Positions 1 through 64,000 of a stretch of DNA of 64,000 nucleotides are shown here, in pieces. Each line of letters begins with the position of its first letter. The stretch's first letter is position 1. The position numbers were made by a program, and so were the translations under genes. The DNA comes from Comamonadaceae bacterium. GTDB taxonomy: Bacteria; Pseudomonadota; Gammaproteobacteria; Burkholderiales; Burkholderiaceae_C. The DNA lies in NCBI GenBank assembly GCA_009996515.1, contig JAACZV010000024.1, positions 1 through 64,000 on the forward strand. The letters run 5' to 3'. The notes under the pieces were generated by a model. The model saw only the letters and a program-made list of their open reading frames with translations. It was not told the DNA's origin and ran no database searches.

Positions 1-1666
1 TGTAGCCGCGGCGGTATTCGAACTTGTCCACCGCCTTCATCAGGCCGATGTTGCCTTCCTGGATCAGGTCCAGGAACTGCAGGCCGCGGTTGGTGTACTT
101 CTTGGCGATGGAGATCACGAGGCGCAGGTTGGCCTCGATCATTTCCTTCTTCGCGTCACGAGAGGCCTTCTCGCCCTCGTTCATCTTCTTGTTGATGTCC
201 TTCAGGTCGTCCAGCGGCACCACGGCCTTGGCCTGAATGTCCGACAGCTTCTGCTGCAGCTCCTGCACGGGCGGCAGGTTGCGTGCCAGGATGGCGCTGT
301 AGGGCTTGCCGGCGGCGACTTCCTTCTCGGCCCACTTCAGGTTCAGTGCGTTGGGCGGGAAGGTCTTGATGAAGTGCTCCTGCGGCATGCCGCACTTGTC
401 CACGACGATCTTGCGCAGCTCGCGCTCGTAGCGGCGCACGTCATCCACCTGGCTGCGCAGGATGTCGCACAGCTTTTCAATCGTCTTGACCGTGAAGCGG
501 ATGGTCATCAGCTCGCTGCTGATGGCCTGCTGGGCCTTGTTGTAGGCCGGCGACTTGTAGCCTTCCTTCTCGAAGGCCTTGCGCATCTTGTCGAAGCTGA
601 CCGACATCGAATCCAGCTTCACCAGCGCGGCCGTCTTCAGCTCCTCGAGCTTCTTGGTCAGCGCCTTGGAGCCGCCGTTGCCGTCGTCGTCGTCTTCCTC
701 GTCGAACTCGTCGAAGTCTTCCTCGGCCACGTAGTCGTCGGCCTCGTCCTCGGCCACGAAGCCGTCGACAACGTCGGAGATCTGCATCTCGCCGGCGCGG
801 ATCTTGGTGGCGTACTCCAGGATGTGGGCGATGGTGGTGGGCGAGGCCGAGATGGCCAGCATCATGGCCTGCAGGCCACCCTCGATGCGCTTGGCGATCT
901 CGATTTCGCCTTCACGGGTCAGCAGTTCCACCGTGCCCATCTCGCGCATGTACATGCGCACCGGGTCGGTCGTGCGGCCGAATTCCGAGTCCACCGTCGA
1001 CAGCGCGGCCTCGGCGGCTTCCTCGGCTTCCTCTTCCGTCGACGTGGCGGTGGTGTTGCCCTGGATCAGCAGCGTGGCGGCGTCGGGCGCCTGCTCGTAG
1101 ACCGCGATGCCCATGTCGTTGAGCATGGAGATGATGGCCTCGAGGATTTCCTCGCTGACCAGCTTCTCGGGCAGGTGGTCGTTGATTTCCTGGTGGGTCA
1201 GGAAGCCGCGCGTCTTGCCCATCTTGATGAGGGTCTTCAGCTCGCTGCGGCGCTTGACGGCTTCCTCTTCGGTCAGCGCGGTTTCCTCCAGGCCGAACTC
1301 GCGCATCAGCGCGCGCTCCTTGGCGCGGCTGACCTTCATGCGCAGCGGCTTGGCCTTGGGCGTGTCCTCGGCCACGACCGCCGCCTCTTCCTCGACCGGC
1401 TCCTCGCCCTCCAGCTCACCCTCGATGTCGCTGAAGTCCTCGTCCTCGTCGGCGTCCTTCTTGGCGCCCTTCTTGGACGTGGTCTCCGCCTTGGGCTTGC
1501 GACCGCGCTTGGGCTTGTCCTCGTCAGCCTTGGCCGCCTTCGCGGCGGGCTTGGCCGCCTTCGCGGGCTTGGCGGACGATTCCGCGGCGGCCTTGGCGGC
1601 CGTCTTCTTCTTGGGCTCCTCGGCGGGAGCGGGGCTGGCCTTGGTCGCGGTCTTCTTGGCGGTCAT
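1..1666 (-). CDS. rpoD: RNA polymerase primary sigma factor RpoD (sigma-70), 3' end cut by window
   Basis: Housekeeping sigma factor that directs core RNA polymerase to most promoters. 555 codons are visible. The N-terminus (about residues 1-90) is rich in Lys, Ala and Pro and then acidic, an unconserved extension common in betaproteobacterial RpoD. Conserved sequence follows, including the region 1.2 segment [11 protein letters not shown], an acidic linker with a run of Asp/Glu, and regions 2.1-2.2 ([12 protein letters not shown], then [22 protein letters not shown]), where the window ends. Regions 2.3 to 4.2 lie outside. The ATG start has AAGGA about 8 nt upstream. It lies downstream of dnaG on the same strand, as in the classical macromolecular-synthesis operon, but behind a 331-nt gap holding a good sigma-70 promoter. 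Identification is secure. Confidence 0.97.
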
Positions 1667-1997
1667 GCAGGTCCTTCGGGTTTGCGCGGTCAATTCAGAA
1701 ATGCAGCAGCCACCGCTGCCTGCCCGGGCTCGGACTCAAACCGGCGGGGCAGGGGAGCGGTGGCTTTCGTCGCCGGGTATCGACCGGAATCTGGCCGAGG
1801 GACCCTGCGTGGCGCGAACAAGCTGGCGTGATCGTTTGGAGTGCAGAGCTGGCGGATGAGTTGGCCTTTCAAACCCCTTGGGTCGTCCCGTTGGGTTGCC
1901 CAGTGTCGCTGGGTGGCCGGGGTCCGGCATGTCTCTGCCGTCACTCTTGTTGACGCGCGCGGAAAACAAGAGATTATCGGCCAATTTCTCCCCAAGG
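1667..1997 (-). other. dnaG-rpoD intergenic region (rpoD leader)
   Basis: 331 nt without a supported gene. It contains the rpoD promoter at its dnaG end and, if transcription starts near 1966, an untranslated leader of about 300 nt before the rpoD ATG. An open frame through it lacks codon character and homology that I recognise. I see no clear riboswitch or terminator hairpin in it. The length leaves room for regulation of rpoD at the mRNA level. Confidence 0.5.
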
Positions 1998-2001
1998 TCA
2001 A
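1973..2001 (-). promoter_or_regulatory. Sigma-70 promoter for rpoD overlapping the dnaG stop codon
   Basis: On the minus strand TTGACC (1996-2001) is followed by a 17-nt spacer and GATAAT (1973-1978). Both hexamers are 5/6 matches to consensus at ideal spacing. The -35 box overlaps the dnaG TGA (1998-2000), so the promoter would drive rpoD independently of dnaG. The predicted start is near 1966. Confidence 0.6.
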
Positions 2002-3899
2002 AGATCCGGCGGCTTGGGCGGCGCGATCCCATGCCGCTCGCGCATGCGGGCCAGGGCTTCCAGCGCGCGCCGACGTTCCTCGTCCGTCGCGCCGCCGCCG
2101 CCGGGCAGCGGTGTGGAGGCGCGCGAGCGCAGGTCGGCGACCGCGCGCGCCAGGTCGCCGGCGGGGTCGGATTCCTCGATGCCCAAGGCCTGGATGTGGC
2201 CGGTCAGGCGGGCCACGGCCTCGCCGAAGCCGTCCGCCGCCAGGCCCGCCTGCATTGCTGCCCAGGGGCCGGGGCCGTGATGCGTCAGCTGGCGTTCCAG
2301 CCAATGGACCAGTGCGCCGTGTGTGCCCGGCAGGTCGTGGAGCAGGGCACGGTCCTCGTCGGCCAGCGTCTCCCACAGCTCGCTGTGCTGCAGCAGCAGC
2401 CGCACGGCGTTGTCCATGGGCGTCGGCGGCGCGGCCCGCGGGCCGGCGGGGCGGGGCTCTTCGTCCCGGCCCCTGCGCTTCCAGTCGCCCTTGCCCTTCC
2501 ACTCGGCCTTGCCCTTCCACTCTGCCTTGGGCTGCCAGCGGGGTTTCTCGGCCGGCGCAGCCGCCGCGGGGGCGCTCATCGTGGCCGGTGCCGGCTCGCC
2601 CAGCCACAGCGCCTGCAGCTCGGCCTCGGGCAACTGGCCTTGCCGGGCCAGTTCACCCAACAGCTGGCGGCGCAGCAGGCCCTCCGGCAGCAGCTGCCAC
2701 AGCGGCCTTGCCTGGTTGAGCATGCGGGCGCGGCCCTCGGGCGTGCCCAGGTCGCAGCCGTCGGCGGCGACGGCCAGCAGCTGGCGCGACAGCGGCAGCG
2801 CCCCTTCGATGCAGCGCTCGAAAGCCTCGGCGCCCAGCTCGCGGACGTAGGAGTCGGGGTCGTGCTCGGTTGGCAGGAAGAGGAACTTGACCGTGTGCGT
2901 CTCGGTCGCGTGGGGCAGCGCGGCCTCCAGCGCGCGCACGGCGGCGCGGCGGCCGGCGGCGTCGCCGTCGAAGCTGAAGACCACCATGTCGGTGTGTCGG
3001 AACAGCTTGTGCACATGGTCGGGCGTGCAGGCCGTGCCCAGCGTGGCGACGGCGTTGGCGATGCCGTACTGGGCCAGAGCGACGACGTCCATATAGCCCT
3101 CGACGACCAGCGCATAGCCGCGCTGGCGCATGGCCTGGCGGCCTTCGTAGAGGCCGTAGAGCTCGCGGCCCTTGTGGAAGACCGGCGTCTCGGGCGAGTT
3201 CAGGTATTTGGGTTCGCCCTTGTCCAGCACGCGGCCGCCGAAGCCTATGACCTCGCCCTGCACGTTGCGGATGGGGAACATGATGCGGTCGCGGAAGCGG
3301 TCGTAGCGCTTGGCGTCCTCGCCGGGCTCCGCCTCCGGCGTGATGACCAGTCCCGCCTCGACCAGCTGCGGGTCGTCATAGGCCGGAAAGCCGCTGGCCA
3401 GGGAGCGCCAGCCCTCGGGCGCATAGCCCAGGCCGAAGCGGGCGGCGATCTGGCCGGTCAGGCCGCGGCCCTTCAGATAGGCCACGGCGCGGGGCGCCTT
3501 GCGCAGCTGCGCCTTGTAGAACTCGGCCGCACGGACCAGCACGTCGGTCAGGCTCTGCTGCCTGGCCTTCTCGGCCTTGGCGCGTTCGCGCTGCTCGGGG
3601 CTGCGCTCGTCCTGGGGCACCACCATGCCCACCTGCTGGGCCAGGTCCTCCACCGCCTCGACAAAGGTCGCGCCGGTGTGCTCCATCAGGAAGCCGATCG
3701 CATTGCCATGCACGCCGCAGCCGAAGCAGTGGTAGGTCTGGCGGCTGGGGCTGACGATGAAGCTGGGCGACTTCTCGCCATGGAAGGGGCACAGGCCCTT
3801 GTGGTTGATGCCGGCCTTCTTCAGGTCCACATGGCGACCCACCACGTCGACAACGTCGACGCGGGACAGCAAATCCTGGATGAAGCCTTGGGGAATCAC
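1998..3899 (-). CDS. dnaG: DNA primase DnaG
   Basis: Synthesises RNA primers at the replication fork, working with the replicative helicase DnaB. The protein has 633 residues, normal for the family. The N-terminal CHC2 zinc-binding domain has Cys37, His40, Cys58 and Cys61 (CPFHGEKSPSF, then YHCFGCGVHG). The catalytic TOPRIM core has the motif VVEGYMDVVAL and the acidic SFDGDAAGRRA. A long C-terminal helicase-interacting region with a Lys/Trp-rich linker (around EWKGKAEWKGKGDWK) follows. The start is GTG (MIPQGF), the usual place for primases. The c-di-GMP gene upstream ends only 9 nt before this start, so co-transcription is likely; rpoD follows downstream with its own promoter. Confidence 0.97.
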   Translation of the reverse strand: MIPQGFIQDLLSRVDVVDVVGRHVDLKKAGINHKGLCPFHGEKSPSFIVSPSRQTYHCFGCGVHGNAIGFLMEHTGATFVEAVEDLAQQVGMVVPQDERSPEQRERAKAEKARQQSLTDVLVRAAEFYKAQLRKAPRAVAYLKGRGLTGQIAARFGLGYAPEGWRSLASGFPAYDDPQLVEAGLVITPEAEPGEDAKRYDRFRDRIMFPIRNVQGEVIGFGGRVLDKGEPKYLNSPETPVFHKGRELYGLYEGRQAMRQRGYALVVEGYMDVVALAQYGIANAVATLGTACTPDHVHKLFRHTDMVVFSFDGDAAGRRAAVRALEAALPHATETHTVKFLFLPTEHDPDSYVRELGAEAFERCIEGALPLSRQLLAVAADGCDLGTPEGRARMLNQARPLWQLLPEGLLRRQLLGELARQGQLPEAELQALWLGEPAPATMSAPAAAAPAEKPRWQPKAEWKGKAEWKGKGDWKRRGRDEEPRPAGPRAAPPTPMDNAVRLLLQHSELWETLADEDRALLHDLPGTHGALVHWLERQLTHHGPGPWAAMQAGLAADGFGEAVARLTGHIQALGIEESDPAGDLARAVADLRSRASTPLPGGGGATDEERRRALEALARMRERHGIAPPKPPDL

Positions 3900-3908
3900 C
3901 CAGGGATT

Positions 3909-6900
3909 TTAGAGAGGCGCCTGGGAGGGGCTGCGCAACCTGGCGGCCCAGCCGCTGTTGGCAAAGACCTCCATCCAGCCCTGCAGCGCCATGGGATGCA
4001 TGGCGGCGGCGATGCCGTTGCCCTGGCCCAGGCGGCAGCCCAGGCGCAGCAGCTCGCGGGCATGCGCCCGGCTCTCCACGCCCTTGGCCAGCACGGTGCA
4101 GCCGATGTTGCGTGCCAGCCCGATGACGCCCTCGACCAGGGACAGGTCCTGGGCGTCGCCCAGCATGCCTTGCACATAGCTGCGGTGCAGCTTGAGGGTG
4201 TCGACGGGCAGGCGCTTGAGCGAGCCCAGCCGCGAGTAGCCGGCGCCGAAGTCGTCCAGCGCGATGCCCACGCCCAGGCTCAGGCAGCGCTGGATCAGCG
4301 CCTGGCTGGCCGCCGTTTCGGCCAGCGCGTCGGCCTCCAGCAGGTCCAGGTGCAGCAGCGCGGCGACGCCGGGCGGCTGGCGCTGGATGAGCTCCTGCAG
4401 GCGCTGCGGGAAGTCGTGGCGGCTGAGCTGGCGGGCGCCGACGTTGACGCTGACGGGCAGGCCCTTGCCGCCGTTCAGGCCTGCGCTGGCCCAGGCGGAT
4501 GCCTGGGCCAGCGCCTGCGCGATGACCCAGTCGCCGATCTGCACCGCCAGACCGGTGGTCTCGATCAGCGGCAGGAAATGGGCCGGCGCGAGCAGGCCGC
4601 GCTCGGGATGCTGCCAGCGCAGCAAGGCTTCGACGCCCACCACCTGGCCGGTGCGCAGGTCGATCTGGGGCTGGTAATGCAGCAGCAGCTCGTCGCCGTC
4701 CAGCGCCTTCTGCAGGCGGGCCAGCGCGATCAGGCCGGCCTCGTCGCGCTGGTCCAGCGTGGGGTCGTGGAACTGCACGCGGCTGCGGCCGGCATGCTTG
4801 GCGCGGTACAGCGCATGGCCGGCGTGGCGCAGCAGCGTCTCGGGGTCGGCGTTGTCCTGGGGGTAGATCGTGGCGCCCATGCTGGCGCTGATCTCCAGCG
4901 CCAGCCCGTTGCCGACCCGGCTCTCGTGCACGGCCACGGGCGTGGCCAGCATGGCCAGCAGCCGGTCGATGCCGCGCTGGGCTTCCTCGGGTGTCTGCAC
5001 GCGCATCAGCACGGCGAACTCGTCGCCGTGCAGGCGGGCGAGCTGGTCCGCGGTGTCCGGCGCCGCCCCGCGCGCGCCACGCAGCGCGGCTCGCAGCCGG
5101 CCGCCGAGCTGCAGCAGCGCGGCGTCGGCGACCAGCTGGCCATGCTCGGCGTTGACGCGGCCGAAGTCGTCCAGGTCGATGACGCCGATGACCAGCTTGA
5201 AGCCGTCGCGGTTGGCGGCGGCCAGCGCCTGTTGCAGCAGGCGCATGAACTCGTCGCGGTTGGGCAGGCCGGTGGCGATGTCGTAGCGCAGGCTGCGGCG
5301 CAGCAAGTCCTGCTGGTGCAGGCGCTCGCCCAGGTCGCTCAGGCTGAGCAGTCGCCAGCGTGGGTCCACGCCCTCCGGTTCCGGCACGGGGCTGAGCTTG
5401 GCGGCGAAGACATGGTGGCCGCCATCATCCAGCAGGGCCTGCAGCTGGCCGCTCCAGCTCTGGCCGGCGTTCAGCCGGGCCTGCAGCTCGGCGGGCTCGT
5501 GGCCGCTGCGCTGCAGATTGGCCGCGCTCAGTGGCGCGGCCGGGCGGCCGATGAGGGCCTCGCGCGTCGCGTGCAGGACCTCGCAATAGGCCGGGTTGGC
5601 CTCGACGACGCGCCCGTGCATGTCGAGGATGGCCAGGCCTTCGCCGGCCTGCTGGAACAGCGTGGCGGCCAGGCGTTCGCGCTCCTCGGCCGTGTGGCGC
5701 CAGCTGATGTCGGCCAGCGTCGCGACGAGGCTGCGGGGGCGGCCCCGGCGGTCACGCAGTGGCACATGGGCCTGCAGCTCGTGCCAGCGCCAGTCACCGC
5801 CGTCCGCGGCCAGGCGCAGCGACAGGCCCAGTTGCTGGCGCTGCGGGTCGGCCAGCAGCTCGCGCAGGGCCCGGCGCACGGGCTCGCGGTCGCGCGGGTG
5901 GGCCAGGCGGACCCAGTCCAGCGGCGCGCTGCCCGTGGCAACGCCGTCGAGCCCGTTCGTCAGCGCCACCCAGCGGGCCGAGGCCTGGCGCCGCCCCTCC
6001 GGCAGCCGCCATTCGGCCAGCGCCAGGCCCTGGGCATCGAGGGCGCTGCGCCAGCCGTCGCGGTCGTGCTGCCGCTGGCTCAAGCCCAGGATGAGCGGCG
6101 GCAGCAGCGCCAGCGCCGCGCCCGTTGCATGGGCCGCCAGCGTGGGCGGTGCGCCCAGGGCCCACAGGCCCAGCAAGGCCACACCCAGCAGCGCATTGGC
6201 GCGCGGGGCGGCCTGCAGTGCGTGCAGGCACAGCAGCAGATGCGGCAGCAGCAGCCAGGCGCCGGGCTGGGGCTGCCAGGCGAGCGCGGCCTGGGCCGCG
6301 ACGGCGGCAAGCGCCAGCCCATGGCCCAGCCGGCGGCTGCCGTGGCGCGACCGCTGGCCGCCGGCCTGCAGCGCGGTGCCAACGCCCAGCAGCGCCAGTG
6401 CCCAGGCCGCGGCCAGTTCCAGCGCGCCGCTGCCAGCGGCGGCTGCGGAGAGCCCCGAGCCCCACAGCAGGGCCAGGGCCAGCAGCCCGGCCAGACCCGG
6501 TGCGGCCAGGCCGGCGAGCAGGCCGAACAGGCCCAGTTCGCGCCAGTGGATCAGCCGACCGGTCAGGCGCAGCCGGCGCAGCAGGGGGCGGTTCAGCGCC
6601 ACGGCCAGCAGCGGCAGGGCCAGCGCGGCCAGTACGGGGGGCGAGACCAGCAGGTCCAGCGCGGCGCCGGGGGCGTCAGGGCTGCTGAACAGCAGCGGCA
6701 GGCCAGCGCCCAGCAGCAGGCCGGCCGTCACCAGGGGCAGCACCCAGGCACTGAGGCGCCACAGCGCCAGCAGTCCCAGGGCGGCCGTCAACATGGGAAT
6801 CAGCAGGTCCTGGGGCGGCATCGCGCCGGCCGGCTGGGGCAGGCGCAGCAGGGGCGGCAGCGCGTCGGTGGCGAGGCTCCAGGCGATGATCAACCCGCCA

Positions 6901-7070
6901 CCCAGGCCGGCCAGCGCCGCCAGACCGACGCGTCTGATGCGGCGTCTGCCGCGCCGGTCATGGATGCGGCGGGGGCCTGACGGCGGCTGGGTGGGGGGCG
7001 GCGCCTGGATGCTCAGGTCGGCCTCCTGCCCATGGGCCGAGGGCTCGGGCGCGCCGGTGTGCAATGCCAT
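3909..7070 (-). CDS. Membrane PAS-GGDEF-EAL protein with altered EAL active site
   Basis: A 1053-residue hybrid c-di-GMP signalling protein. After a Pro-rich N-terminus, about residues 45-330 form a hydrophobic multi-helix membrane region. PAS-like sensor sequence covers about 340-580, a GGDEF domain about 590-770 and an EAL domain about 775-1035. The cyclase signature reads HGDEF (681-685) instead of GGDEF. The EAL domain keeps E814, N876, E912, D939, D940 and K960. However, the Asp of the usual KID motif is His962 (LKLHRSYV) and the first Glu of AEGVE is Lys996 (LAKGVES). Both positions line the metal and catalytic site in characterised EAL enzymes, so phosphodiesterase activity is doubtful and a receptor role is possible. 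It ends 9 nt before dnaG. Domain assignment is firm; activity is inference. Confidence 0.9.
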   Translation of the reverse strand: MALHTGAPEPSAHGQEADLSIQAPPPTQPPSGPRRIHDRRGRRRIRRVGLAALAGLGGGLIIAWSLATDALPPLLRLPQPAGAMPPQDLLIPMLTAALGLLALWRLSAWVLPLVTAGLLLGAGLPLLFSSPDAPGAALDLLVSPPVLAALALPLLAVALNRPLLRRLRLTGRLIHWRELGLFGLLAGLAAPGLAGLLALALLWGSGLSAAAAGSGALELAAAWALALLGVGTALQAGGQRSRHGSRRLGHGLALAAVAAQAALAWQPQPGAWLLLPHLLLCLHALQAAPRANALLGVALLGLWALGAPPTLAAHATGAALALLPPLILGLSQRQHDRDGWRSALDAQGLALAEWRLPEGRRQASARWVALTNGLDGVATGSAPLDWVRLAHPRDREPVRRALRELLADPQRQQLGLSLRLAADGGDWRWHELQAHVPLRDRRGRPRSLVATLADISWRHTAEERERLAATLFQQAGEGLAILDMHGRVVEANPAYCEVLHATREALIGRPAAPLSAANLQRSGHEPAELQARLNAGQSWSGQLQALLDDGGHHVFAAKLSPVPEPEGVDPRWRLLSLSDLGERLHQQDLLRRSLRYDIATGLPNRDEFMRLLQQALAAANRDGFKLVIGVIDLDDFGRVNAEHGQLVADAALLQLGGRLRAALRGARGAAPDTADQLARLHGDEFAVLMRVQTPEEAQRGIDRLLAMLATPVAVHESRVGNGLALEISASMGATIYPQDNADPETLLRHAGHALYRAKHAGRSRVQFHDPTLDQRDEAGLIALARLQKALDGDELLLHYQPQIDLRTGQVVGVEALLRWQHPERGLLAPAHFLPLIETTGLAVQIGDWVIAQALAQASAWASAGLNGGKGLPVSVNVGARQLSRHDFPQRLQELIQRQPPGVAALLHLDLLEADALAETAASQALIQRCLSLGVGIALDDFGAGYSRLGSLKRLPVDTLKLHRSYVQGMLGDAQDLSLVEGVIGLARNIGCTVLAKGVESRAHARELLRLGCRLGQGNGIAAAMHPMALQGWMEVFANSGWAARLRSPSQAPL

Positions 7071-7193
7071 GGTTCAGGCCGTCACCCGGCCCTGCAAAGG
7101 CAGCGGCCCCGGGGAAACCCGTGAATCGAGGCCTTGGGGCCGGTGACGAAAGCCATGGCGCAGTTTAGGTGCGGTGCCCGTCACATAAGCAAA

Positions 7194-7240
7194 GGGCCAT
7201 CCCGTAGATGGCCCTGCGCTGGCGCCGCCGTCGCGGCGCC
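7194..7240 (-). terminator. Two tandem hairpins downstream of the H-NS-family gene
   Basis: Two perfect 8-bp stems follow the stop at 7263. On the plus strand GGCGCCGC (7221-7228) pairs with GCGGCGCC (7233-7240) around a 4-nt loop, and GGGCCATC (7194-7201) pairs with GATGGCCC (7207-7214) around a 5-nt loop. On the minus strand the second stem is followed by only TTT, so intrinsic termination would be weak. They sit between the H-NS-type gene and the GGDEF-EAL gene, both on the minus strand. Confidence 0.5.
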
Positions 7241-7262
7241 GGTTTCTTTCAGCGTGGTGTGC

Positions 7263-7559
7263 TCAGACCGCGAAATCGGTCAGCTTGGCACCGGCCGCCA
7301 CGGCGGCCTTCAGCCATTTGGGCTGCAGGCCGCGACCGCTCCAGGTTTCGCCGGTCGCCTGATTGCGATATTTGGCGGCGACCTTGGAGACCTTGGCCGG
7401 TTTGGGGGTGCGCATGCTGAGGTCCGCCAGCGTCAGGCCATATTCGCTCATCAGGGATTTGACCTTGGCAACGGCCTCGTTGCGCTCGCGCTCCTTGGTT
7501 TGGCTGATCTGCTCATCAAGCGCGGCGCGTTGGGCCAGGAGTTCCTTGAGATTGGACAT
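7263..7559 (-). CDS. H-NS family nucleoid-associated protein
   Basis: A 98-residue H-NS-type silencer and nucleoid protein. The N-terminal half (about 1-50) is a charged helical oligomerisation region. The C-terminal half carries the DNA-binding signature of the family (YRNQATGETWSGRGLQPKWL, about residues 64-83), the AT-rich minor-groove reader, followed by the usual AVAAGAKLTDFAV-type end. The length matches the short betaproteobacterial H-NS/BpH3 type. A likely sigma-70 promoter lies about 100 nt upstream, and tandem hairpins lie downstream, so it is probably monocistronic. Confidence 0.93.
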   Translation of the reverse strand: MSNLKELLAQRAALDEQISQTKERERNEAVAKVKSLMSEYGLTLADLSMRTPKPAKVSKVAAKYRNQATGETWSGRGLQPKWLKAAVAAGAKLTDFAV

Positions 7560-7861
7560 GCTGCTATTCCTCTTGCGATTTGACCGGTGAGACTCCCGAT
7601 GGTGGACATCGAGGCCTCGGAGGCGCGGGGCGCCAGGCCCGGCGATTATCTCCGCCCACGAATTAAATCGCGGACCGGGGATTCAGGCAAGAGTTTTCGC
7701 CGGTTAGGGTTTTGAGTTGCGGGCAAAACCCGATGGCCGGGGATTTGGCAGGCCCCGCAGGCTGGATCTGATGGGGGGATACCCCTGGCCGCGCGGATTG
7801 CCGTGGCGGCTGACGGTATTCGCCGTGACGAAAGCCACGTCGCGGCGCGGCAGAGGGCGGC
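7560..7861. other. Intergenic region upstream of the H-NS-family gene
   Basis: 302 nt without a supported gene. The part around 7640-7720 is less GC-rich than its surroundings and holds the probable H-NS-family promoter. I see no further supported feature between 7700 and 7861. Confidence 0.5.
7662..7690 (-). promoter_or_regulatory. Candidate sigma-70 promoter for the H-NS-family gene
   Basis: On the minus strand TTGCCT (7685-7690), a 17-nt spacer, then TTTAAT (7662-7667). The -10 matches consensus at 5/6 and the -35 at 4/6. The predicted start near 7655 gives a leader of about 95 nt. A second AT-rich hexamer, GATAAT (7645-7650), has no partner -35. Confidence 0.4.
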
Positions 7862-8140
7862 TCAGTTCGACGGCGGCACGTAGCCGGCCACTTGTTCGGC
7901 GCCGCTGCCGAAGAAGAATTGCTCGGCCTGGCGCATCAGGTATTGGCGGGCGCGCAGGTCGGCGAGGTTGAGGCGGTTTTCATTGACCAGCATGGTCTGA
8001 TGCTTCATCCAGGCCGCCCAGGCCTCCTTGCTGACGTTTTCCCAAACTCGCTTGCCGAGTTCCGTGTGCACGGGGTAGGGCGGGAAGTCCAGCCCTTCGG
8101 CTTCCTTCTTCAGATAGGCACATTGGACGACGCGGGACAT
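7862..8140 (-). CDS. yggX: YggX-family iron-trafficking / oxidative-damage protection protein
   Basis: A 92-residue protein of the YggX (probable Fe(II)-trafficking) family, small cytosolic proteins linked to repair and protection of iron-sulfur clusters. Diagnostic features are the start [20 protein letters not shown] with its conserved Cys, the [18 protein letters not shown] segment and the tail with [14 protein letters not shown]. The start is the ATG at 8140, preceded by AGGAG about 6 nt upstream; an in-frame upstream extension has no family similarity. It lies 77 nt downstream of argA in reverse order on the same strand, so the two may be co-transcribed. Confidence 0.93.
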
Positions 8141-8217
8141 GGCGGGCTCCTGGAACACAAATAGGGAAAACGGGCGGCACTTTAGCGCGCCGGCCGTATC
8201 GAGCGGCTGCGTGGGGC

Positions 8218-9561
8218 TTAGCCGAATCGTTTGACCAGCACCAGTGAGCGGCGGTCCCAGTTGTATTTGCGCTTGCGTTCCTCGGGCAGCCATTCGGGGT
8301 CGACCTGCTGGAAGCCGCGCTTGATGAACCAGTGCATGGTGCGGGTGGTCAGCACGAAGATGCTCTCCAGTCCCATGGCCTTGGCGCGCTGCTCGATGCG
8401 CTTGAGCAGCCGGTCGCCGTCGCCCTGGCCCTGCACCTCGTTGGACACCGTCAGGGCCGCCATCTCGGCCGTGTGCGCCTCCACATAGGGATAGAGGGCC
8501 GCGCAGCCGAAGATGACGCCGTCATGCTCGATGACGGTGTAGAGCTCGGCATCGCGCTCGATCTCGGTGCGGCTGCGCTTGACCAGCGTGCCGTCGCGCT
8601 CGAAGGGCTCGATCAGCTTGATGATGCCGGCGACGTCGTCGGACGTGGCCTCGCGCAGGCTCTCCAGCTTCTCGTCGACGACCATGGTGCCGATGCCGTC
8701 GTGGGTGTAGACCTCCTGCAGCAGCGCGCCGTCGATCGCGAACGGGATGATGTGCGAGCGCTCCACGCCGGCGCGGCAGGCCTCGGCGCAATGCCGCAGG
8801 TAGAAGGCCACCTGGGTGGGCTCCGGCGCCGGGCCGGCCTTGGTCAGCAGGCGGTCGGCGTCGGCGACGGCCAGTTCGGTGTCGATGGGGCTTTCCGGGT
8901 CGTCCGGGTTCTCGCGGACGCCGGGCACCTCGCAGACGAACAGCAGCTTGTCGGCCTGCAGCGCGATGGCGGTGGACGTGGCGACGTCTTCCATCGACAG
9001 GTTGAAGGCCTCGCCCGTGGGCGAGAAGCCGAAGGGCGACAGCAGCACGATGGCGCCGATGTCGATGGCGCGCTGGATGGCGGCGGCATCCACCTTGCGC
9101 ACCAGGCCGGAGTGCTGGAAGTCCACGCCGTCGACGATGCCGACCGGCCGGGCGGTCAGGAAGTTGCCGGAGACGACGCGCACGGTGGCATTGGCCATGG
9201 GCGTGTTGGGCAGGCCCTGGCTGAAGGCGGCCTCGATCTCGAAGCGCAGCTGGCCGGCGGCCTCCTGGGCGCAGTCCAGGGCCACGGCATCGGTGATGCG
9301 GCGGCCATGGCTGTAGCGCGGCGTCTGGCCCTTGGCGGCGAGCTGCTCGTTGACCTGGGGGCGGAAGCCGTGCACCAGCACGACCTTGATGCCCATGGCG
9401 TGCAGGATGGCCAGATCCTGCACGATGGCGTTGAGCTTGCCGGCCGCGACCGCCTCGCCCGGCATGCCGATGACGAAGGTCTCGCCCCGGTAGGCGTGGA
9501 TGTAGGGCGCCACGGACCGGAACCAGGGCACGAAGGTATGGGGAAATACGAGACCGCTCAT
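8218..9561 (-). CDS. argA: Amino-acid N-acetyltransferase ArgA (N-acetylglutamate synthase)
   Basis: Acetylates glutamate with acetyl-CoA, the first step of arginine synthesis. The 447-residue protein has an N-terminal amino-acid-kinase-like domain (about 1-290; [16 protein letters not shown], then [17 protein letters not shown]), which in this family is the arginine-sensing part. A C-terminal GNAT acetyltransferase domain (about 300-440; [19 protein letters not shown]) follows. Within that acetyl-CoA loop the usual R/QxxGxG reads QGQGDG. The start is the ATG at 9561; longer frames upstream are unrelated sequence. It is divergent from the VOC gene, with an 84-nt shared upstream region. Confidence 0.95.
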
Positions 9562-9645
9562 GGTCGAATTGTGGAGCCTGCGCGACCCTGCTTGACGCGG
9601 TTGTGTTGCGCGCCGAGCATGGTCGCCCCGCCAACGGAGACCGCG

Positions 9646-10038
9646 ATGAAGGACTACAACGACGTCTACATGACCCCCGGCGCCTTCAGCTGGAACGAGC
9701 TGTCCAGCCCCGATCCCCAGGCCGCCCGCGACTTCTACGGCCGGCTGTTCGGCTGGGGTTTCGACACCATGAACCTCGGCGATGGCGACTATCACGTCAT
9801 CAAGGTCGGCGGGGTCTCGGTGGGCGGCGTCATGAAGCAGCAGCAGCCCGGCCCGGCCCTGTGGGGCGCCTATGTGACCGTGGCCTCCTGCGATGCGACG
9901 GTGGAGCAGGCCAAGAGCCTGGGCGCCATCGTCTGCGCCGGCCCCTTCGACATCCCCAGCGTGGGCCGCATGGCCGTGCTGCAGGATCCGCAGGGCGCCG
10001 TCATCCAGGTCATCAGCTATTTCCCGCGGACGGCGTGA
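9646..10038 (+). CDS. VOC-superfamily protein (glyoxalase/dioxygenase fold)
   Basis: A 130-residue vicinal-oxygen-chelate fold protein. Typical signs are FSWNELSSPDPQAARDFYGRLFGW at the start of the first module and MAVLQDPQGAVIQVISYF at the end of the second. Such proteins are often metal-dependent lyases, hydrolases or resistance proteins; no substrate can be assigned here. The start is the ATG at 9646 with GGAGA about 6 nt upstream; an in-frame ATG nine codons earlier is possible but has a poorer ribosome site. It lies 25 nt upstream of hrpA. Confidence 0.85.
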   Translation: MKDYNDVYMTPGAFSWNELSSPDPQAARDFYGRLFGWGFDTMNLGDGDYHVIKVGGVSVGGVMKQQQPGPALWGAYVTVASCDATVEQAKSLGAIVCAGPFDIPSVGRMAVLQDPQGAVIQVISYFPRTA

Positions 10039-10063
10039 TGCTCTGCGGGACAATCCCGCCCCG

Positions 10064-13000
10064 ATGAGTTCAGAACGCACCGAGAGCCGGCCCGTCCAGC
10101 CGGCTCTCTCCATTTCATTCCCCGAAAGCCTGCCGGTCTCGTCGCGCCGCGACGAGATCATGCAGGCGCTGGCCCAGCACCAGGTCGTCATCGTCTGCGG
10201 CGAGACCGGCTCGGGCAAGACCACGCAGCTGCCCAAGATCGCGCTGGCCATGGGGCGTGGTCGGCTCAACGGTGGCGGCCTGATCGGCCATACGCAGCCG
10301 CGGCGCATCGCCGCCAGCAGCGTGGCCAAGCGCATCGCCGAGGAGCTGAAGACGCCGCTGGGCGAGGTCGTCGGCTACAAGGTGCGCTTCCAGGACCGGC
10401 TGTCCAAGGGCGCGTCGGTCAAGCTGATGACGGACGGCATCCTGCTGGCCGAGACGCAGAGCGACCCGCTGCTGCGCGCCTACGACACGCTGATCATCGA
10501 CGAGGCGCACGAGCGCAGCCTCAACATCGACTTCCTGCTGGGCTATCTGCGCGAGCTGCTGCCGCGCCGGCCCGACCTGAAGGTCATCGTCACCTCGGCC
10601 ACCATCGACGCCGAGCGCTTCGCGAAGCACTTCGAGAGCGCCAAGGGGCCGGCGCCGGTGCTGATGGTGTCGGGCCGGCTGTACCCGGTGGAGCAGCGCT
10701 ACCGCCCGTTCGAGGAAAGCCGCGAGTACGACCTCAACAACGCCATCTGCGACGCGGTGGACGAGCTGTGGCGCGAGGGGGGCGGCGACGTGCTGGTCTT
10801 CCTGCCCGGTGAGCGCGAGATCCGCGAGGCCGCCGAGGCGCTGCGCAAGCACCACCCGCCGGGCGTGGAGATCCTGCCGCTGTTCTCGCGGCTCTCGGAG
10901 GCCGAGCAGAACAAGGTCTTCGAGCCGCACGGCGCGCGCCGCATCGTGCTGGCGACCAACGTGGCCGAGACGTCCCTCACGGTGCCCGGCATCCGCTACG
11001 TCATCGACCCCGGCCTGGCGCGCGTGAAGCGCTACAGCTATCGCAACAAGGTCGAGCAGCTGCTGATCGAGAACATCAGCCAGGCGGCGGCCAACCAGCG
11101 CGCCGGCCGCTGCGGCCGCGTCAGCAACGGCATCTGCGTGCGGCTGTACAGCGAGAAGGAGTTCAACGAACGGCCGAAGTTCACCGACCCCGAGATCCTG
11201 CGGTCGAGTCTCGCCGGCGTCATCCTGCGCATGAAGTCGCTGCACCTGGGCGATGTGGAGCGTTTCCCTTTCCTCGAAGCGCCAAGACCGAAGGCCATCG
11301 CCGACGGCTACCAGCTGCTCAACGAGCTGGGCGCCACCGACGACGCCAACGAGCTCACCGCGCTGGGCAAGGAGCTCGCGCGCCTGCCGCTGGACCCGCG
11401 CGTGGGCCGCATGATCCTGGAGGCGCGGGAGCGCCAGGCGCTGACCGAGGTGCTGGTCATCGCGTCGGCACTGTCGGGCCAGGACGTGCGCGACCGCCCG
11501 CAGGAGCAGGCCCAGGCGGCCGACGAGAAGCACAAGAAGTTCGACGACGAGAAGTCGGAGTTCATGGGCTACCTGAAGCTGTGGAAATGGCTGGGTGACT
11601 CGAAAGGGGGGGAGGGCGAGCACAAGCTGTCGCATCGCAAGCACGAGGCGCTGCTGCGCGAGAACTTCGTCAGCCCGCGCCGCGTGCGCGAATGGCGCGA
11701 CGTGCACTCGCAGCTGCAGACGGTGGTCACCGAGCAGGGGTGGCGGCTCAACCAGAGCCCGGCCACCTATGAGCAGGTGCACCTGTCCATGCTGGCCGGC
11801 CTGCTGGGCAACATCGGCTGCAAGAGCGACGACGAGGACTGGTACCTCGGCGCGCGCGGCATCAAGTTCTACCGCCACCCGGGCGCGCACCTCAGCAAGA
11901 AACCGGGCCGCTGGATCGTCGCGGCCGAGCTGGTGGACACGTCACGGCTGTACGGCCGGGGCCTGGCCAACATCGAGCCGCAATGGCTGCCGCCCATCGC
12001 CGGCCACTTGATCAAGACCCAGCTGCTGGAGCCGCACTGGGAGAAGAAGGCCGCCGAGGTCGTGGCACTCGAGCGGGCGACGCTGTACGGCATCGTGCTC
12101 TACAGCGGCAAGCGCGTGAACTTCGGCCGCGTGGACGCGAAGGCCGCGCGCGAGATCTTCATCCGCGAGGGGCTGGTCAACGACGAGCTGCCGGAAGACC
12201 TGGTGCGCCAGCTGCCCTTCATAGCCCACAACCGGCGCCAGATCGCCAAGGTCGAGGCGCTGGAGCACAAGTCGCGCCGCCAGGACGTGCTGGTGGACGA
12301 CGAGCTGATCTACGCCTTCTACGACGACAAGCTGCCGGCCCATGTGTTCAGCGGCGCGACGCTGCTGAAGTGGTGGCGCGAGGCCAGCAAGGCCGACGAC
12401 AAGCTGCTGCAGCTCAGCCAGGACGAGCTGATGCGCCACGAGGCCGCGGGCGTGACCAGCGAGGCCTTCCCCAAGGTCATTCGCCTGGGTGGCGTGGACT
12501 GCGCCGCGAGCTACCTGCACCAGCCGGGCGATGCCCGCGACGGCCTGACGGTGACCGTACCCATCTTCGCGCTGAACCAGGTCAGCGAGGAGCGCGCCGA
12601 ATGGCTGGTGCCCGGCATGCTGGCCGCCAAGGTGACGGCGCTGCTGAAGAGCCTGCACCAGAAGCCGCGCGCGCGGCTGACGCCACTGCCGGACTTCGTC
12701 GCCGAGTTCATCGAGCTGAATCCCTTCGGCCAGGGCGGCCTGGTCGACGTGCTGCTGAAGGCCGTCAAAGAGCGTACCCAGCTGGCCGTGCAGCGCAACG
12801 ACTTCAAGCTGGAGCAGCTCGCGCCGCACCTGTTCATGAACTTCCGCGTCGTCGACGAGCATGGCCGCCAGCTCGGCCAGGGCCGCCAGCTCGCGGCGCT
12901 GAAGGCGGAGCTGGGCGGCCAGGCGCGCTCGGCCTTCCAGGCGCTTGCGGCGCTGAAGTTGCCGGCCAAGGAGGCCGCGCCCAAACCGGCACAGGCACCG

Positions 13001-13909
13001 GTGGCGGGCAAGGGCGTGCGCGCCGAAGTCGTCAAGAAGCCCGAGCCGGCGCGCGACGCCAGCCAGGCCTATACGGACTGGACCTTCGGCGAGCTCCCGG
13101 AGCTGCTGGAGGTGAAGAAGGGCGGCCAGACGCTGATCGGCTTCCCGGCGCTGATCGACAAGGGCGCGCATGTGGAGATCGAGGTCTTCGACGAGCCCGA
13201 GGTCGCCGCCGCGAAGCACCGCGCCGGCCTGCGCCGCCTCATCGCGCTGCAGCTCAAGGAGCCGCTGAAATTCCTCGAGAAGAACATTCCGGACCTGCAG
13301 CGCATGTCGGTGCTGTTCATGGGTCTGGGCACGGCCGAGGAGCTGCGCGACCAGATCATCGGTGTCGCGCTGGACCGCGCCTTCCTGGCCGATCCGCTGC
13401 CCGCCGATCAGCTGGCCTTCAAGAAGCGCATCGAGGAGGGCCGCAGCCGGCTCAACCTGATCGCCCAGGAGGTGGCCCGCGCCGTGCACGCCGTGTTGCA
13501 GGAGCTGGCCAACGCCAGCCGCAAGCTCAAGGACTCCCGCCCGCCCAAGGACGTGGGCGATGACGTGGCCGCGCAGTTGCAGCGCCTGGTGCCCAAGCGC
13601 TTCGCGCTGGACACGCCCTGGGCGCAGCTGCAGCACCTGCCGCGTTACCTGAAGGCCGTCACGGCCCGGCTGGACAAGCTGCGCGCCGATGCGGCCCGCG
13701 ACGCCAAGCTGATGGGCGAGGTCAGGCCGCTGGAGCAGCGTTACACCCGCCGGCTTGCCGAGCTCAAGGGCGTGCGCGATGCTCGGCTGGACGACTTCCG
13801 CTGGCAGCTGGAGGAATTGCGCGTCAGCCTGTTCGCCCAGGAGCTGCGCACGCCGCAGCCGGTCAGCGTGAAGCGGCTGGACAAGGTCTGGGCCCAGATC
13901 GTGAGCTGA
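10064..13909 (+). CDS. hrpA: ATP-dependent RNA helicase HrpA (DEAH box)
   Basis: A 1281-residue DEAH/RHA helicase, the usual size for HrpA. Walker A is GETGSGKTT (residues 46-54), the DEAH box IDEAHERSLN, motif III TSATID, and motif VI falls in QRAGRCGR. HA2/OB-fold sequence and the long HrpA-specific C-terminal half follow. HrpA is known to act on RNA and to rescue stalled ribosomes in E. coli. The start is the ATG at 10064; the upstream reading frame overlaps the VOC gene and is unrelated. No partner genes are evident around it. Confidence 0.96.
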   Translation: MSSERTESRPVQPALSISFPESLPVSSRRDEIMQALAQHQVVIVCGETGSGKTTQLPKIALAMGRGRLNGGGLIGHTQPRRIAASSVAKRIAEELKTPLGEVVGYKVRFQDRLSKGASVKLMTDGILLAETQSDPLLRAYDTLIIDEAHERSLNIDFLLGYLRELLPRRPDLKVIVTSATIDAERFAKHFESAKGPAPVLMVSGRLYPVEQRYRPFEESREYDLNNAICDAVDELWREGGGDVLVFLPGEREIREAAEALRKHHPPGVEILPLFSRLSEAEQNKVFEPHGARRIVLATNVAETSLTVPGIRYVIDPGLARVKRYSYRNKVEQLLIENISQAAANQRAGRCGRVSNGICVRLYSEKEFNERPKFTDPEILRSSLAGVILRMKSLHLGDVERFPFLEAPRPKAIADGYQLLNELGATDDANELTALGKELARLPLDPRVGRMILEARERQALTEVLVIASALSGQDVRDRPQEQAQAADEKHKKFDDEKSEFMGYLKLWKWLGDSKGGEGEHKLSHRKHEALLRENFVSPRRVREWRDVHSQLQTVVTEQGWRLNQSPATYEQVHLSMLAGLLGNIGCKSDDEDWYLGARGIKFYRHPGAHLSKKPGRWIVAAELVDTSRLYGRGLANIEPQWLPPIAGHLIKTQLLEPHWEKKAAEVVALERATLYGIVLYSGKRVNFGRVDAKAAREIFIREGLVNDELPEDLVRQLPFIAHNRRQIAKVEALEHKSRRQDVLVDDELIYAFYDDKLPAHVFSGATLLKWWREASKADDKLLQLSQDELMRHEAAGVTSEAFPKVIRLGGVDCAASYLHQPGDARDGLTVTVPIFALNQVSEERAEWLVPGMLAAKVTALLKSLHQKPRARLTPLPDFVAEFIELNPFGQGGLVDVLLKAVKERTQLAVQRNDFKLEQLAPHLFMNFRVVDEHGRQLGQGRQLAALKAELGGQARSAFQALAALKLPAKEAAPKPAQAPVAGKGVRAEVVKKPEPARDASQAYTDWTFGELPELLEVKKGGQTLIGFPALIDKGAHVEIEVFDEPEVAAAKHRAGLRRLIALQLKEPLKFLEKNIPDLQRMSVLFMGLGTAEELRDQIIGVALDRAFLADPLPADQLAFKKRIEEGRSRLNLIAQEVARAVHAVLQELANASRKLKDSRPPKDVGDDVAAQLQRLVPKRFALDTPWAQLQHLPRYLKAVTARLDKLRADAARDAKLMGEVRPLEQRYTRRLAELKGVRDARLDDFRWQLEELRVSLFAQELRTPQPVSVKRLDKVWAQIVS

Positions 13910-14041
13910 TGCACACAAGCCGCCATTGCGGTCTGGCGGGGATGAAATCCGTCGCTTTTCGACGCCTGCCTGCAAGCTGGACCGGTCTAGGCTGGAGTCC
14001 AATGCGGGGACACCAACTGTTACAGCCTTTCCTCGTTCGAC

Positions 14042-15820
14042 GTGTCTGACACCAGCCCTGCCACCCCACCGTTGAGAAGCTTCGGCCGCTTCGAGCTGCG
14101 CGCTCTTCAGTCCAAGAGCGCCCGCAGCCTGATCTGGCGCGTCTTCGATCCGGGCCTGGGTCAGGAGCTGCTGCTGTGCATGCCGCGCGAGAAGCCCAAC
14201 AGCGCGCAGGCGCTGGAGCATTGGCTGCGCTCGGCCCAGGCCGGCGAGCGCGTGCAGCATCCCAACCTCGCGCCGGTCTTCGAGATCGGCCAGGTGGAGA
14301 GCTGGCCCTATGTGGCCTATGAGCGGGCCCTGGGCGAGACGCTGGACGAGCGCCTGGCGCGCCAGGCCGCGCCGCTGCCCATCGAGGCCGCCGGCTGGGT
14401 GGCCCAGCTGCTGGAGGGCCTGGCCTTCGCCCACGAGGCCGGCCATGCCCACCGCGACATCCAGGCCAGCAGCGTCCTCATCGATGCCGGCGACAAGGTC
14501 CGCCTCATCGGCCTGGAGGTGGCGCAGGAGGTCTTTCCTCCCGGCGTCGACTACGGCACCGTCACCCGCCGCGCCGTGCGCGACTCGGCCGAGGAGGACG
14601 TGCTCTGCGTCGGCCTGCTGCTGCACCGGCTGCTGACCGGCCGGCCCGTGCTGGAGGAGCACGACCTGCAGCAGGTCGTGCTGCAGATGCAGCCGTCGCC
14701 CACGCGCCCCGGGCGCGAGATCGTGCGCCTGGGCTGGGAGACGCCGCACCCCATCCCCGACCCGCTGCGCGCCATCTGCAACCGCGCGACCGACCGCCAG
14801 CTGCGCCAGCGCTACCACCTGGCGCGCAGCTTCTGGCGCGCGCTGGACGGCTGGCGCCAGGCGGCCGAGCACGACAGCGGCGGCCCCATCGTGCTGCTGC
14901 TGGACAAGCTGCAGCGCCTGGGCCACCTGCCGACCACGATGGGGGGCCTGCACCGGTTCGCGGCCGACTCGGGCCTGGAGGCCCAGCATGCCAGCGCGCT
15001 GTCGGAGATCGCGCTGAAGGACATGGCGCTGAGCCTGGAGCTGGTGCGCCGCGTCAACAACGCGCTCAAGCAGGCCGGGCATCAGGGCGAGACCGTGCTG
15101 AACATGCAGCGCGCCATCCAGATGCTGGGCCTGGACGGCCTGCAGTACGCCATCAACGCGCTCAAGCCCTGGCCCGGCCCGCTGCAGCCGGCCGCCGCCG
15201 AACTGCTGCGCCAGCTGATGGCCCGGGTCGGCCGCGCCGCGCAGATCGCCCAGGCGCTGCGTCCAGCGGGCTATGACGCCGAGGTGGTCCACCTCATCGC
15301 CGTCATGCAGAACCTGGGCCGGCTGCTGCTGCAGTACCACTTCCCGGACGACGCGCAGCAGATCCGCCAGTTGATGGTGCCGCCCGAACCCACCGAGGAC
15401 CAGCCCAACCCGCCCGGCATGAGCGAGCAGGCGGCGGCCTATGCGGTGCTGGGTTGCGACCTGGACACGCTGGGCGCCGCCGTGGCCCGCCACTGGGGCC
15501 TGGGCGAGGAGCTGCTGCACATGATCCGCCGCCAGCCGCCGGGCGCCACCGTGCATGCCGGCCGCAGCGACGCCGACGCCATCCGCCTGACCTGCAGCCT
15601 GGCCAACGAGCTGGTCGATGCCCAGGGCCTGCCCGAAGCCCGCCGCCGCGCCGGCGTGGAGGCGGCGACGCGGCGCTATGCCAAGGCGCTGGGCCTGGGC
15701 CTGCGCGAGGTCATGGAGGCGCTGGACCCGGGCGCCCACAAGCCGCCGGCCGCGCCGGCCGACGCCACCGTGCCGGCGGGATCGCTGCGCGAGCGCCTGG
15801 CCGCGCGGGGCGGCTCCTGA
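14042..15820 (+). CDS. Pseudokinase-HDOD signalling protein
   Basis: 592 residues. The N-terminal part (about 15-275) has a protein-kinase fold, but key residues are missing. There is no glycine loop and no VAIK lysine. The catalytic loop reads HRDIQASS (H137-S144), so the Lys and Asn of HRDxKxxN are lost, and the DFG position reads IGL (156-158). It should therefore be a pseudokinase. Residues about 285-500 form an HDOD domain (SEIALKDMALSLELVRRVNN, then HLIAVMQNLGRLLLQY), a fold found in signalling proteins. The start is GTG (MSDTS). An active-looking paralogue of similar architecture begins 67 nt downstream. A regulator/partner relation between them is inference. Confidence 0.85.
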   Translation: MSDTSPATPPLRSFGRFELRALQSKSARSLIWRVFDPGLGQELLLCMPREKPNSAQALEHWLRSAQAGERVQHPNLAPVFEIGQVESWPYVAYERALGETLDERLARQAAPLPIEAAGWVAQLLEGLAFAHEAGHAHRDIQASSVLIDAGDKVRLIGLEVAQEVFPPGVDYGTVTRRAVRDSAEEDVLCVGLLLHRLLTGRPVLEEHDLQQVVLQMQPSPTRPGREIVRLGWETPHPIPDPLRAICNRATDRQLRQRYHLARSFWRALDGWRQAAEHDSGGPIVLLLDKLQRLGHLPTTMGGLHRFAADSGLEAQHASALSEIALKDMALSLELVRRVNNALKQAGHQGETVLNMQRAIQMLGLDGLQYAINALKPWPGPLQPAAAELLRQLMARVGRAAQIAQALRPAGYDAEVVHLIAVMQNLGRLLLQYHFPDDAQQIRQLMVPPEPTEDQPNPPGMSEQAAAYAVLGCDLDTLGAAVARHWGLGEELLHMIRRQPPGATVHAGRSDADAIRLTCSLANELVDAQGLPEARRRAGVEAATRRYAKALGLGLREVMEALDPGAHKPPAAPADATVPAGSLRERLAARGGS

Positions 15821-15887
15821 GGTCATGACGCCGCGACCTGCCCCCCTGACACGACGGCTGCGGGCGACCCCGCGCCGCTGACACGCC

Positions 15888-18275
15888 ATGGCCGACGAGC
15901 TGCCGCCCCAACTCGGCCGCTTCAGGTTGCTGAAGCCGCTGGGGGAGGGCGCGCAGGCCACCGTCTGGCTGGCGCACGACCCGCTGCTGGACCGCGAGGT
16001 CGCCGTCAAGCTGCTGAAGGCCCAGCTGGCCGATGCCGGCGAGGCAGGCAGCGTCGACGAGTGGCTGCACGAGGCCCGCGCCGTCAGCCGGCTGACCCAT
16101 CCGAACATCGTGCCGGTCTTCGAGGCCGACACCCAGGGCGGGCGTTCCTATCTGGTGTTCGAGTACGTGTCCGGCGGCACGCTGAGCCAGCGCCTGCGTG
16201 CCGGCCCGCGGCCCACGGCGGCCGAGGCCGTCACGCTGATGCTGGGCATCCTGGACGGCCTCAGCGCCGCCCATGCCGCCGGCCTCGTCCATCGCGACCT
16301 CAAGCCCAGCAACATCCTGCTCGATGCCCGGGGCCGGCCGCGCGTGATGGACTTCGGCATCGCGGCGCGGGTCTCCACGGCCGCCGACGCGGCGTCGCGC
16401 ATCGTCGGCACGCCGGGCTATATCTCGCCCGAGGCCGCTCGCGGCGCGCCGCCGCATCCGCAGATGGACCTGTTCGCGGCCGCCGTCATGCTGGCGGAGA
16501 TGCTGAGCGGCCAGCGCCTCAACCACGACCCCGACCCCTGGCGCGCCATCCAGCGCGTGCAGACCACCCAGCTGATGCTGCCGGCGGGCCTGGATGCCGG
16601 CGTGGATGACGCGCTGCGCGCCATCGTGCAGCGCGGCCTGGCGCGCGAGCCGGCCGCGCGCTGGCCCAGCGCCACGCTGCTGCGCGATGCGCTGGCCGCC
16701 TGGCTGCGCCCCGTCGCCGAGCCCGATGCGCCGCAGGACGCGCCGGTGCTGGACTTCCTGCTGCGCCGCATGCGCCACAAGAGCGACTTCCCGGCGCTGT
16801 CCGACGCCATAGGCCGCATCCAGCGGCTGACCCAGTCCGAGCAGGAGAGCGTGGCCAGCCTGTCCAACGAGATCCTGAAGGACGTGGCGCTGACGCAGAA
16901 GCTGCTGCGCCTGGTCAACACGGCGCAGTACCGGCACATGGGCGGCGGCGGCATCGGCACGGTGTCGCGCGCGGTCGCGCTGATCGGCTTTGCCGGCATC
17001 CGCAACCTGGCGCTCAGCCTGGTGCTGCTGGAGCGCATGGAGAACAAAGGCCATGCCAGGCGGCTGCGCGAGGACTATCTGCGCTCGCTGATGGCGGCGT
17101 CGCTGGCGCGCGAGCTGTGTGCCAACCCGCGCGAGGCCGAGGAGGCCTTCCTTGCCGCGATGTTCCACCACCTCGGCCGCTCGCTGACCGAGTTCTATTT
17201 CCCCGAGGAGGCCGAGGCCGTACGCCGCCTGGTCGGCCCGGCCGAGGACGGCCAGCCCGCCCTCGGCGAGGAGGCAGCCTCCACGCAGGTGCTGGGCATG
17301 AGCTACGAGGCGCTGGGCCTGGGCGTGGCCCGGCAGTGGGGCCTGCCCGCCAGCCTGCAGCGGGCCATGCACCGCCCCGCCGGCGAGGCGCCTCAGCGGC
17401 TGCTGGAGGACGCCACCGAGCGTCAGCGCTGGCTGGCGCGCGCCAGCAACGACATGGCCGACCTCATCCTCGACACACCGCCCGAGCAGACCCATGCCAG
17501 GCTGCGCGCGCTGGCGCAGCGCCATGCGCGTGCGCTGGGCCTGAGCGCCGAGACCTTCGAGCAGGCCGCCGACACGGCGCGCCAGCATCTCGCGCAGATG
17601 ATGGCCGCGCTGGACCTGCAGCTGCCGCGCGACTCGCGCGCCCAGCGGCTGCTGGCGCCGCTGCAGCCCTCCGCGGACGACTCGCTGACCCAGCACCAGC
17701 TCGCGCCGACGCTGGCGCTGGAGCGCGGGCCGCAGGAAACCGCCTCGTCCACCGAGCAGGCCATACAGCTGCTGGCCGCCGGCGTGCAGGACATCACCGA
17801 CGTCATGGTCGACAACTTCCAGCTCAACGCCGTGCTGCGCATGATCCTGGAGACCATCTACCGCGCACTGGGCTTTCGCCGCGTCATCTTCTGCCTGCGC
17901 GATGCGCGCGGCCAGGCGCTGACGGGGCGGCTGGGCGTCGGCGCCGACGTGGAGCGCCTGGCGCCGCTGCTGCGTGTGGACCTGACGGCCCAGCCGCCCG
18001 ACCTGTTCGCCGCGGTCTGCCTGAAGGGGGCGGACACGCTGATCCAGGATGCCCGCTCGCCCAACATCACGCCGCGGCTGCCGGGCTGGTTCCGCGGCGA
18101 GCTGCAGGCGCAGAGCTTTCTGCTGCTGCCCCTGATGCTCAAGGGCGCGCCGCTGGGGCTGATCTATGCCGACCATGCCCGGGCCGGCGCCGTGCAGCTG
18201 GGCGACAAGGAGTTGTCGCTGCTGCGCACGCTGCGCAACCAGGCCGTGATGGCCTTCCGGCAGGCCACGGGCTGA
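15888..18275 (+). CDS. Serine/threonine kinase-HDOD-GAF protein
   Basis: 795 residues in three modules. The Hanks-type kinase domain (about 8-275) is complete: glycine loop LGEGAQATV, Lys41 in VAVK, HRDLKPSN (135-142), DFG (155-157) and the activation-segment end GTPGYISPEAA. An HDOD domain (about 285-500; NEILKDVALTQKLLRLVNTA, FLAAMFHHLGRSL) and a C-terminal GAF-like sensor domain (about 600-790; AVLRMILETIYRALGFRR, LLLPLMLKGAPLGLIYAD) follow. No membrane segment is seen, so it is probably cytosolic. It is a paralogue of the preceding pseudokinase gene, same strand, 67 nt apart. A strong hairpin follows the stop. The signal and phosphorylation targets are unknown. Confidence 0.9.
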   Translation: MADELPPQLGRFRLLKPLGEGAQATVWLAHDPLLDREVAVKLLKAQLADAGEAGSVDEWLHEARAVSRLTHPNIVPVFEADTQGGRSYLVFEYVSGGTLSQRLRAGPRPTAAEAVTLMLGILDGLSAAHAAGLVHRDLKPSNILLDARGRPRVMDFGIAARVSTAADAASRIVGTPGYISPEAARGAPPHPQMDLFAAAVMLAEMLSGQRLNHDPDPWRAIQRVQTTQLMLPAGLDAGVDDALRAIVQRGLAREPAARWPSATLLRDALAAWLRPVAEPDAPQDAPVLDFLLRRMRHKSDFPALSDAIGRIQRLTQSEQESVASLSNEILKDVALTQKLLRLVNTAQYRHMGGGGIGTVSRAVALIGFAGIRNLALSLVLLERMENKGHARRLREDYLRSLMAASLARELCANPREAEEAFLAAMFHHLGRSLTEFYFPEEAEAVRRLVGPAEDGQPALGEEAASTQVLGMSYEALGLGVARQWGLPASLQRAMHRPAGEAPQRLLEDATERQRWLARASNDMADLILDTPPEQTHARLRALAQRHARALGLSAETFEQAADTARQHLAQMMAALDLQLPRDSRAQRLLAPLQPSADDSLTQHQLAPTLALERGPQETASSTEQAIQLLAAGVQDITDVMVDNFQLNAVLRMILETIYRALGFRRVIFCLRDARGQALTGRLGVGADVERLAPLLRVDLTAQPPDLFAAVCLKGADTLIQDARSPNITPRLPGWFRGELQAQSFLLLPLMLKGAPLGLIYADHARAGAVQLGDKELSLLRTLRNQAVMAFRQATG

Positions 18276-18318
18276 GTCCGGACCGAGGACAAGCCCTGCG
18301 GCTTGTCCGACGCCGGAC
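18276..18318 (+). terminator. Hairpin directly after the kinase-HDOD-GAF gene
   Basis: A perfect 9-bp stem (GGACAAGCC 18287-18295 with GGCTTGTCC 18300-18308) around a CTGC loop, enclosed by an outer 6-bp pairing (GTCCGG 18276-18281 with CCGGAC 18313-18318). It begins at the base after the stop codon. It has no T-tract, so it may protect the 3' end or act with other factors rather than be a classical terminator. Confidence 0.5.
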
Positions 18319-18330
18319 GAAGGCCCGGCG

Positions 18331-18420
18331 CCATGCAGGGCGCCGGGCATGAGTCCCTGGCTAGGCAGGGCGCCGGGCATGAGTCCCTGGCCAGGCAAGG
18401 CGCCGGGCATGAGCCCCGGC
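18331..18420. repeat. Three tandem 30-bp direct repeats
   Basis: Units at 18331-18360, 18361-18390 and 18391-18420 share the core GGCGCCGGGCATGAG. Units 1 and 2 are nearly identical; unit 3 differs at a few positions. Each carries GGGCATGAG with flanks able to form a short hairpin, best in unit 3. They sit in the 299-nt gap between the kinase gene and the lipoprotein gene. The remainder of that gap holds a 6-bp palindrome at 18486-18502 (GCGAAT / ATTCGC), a possible operator, and nothing else I can support. Confidence 0.8.
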
Positions 18421-18574
18421 TCGGGCTGTAGGGCATCTCCCACAGTCGTAGCCGCCACGCGCTGACTGGGGCCGCGCCGCCCGTCGCGAATACTGGATTC
18501 GCATCCTGCAAGAACCCGGCCCCGGCGCGACGGCGATGCATGAACGCCGACGGCCTCAAACCTCAGGAGTCCGT

Positions 18575-18943
18575 ATGAATCCCCATCCGATGAAAGCCAG
18601 GACGGCTTGGCTGGCGGTACTGGCCGCCTCCGCCCTCGCCGCATGCTCGACGACCGGTGATGCGCCTAAGGCCCAGCTGGCCGTGGCCAATGCCGCGGTG
18701 GATCAGGCCACCGGCAATGCCGCCGAGGCGCCCGCCGAGCTGTCCACCGCCCGTGACAAGCTGGCCCGCGCCAACGCCGCCATGGCCCGCGAGGACTACG
18801 TGGCCGCCCGCCAGCTGGCCGACGAGGCCGCGGCCGATGCGGCCCTGGCCCAGGCCACGGCCCGCTCCGCCCGTGCCAGCCGCGCGCTGGCCGAGGTGCG
18901 CGAGAGCATCCAGCAGCTGCAGGCGCAGCTGAACCGTTCCTGA
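18575..18943 (+). CDS. DUF4398-type lipoprotein
   Basis: 122 residues. A lipoprotein signal peptide with lipobox LAAC (residues about 22-25) predicts an acylated, membrane-anchored periplasmic protein. The rest is an Ala-rich helical domain (ARDKLARANAAMAREDYVAARQLADEA) of the DUF4398 type. Such genes commonly sit beside an OmpA-domain lipoprotein, as here, where the next gene starts 19 nt downstream. The start is the ATG at 18575, with AGGAG about 6 nt upstream. The role is unknown; an envelope structural or stress role is the usual guess. Confidence 0.8.
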   Translation: MNPHPMKARTAWLAVLAASALAACSTTGDAPKAQLAVANAAVDQATGNAAEAPAELSTARDKLARANAAMAREDYVAARQLADEAAADAALAQATARSARASRALAEVRESIQQLQAQLNRS

Positions 18944-18962
18944 CCGCACAGAAAGGACTGCC

Positions 18963-19886
18963 ATGCAAGCCGCCCGTTTCGCGACATCCCTGAGCACCCT
19001 GGCCGCCGCGGCCGCCCTGTTCGCCGGCTGCGCCAGCGCCCCCACCGTCACGCCGGCGCTGGAGCAGGCGCGCGCCAACGTCCGCTCGGCCGAGGCCGAC
19101 CCGGCCGTGCTGAAGTACGCCTCGCTCGACGTCAAGAAGGCCGCCGACTCGTTGAAGCGTGCCGAGGAGCTGAGCGCCCGGCGCGAGTCGCCGGCCGATA
19201 TCGACTCGGCCGCCTACGTCGCCTCGACCCAGGCCCGCACCGCGATGGCCATAGGCCGGGCGGCGACCGAGGAAGAGGCCATCAAGGCCGCCGAGGCCGA
19301 CCGCGAACGCGTGCGAGCCGATGCCAATGCGCAGCGCGCCAACATCGCCCAGGTCCAGGCCGCCAATGCGCAGATCGCGGCCGCCAATGCCAGCGCCGAC
19401 GCGCAGGCGGCGCGCCAGCAGGCCGCTGCCGCCAACGCGGACGCCGCCCGGGCGCAGGCCCAGGCCGCTGCGTTGCAGCGGGAGCTGGCCGAGCTGCAGG
19501 CCCAGCAGACCGACCGCGGCATGCTGGTCACGCTGGGCGATGTGCTGTTCGAATTCGGTCGCGCCGAGGTCAAGCCCGCGGCGCAGAACGCCATCGCCAA
19601 GCTGGCCCACTACCTGAACCAGCACCCCGATCGCCGCGTGCTGATCGAGGGCTTCACCGACAGCGTCGGCAGCGATGCGGCCAATCTGGCACTCTCGCAG
19701 CGTCGCTCGCAGGCCGTGGCCGACGCATTGCGCGCCCATGGCGTCGACCCGACCCGCATCGCCACCCGCGGCTATGGCGAGGCCTATCCGGTGGCGGGCA
19801 ATTCGAGCGCGTCCGACCGGGCGATGAACCGTCGCGTCGAGGTCTACATTTCGAACGACGATCAACCGGTGCGCGCGCGCGGCTGA
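18963..19886 (+). CDS. OmpA-family peptidoglycan-binding lipoprotein
   Basis: 307 residues. The signal peptide has lipobox FAGC. Residues about 30-190 are an Ala-rich helical or coiled-coil stalk with heptad-like AQAAR/ANAQ patterns and DUF4398-like character. The C-terminal OmpA domain (about 195-300) has the peptidoglycan-binding signature GFTDSVGSDAANLALSQRRS. It should tether the outer membrane to the cell wall. It follows the smaller DUF4398 lipoprotein closely and probably forms an operon with it and with the gene at 19928. Confidence 0.9.
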   Translation: MQAARFATSLSTLAAAAALFAGCASAPTVTPALEQARANVRSAEADPAVLKYASLDVKKAADSLKRAEELSARRESPADIDSAAYVASTQARTAMAIGRAATEEEAIKAAEADRERVRADANAQRANIAQVQAANAQIAAANASADAQAARQQAAAANADAARAQAQAAALQRELAELQAQQTDRGMLVTLGDVLFEFGRAEVKPAAQNAIAKLAHYLNQHPDRRVLIEGFTDSVGSDAANLALSQRRSQAVADALRAHGVDPTRIATRGYGEAYPVAGNSSASDRAMNRRVEVYISNDDQPVRARG

Positions 19887-19927
19887 CGGCCGCCCCAGTC
19901 TGCGCATCACTCACGAAGGAGATCGAG

Positions 19928-20359
19928 ATGTCCCTCCTGCATCCCTCCCGAAGCCGCCGGGCCGCCGCCTGGCTTGGCGCAGGCCTGCTGGCCCTGGGCG
20001 GCCTGGCCCAGGCCGCTGGCCCCAAGGCCGGCAGCATCGACCCGCTGCGCCTGCAGTACGAGCGCGAGAAGGCGGACTGCCTCAGCGGGCGTACCAGCGA
20101 GCCGCGCGACATCTGCCTGCGCGAAGCCGGGGCGGCCTATGCCCAGGCCCGCAAGGGCCGGCTGGATGCGCCCGGCGACGGGCCCGCTGAATGGGCCCGC
20201 AACGCGCTGCTGCGCTGCCAGGCCCAGCCCGCCGAGGACCGCGAACTCTGCGAACGCCGGGTGCGCGAGGGCCAGGTCAGCGGCAGCGTGGCGGCCGGGG
20301 GGCAGCTGACGACGCTGACGGTGCGCTCGACCGACCCCCGCAAGCCGTCCGGCAACTGA
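19928..20359 (+). CDS. Small exported protein of unknown function
   Basis: 143 residues with a clear cleavable signal peptide (RRAAAWLGAGLLALGGLAQA, then AGPKAG). The mature part has four cysteines (ADCLSG, DICLRE, LLRCQAQ, ELCERR), which could form two disulfides in the periplasm, and no domain I recognise. It starts 42 nt after the OmpA-family gene with AAGGAGATCGAG before the ATG, so it is probably the last gene of that operon. A strong hairpin follows its stop. Confidence 0.75.
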   Translation: MSLLHPSRSRRAAAWLGAGLLALGGLAQAAGPKAGSIDPLRLQYEREKADCLSGRTSEPRDICLREAGAAYAQARKGRLDAPGDGPAEWARNALLRCQAQPAEDRELCERRVREGQVSGSVAAGGQLTTLTVRSTDPRKPSGN

Positions 20360-20369
20360 GCGTCGATGC

Positions 20370-20394
20370 GGGAACGGGCGTGCGCCCGGTTCCC
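20370..20394 (+). terminator. Terminator-like hairpin
   Basis: GGGAACGGGC (20370-20379) pairs with GCCC (20384-20387) and GTTCCC (20389-20394) around a GTGC loop, with one bulged G. There is no T-tract. It lies just after the small exported protein gene and would separate it from the next cassette. Confidence 0.45.
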
Positions 20395-20448
20395 GTCCCA
20401 TCGGCTCAGGCCTGCGTCGCCATCACGGCTGTCGGCGACTCATTTCAA

Positions 20449-20478
20449 GGAGGAAGTTAGGGAGAGAGACTTCCCTCC
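20449..20478. promoter_or_regulatory. Inverted repeat upstream of the unknown three-gene cassette
   Basis: GGAGGAAGT (20449-20457) and ACTTCCCTCC (20469-20478) are complementary except for one bulged C, with 11 nt between. It lies 68 nt before the first cassette gene. It could be an operator or a weak hairpin; no factor can be named. Confidence 0.35.
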
Positions 20479-20545
20479 CATTGCGGATGTGCGCGGCTGA
20501 CGCGACTCCTAGATTCCGGCCACGGTGTCGGCAAAGGAGTTTGCG

Positions 20546-21226
20546 ATGAGCCTCACCCAAGTCCAGCATGTCTTCGCCTCCATCCACGAGAGCGCGCTCA
20601 ACGGCATGCTGCGGGCCTTCTTCAGCGCCCGCCCGCGCTATCTGCGCTACGGTTCGCCCGCCTTCGTGCCGGCCACCAACGTCACCGCGACGCAGATGGC
20701 GGCGATCGCCTTCCCCGGGCTGCCGGGCGGCATCGACTGGGCCGTGCGCTTCGAGTTGCCGCGCGTCGACCTCTTCAAGCAGACCGACCCGTTGCCACCG
20801 CAGCTGAGCCTGCCGCCCGGCGGCTTTGCGCTGCGCACGTCGGTCGAGCTGTGCATCAACTGCGTGAAGCGCCGCGACGACCGCGGCAACGACCGCCCGA
20901 GAGACCCGAAAGACCCCAAGGCCAACAGCCTCGGCGAGGTGAACTGCACCAAGCTGGGCGTGTTCGCCATCGGCCATCTGGACAGCTGGAACGACGGCAG
21001 CGGCAATGGCGAGATCCGCTTGCGGCTGGATGCGGTGGAGCTGGTGGACATCACCCCCGACGGCCTGGAGTCGGTGCTGGAGTGCCTGATCCGCATGCTG
21101 CTGGACGCTGCGCTGTCGCAGGTGCATCTGCCGCTGCAGGCGCTGCGCGCCGGTGCGTTCAAGCTCATCGTCGCCCAAGGGCCGCTGATCGACGACGACC
21201 ACGTCCTGGCCCGCGGCAACGTCTGA
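20546..21226 (+). CDS. Unknown protein, first gene of a three-gene cassette
   Basis: 226 residues, no signal peptide and no membrane segment. A C-x2-C pair (C103, C106 in ELCINCVKRR) is followed by a very charged loop (DDRGNDRPRDPKDPK) and another Cys (134). The C-terminal third alternates a helix (about 172-195) with a strand-rich end (GAFKLIVAQGPLIDDDHVL). The pattern faintly resembles the next gene product: a long beta-rich body, a helix, then a final strand carrying Asp. I recognise no family. The ATG at 20546 is preceded by AAAGGAG; a GTG seven codons upstream is in frame but lacks a site. The next gene starts 12 nt downstream, so they form an operon. Confidence 0.7.
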   Translation: MSLTQVQHVFASIHESALNGMLRAFFSARPRYLRYGSPAFVPATNVTATQMAAIAFPGLPGGIDWAVRFELPRVDLFKQTDPLPPQLSLPPGGFALRTSVELCINCVKRRDDRGNDRPRDPKDPKANSLGEVNCTKLGVFAIGHLDSWNDGSGNGEIRLRLDAVELVDITPDGLESVLECLIRMLLDAALSQVHLPLQALRAGAFKLIVAQGPLIDDDHVLARGNV

Positions 21227-21238
21227 AGGAGCAGCACC

Positions 21239-22039
21239 ATGGCCGAAATCACTGCCGCCGTCGACGAGGGTGGCGCCAACACCTTGTTCAACACGGCGCT
21301 GTCGCTGCTGCCGCTGCCGCCCCAGAGCGGCAGCGGCAGCCTGGGGCCGTTCGTGGCCAGCTACAGCGCCAGCGCCAGCTTCGTGCATGGGTCCGTCGAC
21401 CTCATCGCACCCGGCACCGTGCGGGTCGCCAACCTGCGGCTGAACTGGCATGTGTCGCTGAGCTTTGGCATCGACCTGAACAGCTTCCTGCCCAGCTTCT
21501 GCCTGCCCCAGGTGTGCGTGGACATCCCCTGCGTGGGGCGGGTCTGCACCCCCCGGGTGTGCATCAGCTGGCCCACCATCACGGTGCCCGTGTCGCTGGG
21601 CGATTTCGTCGAAGCCACGGCCGACTTCGGGCTGGACATCGCACTCGTGGGCGGCCAGTGGCGGGTGCGGGCCGTGGTGCAGAACGTGTCGCAACTGCAG
21701 TTCGGCCCCGCGACGGCGGGCATGCTGGTGCTCATCGGCCTGGCCATCACGCCGCTGCTGCTGGCCATCCCCTTCATCGGGCCCTTCGTCGCCATCGCCG
21801 TGAACGCCATCCTGGCCGCCATCGGCGTGGCCGGCCTGCTGGGCTTGCTCGGCCCCATCATCTCGCCCTTCGTCAGCGGCCTAGTGATCCCCATCTACAA
21901 CCAGCCTCAGCACTTCCAGGTGTTGCCGGCGGCCGGGCCGAACGACCCGGCGGTGTTCGTCACGCTGGACAACGTGACCGCCGTCATCCAGAGCAGCGAC
22001 GAGGACGAACTCGTGCTGGGCGTGGACATCTCGGCCTGA
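21239..22039 (+). CDS. Unknown protein with five evenly spaced cysteines and a long hydrophobic segment
   Basis: 266 residues without a signal peptide. C88, C93, C98, C103 and C108 are spaced exactly five apart (C-x4 repeated) within a beta-like segment. Residues about 157-218 are almost entirely hydrophobic (TAGMLVLIGLAITPLLLAIP onward), long enough for two membrane helices or a buried helical hairpin. The end returns to polar, strand-like sequence (VFVTLDNVTAVIQSSDEDEL). I recognise no family. It lies 12 nt after the previous gene and 14 nt before the next. Possible readings are a membrane-inserting protein or a lipid-binding fold; neither is demonstrated. Confidence 0.7.
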   Translation: MAEITAAVDEGGANTLFNTALSLLPLPPQSGSGSLGPFVASYSASASFVHGSVDLIAPGTVRVANLRLNWHVSLSFGIDLNSFLPSFCLPQVCVDIPCVGRVCTPRVCISWPTITVPVSLGDFVEATADFGLDIALVGGQWRVRAVVQNVSQLQFGPATAGMLVLIGLAITPLLLAIPFIGPFVAIAVNAILAAIGVAGLLGLLGPIISPFVSGLVIPIYNQPQHFQVLPAAGPNDPAVFVTLDNVTAVIQSSDEDELVLGVDISA

Positions 22040-22053
22040 CGGAGCGCACCACC

Positions 22054-22713
22054 ATGCAACACCTCGACACCCTGGACAGCCGCGCGCTGCGCGCCGTGGA
22101 CTGCTACGGCCAGCGCTTCATGCGCGAGGGCGCCTATGCCTACCACGTGCTGCCCGCCGGCGGCGGCGCCATGAACCTGGACCGGCCCTTCAAGATCGAC
22201 GTGGCCACCCGCAAGAGCGACGGCAAGATGAAGCAGCACCATGTGGCGCTGCGCTGGGACGGCAAGGTCTTCATGCCCGAGTTGCAGGAACTGCGCATCG
22301 AGGCCGGCGACCTCGTCAGCTGGAACTGCCCCGACCAGAAGGCCCCGGCCTTCGAGGTGGCGGGCGACAAGGGCTTCTTCGGCAGCAGCGCCCTCGTCAA
22401 CGAATGCGGCTACAGCCATGCCTTCGGTCTGCCCGGCATCTATCGCTGGAGCGACGCCAACGGCTCGGGCCTGGCCGGCGTGGTGCGCGTGAAGGAGGTG
22501 CGCTGCGAGAAGCGCGAAGACCTGGCCCACTGGCGTGCCGCGCTGTCCAAGGCGGCCCTCGTGATGATCGACCACGGCAAGGCGGAACCCGCCGAGGTGG
22601 ACATCGTCGTCGGACAAACGGTCTATTTCGCCATCGTGACCGGGCCGGGCATCACCATCACCGATTCACGGCTGGTGGCGGCGCAGTGCGGGGGAAAGCA
22701 GAGGGCGGCCTGA
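22054..22713 (+). CDS. Cupredoxin-like protein probably lacking the copper site
   Basis: 219 residues, no signal peptide. Residues about 63-148 have the beta-sandwich pattern of plastocyanin-type domains (IEAGDLVSWNCP, then YSHAFGLPGIYRWSDANGSG, then LAGVVRV). Where copper proteins have Cys, His and Met in the last loop, this reads SDANGSGL, so a type 1 copper site is unlikely. A second short strand-rich segment (EVDIVVGQTVYFAIVTGPG) near 181-199 may be part of another such fold. It is the third gene of the cassette. The domain call is by eye and moderate. Confidence 0.6.
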   Translation: MQHLDTLDSRALRAVDCYGQRFMREGAYAYHVLPAGGGAMNLDRPFKIDVATRKSDGKMKQHHVALRWDGKVFMPELQELRIEAGDLVSWNCPDQKAPAFEVAGDKGFFGSSALVNECGYSHAFGLPGIYRWSDANGSGLAGVVRVKEVRCEKREDLAHWRAALSKAALVMIDHGKAEPAEVDIVVGQTVYFAIVTGPGITITDSRLVAAQCGGKQRAA

Positions 22714-22760
22714 GGCGGAGTGGGCCCGAAACGGGCGGATCACGCCTGAAGTAATGAAGG

Positions 22761-22856
22761 TGACGAGCCTGACCCCGGCACTGGTTGCAACGCTTAGGGC
22801 TGCTTGGTTCCCCACCTGACCCGGTTGGGCGCGCTTCCATGCGGGGAGGCCCGTCA
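22761..22856 (-). ncRNA. ffs: 4.5S RNA of the signal recognition particle (small bacterial type)
   Basis: The RNA scaffold that binds Ffh to target membrane proteins co-translationally. On the minus strand the conserved domain IV is clear: GGGTCAGG, then TGG-GGAA-CCA with the GGAA tetraloop, then AGCAGCCC. The ends pair as in 4.5S RNA: nine bases starting GACGGGCCT pair with AGGCTCGTC (one G-U). The inner stem GCCT/CCCC pairs with GGGG/AGGC. Total length is about 96 nt. It lies between the plus-strand cassette and the minus-strand SirB2-like gene. The exact ends are approximate. Confidence 0.9.
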
Positions 22857-22862
22857 GAGCGC

Positions 22863-22868
22863 ATTCTA
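22863..22868 (-). promoter_or_regulatory. -10 element for the 4.5S RNA
   Basis: TAGAAT on the minus strand ends 7 nt before the structural 5' end of the RNA (22856), the expected distance. The -35 region lies inside the 3' end of the SirB2-like gene and is a poor match to consensus (CTCGGA at 17 nt). Confidence 0.5.
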
Positions 22869-22882
22869 CTTGCGCCCGGGGC

Positions 22883-23269
22883 TCATCCGAGCGGGAAGCG
22901 GCGATTGATGGACAAATCCATCGCCAGCGCCAGCAGCGCGAGCGCGGTGAGGTAGCCCAGCAGGTGCAGCCGGGCCTGGCTCATGGCCCAATGGCCGCAG
23001 ATCAGATAGCCCAGCAGCGCGATGAGCTTGACGCCCAGCCACCAGTTGCGCACCGGGTTGTAGCCCAGGGCGCCCCACAGGCTCAGCCCCGTGACGACGA
23101 GGCAGGCGTTGACGCCGAACACCAGCACCAGCAGGCGTGCGTCCTTGGCCACGGCCTGCAGCGACGGCGTGCCGAACTGGAACAGCAGGCCGCGCGTGAA
23201 GAACAGGCCCACGCTGCACCAGGCCAGCAGCACATGCCACTGCACCATCTGCGTATAGAACCACGTCAT
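22883..23269 (-). CDS. SirB2-like small membrane protein
   Basis: 128 residues with four hydrophobic helices (about 8-28, 44-64, 72-92 and 103-120). The pattern of a short N-terminus, WHVLLAWCSVGLFFTRGLLF and a GHWAM-like loop resembles the SirB2/invasion-regulator-like family, inner-membrane proteins of unclear function. The start is the ATG at 23269 with only a weak ribosome site. Upstream sequence up to the PurM-like gene is the dispersed repeat, so the gene may be read through from there. Its 3' end overlaps the probable upstream promoter region of the 4.5S RNA gene. Confidence 0.65.
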   Translation of the reverse strand: MTWFYTQMVQWHVLLAWCSVGLFFTRGLLFQFGTPSLQAVAKDARLLVLVFGVNACLVVTGLSLWGALGYNPVRNWWLGVKLIALLGYLICGHWAMSQARLHLLGYLTALALLALAMDLSINRRFPLG

Positions 23270-23289
23270 CTCAGATGTCGCGTTCTTGT

Positions 23290-23410
23290 GGGCCGAGCGC
23301 CGGCCCACCTTGGGCGATGCGCTTGCGGCTCAAGGCTGCAAGCATCGCCGTCCCCTTGGGCGACCGACCGGACTGGTCCGCGTTCGGCGGGGCAAGGCTG
23401 GGCGAGGGGC
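23290..23410 (-). repeat. Dispersed repeat, copy C (minus orientation)
   Basis: About 121 bp, related to copies at 39745-39877 and 59487-59704. In the minus direction it begins with GCCCCTCGCCCAGCC 10 nt after the stop of the PurM-like gene and ends with the GGCGCTCGGCCC block. The internal hairpin at 23313-23349 has a 15-nt 5' arm (GGCGAT plus GCTTGCAGC), a CTTGA loop and a 2-nt bulge, with one A-C mismatch. No coding capacity is evident. Confidence 0.85.
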
Positions 23411-23420
23411 GTTCCATGCC

Positions 23421-24533
23421 TCAGCGCAGCGCGAGGTCGTCTTCGCTGAAGCGGATGCCCAGCGGCTCGATCAGCAGCTGCTTCTCGCCGGCCTCGACCG
23501 TGCCGGCCACCCAGGCCTCGATGCCGCAGTCGCGCGCGACCTGCGCGGTGCGCGCGGCGTCCTCGGCCTTCACGAAGATCGCAAAGCCCGCGCCCATGTT
23601 CAGCGTCGAGTAGGCCTCGCGATCATCCTGACCGGCCTCCTTCTGGATGAACTCCAGCACCGCCGTCTTCGGCGGCACCGTGTGGATGCGGTAGGTCAGC
23701 GCCGAGGGGTGGCGCAGCAGCTTGCGCCAGCCGTGGCCGGTGATGTTGGCGCAGTAATGCGGCGCTATGCCGGCCTTCCACAGCGCCTCGGTGACGGGCG
23801 AGTACAGCGCGGTGGGCGCCAGCAGCGCCTCGCCATACGTCAGGCCCGGCTCGATCTCGGTCAGGTAGCCGTTGGGCAGGCGCTCGGCCAGCTTCCGGGC
23901 GAGGCTCAGGCCGTTGGCGTGGATGCCGCTGGAGGCCAGCAGCACGATGGCGTCGCCGGCGCCCAGCTTATCTCCGACGGAGAGGCGCTCCTTGGGGTTG
24001 ATCAGGCCGGTGCAGGAGGCGGCCAGGTCGATGCGGCCGTCTTCCACGATGCCGGCCAGCGCCGGCGTCTCGCCGCCGCCCCAGGCCACCTGGCAGGTGT
24101 CGCAGGCGGCCTTCCAGCCGGCCACCAGGGCCTGGGCGCGCTGTGCGTCGCCGAACCAGTCGCTGCCGCCGGCGGCCCAGTAGGCCTGCACGACCAGCGG
24201 CGTGGCGCCCACGGTGATGAGGTCGTTGACGGCCATCGCGATCGTGTCCTGCGCGATGCCGGCAAAGAAGCTCTTGCCGGTCAGCTTGGCCATCTCGTCG
24301 GCCACCAGCGTCTTGGTGCCCAGGCACTCGACGATGGAAGCGATGTAGAACGGCCCCACGTCCACGACATAGGCCGACTCGCCGCGCGAGGCCTTCACTT
24401 CGCTGAAGCCGTGTACAGCGAGGTGGGATGCGGTGGCGGCGGCGGCGCGCTGGGCCGTGATCTTCAGCGGGTCGATCAGGTCGTAGTTGACGCCGGCTTG
24501 GTCGTAGGTGAGGGGGGCTGCGGGGGAGGTCAT
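23421..24533 (-). CDS. PurM-like (AIR synthase-related) protein
   Basis: 370 residues of the PurM/AIR synthase fold, which usually makes aminoimidazole ribonucleotide in purine synthesis. Family signs are YDQAGVNYDLID near the N-terminus, MAVNDLITVGATPL, GGGETPAL, LASSGIHANGLSLARKL and MGAGFAIFV. It diverges from canonical PurM: the ATP-loop motif SGTDGVGTK is replaced by VECLGTKT. The usual purM neighbours are not here, so it may be a second, specialised AIRS-family enzyme rather than the housekeeping purM. The start is the ATG at 24533, after which sequence similarity begins. It is divergent from the propeller-like gene (64 nt apart). A copy of the dispersed repeat follows its stop. Confidence 0.7.
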   Translation of the reverse strand: MTSPAAPLTYDQAGVNYDLIDPLKITAQRAAAATASHLAVHGFSEVKASRGESAYVVDVGPFYIASIVECLGTKTLVADEMAKLTGKSFFAGIAQDTIAMAVNDLITVGATPLVVQAYWAAGGSDWFGDAQRAQALVAGWKAACDTCQVAWGGGETPALAGIVEDGRIDLAASCTGLINPKERLSVGDKLGAGDAIVLLASSGIHANGLSLARKLAERLPNGYLTEIEPGLTYGEALLAPTALYSPVTEALWKAGIAPHYCANITGHGWRKLLRHPSALTYRIHTVPPKTAVLEFIQKEAGQDDREAYSTLNMGAGFAIFVKAEDAARTAQVARDCGIEAWVAGTVEAGEKQLLIEPLGIRFSEDDLALR

Positions 24534-24597
24534 CCGGCAATTATCGGCGGGCCTTTCACTCGATACCATCCGCGGCCTGTCCGAGGGAGAGAACAAC

Positions 24598-25767
24598 ATG
24601 CCGAGCCTGGTCATCGCCAAGGGAGAACTCTGGCTGCACGCCGACGGCGCTGCACCGCAGCAGATCACGTCCGCGTTTGCGCGTGAAGTCATCGAGCGCG
24701 ACGAGCGCAGCCGGCGCAATTCGTCGTGGAAGCATGCGCCGCGCGAGCAGCAGACCGGCGTCATCCCCAGCCATTCGCTGTGGGGCAGCCAGAACGGCGG
24801 CATCACGGCGCCGCCGCGCTTTCTGCATGCCTGCTTCGGGCCCGACAGGGACACCGTCTACTACGTGCAGCGCGTCGGCGAGGCCGTAGGCCTGTTCCGG
24901 CTGCATGTGCAGGAGCAGCGAGAGGTGCGCCTCTTCCACAAGTCCAAGATCGACATCCGCGGCCTGGCTTATCACGCCGGGCAGAAGCACCTGATCCTGG
25001 GCGTCGGCCACGAGGATGGCACGGCCCAGATCGAGGTCTATGACGAGGAGGGCACGCTGAAGGGGGCGGTCACCGGCGGCGACAGCATCGATGCGGCGCC
25101 CTCGGTCGTGCCCGGCGCCGCCTCGGCCCTGCTGTTCCAGAGCAGCGGTGTGGCCCGCCACCCCGACCACGGCTTCGTCAGGGCCGTCGGCCACTCGACG
25201 CTGTGCCGGCTGGACTACCGCAGCGGCAATATGGAAGTGCTGGCCGACGACGCCCGCTACGACTTCCTAGCGCCGCGTGTCGACGCCACCGGCGCGGTCT
25301 ATGCCATCCGCCGGCCCATCGAGAAGCCGGCCGGCGAGCGCGCCGGCAACGCGCTGATGGACACGCTGCTCTTCCCGGTGCGCCTGCTGAAGGCCATTTT
25401 TGGCTACCTCAACGTGTTCTCCATGATCTACGGCAAGGAGCCGCTGCGCTCCTCCGGCGGGCCGCGCACGCCCGAGCTGGACCAGGATGTGCACAAGATC
25501 TGGCTGCAGGGCCGCCTCATCGACCTGCAGCGCGTGCGCGACGACCCGCAGTACGCCGGCAAGCTGGCGCCGGCGTCCTGGGAGTTGGTGCGCCGCGAGG
25601 GGCAAAGGGACTGGCAGGTGCTGGCCCGCCATGTGCTGAGCTTTGACCTCGGCGCCGACGGCACGGTGGTCTACAGCAATGGCAACGAGGTGCTGGTGCA
25701 GCGCGGCGACGGCGCCCCGACGCGGCTGGTGCAACATGAATTGATCGAGTCCGTCTCGGTGGGCTGA
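24598..25767 (+). CDS. Unknown protein, probably beta-propeller-like
   Basis: 389 residues, no signal peptide. Repeated short strand motifs with aromatic and Asp endings (DTVYYVQRVGEAVGLFRL, HLILGVGHEDGTAQIEVYD, STLCRLDYRSGNMEVL, GTVVYSNGNEVLVQ) suggest a WD40- or TolB-like propeller, perhaps with missing blades. A hydrophobic stretch near 265-285 (TLLFPVRLLKAIFGYLNVFS) could contact a membrane. I recognise no named family. The ATG at 24598 has GAGGGAGAG upstream. It ends 22 nt before dnaX, so it could be co-transcribed with dnaX-ybaB-recR. Confidence 0.6.
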   Translation: MPSLVIAKGELWLHADGAAPQQITSAFAREVIERDERSRRNSSWKHAPREQQTGVIPSHSLWGSQNGGITAPPRFLHACFGPDRDTVYYVQRVGEAVGLFRLHVQEQREVRLFHKSKIDIRGLAYHAGQKHLILGVGHEDGTAQIEVYDEEGTLKGAVTGGDSIDAAPSVVPGAASALLFQSSGVARHPDHGFVRAVGHSTLCRLDYRSGNMEVLADDARYDFLAPRVDATGAVYAIRRPIEKPAGERAGNALMDTLLFPVRLLKAIFGYLNVFSMIYGKEPLRSSGGPRTPELDQDVHKIWLQGRLIDLQRVRDDPQYAGKLAPASWELVRREGQRDWQVLARHVLSFDLGADGTVVYSNGNEVLVQRGDGAPTRLVQHELIESVSVG

Positions 25768-25789
25768 TCGGCCTCTCTAAAATCCCCCC

Positions 25790-27694
25790 ATGAGCTATCA
25801 GGTCCTGGCCCGCAAATACCGTCCGCAGAGTTTCGAGCAGCTCGTCGGCCAGGAGCATGTCGTGCAGGCGCTGGCCAATGCGCTGACGCAGGGCCGCTTG
25901 CACCACGCCTATCTGTTCACCGGCACGCGCGGCGTGGGCAAGACCACCGTCTCGCGCATCCTCGCCAAGAGCCTGAATTGCACCGGCGCGGACGGGCAGG
26001 GTGGCATCACGGCCCAGCCCTGCGGCGTCTGCGCGGCCTGCCGCGACATCGATGCCGGCCGTTTCGTCGACTACGTGGAGCTGGACGCGGCCTCCAACCG
26101 CGGCGTCGAGGAGATCTCGCAGCTGCTGGACCAGGCCGTCTACAAGCCGGTGGTCGGCCGCTTCAAGGTCTACATGATCGACGAAGTGCACATGCTGTCC
26201 AACACCGCCTTCAACGCAATGCTGAAGACGCTGGAGGAGCCGCCCGAGTACCTGAAGTTCGTGCTCGCGACGACCGACCCGCAGAAGGTGCCGGTCACCG
26301 TGCTGTCGCGCTGCCTGCAGTTCAACCTGCGCCCGATGGCCGCGGCCGATGTGCAGAGCCATCTGGGCAATGTGCTGGGCGCCGAGAGTGTGCCGGCCGA
26401 ACCGGGTGCGCTGCGGCTGCTGTCGCGCGCGGCGCGCGGCTCCATGCGTGATGCGCTGTCGCTGACCGACCAGGCCATCGCCTTCGGTGCCGGCGCGCTG
26501 ACCGAGGCCGGCGTGCGCCAGATGCTGGGCAGCGTGGACCGCGGCCATGTCGTCGCCATCGTCGATGCGCTGGCCGCGGCCAGCGGCGAGGCGGTCGTCG
26601 CGCAGGCCGATGCGCTGCGCGGCGCGGGCCTGTCGGCCGCCGGCACGCTGGAGGATCTGGCCACGCTGTTCCAGCAGATGGCGCTGGAACAGGCCGCACC
26701 CGCCGCGCTGGACGATGCCGACCCCGAGACCGCCGAGATCCGGCGCCTGGCCACCGCGCTGCCGGCCGACGAGATCCAGCTGATGTACAGCATGGCGCTG
26801 CATGGCCGTGCCGAGCTGCACCTGGCGCCCGACGAGTACGCCGGCCTGTTGATGGTGCTGCTGCGCATGCTGGCGTTTCGCCCCGCCGGCACGCAGCCCA
26901 AGCCGGTGAAGGCCGCCGCGCTGGTGCGCCCGCCCGCCGTGGCCAAGGCCGTCGTCGCGGTGCCGCTGCCCAAGTTCGCACCGCCGCCAGCGCCAGCGCC
27001 CGTCGCCGAGTTGGCCACTCCGGCCCCCGTGGCCGAACCGGTCGCACCGCCGGCCGTGGTGGCCGCGCCGGTGCCTGCGCCAGTGCCCGCGGCGCCGGCA
27101 CTGCGCGCCGCCCAGCCCCCTGCTGCCAGCTTCAGCGACCGGCTGCGCCCGCGCCCCGTCGAGCAGGTGGCGGCCGAGGCCGATGACATGGCGTTCGACG
27201 GCGCGCCGCCCGATGACGCGCCGCCGCCTTGGATGGACGCCGACGATGTGCCGGCCGTCGCCGCCCAGGCGCCCGAGCCCGATGCGCCGCGCCGCGCCGT
27301 GTTGCGCGAGACGTCCGAGGGCGCGCAATGGGCCGAGCGCATCGCCGCGCTGAACCTGCTCGGCATGACCGGCGAGCTGGCCCGCCAGGCCCAGGCGCTG
27401 GCCTGCGACCGCGTCGATGGCCGCGAGGTCTGGAAGCTGCGCATCGAGCGCGAATCGCTGCGTGCGCCGGCCCTGGTTGCCAAGCTCGAGGCCGCGCTGG
27501 ATGCCCGGCTGGAGATCGAGGCCGGCGTGGCCGAAGACTCCATCGCGCTGCGCACGGTGGCCCGTGCCGAGGCCCAGCAGCGCGCGGCCGAGGATCTGGC
27601 CGCCAGTCACCCGATGACGCGCACGCTGCTGTCCCAATTCCCGTCGGCACGCATCCTGCCGGGCTCCGTGCAGCCCGTGCTGACTTCCTCTTAA
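25790..27694 (+). CDS. dnaX: DNA polymerase III subunit gamma/tau DnaX
   Basis: The clamp-loader motor subunit. 634 residues. The AAA+ domain has Walker A GTRGVGKT (45-52), the zinc-binding cysteines (LNCTG, then PCGVCAACR), Walker B/DEVHML and the arginine-finger SRC motif. Domain III follows, then a Pro/Ala-rich linker (about 375-450) and a C-terminal tau-type domain. No A-rich slippery site like that used for gamma in E. coli is visible, so a single tau form or another mechanism is likely. ybaB starts 18 nt downstream, giving the common dnaX-ybaB-recR order. Confidence 0.96.
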   Translation: MSYQVLARKYRPQSFEQLVGQEHVVQALANALTQGRLHHAYLFTGTRGVGKTTVSRILAKSLNCTGADGQGGITAQPCGVCAACRDIDAGRFVDYVELDAASNRGVEEISQLLDQAVYKPVVGRFKVYMIDEVHMLSNTAFNAMLKTLEEPPEYLKFVLATTDPQKVPVTVLSRCLQFNLRPMAAADVQSHLGNVLGAESVPAEPGALRLLSRAARGSMRDALSLTDQAIAFGAGALTEAGVRQMLGSVDRGHVVAIVDALAAASGEAVVAQADALRGAGLSAAGTLEDLATLFQQMALEQAAPAALDDADPETAEIRRLATALPADEIQLMYSMALHGRAELHLAPDEYAGLLMVLLRMLAFRPAGTQPKPVKAAALVRPPAVAKAVVAVPLPKFAPPPAPAPVAELATPAPVAEPVAPPAVVAAPVPAPVPAAPALRAAQPPAASFSDRLRPRPVEQVAAEADDMAFDGAPPDDAPPPWMDADDVPAVAAQAPEPDAPRRAVLRETSEGAQWAERIAALNLLGMTGELARQAQALACDRVDGREVWKLRIERESLRAPALVAKLEAALDARLEIEAGVAEDSIALRTVARAEAQQRAAEDLAASHPMTRTLLSQFPSARILPGSVQPVLTSS

Positions 27695-27712
27695 GCAAAC
27701 AAGGACACGACC

Positions 27713-28039
27713 ATGATGAAGGGCCAACTCGCCGGCTTGATGAAGCAAGCTCAGGCCATGCAGGACAACCTGAAGAAGGCGCAGGAAGAACTCGCCCACA
27801 TCGAGGTGGAGGGCCAGAGCGGCGCCGGCCTCGTGAAGGTGCTGATGACCTGCAAGAACGAGGTGCGCCGCGTCACCATCGACCCCAGCCTGCTGGCCGA
27901 CGACAAGGACATGCTGGAAGACCTGGTGGCCGCCGCCTTCAACGATGCGGTGCGCCGCGCGGAAGCGACCAGCGCCGAGAAGATGGGCAAGCTGACCGCC
28001 GGCATGCCGCTGCCGCCGGGCATGAAGTTCCCGTTCTGA
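27713..28039 (+). CDS. ybaB: YbaB/EbfC nucleoid-associated protein
   Basis: 108 residues, the standard length. It has the family start [23 protein letters not shown], the central [22 protein letters not shown] and the C-terminal [11 protein letters not shown]. It is a small dimeric DNA-binding protein found between dnaX and recR in many bacteria. Two adjacent ATGs (27713 and 27716) are possible starts; the first is used. recR begins 7 nt after the stop. Confidence 0.95.
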
Positions 28040-28046
28040 TTCCGAC

Positions 28047-28628
28047 TTGACCGCGCTCGATACCCTGATCGAGGCGCTCAAGCGCCTGCCCGGCGTGGGC
28101 CAGAAATCGGCCCAGCGCATGGCCTACCACCTGTTGCAGCACGACCGGCTGGCCATGCGGCGCCTGGCCGAGGCGCTGACGGCGGCCGGCGAGCGCATCA
28201 AGCATTGCGAGCGCTGCCACACCTTCAGCGAGACGCCGCTGTGCAATGTCTGCGCCGACACCAAGCGTGACGGCCGGCTGCTGTGCGTCGTCGAGACGCC
28301 GGCCGACCAGGCCGCGCTGGAGCGCACCGGCTCCTACCTCGGCTACTACTTCGTGCTGCTGGGCCGCCTGAGCCCGCTGGACGGCGTGGGCACGCGCCAG
28401 ATCGGCGCGGCCGAGCTGCTGGCGCGGGCGGGCGAGGCGGGCGTGGCGGAGGTCATCCTCGCGACCAGCTTCACCGCCGAGGGCGAGGCCACGGCCCATG
28501 TGCTGGCCGAGGCGCTGCGCGCGCGCGGCATCAAGTCCACGCGGCTGGCGCGTGGCGTGCCGGTGGGCAGCGAACTCGAATACGTGGACCTGGGCACCAT
28601 CGCCCATGCCCTCAGTGATCGTCGATAG
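28047..28628 (+). CDS. recR: Recombination mediator RecR
   Basis: 193 residues. RecR works with RecF/RecO to load RecA at gaps. It has the helix-hairpin-helix [17 protein letters not shown], the zinc finger CERCHTF...LCNVC and the TOPRIM domain starting [15 protein letters not shown]. The start is TTG (MTALDTL), 7 nt after the ybaB stop; no ATG or GTG fits the family's N-terminus. It ends 12 nt before the MAPEG gene. Confidence 0.95.
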
Positions 28629-28640
28629 GGAGGAGACGCC

Positions 28641-29033
28641 ATGACCCTGGCTCAGATGTGTCTGCTGGTCGCCTGCCTGCTGCCCATTGGCTGCGCCGGC
28701 CTGGCCAAGTCCAAGGGCTTTGGCAGGCGGCGCCGCGATGGCGGCTTCGACAACCACCGGCCGCGCGAATGGCTGGCCCGGCTGGACGGCTGGCAGGCGC
28801 GCGCCCATGCGGCCCAGGGCAACAGCTGGGAGGCCCTGCCCATCTTCATCGCGGGCCTGGTGGTGGCCCAGCAGCACCAGGCCGCGCAGGCCACGGTGGA
28901 CCTGCTGGCGCTGGGCTTCATCGCCGCGCGGCTGGCCTATATCGCCCTCTACGTGGCCGACCAGGCTTCGCTGCGCTCGCTGCTGTGGGCGGCCGGCATG
29001 GCCGCCAGCATCGCGCTGTTCTTCGTGCGCTGA
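28641..29033 (+). CDS. MAPEG-family membrane protein
   Basis: 130 residues with three to four hydrophobic helices. The core pattern (ARAHAAQGNSWEALPIFIAG, then LLALGFIAARLAYIALYVAD) is the MAPEG fold (membrane-associated proteins in eicosanoid and glutathione metabolism). Bacterial members of this type have no assigned reaction. GGGAGGAGACGCC precedes the ATG. It may be co-transcribed with recR. It is convergent with the mltD-like gene, 12 nt away. Confidence 0.85.
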   Translation: MTLAQMCLLVACLLPIGCAGLAKSKGFGRRRRDGGFDNHRPREWLARLDGWQARAHAAQGNSWEALPIFIAGLVVAQQHQAAQATVDLLALGFIAARLAYIALYVADQASLRSLLWAAGMAASIALFFVR

Positions 29034-29045
29034 GGCCGGCGCCGC

Positions 29046-30653
29046 TCAGGGCGCGGCCGCGGCCACCACGTTGCGGCCCTTGCCGCTGCCGGCGCTCTTG
29101 ACGACCTTGGCCGCGGGCCTGGACGCCGCCTTGGCGACCTTGGCCGCCGGCGCCTTGGCCACCGCCGTGGGCTTGCGCGGGGCTGCCTTGCGGCCGGATG
29201 CGACCGCCGGCGGCGCGGCCGTGTAGACCACGATGGCCTGGCCCGGCTTGAAGCGGGCGTTGCGGCCCACCTTGTTCCACTGCGCCACCTGCTCGGCGCG
29301 GACCTTGTAGCGCGCCGCCACGCCGGCCACGGTGTCGGCCTTGCCGGCCTTCAGCGTCAGGCGGCGCAGCGGCGGCGCGTCGGGCGCGAGATTGAGGCTG
29401 GCCGTGTCGGCCAGGCGTTCCGGGATGTCGGCCTGCACATGCTCGCCGCGCGGCACCAGCAGCGTGGAGCCCGCCTTGACCAGCATCTTGGGCGGGATGC
29501 GGTTGATCTCGCGCAGCAGGCTCTCCGGCATGCCGGCGCGCTTGGCGGCGTCGGCCGGGCTCATGGTCTTGGGCACCACCCAGGCCGTCCAGCTGGCCAT
29601 GGGGCCGGTGTGGCGGGCCAGGTTCTCGGCGAAGGCGCTGGCCTGGTCGTAGGGCAGCAGCACCTGCGGCGTGGCGGCGGCCAGGATGACCGGCTTGTTC
29701 ATCTGCGGGTTGAACTGCTGGAAGGTCTCCAGCGAGATGCCGGCGAACTGCGCGGCCAGCGACACGTCGATGTCGCGCTCGATCTTCACGCTCAGGAAGT
29801 AGGGGTGGTTGGCCACCGGCGGCAGCGCCAGCGCGTAGCGCTCGGGCGCCAGCACGATGTTCTTCACCGCCTGCAGCTTGGGCACGTAGTAGCGCGTCTC
29901 GTCGGGGATCCTGAGGCTGGCGTAGTCGGTGGGCAGGCCCAGCTTCTGGTTGCGTGCGACGGCCTTCTGCACGTTGCCGGGGCCCCAGTTGTAGGCGGCC
30001 AGCGCGAGGTGCCAGTCGCCGAACATCTTGTAGAGCCGGCCCAGGTAGTCCAGCGCAGCGCTGGTGGAGGCCAGCACGTCGCGGCGGTCGTCGCGGAAGA
30101 TGTTCTGCTTCAGGTCGAAGTCGCGGCCCGTGGCGGGCATGAACTGCCACATGCCGGTGGCCTTGGCGCTGGACACGGCGTGCGTGACGAAGGCGCTCTC
30201 GATGAAGGGCAGCAGGGCCAGTTCGGCGGGCATGCCGCGCTTCTCGACCTCCTCCATGATGTGGAAGAGGTAGCGGCTGCCGCGCGTGGTCATGCGCTCC
30301 ACATAGTCGGGCCGCGCGCTGTACCAGGCCTCGGCCTTGCGCACCCAGTCGTCGTCCAGATCCGGCAGCTGGAAGCCGGCGCGCACGCGTGCCCACAGGT
30401 CGGCGCTGGCGTCGGGGGCGTCCAGGTCGACCTTCTCGCCGGGGCGCAGGTTGTCTTCCAGCAGGCCGGCGGCCATCTCGCGGGTGGGCAGCGGCGCAGC
30501 GGCGGGCTGCGGCGGCGGCGCCGGCTCGGCGGCGGGTGTTTCGGTGGCGGGGGGGAGGGGGGGCGGGGCTTCGGCGACCGGGGGCGTGGTCGTCGCGCAG
30601 GCGGCCAGCAGCGTGGCCAGGGCGAGGGGTGTGAGTCGGTGGATGAGCTTCAT
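29046..30653 (-). CDS. mltD: MltD-like membrane-bound lytic murein transglycosylase with LysM
   Basis: 535 residues. The signal has lipobox LAAC and is followed by a long Pro-rich linker. The transglycosylase SLT domain (about 140-260) has the catalytic Glu in LLPFIESAFVTHAVSSAKATG and the MWQFMPATGRDF and AAYNWGPGNVQKA motifs. A LysM-like module (around VAGVAARYKVRAEQVAQWNK) and an Ala/Lys-rich tail follow. It cleaves peptidoglycan glycans at the outer membrane. It overlaps gloB by ATGA (gloB TGA, then its ATG), so translation is coupled to gloB, which is unusual functional company. Confidence 0.9.
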   Translation of the reverse strand: MKLIHRLTPLALATLLAACATTTPPVAEAPPPLPPATETPAAEPAPPPQPAAAPLPTREMAAGLLEDNLRPGEKVDLDAPDASADLWARVRAGFQLPDLDDDWVRKAEAWYSARPDYVERMTTRGSRYLFHIMEEVEKRGMPAELALLPFIESAFVTHAVSSAKATGMWQFMPATGRDFDLKQNIFRDDRRDVLASTSAALDYLGRLYKMFGDWHLALAAYNWGPGNVQKAVARNQKLGLPTDYASLRIPDETRYYVPKLQAVKNIVLAPERYALALPPVANHPYFLSVKIERDIDVSLAAQFAGISLETFQQFNPQMNKPVILAAATPQVLLPYDQASAFAENLARHTGPMASWTAWVVPKTMSPADAAKRAGMPESLLREINRIPPKMLVKAGSTLLVPRGEHVQADIPERLADTASLNLAPDAPPLRRLTLKAGKADTVAGVAARYKVRAEQVAQWNKVGRNARFKPGQAIVVYTAAPPAVASGRKAAPRKPTAVAKAPAAKVAKAASRPAAKVVKSAGSGKGRNVVAAAAP

Positions 30654-31450
30654 CGGAATCCGTTCTTCCATTCGCGCAGCGTCGCGAATACATCGACCGG
30701 GCTGGGCGCGGCCGGGAGTTTGAGGGGGGCGTGGCGGCGGGCGGCTGCCTGCAGCGCCGGCTCGGCACAGCGCAGGAAGGGGTTGATGCGGGTCTCGGTG
30801 CCCAGGCGGGCCGGCAGCGTCGGCAGGCCGGCGGCGCGCCGGGCCTCGCACCAGGCGGCGTAGTCCGCCAGCACGGCGTTGTCGGGGTCCACCTCCCGCG
30901 CGAAGCGCAGGTTGGACAAGGTGTACTCATGGGCGCAGCAGACGCGCGTCCCGGACGGCAGCGCGGCCAGCGACTGCAGCGAGGCGTGCATCTGCGCCGG
31001 CGTGCCTTCGAAGAGGCGGCCGCAGCCGGCGCTGAACAGCGTGTCGCCGCAGAACAGCAGCGGATCGTCGCCCGGCACCTCGGCCGCGTAATAGGCGATG
31101 TGGCCGGCCGTGTGGCCCGGCAGGTCCAGCACCTCGAACTGCAGGCCCAGCAGCGTCACGCGGTCGCCGCCCTGCAGGCGCTGCACCGGCTCGGGCAGCC
31201 TCTCGTGGACGGGGCCGTAGACGGGGCCTTGCAGGCGCGGGCGCAGCGCATCGACGCCGCCGACATGATCGCCGTGGTGGTGGGTCAATAGAATGCCGGC
31301 CAGCGTCAAGCCCCGGGCATCCAGCGCCGCCGCCACGGGCGTGGCGTCACCGGGATCGACGACCAGGGCCTCGCGGCCGTTGTCCAGCAGCCAGAGGTAG
31401 TTGTCGTCGAAGGCGGGAATTGGCGTCAGCGTCAAAGGCGCATCACCCAT
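30650..31450 (-). CDS. gloB: Hydroxyacylglutathione hydrolase GloB (glyoxalase II)
   Basis: 266 residues. It hydrolyses S-lactoylglutathione to lactate in methylglyoxal detoxification. The metallo-beta-lactamase signature THHHGDHVGG and further metal ligands (PGHTAGHI, FCGDTLF, CCAHEYT) are present. The family start (IPAFDDNY) fixes the N-terminus within a few residues. The ATG at 31450 overlaps the start codon of the divergent methyltransferase gene in the sequence CATG. A TTG at about 31435 is the only sensible alternative. Confidence 0.93.
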   Translation of the reverse strand: MGDAPLTLTPIPAFDDNYLWLLDNGREALVVDPGDATPVAAALDARGLTLAGILLTHHHGDHVGGVDALRPRLQGPVYGPVHERLPEPVQRLQGGDRVTLLGLQFEVLDLPGHTAGHIAYYAAEVPGDDPLLFCGDTLFSAGCGRLFEGTPAQMHASLQSLAALPSGTRVCCAHEYTLSNLRFAREVDPDNAVLADYAAWCEARRAAGLPTLPARLGTETRINPFLRCAEPALQAAARRHAPLKLPAAPSPVDVFATLREWKNGFR

Positions 31451-32195
31451 GACAGATAAAGCGCCGAGTATAGATTTGGCAGCCTGGCTGCAGACCCCGC
31501 CCGGGCGCCATTTACTCGCCTGGGAGCAGACCCAGGTCGATGCGGCCGTGGCCGACCTGTTCGGCTTCCACGCGCTGCAGCTGGGCCTGCCCGAGCTCGA
31601 GGGCCTGCAGGCCAACCGCATGCCGCACCGCTGGCTGGCCGGCCGCGATGCCGGCTGCGATGTGCAGTGCGATTTCGACGCCTTGCCCTTCGAGAGCGCC
31701 AGCCTGGACCTGGTGCTGCTGCCGCATGCGCTGGAGCTGGCCTGTGACGCCCATGCGCTGCTGCGCGAGGTGGAGCGCGTGCTGCGGCCCGAGGGGCGGC
31801 TCATCGTGTTCGGCCTGAACCCGGCCAGCCTTTGGAGCCTGCGCCAGAACCTGGGCCGGCTGGGGCGCCGCGGCGAACCCTATCTGCCCGGCGGGGGCGA
31901 CTGCATCGGCTACTGGCGGCTGCGCGACTGGCTCAAGCTGCTGAGCTTCGACGTCGAGGCCGCGCGCTTCGGCCTGTACCGCCCGCCGCTGCGCTCGGAG
32001 GCCTGGCTGCAGCGCTGGCGCTGGATAGACGGCGTCGGCTCGCGCTGGTGGCCGGTGCTGGGCGCCGTCTACTTCATCCAGGCGGTCAAGCGCGTGCAGG
32101 GCATGCGCATGATCGGCCTGGCCAGGAACCCACGCGCGGCCGCCAAGAAGGCGCCGGCCGTCGCGCTGAACAACCATCACAACAAGAATGACTGA
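31449..32195 (+). CDS. SAM-dependent methyltransferase (class I, Methyltransf_11-like)
   Basis: 248 residues. [42 protein letters not shown] and the C-terminal [20 protein letters not shown] mark the class of small methyltransferases commonly placed between gloB and rnhA in betaproteobacteria. The N-terminal SAM GxG loop is weak. The substrate is unknown. It starts at the ATG at 31449, which overlaps the gloB start codon on the other strand. It ends 8 nt into rnhA. Confidence 0.85.
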
Positions 32196-32667
32196 AACCA
32201 CCCCGCCTGCCGTCGCGATCAAGCGGCCGCAGGTCACGATCTACACCGACGGCGCCTGCAAGGGCAACCCCGGCCCCGGCGGCTGGGGCGCCTGGCTGTC
32301 CAGCGGCGGCCACGACAAGGAAATGTTCGGTGGCGAACGCGAGACCACCAACAACCGCATGGAGCTGACCGCGCCCATCGAGGCGCTGGCCTCGCTCAAG
32401 CGCAGCTGCGACGTCGTCATCTACATGGACAGCGAGTACGTGCGCAAGGGCATCACCGAGTGGATACACAACTGGCAGCGCCGCGGCTGGAAGACGGCCG
32501 ACGGCAAGCCGGTCAAGAACGCCGACCTCTGGCAGCGCCTGGACGCGCTGCGCAAGCTGCACCATGTGGACTGGCGCTGGGTCCGGGGCCATGCGGGTGA
32601 CCCCGGCAATGAGCGCGCCGACCAGCTGGCCAACAAGGGCGTGGCTTCCATAGGCCGGCCGCGTTAG
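32188..32667 (+). CDS. rnhA: Ribonuclease HI
   Basis: 159 residues. It removes RNA from RNA-DNA hybrids. It has [19 protein letters not shown], the Glu in [37 protein letters not shown]: the full DEDD set. The ATG lies inside the end of the methyltransferase gene (8-nt overlap). Confidence 0.96.
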
Positions 32668-32705
32668 TAAAGTCCGCGCACCCCAACCCTCCAGGGATCG
32701 TGCCC

Positions 32706-34736
32706 ATGAAGTTGCTGCCCCCGCTGATCGCGCTGCTGCTGGCCGCCGCTGGCCAAGCCCAGGCCCAGGCCCAGACCTACACCGTGCTGTGCGCCAAGGT
32801 GGCCTGCGGGCGGCTGCTGGTCACCGAGACGGCCGGCCGGCTGGACGTGGACTACAGCTACCGCAACAACGGCCGCGGCCCCGACCAGAAGGAGGTGCTG
32901 GAGTTCGCGCCGGACGGCGCCTGGACGGGCTACCGCACCGAGGGCGTGTCCACCTATGGCGCGCGCATTGACGAGAGCTTCGAGCTGAAGGACGGCCGCG
33001 CCAGCTGGCGCTCGCCGGTGGATGGCGGCGCGCGCGCGGACGCGGGGCGGGAGCGGGTCTACCTGCCGGTGCAGGCCAGCCCGGCCTGGGCCGCGCGCGT
33101 CGCGCGCACGCTGCTGCAGCGCCCCGGCCAGCGCGCCGCCGCGCTGCCGGTGGGCCAACTCGCCCTGGAGCGGGTGCAGACGCTCAGGCCCGCCGGTGCC
33201 GCTTTCGACGTGGGCCTGTACGCCATCGAGGGCCTGGACCTGGAGCCCGGCTATCTGTGGCTGCGCGAGGACAACCAGGCGCTGTTCGCCAAGATCGACC
33301 CCGGTTGGGGCGGCACGCTGCTGCAGGGCTTCGAGGCCGAGATGGACCGCCTGTCCGACGTGCAGAAGGCCGCGCAGCTGGCGCGGCTGCAGCGCCTGGC
33401 CAAGACCCTGCCCCAGGCCTTGCCGGGCCTGACCGTCATCGAGGGCGTGCGCTGGTTCGATGCGCAGGCGGCCGTGCTGCGCGGGCCGTCGGACGTCTAC
33501 CTCTACGAAGGCCGCATCGCGGCCATCGCCAAGCCCGGCAGCCTGGGGCCCGTCGGGCCGGCCCAGCGCATCAGCGGCCAGGGCCGCACGCTGCTGCCCG
33601 GCTTCGTCGACATGCACGCCCACCTGGACGCCAGCGCGCTGCTGCTGAATCTGGCCTCGGGCGTGACGGCGGTGCGCGACGTGGGCAACAGCAATGCCGA
33701 CCTGGCCGAGCTGCGCGGCCGCATCGAGCGCGGCGAGCTGCTGGGCCCGCGCATCGCGGCCAACGGCTTCATCGAGGGCAAGAGCCCGTTCTCGTCGCAG
33801 GCCGACTTCGTGCCCGACAACCTGCCCGACGCGCTGGCCGCCATCGACTGGTATGCCGCCCATGGCTATCGCCAGCTCAAGCTCTACAACTCCATCCGGC
33901 CCGAGTGGGTGAAGCCCATGGTGGCGCATGCGCGCGCCCTGGGCCTGCGCACCGGCGGCCATGTGCCGGCCTTCATGACGGCGCGCCAGGCCGTCGAGGC
34001 CGGCTACGACGAGCTGCACCACATCAACCAGGTCACGCTGAACTTCCTGGTCGGCAAGGACGACGACACGCGCACGCTGCTGCGCTTCAATCTGGTGGGC
34101 GACAAGGCCGCGGACCTGAAGCTCAACGACCGCCGCACGCAGGACTTCCTCGCGCTGCTCAAGACCAAGGGCACGGTCGTCGACGCGACCATGACCGCCT
34201 TCGAGGCCCAGTACACGCAGCGCCAGGGCCAGCCCAACCCCAGCTATGCGATGGTGGCGGCCCATCTGCCGGCCGTCGTGCAGCGCAGCTACCTGTCCGC
34301 CGAGGTGGACATGGACGACGCCAAGGCCAGGCGCTGGAGCGCGAGCTGGCGGGTCATGATGGACTTGCTGCGCCGCATGCACGCGGCCGGCATCCCGTTG
34401 GTGGCCGGCACCGACGCGACGCCGGGCCTGGCGCTGCAGCGCGAGCTGGAGCTCTATGTGCAGGCCGGCATCCCGGCCGCGCAGGCGCTGAAGATAGCCA
34501 CCTGGAACGGCGCCAAGTACAGCGACCGGCTGCACGAGATCGGCAGCATCGAGCGCGGCAAACGCGCCGACCTGGTGCTGGTGGACGGCGACCCGGTGGC
34601 CGACATCCGAGCCATCCGCCGCATCGCGCTGGTCATCCAGGGCCACAACAACGAAACCCGGGCGCTGTCGCCGTCGGCGCTCTATCAGGCCATGGGCATC
34701 CAGCCCTTCGTGGCTGCGGCGGAGATCACGAAATGA
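32706..34736 (+). CDS. Exported amidohydrolase-family metal-dependent hydrolase
   Basis: 676 residues with a signal peptide (LIALLLAAAGQAQAQA). After an unassigned N-terminal domain (about 25-250), the amidohydrolase barrel has the metal ligands HxH in FVDMHAHLD, a candidate carboxylated Lys in QLKLY, His in GGHVPAF and in ELHHIN, and Asp in VAGTDATPG. The end ERGKRADLVLVDGDPVADI is typical of imidazolonepropionase/prolidase-like members. It probably acts in the periplasm on a cyclic amide or dipeptide. An upstream GTG (32700) is possible. It overlaps the next gene by ATGA, a solute-binding protein, suggesting a shared substrate (inference). Confidence 0.88.
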   Translation: MKLLPPLIALLLAAAGQAQAQAQTYTVLCAKVACGRLLVTETAGRLDVDYSYRNNGRGPDQKEVLEFAPDGAWTGYRTEGVSTYGARIDESFELKDGRASWRSPVDGGARADAGRERVYLPVQASPAWAARVARTLLQRPGQRAAALPVGQLALERVQTLRPAGAAFDVGLYAIEGLDLEPGYLWLREDNQALFAKIDPGWGGTLLQGFEAEMDRLSDVQKAAQLARLQRLAKTLPQALPGLTVIEGVRWFDAQAAVLRGPSDVYLYEGRIAAIAKPGSLGPVGPAQRISGQGRTLLPGFVDMHAHLDASALLLNLASGVTAVRDVGNSNADLAELRGRIERGELLGPRIAANGFIEGKSPFSSQADFVPDNLPDALAAIDWYAAHGYRQLKLYNSIRPEWVKPMVAHARALGLRTGGHVPAFMTARQAVEAGYDELHHINQVTLNFLVGKDDDTRTLLRFNLVGDKAADLKLNDRRTQDFLALLKTKGTVVDATMTAFEAQYTQRQGQPNPSYAMVAAHLPAVVQRSYLSAEVDMDDAKARRWSASWRVMMDLLRRMHAAGIPLVAGTDATPGLALQRELELYVQAGIPAAQALKIATWNGAKYSDRLHEIGSIERGKRADLVLVDGDPVADIRAIRRIALVIQGHNNETRALSPSALYQAMGIQPFVAAAEITK

Positions 34737-36289
34737 AACGCCTTGCCGCTCTGTTGCTGGCCCTGCCGCTGATGGCACAGGCCGATACCACGCTGCGCTT
34801 CTGCGCCGCCGGCAGCCCCAAGACCTTCGATCCGGCGATGACCGACAGCGGCATCGACCATGTGGCCCACCTGCCCATCTTCGGCACCCTGGTCGAGATC
34901 CGGCGCGGCACCGACCAGCTCATCCCCGGGCTGGCCACCAGCTGGAGCGTCAGCCCCGACGGCCTGGCCTACACCTTCGAGCTGCGCCGCGGCGTGAGCT
35001 GGCACAGCGTCGACGGCTTCAAGCCCACGCGCGAGTTCAATGCCGACGACGTGCTGTTCACCTTCGGCCGCCTGCTCAGTCGCGACAGTGCCTTCGCCAA
35101 GGCCTTCCCCAGCGTGTCGCCCTATGTCGTGTCCTTCGGCTGGGAGAAGCTGATCCGCCAGGTCGAGAAGCTGGGCGAGCACCAGGTGCGCTTCACGCTG
35201 GCCGAGCGCGACGCGTCCTTCCTGTCGGCGCTGAGCTTCGCCTTCACGATGATCCAGTCCGCCGAGCTGGGCGCGCAGCTGCTCAAGGCCGGCACGCCGC
35301 AGCGCATCGCGCAGCTGCCGGTGGGCACCGGCCCGTTCCAGTTCAAGAGCTTCCGTGCCGACAGCGTCATCCGCTACGTGAAGCATCCGGGCTGGTGGCG
35401 CCAGGCCGAGCGGCCACGCGCCGACCAGCTGGTCTACGCGATCACGCCCGACGCCAGCGTGCGCGCGCAGCGCCTCAAACGCGACGAATGCGACATCGCC
35501 GCGCCGGTGGGCCCGGCCGAGCTGGACATGCTGAAGAAGGACCCCGCCATCAAGCTCGCGACGGCGCCGGGCATGAACGTGGGCATCCTGGCCTACAACA
35601 CCAAGCGCCCGGCGCTGTCCAAGGTCGAGGTGCGCCAGGCGCTGGACATGGCCATCGACAAGGCCGCCATCCTGCGCGCCGTCTACGGCGAGGCCGGCAC
35701 GCTGGCCACCAGCCCCATCCCGGCCGCCAACTGGGCGCATGACGCGACGCTCAAAGCCCAGCCGCACGACCCCGCCAAGGCTCGCGCCCTGCTGCAGAAG
35801 GCCGGCGTGCTGCCGCTGAACATCACGCTGTGGGCCATGCCGGTGGTGCGCAACTACAACCCCAACGGCCAGCGCATGGCGCAGATGATCCAGTCTGACT
35901 GGGCCAAGGTGGGCGTGACGGCGCGCATCGTCAGCTACGAATGGGGCGAGTACCTGCGCCGCATCGACGCCGGCGAGCATGACGCGGCGCTGAGCGGCTG
36001 GAACGGCGATCCCGAGCCCGCCAACACGGCCGGCCAGCTGGCCTGCGGCGCGGCCAGCGGCACGTTCTGGTGCAACCCGGCCTATGACCGGCTGCTGGCC
36101 GAGGCCCGCCAGGCGCTGAAGCAGGAAGACCGCAAGCTGCTCTACGCCAAGGCCCAGCGCCTCGCGATGCAGGAGCTGCCCTGGACCCCGATCGCCTACG
36201 GGCGCCTGGCCGTGCCGCAGCGCGCAGCGGTCAAGGGTTTCGTCGTGGACCTGGACGGCGGCATGTATTTCGACGGCGTCATGAAATAG
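34733..36289 (+). CDS. Peptide/oligopeptide-type ABC solute-binding protein (family 5)
   Basis: 518 residues with a signal peptide ([14 protein letters not shown]). Family 5 (DppA/OppA-like) features are [47 protein letters not shown] and the C-terminal [14 protein letters not shown]. It captures peptides or similar ligands in the periplasm. No permease or ATPase genes accompany it here, so it is an orphan binding protein that may serve a transporter encoded elsewhere. It starts by ATGA overlap with the amidohydrolase gene. Confidence 0.9.
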
Positions 36290-36299
36290 CCCACCCCCT

Positions 36300-36366
36300 G
36301 CCGGCTGCGCCGGCCCCCTCAAGGGGGCGCCGTCGATGGCCCGGCAAAGCCGGTTCCATGACGGCC
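36300..36366 (+). repeat. Cluster of short hairpins between the solute-binding protein gene and dcd
   Basis: GCCGGC (36300-36305) pairs with GCCGGC (36309-36314). GCCCCC (36313-36318) pairs with GGGGGC (36323-36328) around TCAA. A larger GCCGTC-ATGG / CCAT-GACGGC pairing (about 36329-36366) encloses CCGGC/GCCGG (36341-36353). The first two overlap by 2 nt and cannot form together. It resembles terminator-type repeats of this group of bacteria; no T-tract is present. Confidence 0.5.
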
Positions 36367-36408
36367 GCTGGGGAAGGCATTACGTATGGAAAGACGGAAA
36401 GGTCAATC

Positions 36409-36975
36409 GTGAGCATCAAGAGCGACAAGTGGATACGCCGCATGGCGGAGCAGCACGGCATGATCGAGCCCTTCGAGCCCGGCCAGGTGCGCGAGCGGGA
36501 CGGCCGCAAGATCGTCAGTTACGGCACCAGCAGCTATGGCTACGACATCCGCTGCGCCCCCGAGTTCAAGGTCTTCACCAACATCCACTCCACGGTGGTG
36601 GATCCGAAGAACTTCGACGAGAACAGCTTCGTCGACGTCAACAAGGACGTCTGCATCATCCCGCCCAACAGCTTCGCGCTGGCGCGCACGGTGGAGTACT
36701 TCCGCATTCCGCGCAATGTGCTGACGGTCTGCCTGGGCAAGAGCACCTATGCCCGCTGCGGCATCATCGTCAACGTGACGCCCTTCGAGCCGGAGTGGGA
36801 AGGCTATGTGACGCTGGAGTTCAGCAACACCACGCCGCTGCCGGCCAAGATCTATGCCGGCGAGGGCTGCGCCCAGGTGCTGTTCTTCGAGAGCGACGAG
36901 GTCTGCGAGACCAGCTACAAGGACCGCGGTGGCAAGTACCAGGGCCAGGTGGGCGTGACGCTGCCCAAGACCTGA
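36409..36975 (+). CDS. dcd: dCTP deaminase Dcd
   Basis: 188 residues. It converts dCTP to dUTP for thymidylate synthesis. The start [39 protein letters not shown], the catalytic region [23 protein letters not shown] and the [15 protein letters not shown] end are all diagnostic. The start is GTG at 36409 with AAAGG about 8 nt upstream; an ATG 17 codons upstream only adds non-conserved sequence. Confidence 0.96.
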
Positions 36976-37105
36976 GCGCGGTCCCCGGGGCTTGAGCCGG
37001 AAGAGGCCGAGTTAGCCGGGCCTTTTCGGGCTTTATCCGGCCTTCGCGCGGCCGATGGCCGGGCACGATGGCGGCCATCACGCCAAAGTCCGCCCGAGGC
37101 CCCTC

Positions 37106-37474
37106 ATGCTGATCCCGCTGCACCTGATCCCCGTTCCTGCCGACGAGCCCCGCGGCCTGGGCGACCCGGGCCATGCCTGCAGCGGCCTCAAGATCGCCCA
37201 GGGCGTGCATCTGGGCGACATCCGCGCCCTCGGCCTGACGGTGGCCGGCGCCACCAGCGGCCCGGTGGACAGCGGCGACCTGCTGCGCTTTGGCCAACTG
37301 ATGAACGACGCCGGCCTGGCCGTCAACCCCACGCGCATGCTGTACGACCGTCACTACGCCTACGAGCGGCTGGCCGACGGCCATCGCAGCGGCCATCCCG
37401 GCCTGCGCGAGCTGGCCCGGGAGCTGTTCCAGGCCTACCAGACCGCCGGCGAGTGGATAGGGCTGACCCACTGA
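37106..37474 (+). CDS. Small protein of unknown function
   Basis: 122 residues, no signal peptide or membrane segment. It has alternating strand and loop (IPLHLIPVPADEPRGLGDPGH) then two amphipathic helices (SGDLLRFGQLMNDAGLAVNP; ELARELFQAYQTAGEW). One Cys. I recognise no family. The start at the ATG at 37106 lacks a strong ribosome site; an upstream in-frame ATG at 37055 adds a His/Arg-rich stretch. It sits alone between dcd and the S46 peptidase gene. Confidence 0.55.
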   Translation: MLIPLHLIPVPADEPRGLGDPGHACSGLKIAQGVHLGDIRALGLTVAGATSGPVDSGDLLRFGQLMNDAGLAVNPTRMLYDRHYAYERLADGHRSGHPGLRELARELFQAYQTAGEWIGLTH

Positions 37475-37563
37475 GCTGAGCTGAGCGGGGCCCGGCCCGC
37501 CGCGCGCGGGCAGGGCAGGGGCGCGGGTTACGCTTGCGGTTTCGCCTTTTCGCAACCCGTTTC

Positions 37564-39741
37564 ATGAACCGTCATTCCCTCTCGCTGCTGGCCGCTGCCG
37601 CGCTGGCCGCCTCTCTTGCCCATGCCGAAGAAGGCATGTGGATGCCCAAGCAACTGCCGCAGATCGCGAAAGCCCTGAAGGCCGGCGGCCTGGCCATGGA
37701 CCCGGCCAAGCTCAAGGAGCTGACCCAGTTCCCCATGGGCGCCGTCGTGTCGCTGGGCGGCTGCACGGCCAGCTTCGTGTCGCCGCAAGGCCTGGTGGTG
37801 ACCAACCACCACTGCGCCTACGGCAGCATCCAGTACAACTCCAGGCCCGACCGCGACCTGCTGAAGAACGGCTTCTACGCGACGACGCTGGCCGACGAGC
37901 TGCCCGCCGCGCCCGGCAGCCGCATCTACGTCACCGTCGACATGAAGGACGTCAGCGCCGACATCCTGAACGACAAGACCCGCGCGCTGGCCGGCAAGGC
38001 CCGCACCGATGCCATCGAGGCCAGCGAGAAGCGGCTGGTGGCCGCCTGCGAGGCCGACGCGGGCCATCGCTGCAACGTCTATTCCTTCTTCGGCGGCCTG
38101 CAGTTCCAGCTCATCAAGCAGCTGGAGATCCGCGACGTGCGCCTGGTGCATGCGCCGGCCACCGGCGTGGGCCTGTTCGGCGGCGATGCCGACAACTGGG
38201 TCTGGCCGCGCCACACCGGCGACTACAGCTTCTACCGCGCCTATGTGGGCCCGGACGGCAAGCCGGCCGAGTTCAGCAAGGACAACAAGCCCTACCAGCC
38301 GAAGTTCCACCTGAAGATGGCCAGCAGCCCGCTGAACGAAGGCGACTTCGTCATGGTGGCGGGCTATCCGGGCCGCACCAACCGCCACCGCCTGCCCACC
38401 GAGGTGGACTTCGCCTTCGGCTTCGACCAGCCGGCCAAGATCAAGGCCTATGGCGAGTCCATCGAGCTGATCAAGGCCGAGACGGCCGGCCGCCGCGAGG
38501 GCGAGATCAAGATGGCCGCCCGCATGCAGGGGCTGCAGAACACCTTCAAGAACTACTCGGGCCAGCAGCAGAGCTACGACGGCAGCGACATCCTGGCCCG
38601 CAAGACGGCCGAGTTCGACAGGCTCAAGGCCTGGGTCAACGCCTCGCCCGAGCGCCAGCAGCGCTACGGCGCCGACATCGCCGCGGCCGAGAGCCTGATC
38701 GCCCAGCGCCAGGCCACCGTGAAGGCCGAATACCTGATGGGCTACATGTCACCCGTGCTGCTGAGCTCGGCCCGCCAGCTGTACGAGATCGCCAACGAGC
38801 GCGCCAAGCCCGACGCGGAGCGCAAGAGTGGCTTCCAGGAGCGCGACCTGCCGCGCCTGCGCGCCGCCCAGCAGTCGCTGGAGCGCCGCTACGACGAGCC
38901 CACCGACAAGCGCCTGGCGGCCCATTTCCTGGCCCAGTACCTGGCCCAGCCGGCCGCCACGCTGAACGCCGCCTGGCTGAACGCCCTGGGCCTGCAGGCG
39001 GGCCAGGACGAGGCCGCCATCCGCGCCCGCCTGGACGCCCTCTATGCCGGCAGCCAGCTGGCCGACACGGCCCAGCGCCTGGCCTGGCTGGGCAAGGACG
39101 TCGCCGCGTTCAAGGCCAGCGACGACGCCTTCATCAAGCTGGCCGTGGCGCTGTACGAGGACGGCGAGCGCCGCGAGAACCGCGACAAGGAACTGGCCGG
39201 CAAGTTGCAGAAGGCCTATGCCGGCGTGCAGCAGGCCATGATCGATTACCACGCCAGCCGCGGCGAGGCCGTCTACCCCGACGCCAACAGCACGCTGCGA
39301 ATCAGCTTCGGCAAGGTGCAGGGCCGCACGCCCGGCAGCGACGGCAGCAACTGGACGGCGTTCACGACGCTGCGTGGCATCGTCGCCAAGCACCGCGGCC
39401 CGGACGAGGCGGGCGGCGAGTTCAACGCGCCGGCCGAGCAGCTGGCCGCCATCAAGGCGCGCGACTTCGGCAAGTACTACGTGAAGGGCCTGGACTCGGT
39501 GCCGGTGAACTTCCTGTCCACGCTGGACACCACCGGCGGCAACTCCGGCTCGCCGGTGCTGAACAAGAATGCCGAGCTGGTGGGCCTGCTGTTCGACGGC
39601 ACGCTGGATGCCGTCATCTCGGACTGGGACTTCAATCCGAAGATGGTGCGCAGCATCTGCGTGGATGCGCGCTACATGCTGTGGCAGATGAGCAAGGTCG
39701 ACAAGACGACGCGCCTGCTAGAAGAAATGGGCGTCAAGTAA
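37564..39741 (+). CDS. S46-family dipeptidyl peptidase (DPP7/DPP11-type)
   Basis: 725 residues with a signal peptide (LLAAAALAASLAHA), so exported. Serine-protease triad of family S46: His in TNHHCAYG, Asp in GDADNWVWPRHTGDY and Ser in TTGGNSGSPVLN. The length matches the family, which removes dipeptides from peptide N-termini in the periplasm. Whether it prefers hydrophobic or acidic residues cannot be told by eye. It could supply dipeptides for peptide uptake; the orphan binding protein is 1.3 kb upstream. A dispersed repeat begins 3 nt after its stop. Confidence 0.92.
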   Translation: MNRHSLSLLAAAALAASLAHAEEGMWMPKQLPQIAKALKAGGLAMDPAKLKELTQFPMGAVVSLGGCTASFVSPQGLVVTNHHCAYGSIQYNSRPDRDLLKNGFYATTLADELPAAPGSRIYVTVDMKDVSADILNDKTRALAGKARTDAIEASEKRLVAACEADAGHRCNVYSFFGGLQFQLIKQLEIRDVRLVHAPATGVGLFGGDADNWVWPRHTGDYSFYRAYVGPDGKPAEFSKDNKPYQPKFHLKMASSPLNEGDFVMVAGYPGRTNRHRLPTEVDFAFGFDQPAKIKAYGESIELIKAETAGRREGEIKMAARMQGLQNTFKNYSGQQQSYDGSDILARKTAEFDRLKAWVNASPERQQRYGADIAAAESLIAQRQATVKAEYLMGYMSPVLLSSARQLYEIANERAKPDAERKSGFQERDLPRLRAAQQSLERRYDEPTDKRLAAHFLAQYLAQPAATLNAAWLNALGLQAGQDEAAIRARLDALYAGSQLADTAQRLAWLGKDVAAFKASDDAFIKLAVALYEDGERRENRDKELAGKLQKAYAGVQQAMIDYHASRGEAVYPDANSTLRISFGKVQGRTPGSDGSNWTAFTTLRGIVAKHRGPDEAGGEFNAPAEQLAAIKARDFGKYYVKGLDSVPVNFLSTLDTTGGNSGSPVLNKNAELVGLLFDGTLDAVISDWDFNPKMVRSICVDARYMLWQMSKVDKTTRLLEEMGVK

Positions 39742-39744
39742 AGA

Positions 39745-39877
39745 GCCCCTCGCCCAGCCTGCCCTGCTGAACGCGGGCAGTCTGGTCGGTCCCCCGAGGG
39801 GACGGCGATGCTCGCGGCATCGAGCCGCGAGCACATCGCCAGCCGGGCCGGCTTGGGGCGGCCCGGCGCTCGGCCCG
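39745..39877 (+). repeat. Dispersed repeat, copy A
   Basis: 133 bp that starts 3 nt after the S46 peptidase stop, same orientation as that gene. It matches copies C and B from GCCCCTCGCCC to GCTCGGCCCG. The hairpin pairs GGCGATGCTCGCGGC (39804-39818) with GCCGCGAGC (39824-39832) and ATCGCC (39835-39840), with an AC bulge and an ATCGA loop. It occupies most of the space up to the convergent YceI gene. Confidence 0.85.
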
Positions 39878-39928
39878 AAATGCGCAACGAGGAACGGCGG
39901 CCGAAGGCCGTCGTTTTCATTTGCAGCC

Positions 39929-40501
39929 TCACTCCTTGGCCACGGCCTCGACCTGGATGCGCAGGTTGACGTCCATCTTGAAGCCGTAGTCCTTGCCCGC
40001 CGCGAGGCCGAAGTCCTCGCGGTTGAAGCTGCCCGAGGCGTCGGCGCCGCACCAGTCCCGCTTCAGCATGGGGTGGGGCATGCACTTGAGCTGGTGGATG
40101 GCCAGCGTCACCGGCTTGCTGCGGCCGTTCAGTGTCAGCTCGCCCACCAGGCGGCTGGGCGCGCCGCCCGCCGCGCCGTCGAAGCGGCCTTGGAAGCGGG
40201 CGGTGGGCGGCTTGCCGTCCAGGTCGAAGAAGTCCTTGCCGCGGGCCCAGGCGTTCATCGCGTCCAGGCCGAAGTCGATGCTGGCCAGCTCCATGCTCAC
40301 GTCCACGCTGCCGCTGCCGGCCGCCTTGTCGTAGACGATGCTGCCGCTGCTCTTGTTGAGCTTGCCGCGCCAGACCGACAGGCCCATGTGGTCGGCCTCG
40401 AAACTGGGGTAGGTGTGCGTGGGGTCGATCTCGTAGGTCACCGGCGCGGCCTGGGCGGTGCAGGCGAGCAGGGCGGTGGCAAGCAGGTTCAAGTGTTTCA
40501 T
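39929..40501 (-). CDS. YceI-family periplasmic protein
   Basis: 190 residues with a signal peptide (LLATALLACTAQAA). YceI-like lipocalin-type fold: YEIDPTHTYPSFEADHMG, WARGKDFFDLDGKPPTARFQ, GELTLNGRSKPVTLAI and DFGLAAGKDYGF. Members bind isoprenoid-like lipids in the periplasm; the ligand here is unknown. It is convergent with the S46 peptidase gene and divergent from the phosphodiester glycosidase gene. Confidence 0.93.
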   Translation of the reverse strand: MKHLNLLATALLACTAQAAPVTYEIDPTHTYPSFEADHMGLSVWRGKLNKSSGSIVYDKAAGSGSVDVSMELASIDFGLDAMNAWARGKDFFDLDGKPPTARFQGRFDGAAGGAPSRLVGELTLNGRSKPVTLAIHQLKCMPHPMLKRDWCGADASGSFNREDFGLAAGKDYGFKMDVNLRIQVEAVAKE

Positions 40502-40590
40502 GGCCGGGGGTGGGTGGTTGAGGAGGTGCCAAGCCGACGACGTATGGCGGGCACGGTTTTCGACAGGGATGCGGCCGTTAGCATCGCCGC

Positions 40591-41376
40591 ATGCTGCGTC
40601 TATTTTTGACAGGAGTTTTGCTGGCCCTGGTAAGCGCCTGTGCCGGCGTCGCACCGGTGCCGCCCGACGGCTGGCAGCCGCTGGCCCCCGGCCTGGCCCA
40701 CCGCGCCTGGGCCCCCTGGCCCGACAGCGACGTGCAAGCGCTGCGGGTGGACCTGCGGCAGCTGCGCTTGGCGCTGTCACCGCCCGCCGAATCGGGCCTG
40801 CCGGTGGACCAGATGGCCAGCGGCCGGGGCGCGCTGGCCAGCGTCAACGCGTCCTTCTTCAACCGCGAGTTCCGGCCGCGCGGCGTCACCGTGTCCGACG
40901 GCCAGCTCTGGCCCGTGCTGCTGAAGGCGCCGGCCGGCGCCAAGGACCCGCTGCTGGCCTGCGACACCCAATGCGTGATCCGCTTCGACGCGCCGCCCAC
41001 GCCCGAGCCCGCCTGGCGACTGGCCGTCAGCGGCACGCCCTGGCTGGTGCGCGACGGCCAGGCCCGCACGGCCGAGGACGACGCGAGCTGCGCCAGCCTG
41101 TGCGCCAACACCCACCCGCGCACGGCCGTGGGCCTGGACGCCTCGGGCCGCCACCTGCTCGTGCTGCTCGCCGCCGGCCGGCGTGGCGAGGTCAAAGGCC
41201 TGACGCTGGCGCAGACCGCGCAGCTGATGCGCGAGCTGGGCGCCGTCCAGGCCTTCAACCTCGACGGCGGCGGTTCGTCCACGCTGCTGATCGGCGGCGA
41301 GTCGCGCCTGCCGCGCCCCCTCAACGAGCCCGCGCTGCGCCGCGTGGCCAACGCCCTGCATGTCCTGACCCCATGA
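40591..41376 (+). CDS. Phosphodiester glycosidase-domain lipoprotein (NAGPA-like)
   Basis: 261 residues. The N-terminus VLLALVSAC is a lipobox. The phosphodiester-glycosidase domain motifs are ASVNASFFN, HPRTAVGLDASG and LGAVQAFNLDGGGSSTLLI. The family cleaves sugar phosphodiesters or related glycans; the substrate is unknown. It overlaps the following YkuD-like lipoprotein gene by ATGA, suggesting joint action on envelope glycans (inference). Confidence 0.85.
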   Translation: MLRLFLTGVLLALVSACAGVAPVPPDGWQPLAPGLAHRAWAPWPDSDVQALRVDLRQLRLALSPPAESGLPVDQMASGRGALASVNASFFNREFRPRGVTVSDGQLWPVLLKAPAGAKDPLLACDTQCVIRFDAPPTPEPAWRLAVSGTPWLVRDGQARTAEDDASCASLCANTHPRTAVGLDASGRHLLVLLAAGRRGEVKGLTLAQTAQLMRELGAVQAFNLDGGGSSTLLIGGESRLPRPLNEPALRRVANALHVLTP

Positions 41377-42686
41377 ATTTCCGTGCCCTGACCCTGCTGG
41401 CCGCGGCGCTGCTGCTGGCCGCCTGCGCGACCCGGCCGCCACCCGCCGCGCCCAAGCGCTACGCCGCCGCCGAGCTGCTGGCCTTGAAGCCGGCCGACTT
41501 CGGCTGGCCGGCCAGCTCGACCGACGGCGAACGCGCGCTGCGCGAAGTGGCGCTGGCCGACATCCGCGCCCGTCTCGCGCTGCCGCCCGGGCCCGAGCGC
41601 GACGCGGCGCTGCCCAGGCTGTTCGACCTCGTCGCGCAGTACAACGCCGAGATCGACGCCGCCCGGCCGCTGCTGCTGCAGGCCTTGCCGCTGCTGGGTC
41701 AGCGTGATGCTGAAACCCAGCGCGCGCTGCTGACCGCCGCGCACACGCTGTACGCCGCCGACGCCGCGCCGCTGCTGTGGCCGCTGCTGCCGCAGCTGAC
41801 GGCGAGCAAGCCCTTCGCCATCGCCGCCTACACGCTGCTGCAGGCCGACGGCGCCGCCGCCCCAGCCCTGCGCGCGCTCGTGCCGCAGCAGTTCCCCAAC
41901 TGGGCCGACGATGCCCGGCTCACGGCGCTGATGCAGCGCCTGAGCCCCACGGCGGCGGCCCGGCCGCCGTTGACCGAACTGCTGGCCGCGCCGCTGCGCC
42001 CGGGCCATGCCGCCCTCTACAGCCTGCAGCGGCCGGGCCGTACCCATATGGGCCTGGTGCTGGTGCGCGACGCCGATGGCCGCTTCGTGCGCGACGCGGC
42101 CGGCCAGTTGTTCGCCTCGCCCCAGCTGGCGCTGGCCCGCAGCGGCCTGCCCGGCACCCTCACCAACGGCAACACGCCGCAAGGCCTGTTCACCATCGTG
42201 GGCGCCGGCACGGCCACCAATCCCAACATCGGCCCCACGCCCTATCTGCACAGCAAGCTGCCCATCGAGGCGACACCGGCCGAGTTCCAGCATGCGGATG
42301 TGGCTGTCGAGTGGAGCGAGGCCTTGTACGAGAGCTTGCTGCCGCCCGGCTGGCGCGGCGATGCCGGCATCAAAGAGGCCTGGCTGGCCGGTCGTGCCGG
42401 TCGCGACGAGCTGCTGGTCCATGGTACGACCCTCAACCCGGCCTACTACGCCGGTGCGAGCTATTTCCCCGGCACGCCGCAGCAGGGCTGCATGATCTCC
42501 GGCGAGGACTGGGACCCGGCCAGCGGCCGCCTCCTGGCCAGCCGCCAGCTCACGCTGGCCCAGACCTACGCGGCGGCGGGCCGGCGCGAGGACCTGGCCG
42601 GCTACCTCGTCGTCGTCGAGCTGCCCGGCGCGGGCGCAGTGACGCCGGCCGAGGCGCTGGCGCTGGTGACGGCGGCCGGGCGTTGA
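41373..42686 (+). CDS. Lipoprotein with a YkuD-like (L,D-transpeptidase-like) domain
   Basis: 437 residues. The signal has lipobox LLAAC. The N-terminal half (about 25-200) is helical and HEAT-like in pattern. The C-terminal part has the YkuD order of motifs: TPQGLFTIVGAG, LLVHGTTLNP and a final Cys in PQQGCMISGEDWD. The usual S-x-G-C reads QQGC, so it is a divergent member and activity is uncertain. It is coupled to the phosphodiester glycosidase gene by ATGA. Confidence 0.7.
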   Translation: MNFRALTLLAAALLLAACATRPPPAAPKRYAAAELLALKPADFGWPASSTDGERALREVALADIRARLALPPGPERDAALPRLFDLVAQYNAEIDAARPLLLQALPLLGQRDAETQRALLTAAHTLYAADAAPLLWPLLPQLTASKPFAIAAYTLLQADGAAAPALRALVPQQFPNWADDARLTALMQRLSPTAAARPPLTELLAAPLRPGHAALYSLQRPGRTHMGLVLVRDADGRFVRDAAGQLFASPQLALARSGLPGTLTNGNTPQGLFTIVGAGTATNPNIGPTPYLHSKLPIEATPAEFQHADVAVEWSEALYESLLPPGWRGDAGIKEAWLAGRAGRDELLVHGTTLNPAYYAGASYFPGTPQQGCMISGEDWDPASGRLLASRQLTLAQTYAAAGRREDLAGYLVVVELPGAGAVTPAEALALVTAAGR

Positions 42687-42696
42687 GGAGCCGGCC

Positions 42697-43248
42697 ATGA
42701 TGCCTTTGCGTTTTGCCGCCGTGCTGCTCGCCGGGCTGAGCCTGGCCGGACAGGCCCGTGCCGCCGAGCCGGCTCTCGTGCCCAGCGCCGACGGGCAGGA
42801 GTTGGTGGATGCCGCCAACGGCCGCGCCTGGTCGCGCTGCGTCGAGGGCATGCGCTGGGACGGCCGCGGCTGCCAGGGCCGGCCGGCGCTGTTCACGCAC
42901 GCCGAGGCGCTGGCCATGGCGCGCGCCCGCAGTGAGGCCGAGGGGCGCGCCTGGCGCGTGCCGCGCGTGCCCGAGCTCAAGCATCTCGGCGACCGGCTGG
43001 CGCAGGCGCCGGCCTCGCTCGCGCCGGCCGCGCCCAGCGGCTGGCACTGGACCAGTTCCGCCCGCATCGACAGCGAGGCGTCCAATCCCTATGCCTACCG
43101 CAACGTGCAGCGCGGCGTGACCGAGGCGCGCACCGACCGGCTGAGGGTGCAGGTCGGCTGGGCGGTGGACCCGCGCAGCGGCGACGCGCGCGGCGACATG
43201 CCCAAGCGCGAGCGGCTGCCGGTGCGGCTGGTGCGCGGCCTGGACTGA
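42697..43248 (+). CDS. Exported DUF1566-type protein
   Basis: 183 residues with a signal peptide (VLLAGLSLAGQARA). ELVDAANGRAWSRCVEGMRWDGRGCQG and FTHAEALAMA...WRVPRVPELKHL fit the DUF1566 (Lcl C-terminal) pattern, often found in surface or exported proteins of unknown role. Two Cys may form a disulfide. It starts 10 nt after the YkuD-like gene; a hairpin lies 8 nt after the stop. Confidence 0.75.
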   Translation: MMPLRFAAVLLAGLSLAGQARAAEPALVPSADGQELVDAANGRAWSRCVEGMRWDGRGCQGRPALFTHAEALAMARARSEAEGRAWRVPRVPELKHLGDRLAQAPASLAPAAPSGWHWTSSARIDSEASNPYAYRNVQRGVTEARTDRLRVQVGWAVDPRSGDARGDMPKRERLPVRLVRGLD

Positions 43249-43256
43249 GACCTGTC

Positions 43257-43279
43257 CAGGCCGGGTTTTTGCCGGCCTG
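43257..43279 (+). terminator. Stem-loop ending the envelope operon
   Basis: A perfect 8-bp stem, CAGGCCGG (43257-43264) with CCGGCCTG (43272-43279), around a GTTTTTG loop. No T-run follows, so it may be a pause or processing signal rather than a strong terminator. Confidence 0.5.
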
Positions 43280-43369
43280 AACCGCGCAGCCGACGGCCTG
43301 TCGCCGCGCCGTTGGCCTGCCGGGCCGCCCTTCCTAACCTGCGAGCCATTGCAGGAACAGGAGGCAGCC

Positions 43370-44236
43370 ATGCTGCAGATGGAAAACGTCGTCAAGACCT
43401 TTGGCCAGCACAACGCGGTGGACGGCGTGTCGCTGCGGCTGGAGCCCGGCGTGGTCGGGCTGATCGGCCACAACGGCGCCGGCAAGAGCACGCTGATGCA
43501 GATGCTGGCCACGCTGATGCGGCCCACGAGCGGGCGCATCCTGCTGGACGGGCAGGACATCGTCGCCAGACCCGAGCTGATGCGCCGCCGCCTGGGCTAT
43601 CTGCCGCAGGACTTCGGCGTCTATCCGCATCTGACGGCGCTGGAGTTCCTGCAGTACTTCGCGGCCCTCAAGGGCGTGCGTGACCGCCGCCGCCTGCACG
43701 AGATGCTGGAGCTGGTAAACCTGCACGAGCAGGCCTCGCGGCCGGCGGCCGGCTTCTCCGGCGGCATGCGCCAGCGCCTGGGCATCGCGCAGGCGCTGCT
43801 GGGCGACCCCGACGTGCTCATCGTCGACGAGCCCACCGCCGGCCTGGACCCCGAGGAGCGGCTGCGCCTGCGCCATCTGCTGGGCGACCTGGGGCGGCAG
43901 CGCCTGGTCATCGTGTCCACCCACATCGTGTCCGATGTCGAGAACATGGCCACCCGCCTGGCCATCCTGCGCCAGGGCCGGCTGCTGGCCTTCGAGGCGC
44001 CGGACGCCGTGCTTGCGCGCGCCGCGGGGCGGGTCTGGACGGCGCTGCTGGCGCCGGCCGCCTACGAAGCCCTGCGCGGCCGCGTGCAGGTGCTGCAGGC
44101 CCAGCCCCAGGGCGGCCGCGTGCAGGTGCGCATGGCCCATGCGTTGCGACCCTGCGCCGAGGCCGAGCCGGCCCAGGCCAGCCTGGAGGAGGCGCTGATG
44201 GCCCAGCCGGATGCCGACGCGCGGGTGGCGGCATGA
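43370..44236 (+). CDS. ABC-2-type transporter ATP-binding protein
   Basis: 288 residues. Walker A GHNGAGKST, signature FSGGMRQR, Walker B VLIVDEP and the H-loop THI are all intact. It powers the permease encoded next (ATGA overlap). AGGAGG sits 5 nt before the ATG at 43370, an unusually strong ribosome site here; an internal ATG at 43379 is less likely. The exported substrate is unknown. Confidence 0.9.
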   Translation: MLQMENVVKTFGQHNAVDGVSLRLEPGVVGLIGHNGAGKSTLMQMLATLMRPTSGRILLDGQDIVARPELMRRRLGYLPQDFGVYPHLTALEFLQYFAALKGVRDRRRLHEMLELVNLHEQASRPAAGFSGGMRQRLGIAQALLGDPDVLIVDEPTAGLDPEERLRLRHLLGDLGRQRLVIVSTHIVSDVENMATRLAILRQGRLLAFEAPDAVLARAAGRVWTALLAPAAYEALRGRVQVLQAQPQGGRVQVRMAHALRPCAEAEPAQASLEEALMAQPDADARVAA

Positions 44237-45804
44237 GCACCGGCCTCTACCAGGCCCTGGTGCTGAACGAGTGGCGGCTGCGCAGCCGCCGCGCCAGCAG
44301 CCTCGTCATCCTGCTGGCCGTCGTGGCCATCAGCTGGCTGATGGTGCTGGACCCGCAGACCGGCAAGGCCATGATGGTCGTGAACCGGCAGCGCCTCGCC
44401 TATGACAGCCAGGCGCTGGCCTTCGGCACCAGCCTGATCGCCGCGCTGCTGTTCGGGCTGGCGGGCTTCTACCTCGCGCGTGGCCGCAGTCAGCAGGACT
44501 TGCGCCATGGCACCGCCGCCGTGCTGGCGGCCACGCCGGTGGCGAATGCCCAGCTGCTGGGTGCGCGCTGGCTGGGGGCCTTCGGCTTTCTGCTGTCGCT
44601 GGGCGCGGCGCTGATGCTGACCATCTGGGTGCTGCAGCTGGTGCGCGGCGAGGGGGCGCTGCAGCCGCTGCCCTATCTGCAGATGCTGCTGCTGGGCCTG
44701 GCGCCGGGGCTGATGCTGTGCGCCAGCCTGGCCGTGCTGGCCGACGCCTGGGCGCCGCTGATGGGCCGGCGCGGCGACCTGCTGTACTGGGCGCTGTGGC
44801 TGCTGCAGTTCGCCTTCATCCCGGCGTCGCTGGGGGAGGGCGCCATCCGGCTGAGCGGCTGGCAGGTGTTCGACATCGGCGGCGTGTCGCCGCTGCTGGT
44901 GGGCCTGAGCACGCTGCTGGACGTGCGCCACGTCAACGTCGGCGGAGGGAGCTTCGATGCTGCGCTGCCGGTGCTGCAGATGCCGGCCGGCCTGTGGAGC
45001 CGCGAGCTGGTGGCGCTGCGGCTGGGGTCCATGATGCTGGCCCTGCTGCCGCTGCTGCCCGCGGTGCTGCTGTTCCACCGCTATGCACCCGAGCGCGTGC
45101 AGCCGCGCAGCGCCACGGGCCGCTGGCGGCGGGCGCTGCACGGGCTGCTGCAGCCGCTGCTGCGCCCCTTCAGCCGGGCGCTGGGCCTGCCGATGAGCGC
45201 GGCATCCCGGCTGCCCGGCGTCCCGGGGCGCTGGCTGGCGGACCTGGGTCTGCTGCTGCTCAGCCAGCCGCTGCTGGCGCTGGCGATGGAAGCTGGCGCG
45301 CTGGCCTGCGCCGTCGCGCCCTTGCACCTCGTGCCGGGGCTGCTGGCCGCGACGCTGTGCGCCTGGGGCCTCGCGATCGCGGACATCAGCTCGCGCGATT
45401 TGCAAAGCGGCACGCTGGGCCTGGCCAGTGCCCTGCCCGGCGGGGCGCGGGAGCGCGGCTGGCGGCAGGCGCTGGCGGCCCTGGGCCTGGGGCTGCTGCT
45501 GGCCGCGCCGGCGCTGCTGCGTGGTGCCGCCGCAGCGCCGCTGGCGGCGCTGGCCTGCGTGGCCGGCCTGCTGTTCCTCAGCGTGGCCGCCACGCTGCTG
45601 GGCCGGCTGACCCAGGGCCCGCGCACCTTCCTGGCGCTGTTCCTGTTCGCGCTCTACCTGGACCTGCAGCGCACCGGCGTGCCGGCGCTGGACCTGCTGG
45701 GGCTGGTGGGGGACGCCAGCGCGGCCAGCGTGGCGGGCTATGCGCTGGCGGGCGCGCTGGGCTTCGCGGCGCTGCTCGCCCGGCCCTGGCCGCGTCGGGG
45801 CTGA
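44233..45804 (+). CDS. ABC-2-type transporter permease
   Basis: 523 residues. A short cytosolic start (LNEWRLRSRR) is followed by about 12 hydrophobic segments in two halves, with an Arg-rich loop around 290-310. The organisation matches ABC-2 permeases of about 500 residues. Together with the preceding ATPase it should form an exporter. No dedicated accessory gene is nearby, so the substrate is not predicted. Confidence 0.8.
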   Translation: MSTGLYQALVLNEWRLRSRRASSLVILLAVVAISWLMVLDPQTGKAMMVVNRQRLAYDSQALAFGTSLIAALLFGLAGFYLARGRSQQDLRHGTAAVLAATPVANAQLLGARWLGAFGFLLSLGAALMLTIWVLQLVRGEGALQPLPYLQMLLLGLAPGLMLCASLAVLADAWAPLMGRRGDLLYWALWLLQFAFIPASLGEGAIRLSGWQVFDIGGVSPLLVGLSTLLDVRHVNVGGGSFDAALPVLQMPAGLWSRELVALRLGSMMLALLPLLPAVLLFHRYAPERVQPRSATGRWRRALHGLLQPLLRPFSRALGLPMSAASRLPGVPGRWLADLGLLLLSQPLLALAMEAGALACAVAPLHLVPGLLAATLCAWGLAIADISSRDLQSGTLGLASALPGGARERGWRQALAALGLGLLLAAPALLRGAAAAPLAALACVAGLLFLSVAATLLGRLTQGPRTFLALFLFALYLDLQRTGVPALDLLGLVGDASAASVAGYALAGALGFAALLARPWPRRG

Positions 45805-45860
45805 GGCGATGGCCCCGGCCGGTGGCGCGGCGGCCGGAACGGGCGCAAGATGGCCGGGCC

Positions 45861-46373
45861 ATGCGCGCCGTCCTCGCCTCCTCGCTGCTGCTTTGCGGGC
45901 TGCTGTCCGTGCGGGGCGGCGCCGCCGCGCCGGCCGAGGCGTTGCCGCGCTCGCCCGCCTGCCATGCAGCGCTGCAGGCGCTGGAGCAGGCCGAGGACGC
46001 CATCGCCGCGACGGCGGCCGCATCGGCGCCGCAGCCGCAGCGGCAGCACGAGGTCGCGGCCCGCCTGCGGCCGCTGCGCCAGCGCGTGGCTGATGCCTGC
46101 CTGGGCGGGCTGACGACATCGCCGCCGCCGTCCCAGCACACCTGGAGCGCGCCCACGCTGCCGGCCCGGCCCGGCGTGACGCGGCCATCGCTGCCCGCCG
46201 CGCCTGCGGTCACCGTGCCGCTGCCACGCTTCGAGCCCCCCGTCACGGTGACGCACTGCAATGCGGCGGCCTGCTTCACCAGCGAGGGGTCCACGCTGAT
46301 CCGTTTGGGCCCCACGTTGGTCGGGCCGCGCGGCAGCTGCACGGTGCAGGGTAGCTTCGTACGCTGCCCCTGA
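45861..46373 (+). CDS. Small exported protein of unknown function
   Basis: 170 residues with a signal peptide (VLASSLLLCGLLSVRGGAAA). The mature part has a helical region (about 30-80), a Pro-rich linker and a C-terminal Cys-containing segment (HCNAAACFTSEGS, GSCTVQGSFVRC) that could form disulfides. I recognise no family. It begins 56 nt after the ABC permease and may be unrelated to it. It is convergent with the UvrA-like gene. Confidence 0.6.
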   Translation: MRAVLASSLLLCGLLSVRGGAAAPAEALPRSPACHAALQALEQAEDAIAATAAASAPQPQRQHEVAARLRPLRQRVADACLGGLTTSPPPSQHTWSAPTLPARPGVTRPSLPAAPAVTVPLPRFEPPVTVTHCNAAACFTSEGSTLIRLGPTLVGPRGSCTVQGSFVRCP

Positions 46374-46471
46374 GGCCGCAGCATGGCGCCGGCCCCGGTC
46401 GCAAACGCCCGGCCTGTGTCGTCCCGGGGGGCGAGCACGGCCCGCCGAGCGCCGCCGGTTCCGGTTCGAGA

Positions 46472-48850
<2,379 letters not shown>

Positions 48851-48853
48851 CGG

Positions 48854-49264
48854 TCAGCGGCGCTCTTGAATGCGCAGCAGGTTGCCTGCCGGGTCGCGCA
48901 CGGCGCAGTCGCGCACGCCATAGGGCTGCAGCGTCGGTTCCTCGACGATCTCGGCATCGGCGGCCTGAAGCCTGGCAAACATGGCGTCCAGGTCGGCGGC
49001 GGCCAGGATGAGCATGCCGAACGTGCCCTTGGCCATCATTTCGGTGATGGTGCGGCGCTCGTCCTCGGTGATGCCGGGGGTGATGGCCGGCGGGTGCAGC
49101 ACGATGGAGGTGTCGGGCTGGCCGGCCGGGCCGACGGTGATCCAGCGCAGGCCGTTGTAGCCCACGTCGTTGCGCACCTCGAAGCCCAGCAGGTCGCGGT
49201 AGAAGGCGAGGGCGGCCTCGGGGTCGGTCTGGGGCAGGAAGCTGGCGTGGATGCTGAGGTCCAT
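48854..49264 (-). CDS. VOC-superfamily protein
   Basis: 136 residues. LPQTDPEAALAFYRDLLGFEVRNDVGY and the final GVRDCAVRDPAGNLLRIQ are typical of bleomycin-resistance/dioxygenase-like VOC proteins. The start is the ATG at 49264, with GGAGA about 9 nt upstream; a longer frame adds unrelated residues. It lies directly upstream of the UvrA-like gene and 40 nt downstream of an AraC-type regulator, which may control both. Confidence 0.82.
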   Translation of the reverse strand: MDLSIHASFLPQTDPEAALAFYRDLLGFEVRNDVGYNGLRWITVGPAGQPDTSIVLHPPAITPGITEDERRTITEMMAKGTFGMLILAAADLDAMFARLQAADAEIVEEPTLQPYGVRDCAVRDPAGNLLRIQERR

Positions 49265-49304
49265 GGCGGGGTCTCCGTCGAATCGTTGAGCCATGGCGGG
49301 CAGT

Positions 49305-49748
49305 CTAGGTTTTGCCCGACGCCGGCGCTTCTCGATTCCTGACCGGTTTGGTGACCTGGCGTGCCACGCAGGCCGGCATGCCCTGCGTCGCGTGAGCCTG
49401 CTCGCGCCGGTAGACGCTGGGCGGCTGGCCCACCAGCTCGGTGAAACGCGTGCTGAACGTGCCCAGCGAGGAACAGCCCACCGCGAAGCAGACCTCGGTG
49501 ACGCTCAGGTCGCCGCGGCGCAGCAAGGCCATGGCGCGCTCGATGCGGCGCGTCATCAGATAGCTGTAGACCGATTCGCCATAGGCCAGCCGGAACTGCC
49601 GGCTCAGGTGGCCGCCCGACATGTGCACGCCGCGGGCCAGCGCGTCGACGTCCAGCGCTTCAGCGTACTCGCGGTCGATGCGGTCGCGCACGCGGCGCAG
49701 CCGCGCCAGGTCGCGCAGCTGCAGTTCGGAGCCGGGCCTCAGGGTCAT
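49305..49748 (-). CDS. AraC-family transcriptional regulator (DNA-binding domain only)
   Basis: 147 residues, mainly a helix-turn-helix pair: YAEALDVDALARGVHMSGGHLSRQFRLAYGESVYSYLMTRRI and SVTEVCFAVGCSSLGTFSTRFTELVG, the two AraC HTH motifs. There is no separate sensing domain, as in small AraC proteins that pair with a VOC gene. It likely regulates the downstream VOC/UvrA-like genes. Confidence 0.88.
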   Translation of the reverse strand: MTLRPGSELQLRDLARLRRVRDRIDREYAEALDVDALARGVHMSGGHLSRQFRLAYGESVYSYLMTRRIERAMALLRRGDLSVTEVCFAVGCSSLGTFSTRFTELVGQPPSVYRREQAHATQGMPACVARQVTKPVRNREAPASGKT

Positions 49749-49792
49749 GCCGGCATGCTGCCATGCTTCGGCGAGTGTTCGCGAGCGGCCGA

Positions 49793-50485
49793 TCAGCCGG
49801 CGCGGCGGGCGTCGAGCTGGGCGCGCAGCTCCGCGACCTCGGCGGCCAGATTGTCGCGGGCCGTGGTGGCGCCCACCAGTTCCATCTCGGCGGCCAGGCG
49901 TGCGTCGGACACGGCCGCCGAGTTCGCGACCTGGCGCTCCAGCTGCTGGCGCAGGTCGGCGAGCTGGGCGTCCTTGCCCTCGATGGCCAGCTGGTCCTTG
50001 GCCTTGCCGACCAGCGCGTCGGACGCGATGTCGCGCGCATGGCGCAGCTCTATCGTCAGCCGCTCCACGCTGGCCTCGCGTTCCGCCAGCCTGGCCAGCG
50101 CCTGGTCGCGCTCGGTCGTGAGCTGGGCCAGCCGGGCATCCAGTTCGTCGCACTGGGCCTGGGCCTGCTCGTTGGACTGCAGCAGCGCCGCCAGGTCGGT
50201 TTCGGTCTGCGCCAGGCGCTCGCGCACGCGTCCGGCGGCGTCCTCGGCCAGCTGCCTTGCCCAACTGCCCAGCGCGGCCGTCAGCGCCGCCGGCAGCTCC
50301 GTGTCCAGCGCCGGTTCGGGCTGGCCCTGGGCGCCGCGCCAGGCCGTCAGGTGCTGATGCAGGGCCTGCACGGACGCCGTGCCCAGCGCGCCGCGCAAGC
50401 CGTCCAGGGTCACCGGCTTGCCTTCGCTCGCCAGGCCCTGGGCCGCGGCGGCAACTTCTTCGAATGTGATGTCTTGGCCTGCCAT
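49793..50485 (-). CDS. KfrA-like DNA-binding coiled-coil protein
   Basis: 230 residues. The N-terminal domain (about 1-60; DITFEEVAAAAQGLASEGKPVTLDGLRGALG) matches the KfrA N-terminal DNA-binding type. Residues about 90-228 are a long coiled coil (DELDARLAQLTTERDQALARL and onward). KfrA proteins are best known from plasmids, where they bind DNA and form filaments, but chromosomal members occur. There is no plasmid gene nearby. The ATG at 50485 is the natural start. Confidence 0.8.
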   Translation of the reverse strand: MAGQDITFEEVAAAAQGLASEGKPVTLDGLRGALGTASVQALHQHLTAWRGAQGQPEPALDTELPAALTAALGSWARQLAEDAAGRVRERLAQTETDLAALLQSNEQAQAQCDELDARLAQLTTERDQALARLAEREASVERLTIELRHARDIASDALVGKAKDQLAIEGKDAQLADLRQQLERQVANSAAVSDARLAAEMELVGATTARDNLAAEVAELRAQLDARRAG

Positions 50486-50575
50486 GTCGTCTTCCAGTCA
50501 GGAGCGGGCGGTCCATGCCGCCCAGCTCCCCAGCGGAAGGCGACCGCCCCGGGGCGTTTCTTAAATGCCGGCCGG

Positions 50576-50655
50576 CTCAGGCGGCGAGCAGCTGGCGCGG
50601 CACCTCGCCGCGCGGTCGCGCGGCGATCAACATGACGGCAGGCCTGCCTGCGTCC

Positions 50656-50673
<18 letters not shown>
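50576..50673. repeat. 19-bp direct repeat at the acnA 3' end
   Basis: CTCAGGCGGCGAGCAGCTG occurs at 50576-50594 and again at 50655-50673, 79 bp apart. The second copy is the last codons and stop of acnA (QLLAA-stop on the minus strand); the first lies beyond the stop. The copy looks like a duplication of the gene's end. Confidence 0.75.
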
Positions 50674-53370
<2,697 letters not shown>

Positions 53371-53447
53371 GGTGGCTCCTTTACGATGCCGGGCCATTCT
53401 GGCGAGCTTGTCGTGACTTGTGTGAATTCCGCCGTTAGGACTCGGGC

Positions 53448-54797
53448 ATGACCGCCCCGTCCGCTCGCCCGCGCCTGTTCTCGCTGACCTGGCCGCTGCT
53501 GCTGGAGCTACTGCTGGGCATAGGCTTAGGCGTCATCGGCACGGCGCTGGCTGCCCGGCTGTCGGATGACAGCGGCGCCGCCTTCGGCCTGGCCAACCAG
53601 ATCTTTGCCGCGCTGTTCGTGCTGTTCCGTGTCATCGGCGCCGGCGTCAGCGTGGCCGTCACGCAGGCGCTGGGTGCCGGCCGGCGCGACCAGGCCGACG
53701 CCGTGGCCCGCGCCACCGTGGGTGCCAGCACCTGGCTGGGCCTGGGTGGCGCCGGCGTGGCGCTGCTGGCCGCCGGGCCGCTGCTGCGGCTGGTGAACGC
53801 GCCGCCGGAGGTCGCGCCGCTGGCCGGCCTGTTGCTGCAGGCCCTGGCCCCGGCGCTGCTGATCGACGCACTGAACGCGACCATGGCCAGCGTCATGCGA
53901 GCCCATCTGCGCAGCCGCGAGGCGTTGATGGTGGTGGTGCTCATCCAGGTCGTCACGCTGGCCGTGGCCTTGCTGGCCATGCCCCATCTGGGCCTGGTCG
54001 GCTACGCGCTGGCCTGCCTGTGCGGGCGCGGCGTGGGCCTGGCGCTGCACATCCTGCTGTGGAAGAACCGGCTGAACCTGAGGCTGCAGCCGCATGACTG
54101 GTGGCGCCTCGTGCCCGCCCCGCTGGCGACGGTGCTGCATATCGGCATTCCCGGCGCGGCCGAGAACATTGGCTGGCGGCTGGCCTTCATGACCAGCCTG
54201 GCCGCCGTGGCCCAGCTGGGTGCTCTGGCGCTGGCCACCCATGCCTACACGATGCAGTTCCTGCATGTGATCCTCATCTTCGGCCTGGCCGTCGCCTTCG
54301 CGGTGGAGATCCTGGTGGGTCACCTGATCGGCGCCGGGGAGTTGCACGCCGCGCACCAGCTGGTGCGCAGGTCGCTGGGACTGGGCCTGGTCGTGGCCTT
54401 GGCGGTGTCCGGCAGCTTCGCGCTGGCGGGGCCCTGGCTGCTGAGGCAGTTCACGGCGGACCCGCGCATCATCGAACTGGGCTGCACGCTGCTGTGGTGG
54501 ACGGTGCTGGTGGAGCCCGGGCGGGTCTTCAACATGGTGGTCATCAACGCGCTGCGCGCCACGGGCGACGCCCGCTACCCCGTGATCGCGGGCGCCGCCT
54601 CCATGGTGCTGGTGCTGGCCGGGGGCAGCTGGCTGCTGGGCGTACACCTGGGCTGGGGCCTGGTCGGCGTGTGGATTGCCTATGCTGCCGACGAATGGAT
54701 ACGAGGCCTCCTGATGTGGCGCCGTTGGGCGACACTGGGATGGTTGCCCCATGCCCGGGCGGCGCACCGCAAGCTGCGCCGCGCCCGGGCCGGGTGA
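53448..54797 (+). CDS. MATE-family efflux transporter
   Basis: 449 residues with about 12 hydrophobic helices. MATE-type halves: [37 protein letters not shown] and the second half near [30 protein letters not shown]. It exports drugs or metabolites in exchange for Na+ or H+. The start is the ATG at 53448. No local regulator indicates the substrate. Confidence 0.88.
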
Positions 54798-54838
54798 ATC
54801 GGTATTTTCCTAGCCAGTAAAACTTGAGGGATGTTTTC

Positions 54839-54844
54839 TACAAT
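54839..54844 (+). promoter_or_regulatory. Candidate -10 element for the nucleoside operon
   Basis: TACAAT, a 5/6 match, 31 nt upstream of the binding-protein ATG (54876); a predicted start near 54851 would leave a 25-nt leader. No good -35 lies 16-18 nt upstream (AGTAAA), so an activator or weak basal activity is possible. Its position supports the ATG at 54876 rather than 54831. Confidence 0.35.
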
Positions 54845-54875
54845 GCGCCCCTTTCGCCTTGCCCAAGCCAATCCC

Positions 54876-55853
54876 ATGAAGTCTTCTCTGCCCCGCCTTG
54901 CCGCCCTGGCCCTGCTGGCCGGCTCCGCACTGGCCCAGGCCCAGCAGCCCGCGGTGATCTTTGACATGGGCGGCAAATTCGACAAATCCTTCAACCAGGC
55001 CGGCTACCAGGGCGCCGAGCGCTGGAAGAAGGAGAGCGGCAAGACCTATCTCGAGTTCGAGATCAGCAACGACACCCAGCGCGTGCAGGCCCTGCGCCGC
55101 ATGGCCGAACGTGGCGCCAGCCCCATCATCAGCATCGGCTTCGCCCAGGCCTCGGCGCTGCAGCAGGTGGCCAAGGACTTCCCCAAGACCCGCTTCGCCA
55201 TCATCGACGCCAAGGTGGACTTGCCCAATGTGCAGTCGGTGCTGTTCAAGGAGCAGGAGGGCAGCTATCTGGTCGGTGCCATGGCGGCGCTGGTCAGCAA
55301 GACCGGCAAGGTCGGCTTCGTCGGCGGCATGGACATCCCGCTGATCCGCAAGTTCCAGTGCGGCTACGAGCAGGGCGCCAAGGCGACCAATCCCAAGATC
55401 GAGATCTTCTCGAACATGACCGGCACCACGTCCACGGCCTGGAACGACCCGACCCGCGGCGGCGAGCTGGCCAAGGCCCAGTTCGCCAAGGGCTCGGACA
55501 TCGTCTTCGCCGCCGCGGGCGGCACCGGCGTGGGCGTCTACCAGGCGGCCAAGGACGCTGGCAAGCTCGCCATCGGCGTCGACAGCAACCAGAACCACCT
55601 GCAGCCCGGCACCATGCTGACCTCCATGGTCAAGGGCGTGGACGTGGCCGTCTACAACGTGCTCAAGGGCTGGAAGCCGGGCGTTCAGGTGCTGGGCCTG
55701 AGGGAAGACGGCGTGAACTATGCGCTGGATCAGAACAACGCCAAGCTCATCACCCCGGCGTTGAAGGCCAAGGTCGACGCGATCAAGGCCGACATCATTG
55801 CGGGCAAGGTGAAGGTGGCCGACTACATGGCCGGCGACGCCTGCAAGTTCTGA
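54876..55853 (+). CDS. BMP-family nucleoside-binding lipoprotein/periplasmic protein of an ABC importer
   Basis: 325 residues, signal peptide LAALALLAGSALAQA. BMP/Med/PnrA-type purine-nucleoside binding family: VIFDMGGKFDKSFNQAGYQG, IISIGFAQASALQQVA, AAGGTGVGVYQAAKD and AIGVDSNQNHLQPG. The signal peptide has no evident lipobox Cys, so it may be soluble in the periplasm. It should feed nucleosides to the ATPase and permeases downstream. Confidence 0.92.
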   Translation: MKSSLPRLAALALLAGSALAQAQQPAVIFDMGGKFDKSFNQAGYQGAERWKKESGKTYLEFEISNDTQRVQALRRMAERGASPIISIGFAQASALQQVAKDFPKTRFAIIDAKVDLPNVQSVLFKEQEGSYLVGAMAALVSKTGKVGFVGGMDIPLIRKFQCGYEQGAKATNPKIEIFSNMTGTTSTAWNDPTRGGELAKAQFAKGSDIVFAAAGGTGVGVYQAAKDAGKLAIGVDSNQNHLQPGTMLTSMVKGVDVAVYNVLKGWKPGVQVLGLREDGVNYALDQNNAKLITPALKAKVDAIKADIIAGKVKVADYMAGDACKF

Positions 55854-55861
55854 GCGGCGTC

Positions 55862-57403
55862 GTGAGCGCTTCTTCGCCCGCCGTCCGTCTGCGGGGCATT
55901 TCCAAGCGTTTTGGCGCCGTGCAGGCCAACCGCGAGGTGTCGTTCGACATCGCCGCGGGCAGCGTGCATGGCCTGGTCGGCGAGAACGGCGCGGGCAAGA
56001 GCACGCTGATGGCCATCCTGTACGGCTACTACCACGCCGACTCGGGGAGCCTCGAGGTCAACGGCCAGCCCGTTCACATCGCCAACTCGCAGCAGGCCAT
56101 CCAGCTGGGCATAGGCATGGTCCACCAGCACTTCATGCTGGTGGACACGCTGACCTGCCTGGAGAACATCATGCTGGGCGCCGAGGGCGGCTTCTTCCTG
56201 AGCGCCGCCAAGGCCAGGGTGAGGGCGAAGCTGGAGGCGCTGATGGCCGAGACCGGCCTGCAGGTGCAGCTGGATGCGCGGGTGGGCGATCTGCCGGTGG
56301 GCGAGCTGCAGCGGCTGGAGATCCTGAAGGCGCTGTACCGCGGCGCCAAGATCCTGATCCTGGACGAGCCCACGGCGGTGCTGACGCCGCAGGAGACCGA
56401 CCAGCTCTTCGTCACGTTGCGCCGGCTGCAGCAGCTGGGCACCACGCTCATCCTCATCACGCACAAGCTGCGGGAAGTCATGAGCCTGTGCAGCGCCGTC
56501 ACGGTGATGCGCCAGGGCCAGGTCGTCGAGACGCGGCCCATCGCGCAGTGGAGCGAGGAGGCGCTGGCCGAGTCCATGGTGGGCCGCAAGGTCACGCTGG
56601 GCCGGCCCGAGGGCCTAGAAGTGCATGCCGGCGAGGTGAGGCTGCAGGCCTCGGGCCTGAACCTCAGGCATGCCAACGGCGTGCCGGCGCTGAAGGACGT
56701 CAGCCTGACGCTGAGGGCCGGCGAGATCGTCGGCGTGGCCGGCGTGTCGGGCAACGGTCAGAGCGAGCTGCTGGAAGTGCTGTCGGGCCTGCGCGCGCCC
56801 GAGGGCGGCCGCCTGGAGCTGGGCGGCCGGAGCTTCGCGCCGGAGGCCTGGCTGGACACGGCCCAGGCCCGCCCGCTGCGGCTGGCCCATGTGCCCGAGG
56901 ACCGCCATGCGGTGGGCCTGGTCATGAGCTTCCCGGCCTGGGAATCCGCCGTGCTGGGCTACCAGGGCCTGCCCAAGTACCGCCAGGGCGCGTCCATGAA
57001 CCATGCCGCGATGCGCGAGGCGACGCGGCAGATGCAGGAGCGCTTCGACGTGCGACCGCGCGACGAGAACCTGGGCTCCAGCAAATTCTCCGGTGGCAAC
57101 CAGCAGAAGCTCATCCTGGCGCGCGAGATCGGCGAACAGCCCAGCGTGCTGCTGGTGGGCCAGCCCACGCGCGGCGTGGACATCGGTGCCATCGAATTCA
57201 TCCACCATCAGTTGCGCGCGCTGCGCGACGCCGGCTGCGCGGTGCTGCTGGTCAGCAGCGAGCTGGACGAGATCCTGGCGCTGGCCGACCGCGTCGTCGT
57301 CATGAACGCCGGCCGCATCACCGGCGAACTGGCCATCGATGACTGCGACGAGCGCAGCCTGGGCCTGCTGATGGCCGCACAAGAAGAACGAGCCGCTGCA
57401 TGA
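55862..57403 (+). CDS. Nucleoside ABC importer ATP-binding protein (two ATPase domains)
   Basis: 513 residues with two fused ABC domains as in sugar/nucleoside importers. The first has Walker [10 protein letters not shown], a degenerate signature region ([12 protein letters not shown]) and [11 protein letters not shown]. The second has a modified Walker A (GVSGNGQSE) and signature FSGGNQQKL, which is normal for this class. The start is GTG at 55862, 8 nt after the binding-protein stop, without a strong ribosome site. It overlaps the first permease by ATGA. Confidence 0.92.
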
Positions 57404-58512
57404 GCCAGCCGATACAACTTCCCCGCTGGATAGACATCGGCCTGCTGCCGCTGTGGAACCTGTTCGTTGCGCTGATGGTGGCCGGCCTGGTCGTGCTCGT
57501 CATCGGCCACAGCCCGTGGCAGGCGCTGACGGTGCTGCTGGACGGCGCCCTGGGCAGCGTGCGCGGCCTGGGCTATTCGCTGTACTACGCGACCACCTTC
57601 ATCTTCACGGGGCTGGCGGTGGCGGTGGCCATCCATGCCGGCCTGTTCAACATCGGCGGCGAGGGCCAGGCGACGCTGGGCGGCGTGGGCGTGGCGCTGC
57701 TCGCGCTGTGGCTGGGCGCCAAGCTGCCGGCCGTGGTCATGCTGCCGCTGCTGGTGCTGGCCGCCGCCTGCTTCGGCATGCTGTGGGCGGCGCTGCCGGC
57801 CTATCTGCAGGCCTGGCGCGGCAGCCATGTCGTCATCACGACCATCATGTTCAACTTCCTGTCGGCCAGCCTGAACAGCTATCTGCTGGTGAACTGGCTG
57901 CGCCCGGCCGACAGCATGGCGGTGGAGTCCGCCGAGTTCGCCGAATCGGCGCGCATGCCGGCGCTGCACCAGATCGCCGCGTCCCTGGGCTATGAGCTGC
58001 CGTCCTCGCCGCTCAACCTCAGCCTGGTCCTTGCGCTGCTGGCCTGCGTCTTCGTCGGCTGGTTCCTGTGGAAGAGCGCCGCCGGCTATGCGGTGCGCGC
58101 CGTCGGCAGCGCGCCGCGCGCGGCCCATTACGCCGGCATCCGGCCGCGGGCCCAGATCATGCTGGCCATGGCCATCTCCGGCGCGCTGGCCGGCATGGTG
58201 GGCATCAACGAGATCTCCGGCGTGCAGGGCAAGCTGACGCTGGACTTCGTCGCCGGCGCGGGCTTCACCGGCATCGCCGTGTCGCTGATGGGGCGCAACC
58301 ATCCTGTCGGCATCATCCTGGCGTCGCTGCTGTTCGGCGTGCTCTACCAGGGCGGCGTCGAGGTGTCGTTCGAGCTGCAGGGCTTCTCGCGCGAGATGGT
58401 GGTCACGGCGCAAGGCCTGATCGTGCTGTTCTCCGGCGCGATGGCCACCGTCAGCGCGCCGCTGTTCGCCCGTGTCTACGCCAAGCTGAAGCGCCATGAG
58501 GGAGGCCGCTGA
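57400..58512 (+). CDS. Nucleoside ABC importer permease 1
   Basis: 370 residues with about 9 hydrophobic segments of the BPD_transp_2 type. GLFNIGGEGQATLGGVGVALLAL and the conserved EIS/GGAGFTGIAVSLMGRNHPVG segment are signature features of nucleoside permeases. It pairs with permease 2 to form the channel. The ATG lies in ATGA with the ATPase stop and its own stop overlaps permease 2 by TGATG. Confidence 0.9.
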   Translation: MSQPIQLPRWIDIGLLPLWNLFVALMVAGLVVLVIGHSPWQALTVLLDGALGSVRGLGYSLYYATTFIFTGLAVAVAIHAGLFNIGGEGQATLGGVGVALLALWLGAKLPAVVMLPLLVLAAACFGMLWAALPAYLQAWRGSHVVITTIMFNFLSASLNSYLLVNWLRPADSMAVESAEFAESARMPALHQIAASLGYELPSSPLNLSLVLALLACVFVGWFLWKSAAGYAVRAVGSAPRAAHYAGIRPRAQIMLAMAISGALAGMVGINEISGVQGKLTLDFVAGAGFTGIAVSLMGRNHPVGIILASLLFGVLYQGGVEVSFELQGFSREMVVTAQGLIVLFSGAMATVSAPLFARVYAKLKRHEGGR

Positions 58513-59477
58513 TGGATGAAGTCCTGATCGCCTCGGTGCTGGCCTCCACGCTGCGCGTCAGCGCGCCGCTGCTGCTGTGCGCGATGGCGGGCGTGCTGTC
58601 CGAGCGCGCCGGCGTCATCGACCTGGGCCTGGAAGGCAAGATGCTGCTGGCCGCCTTCGCGGCGGCGGCGGCGGCCTCGGTCACCCATTCCACCGCCTGG
58701 GGCCTGGTGGCGGCCCTCGCGGTGGCCAGCGCCGCGTCCATGGTGCATGGCTTTGCCTGCGTGACGAATCGCGGCGACCAGGTGGTCTCCGGCGTCGCGC
58801 TGAACATGATCGCCGCCGGCCTGACCGTCGTGCTGGGCATCGCCTGGTTCCAGCAGGGCGGCCAGACGCCGCCCATCGAACCCGACGTGCGCCTGACGGC
58901 CCTGGCCCAGGGCTTTGCCGAGCCGCAGCCGGGCAACTGGTTCGCTTCCATCCTCGGCCACGGCCTGCTGAGCCACAACGCGCTGGTCTACACGGCCTTC
59001 CTGATGGTGGTGGCGGTGTGGTTCTTCCTGGAGCGCACCCGGCCGGGCCTGCGCCTGCGCGCGGTCGGCGAGAACCCGGCCATGGTGGAGGCCGCCGGCA
59101 TGTCCGTGCAAGGCCTGCGCTACCGTGCGCTGCTGATGAACGGCGTGCTCTGCGGCCTGGCGGGCGCCTATCTGACGCTGGCCCAGAACGCCTCGTTCTC
59201 GCCCAACATGACGGCCGGCCGCGGCTATATCGCGCTGGCCGCGATGATCTTCGGCAAGTGGAAGCCGCTGCCCACCCTGGGCGCCTGCCTGCTGTTCGGC
59301 TTCCTGGACGCGGTGGCCATCCGCATGCAGGGCGTGGCGCTGCCGGGCATCGGCGAGGTGCCGGTGCAGCTGATCCAGGCCTTGCCCTATATCCTGACCG
59401 TGGTCCTTCTGGCCGGCTTCATCGGTTCGGCCATCGCTCCGAAGGCGCTGGGCCGCCCGTATGTGAAGGAACGCTGA
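58512..59477 (+). CDS. Nucleoside ABC importer permease 2
   Basis: 321 residues with about 8 hydrophobic segments. SERAGVIDLGLEGKMLLAAF and GRGYIALAAMIFGKWKPLPTLGACLLFG match the second permease of BMP-type nucleoside importers. It completes the importer. The dispersed repeat copy B lies immediately after its stop and before cdd. Confidence 0.9.
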   Translation: MDEVLIASVLASTLRVSAPLLLCAMAGVLSERAGVIDLGLEGKMLLAAFAAAAAASVTHSTAWGLVAALAVASAASMVHGFACVTNRGDQVVSGVALNMIAAGLTVVLGIAWFQQGGQTPPIEPDVRLTALAQGFAEPQPGNWFASILGHGLLSHNALVYTAFLMVVAVWFFLERTRPGLRLRAVGENPAMVEAAGMSVQGLRYRALLMNGVLCGLAGAYLTLAQNASFSPNMTAGRGYIALAAMIFGKWKPLPTLGACLLFGFLDAVAIRMQGVALPGIGEVPVQLIQALPYILTVVLLAGFIGSAIAPKALGRPYVKER

Positions 59478-59486
59478 GGTGATGTT

Positions 59487-59704
59487 GCCCCTCGCCCATC
59501 CTCGCGCCGCTGAACGCGGACGAGTCCGGTCGGTCTTGCAGACCGCGCTGCGGACGGTGCCGCAGCTCTTCGGCAGGCACAGGCCGCCCACTGGTCGCCC
59601 TGTGTCCGGCCGAAGCCCCCGCGGGGACGGCGATGCTTGCGGCATCGAGCTGCAAGTACATCGCCAGAACGGGCCGGCTTGGGGGCGGCCCGGCGCTCGG
59701 CCCG
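59487..59704 (+). repeat. Dispersed repeat, copy B
   Basis: About 218 bp, starting 9 nt after the permease 2 stop in the same orientation and ending 15 nt before the cdd ATG. It shares both ends and the hairpin with copies A and C but has about 80 extra nt (about 59536-59617). The hairpin pairs GGCGATGCTTGCGGC (59629-59643) with GCTGCAAG (59649-59656) and ATCGCC (59660-59665), with G-U pairs where copy A has G-C. Confidence 0.85.
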
Positions 59705-59719
59705 CCAGGAGTCGTTGAG

Positions 59720-60136
59720 ATGGATCTTTCCCCAGACCTGCTGAGCCGCCTGCTGGCCGAATCGTTGCGGGCCCGCGAGTTCTCGCATGCGCCGTACTCG
59801 AAGTACAAGGTCGGCGTCGCGATCCTGGACGAGCAGGGCCGCATCCACATCGGCGCCAACATGGAGAACGCCTCTTTTCCGCAGGGCTGGTGCGCCGAGC
59901 CCTCGGCGCTGACGGCCATGATCATGGCCGGCGGCAAGCAGGCGAAAGCGGCGCTGGTGACCGGCCCCGGCCCGGACATCATCACGCCCTGCGGCGGCTG
60001 CCGTCAGAAACTGCGGGAGTTCTCCGTGCCGGAGGAACTCATCATCATCGCCGGCGACCCGGGCGGCATCCGCCAGCGCTGGACCCTGGCCGAACTGCTG
60101 CCGCACAGCTTCGGGCCGTCCCATCTGAATTTCTGA
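59720..60136 (+). CDS. cdd: Cytidine deaminase
   Basis: 138 residues, the short (tetrameric) type. Zinc site: Cys in GWCAEPSAL with the catalytic Glu, and PCGGCRQKL. PYSKYKVGVAIL and GANMENASFPQG shape the substrate pocket. It turns (deoxy)cytidine into (deoxy)uridine. The ATG has AGGAG 10 nt upstream, just beyond the repeat. Confidence 0.93.
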   Translation: MDLSPDLLSRLLAESLRAREFSHAPYSKYKVGVAILDEQGRIHIGANMENASFPQGWCAEPSALTAMIMAGGKQAKAALVTGPGPDIITPCGGCRQKLREFSVPEELIIIAGDPGGIRQRWTLAELLPHSFGPSHLNF

Positions 60137-60143
60137 GGTTCCC

Positions 60144-60976
60144 ATGATCGACAACCAAAAGCTCGGCGTCGCGATCCCCGCGAGCGTCGACAAGCTGCAA
60201 TCCCTGTTCGGCAGCGCGCCCGAAGTGGCCGTGGTGCTGGGCTCCGGCTGGGCCGGCGCCGTCAGCCATGTGCAGGAGGCCAGGAGCCTGCCCTACACCG
60301 AGCTGCCGGCCTTTCCGCAGCCCAAGGTGGAAGGCCATGTGAACGAGGTCGTCGTCGGCCACATCGGCGGCCAGCGCGTCATCTTCCTGCGTGGCCGCGC
60401 CCACACCTATGAGACGGGCGACTGCACCGGCATGGCCGGCGCGCTGCGCACGCTCAAGGCCTGGGGCGTGAAGCTGCTGTTGCAGACCAACGCCTCCGGC
60501 TCGCTGCGCAGCCACATGCCGCCGGGCAGCCTGATGCTGATTGCCGACCACATCAACGCGCCGCAGCGCAGCCCGCTGGTGGGCGAGCAGGGCAGCCATC
60601 GCTTCGTCGACATGGTCAACGCCTACGACGCCGACCTGCGCAAGCATGCGCTGGCGCTGGCCAAGCGCGAGAACCTGATGCTGGGCGAAGGCACCTACTG
60701 CTGGGCGCTGGGCCCGCAGTTCGAGACCGCCGCCGAGATCCGCATGTTCGCCGCCTGGGGCGCCGACGCCGTGGGCATGAGCACCGTGCCCGAGACCATC
60801 CTGGCCCGCCACGCCGGCCTCAAGGTCATGGGCCTGGCGCTGATGACCAACATGGCGGCCGGCCTGTCCGCCGAGGCGCTGACGCACGACCTGACGCTGA
60901 AGCAGGCGCAGCTGTCGGGCGAGCGCGCCGCGGCCTTCCTGGCCGCGCTGGTGGCCAGCCTCAAGGACGTGGCCCT

Positions 60977-60980
<4 letters not shown>
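60144..60980 (+). CDS. Purine-nucleoside phosphorylase (trimeric type)
   Basis: 278 residues. VVLGSGWAGAVSHV, GRAHTYETGDCTGMAGALRTL, QTNASGSLRSHMPPGSLMLI and the final region with GMSTVPETILARHAGLKVMGLALMTNMAAG fit low-molecular-mass PNPs. It splits purine nucleosides with phosphate. It overlaps deoC (GTG within the PNP end). Confidence 0.92.
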
Positions 60981-61741
<761 letters not shown>

Positions 61742-62007
61742 GGGGCTTGGTAACGCTACGGGAATCGGATGCGTTGCCACTCAAAAGCCCGCGAGCAAGG
61801 CGCGAAGTCGAAGCTGGGGTCATTCCCAGCGAGGCTTCGCAACGCCGCGCGCGGGCTTTTGAGTGACAACCCTTCGGGAGAGGGTCAGCGCGGGCGCAGG
61901 GCGTTGTTGCGCGCCTTGCCTGGGCATGAGCCCAGGCGGCGTCGCACGCCTAACCCTGCGCCCGCGCAGACCCTCTCGCATCGATTCCCGTAGCATTACC
62001 AAGCCCC
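61742..62007. repeat. Structured inverted-repeat element filling the deoC-deoA gap
   Basis: A nested, cloverleaf-like palindrome 266 nt long. The ends are complementary: 61742-61773 (starting GGGGCTTGGTAA) with 61977-62007 (ending TTACCAAGCCCC), 26 of them with one mismatch plus five more across a 1-nt bulge. Arm 1 pairs 61773-61793 with 61850-61870 (21 nt, one mismatch; CACTCAAAAGCCCGCG core) and encloses GCTGGG/CCCAGC. Arm 2 pairs 61878-61901 with 61954-61977 (24 nt, one A-A mismatch) and encloses GCCTGGGC/GCCCAGGC around ATGA. It starts directly after the deoC stop and ends directly before the deoA ATG. No protein is encoded. No target-site duplication is visible. Confidence 0.85.
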
Positions 62008-63318
62008 ATGCTTGCTCAAGAAATCATCCGCGCCAAGCGCGACGGCCAGGCGCTCAACGAAGCGCAGATCAACCACTTCGTCCGCGGCCTGGTCGACAAC
62101 TCCTGGAGCGAAGGCCAGGTGGCGGCGCTGGGCATGGCCGTGTTCCTGAAGGGCATGGGCCGCGACGAGGCCGTGCTGCTGACCCGCGCGATGATGAACT
62201 CCGGCCGCGTCATGCGTTGGCCCGACATGCCCGGCCCGGTGCTGGACAAGCACAGCAGCGGCGGCGTCGGTGACAAGGTCAGCCTGATGCTGGCGCCCAT
62301 GGTGGCGGCCTGCGGCGGCTATGTGCCCATGATTGCCGGCCGCGGCCTGGGCCACACGGGCGGCACGGTGGACAAGCTGGAAGCCATTCCCGGCTACACG
62401 ACGACGCCCGACCCGGCGCGCTTCGACCAGATCGTGCGCACGCTGGGCTGCGCCATCATCGGCCAGACCGCCGACCTGGCGCCCGCCGACAAGCGCTTCT
62501 ACGCGACGCGCGACGTGACGGCCACGGTGGAGAGCGTGCCGCTGATCACCGCCAGCATCCTGTCCAAGAAACTGGCCGCCGGCCTGGAAGGCCTGGCCAT
62601 GGACATCAAATGCGGCAACGGCGCGTTCGCGTCCACGCCCGAGTTCGCGAAGGAACTGGCCGAGAGCATCGTCGCGGTCGCCGGCGGCGCCGGCCTGAAG
62701 ACGCGGGCGCTGATCACCGACATGAACCAGGTGCTGGGCACCGATGTCGGCAACGCGCTGGAAGTCCTCGAGACCATCCGCTACCTGAAGGGCGAGCATC
62801 GCGAGCCGCGCCTGCACGAGGTCACGCTGGCGCTGTGCGCCGAGATGCTGGTGCTGGGCAATCTCGCCGCCGACACGGCGAGCGCGCGCGTGAAGCTGCA
62901 GGCCGCGCTGGACTCCGGCGCCGCCGCCGAGAAGTTCGCGCAGATGGTGGCCGCGCTGGGCGGCCCGGCCGACCTGATGGAGCGCCCCGCGGCCTATCTG
63001 ACGGCCGCGCCGGTCGTGAAGCCCGTCGCCGCGCCGCGCGCCGGCGTCCTCACGACCATGTCGACTCGCGACCTGGGCGTGGCCATCGTCGAGCTGGGCG
63101 GCGGCCGCCGCAAGGCCGGCGATGCCATCGACATGCGCGTGGGCTTCTCCGACGTGCGGCCTATCGGCACCCGCGTTGCCGCCGGCGAGCCGCTGGCGCT
63201 GATCCACGCGGCCGACGAGGCCGCCGCCGATCGCGCCATCGCGTCCTACCTGGCCGCCTGCACGCTGGGCGACGCCGACGTGGCCGCGACGCCCATGGTG
63301 ATGGCCGAGGTGGGCTGA
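62008..63318 (+). CDS. deoA: Thymidine phosphorylase DeoA
   Basis: 436 residues. It phosphorolyses thymidine and deoxyuridine. [64 protein letters not shown] and [17 protein letters not shown] are signature regions. The N-terminus ([13 protein letters not shown]) matches the family exactly, so the ATG at 62008 is right, but no Shine-Dalgarno sequence precedes it: the 20 nt upstream are the end of the inverted-repeat element. It overlaps trmB by TGATG. Confidence 0.95.
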
Positions 63319-64000
63319 TGAGCGAAGAACAAAGCCAGCCGCCGCGCCGCGCGATCAAGAGCTTCGTCACGCGCGCCGGCCGCATGGGCACGGGCCAGAT
63401 CAAGGCCCTGGCCGAACTGGGCCCGAAGTTCGTGCTGCCCTACAAGGCCGAGCGCCTCGACGCCCCGGCCGTGTTCGGCCGCCAGGCCCCGCTGGTGCTG
63501 GAGATCGGCTTCGGCATGGGCGGCGCGACGGCCGAGATCGCAGCCACGCTGCCCGACCATGATTTCATCGGCTGCGAGGTGCACGAGCCCGGCGTCGGTG
63601 CGCTGCTCAAGCTCATCGACGAGAAGCAGCTGAGCAACATCCGCATCGTCCAGCATGACGCGGTGGAGGTGCTGCGCGACATGATCGGCCCCGGTGTGCT
63701 GGCCGGCGTGCACATCTTCTTCCCCGACCCCTGGCACAAGAAGCGCCACAACAAGCGCCGCCTCATCCAGCCGGCGTTCGTGGCGCAATTGGTCCAGCAC
63801 CTGGCCCCGGGCGGCTATCTGCACTGCGCGACCGACTGGCAGCCCTATGCCGAGCAGATGCTGGAAGTGCTGTCGGCGGAGCCGCAACTCCTGAACACCG
63901 CGGCCGGCTATGCTGACAAGCCCGCCTACCGCCCCCTCACCAAGTTCGAGAACCGCGGCATCAAGCTCGGACATGGCGTGTGGGACCTGGTGTTCAGGAA
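63318..64000 (+). CDS. trmB: tRNA (guanine-N7)-methyltransferase TrmB, 3' end cut by window
   Basis: 227 codons visible. It methylates G46 of t[12 protein letters not shown] (SAM loop), [21 protein letters not shown] and the near-terminal [17 protein letters not shown] are diagnostic; only a few residues are missing. The ATG overlaps the deoA stop (TGATG). Confidence 0.95.

Follow-up and report, generated by a model that had tools for sequence, protein, structure and literature searches.

What fills the space between deoC and deoA in this bacterial DNA, and how does it bear on the start codon that it adjoins? The stretch analysed (the window, 64,000 nucleotides) carries between the two genes a nested three-armed palindrome of 266 nt at positions 61742-62007. 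As a preliminary description of this DNA had claimed, the palindrome fills the gap with no spare base: the TGA codon of deoC ends at 61741 and the ATG codon of deoA begins at 62008. The identities of both genes are backed by Pfam DeoC and pyrimidine-phosphorylase domains. The features of the region are as follows.

60977..61741, + strand: deoC; its TGA adjoins the element.
61742..62007, + strand: whole cloverleaf element of subfamily A, with high confidence a MITE, 266 nt; aligned with 22 other copies; junctions empty in relatives.
61742..61768, + strand: outer stem, left half (terminal inverted repeat); partner 61981-62007; letters differ among copies, with 97.6% of cells paired.
61773..61870, + strand: arm 1, a long hairpin with an inner hairpin at 61813-61830; from repeat search and RNA fold.
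61867..61878, + strand: junction CAACCCTTCGGG of arms 1 and 2, overlapping their ends; columns mostly invariant.
61878..61977, + strand: arm 2, a long hairpin with an inner 8-bp hairpin at 61918-61937; from repeat search and RNA fold.
61981..62007, + strand: outer stem, right half, adjoining the deoA ATG; genome G002 has an identical right end.
62008..63318, + strand: deoA; its ATG adjoins the element.

Both arms with inner hairpins, noted earlier, were recovered. The repeat search delimited outer arms of 26 nt (61742-61767/61982-62007, 96% complementary), to which the fold adds a few pairs, and gave 24 nt at 96% for the halves of the second arm (61878-61901/61954-61977). Non-Watson-Crick pairs of the outer stem in this copy are C/A at columns 13/258 and G/T at columns 27/244. 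The predicted RNA fold of the element is a closed three-way structure of -209 kcal/mol. Shuffled folds had a mean of -115.35 kcal/mol (sd 4.99); the z-score of the element is -18.77 and none of 200 shuffles equalled it. The absence of a Shine-Dalgarno (SD) site before deoA, also noted earlier, holds: no match is found in the 20 nt upstream of the ATG and the anti-SD duplex has an energy of +0.6 kcal/mol. A search of region 61500-62300 against Rfam 15 returned 16 matches up to E 10, none of them at its own gathering cut-off; a known RNA family was set aside on this ground. The list of open reading frames (a list, not a protein-family search) holds only short mechanical ones within the 266 nt, with no transposase among them.

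To place the element in a family, 40 genomes were compared, several of them drafts or MAGs. Matches with E<=1e-3 were found in 18: the element's own genome, 15 of the 19 others of its genus, one of the four others of the family (G022) and one of the 16 others of the order (G032, 27 nt only). At E<=1e-40, 11 of the 20 genus genomes, own included, gave a match. A core-pattern scan of named records yielded 47 stretches, titled Pelomonas, Roseateles or MAGs (Burkholderiales, Burkholderiaceae, Proteobacteria, uncultured Pelomonas). Where searched, the family is thus almost confined to Pelomonas/Roseateles and unnamed relatives. The 128 placements reduce to 64 without duplicates, 28 in subfamily A (nearest to the deoC-deoA copy) and 36 in subfamily B, with a common three-arm layout; the copies are short, numerous and alike, and the loci that carry them are unrelated. 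In the own genome (G000, 4.58 Mb, 48 contigs), the deoC-deoA copy is the single full A copy, and the other outside match belongs to a B copy (L103 1669-1933; G000 C22 about 32668-32932) with TA on both sides. A copies recur across species, before cnoX in three genomes and before metF and flgG in two each. The A core differs by 0.095 within genomes and 0.104 between genomes, so that concerted evolution within genomes is unsupported as the cause of its conservation.

Some copies depart from the common form. L019, L020 and L021 are diverged relatives with 67-68% identity, L020 (G019) lying 1 nt upstream of a carbonic anhydrase start. Since L021 comes from a different genus within the family (G022), the repeat family may be older and wider. 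L046 (the place of L163) and L049 have their second arm inverted with respect to the other A copies; it matches on the opposite strand, with identities of 95% (G006) and 91% (G013). Remnants of 29 nt like GGGCCTGTTAACACTACGGCAGCAGGCCC, with small variations, were seen at L100 about 1988-2016, L101 about 2011-2039 and L104 about 104-132, two in G000 and one in G004; they look as would be expected of B copies that had collapsed between CAGGCC repeats. Among the papers listed from the open-licence literature on bacterial MITEs and palindromic repeats, Pelomonas and Roseateles, none describes this family as judged by title or opening of the abstract, and those listed for cloverleaf MITEs concern, by title, giant viruses and yeast mitochondria. 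The Pelomonas/Roseateles cloverleaf family is apparently undescribed so far.

The ends of the element point to a mover. Searching for them led to two insertion sequence (IS) copies, the two on which this part rests: L095 (G002) and L096 (G004), 824 and 823 nt as cut and 87% alike. Both carry GGGCCTGTTAACACTA (16 bp) at both termini with TA outside. L095 encodes an IS5-type transposase over two overlapping frames (DUF4096; DDE_Tnp_1; NF033580), the second frame scoring above the cut-off of NF033580 transpos_IS5_3 and the first below it; L096 has a similar frame pair. This IS may fall in the IS427 group, with a YTAR target. Many of the B copies and some of the A copies retain the GGGCCTGTTAACACTA end; the deoC-deoA copy does not. 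An autonomous IS found in these hosts therefore has the terminal inverted repeats of the family, and judging from these ends an IS5-family element of ~820 bp in the same genus is likely to be the mover of the MITE. The cloverleaf element has the same ends and TA flanks as this IS, whereas it has no transposase, and in start-adjacent A copies the ends have diverged and the TA duplication is mostly missing.

Empty sites were found in relatives. At deoC-deoA, the junction is empty in all 16 other same-genus genomes read (G000 and G002 apart; not readable in G010 and G016), with gaps of 1-29 nt and the exact arrangement TGA-CC-ATG in five of the 16. G002 has an insertion at the identical place with the identical right end, about 110 nt shorter, as a deletion between GGGCTT repeats would leave it. 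Its DeoA is 93% identical to the own one; that of four other genomes is 96% identical, so that G002 is not the nearest. In 150-nt windows across the junction, no local rise in identity between G000 and G002 was found, and a recent exchange of the junction is unsupported. Ancestry with losses and an older transfer both remain compatible with these two observations. Empty sites were also found at at least 11 further A loci, with at least 40 fragments of relatives without the element; 12 of the 19 reconstructed junctions were searched, L039 being the one that contributed no empty site. G012 has the full element at the LD-carboxypeptidase junction; in G008 this place shows a 7-nt palindromic remnant, AGGCCCT (L203, C3:178599-178757).

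At most of the 11 A loci, as judged by eye, the insertion replaces or loses about 1-6 nt and no target is duplicated; at the GH43 locus it is more. The deoC-deoA copy has no target-site duplication at its flanks. In a tally covering 62 of the 64 placements (unreadable rows: L141, L168, L160), TA was present on both sides in 14/36 B rows, 2/5 other A rows and 1/21 start-adjacent A rows. Start-adjacent A copies are thus mostly without flanking TA; they would be older and trimmed, or would have been inserted differently. In B, a neighbour gene ends 1-2 nt inside the element on the left in 12/34 and on the right in 8/34; the B element often supplies the stop of its neighbour, which would follow if, in a GC-rich genome, TA targets frequently belonged to TAG stops. 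The preliminary description had proposed a mobile element as one reading, and had named a lack of copies anywhere else among the findings that would speak against it; such copies do exist. The other copies, the empty sites and the IS with the same ends lead us to hold, with high confidence, that the cloverleaf element is a non-autonomous MITE of Pelomonas/Roseateles-type bacteria.

The position of the A copies is biased. With loci merged by hand and a limit of 17 nt picked after seeing the data, 17 of 22 independent A loci have on their right, in the same strand, a start codon 0-17 nt away (14 have one within 6 nt), as do 4 of 31 B loci. The count uses 60 of the 64 placements (L147, L049, L122 and L117, with short flanks or a cut end, are left out). 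Neighbour genes were called by a codon model trained on the window, and starts are predicted except where the alignments of relatives agree. The expectation was derived from this one window, which has 81 non-coding TA dinucleotides; 7 of them fall within the limit on the + side, and 6 do so on the other. Tests on 21 A and 30 B loci (the full merge has 22, with L050 extra, and 31) gave p = 3.6e-15 for A against expectation, p = 1.6e-6 for A against B (Fisher) and p = 1.4e-4 for the 17:1 orientation. In L050 the predicted start falls inside the element, and the start of L166 (GTG, +3) was taken by eye and from empty-site alignments, against the gene model. The opposite-orientation case in A, L169, is at 20 nt, past the limit; those in B are L111 at 14 and L118 at 19 nt. 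By Pfam, the 17 downstream products are a thymidine-phosphorylase-type DeoA, DnaB, Mfd (TRCF), MTHFR (metF), FlgG, a thioredoxin-TPR protein (presumably CnoX), PanE, a pterin dehydratase (presumably the phhB product), an ABC ATPase, an LD-carboxypeptidase, an EF-Tu-type GTPase, an eCIS core protein, GH43, Usp-hemerythrin, HNH and DUF2946-like proteins (the last just below cut-off) and a carbonic anhydrase; no common function is evident among them.

On the left, ten start-adjacent A loci have a co-directional gene. In nine cases this gene ends close to the left boundary of the element, from 5 nt outside it to 12 nt within; at the dnaB locus, the remaining case, it is 151 nt away. At the seven other start-adjacent loci, the left neighbour is on the other strand. 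At L030, L114, L165 and L158, the upstream gene apparently stops at a TGA in the outer stem, element positions 10-12. At the dnaB locus (L035), TTATCCACA, which resembles a DnaA box, precedes dnaB just upstream of 2269, with the element between it and the ATG; the DnaB encoded there also has a LAGLIDADG (intein-type) domain.

Does the folded element bring an SD sequence close to the start codon? An SD directly to the left and a start directly to the right of the element were seen at flgG (AAGGA), the DUF2946-like gene (AGGA), the HNH gene (GGAGG) and the B locus L137/L138 (GGAGGA). At deoA, neither the looped-out nor the straight arrangement gives a good SD. Among 19 start-adjacent A rows, looping out improved the SD match in 5, worsened it in 12 and left it unchanged in 2; the mean anti-SD energy was -2.9 kcal/mol looped out and -3.6 kcal/mol straight, the latter equal to that of 52 window genes (-3.6 kcal/mol). 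Since most rows are worsened by looping out and the straight mean is that of ordinary window genes, SD bridging is unsupported as a general rule. L115, L165 and L158 have AGAGG about 7 nt upstream of the start, within the 3′ arm. In phage T4 genes 38 and 25, according to the part of the source available, RNA structure cuts the SD-AUG distance from 22 to 5 and from 27 to 11 nt (PMC3014915). The idea of a structure that brings SD and start closer is common to both cases; as far as that account goes, the T4 structures are small native stems, whereas here a 266-nt mobile element has a clear far-side SD at few loci.

The outer stem changes by pairs. Among 23 A copies, 24 of its 27 pairs changed on both sides with 97.6% of cells paired, and the covariation score was 0.568 as compared to 0.204 when shuffled (0/500) and 0.08-0.15 when slid; both-sided changes concern 11 of the 76 pairs of the inner arms. 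Per-cell counts, made without eight cut, shortened or strongly diverged placements (L049, L117, L160, L050, L020, L141, L122, L119), gave for start-adjacent A copies 95 both-sided and 30 one-sided changes in the outer stem, and 17 and 67 in the inner arms. Difference per site in these copies was 0.300 at outer and 0.065 at inner paired sites; at unpaired sites of all A copies it was 0.19, against 0.07 at inner paired ones. The B outer stem also covaries (88 both-sided against 34 one-sided cells), though B copies are mostly not before starts. At the same locus, cnoX stems differ by 7 both-sided and 0 one-sided changes (G006/G012), 6 and 2 (G008/G012) and 2 and 2 (G006/G008); metF orthologues differ by 1 and 2. 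The signal for an RNA strand from G-U and A-C counts is weak and mixed: by cells, which share ancestry, G-U exceeds A-C by 69 to 30 in A and 78 to 37 in B; by columns the A count is 31 to 26, and in the B outer stem the order reverses (A-C 17, G-U 13). Folding showed little strand preference, the mean MFE(+) minus MFE(-) being -0.3 kcal/mol in A (range -20.3 to 12.4) and +2.6 in B.

Our preferred explanation joins these observations. An IS5-family transposase acting in trans would take the outer stem as terminal inverted repeats, with a preference for TA. An element inserted between a stop codon (or an SD) and a start would fold in the mRNA to the closed three-way structure, whose stem would hold both sides of the junction near each other, and the downstream gene would still be translated. 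The outer stem would thereafter be kept for pairing, not for sequence, its ends drifting by compensated changes. At deoC-deoA, TGA and ATG would stay side by side across the base of the stem, and such stop-start proximity could be a general rule. Copies, empty sites, IS-shared ends, positional bias and covariation are observed, and we give the whole account a probability of about 0.55; its step of looped-out tolerance, taken separately, we put forward tentatively. As the stem is nearly symmetrical, tolerance by itself does not account for the 17:1 orientation, and the orientation bias speaks for the A core either having a function or being biased in how it inserts. The preliminary description had also offered a switch for deoA and an mRNA-processing site as possible roles; position and orientation at so many starts may point to an effect on translation or to tolerance by it.

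One alternative, which we consider unlikely, sees in subfamily A an element of translation control that was domesticated or spreads by itself. In sense orientation, its conserved core would attract ribosomes to the gene that follows or set their timing, and the outer stem would be the portion by the start that is free to change. The oriented adjacency at 17 of 22 loci fits it, as do a core alike across loci and species beside a drifting outer stem, and the AGAGG of three copies. An orientation-dependent effect on mRNA has also been reported for ERIC in the available part of the source (PMC2229807). The downstream genes, however, have no evident common function, unpaired sites vary more than inner paired ones, unlike in a typical ligand-binding RNA, and none of the Rfam matches attains the gathering score of its family. 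A riboswitch-like ligand RNA was set aside on the first two of these grounds.

Just as improbable in our estimate is a covariation without function, the arms being matched at the DNA level by template switching (quasi-palindrome correction), with start adjacency reflecting where insertions occur or are tolerated. Covariation of B mostly far from starts is in line with it, as are the similar G-U and A-C counts by columns and the proportion of non-Watson-Crick cells in A, about 5% in outer and inner arms alike. Correction would, however, need to act unevenly, since inner arms changed mainly on one side and the outer stem on both; moreover, an insertion before a start, expected to be poorly tolerated, is over-represented.

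The element might also be an intercistronic site of mRNA processing or stability (RNase III or RNase E) that parts the deoC and deoA messages, a possibility in line with the very long, near-perfect double strand of the predicted RNA. RNase III is able to bind and cleave Correia elements, according to the part of the source available (PMC2649163). At seven start-adjacent A loci, nevertheless, the gene to the left runs on the opposite strand, so that there is no upstream cistron to part, and we judge this reading quite improbable. A chance palindrome or an assembly artefact is refuted by the shuffled folds, by the same, partly deleted insertion in G002 and by the 64 distinct placements.

Compared with known small elements, the preferred MITE reading has precedents. 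RUP of Streptococcus pneumoniae is likewise a short element with a proposed IS mover in trans (IS630-Spn1) and TA-containing targets; it measures 107 bp as compared to 266 nt, its IS is of a different family, and the available part of the source mentions no start-codon bias (PMC2229807). ERIC and Correia/NEMIS are, in the parts of the sources available, transcribed small palindromic repeats able to affect mRNA (PMC2229807, PMC2649163). Their size and hosts differ, and they are likened here by description, not by sequence. To our knowledge, they have no branched three-arm layout. The comparison with Correia elements made in the preliminary description is apt in kind, both being small, non-autonomous and palindromic; the likely mover is here an IS5-family transposase.

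A bolder reading, which we regard as doubtful, would make subfamily A a mobile ready-made 5′ leader, sense-oriented before starts, compatible with translation through its self-closing cloverleaf and with stems drifting by paired changes. If true, it would be a natural, self-spreading and structure-selected module lying from the stop or ribosome-binding signal to the start, before genes like dnaB and mfd. An insertion before a start is expected to silence the gene, yet a 266-base element stands there at 17 of 22 A loci and persists across species. If the preferred account is true, the family would offer a natural test of the amount of structured RNA that bacterial ribosomes are able to step over, would bear on translational coupling in operons, and would show a transposon end losing its sequence yet keeping its shape. 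Filled and empty versions of the loci in related strains make the question of tolerance directly testable.
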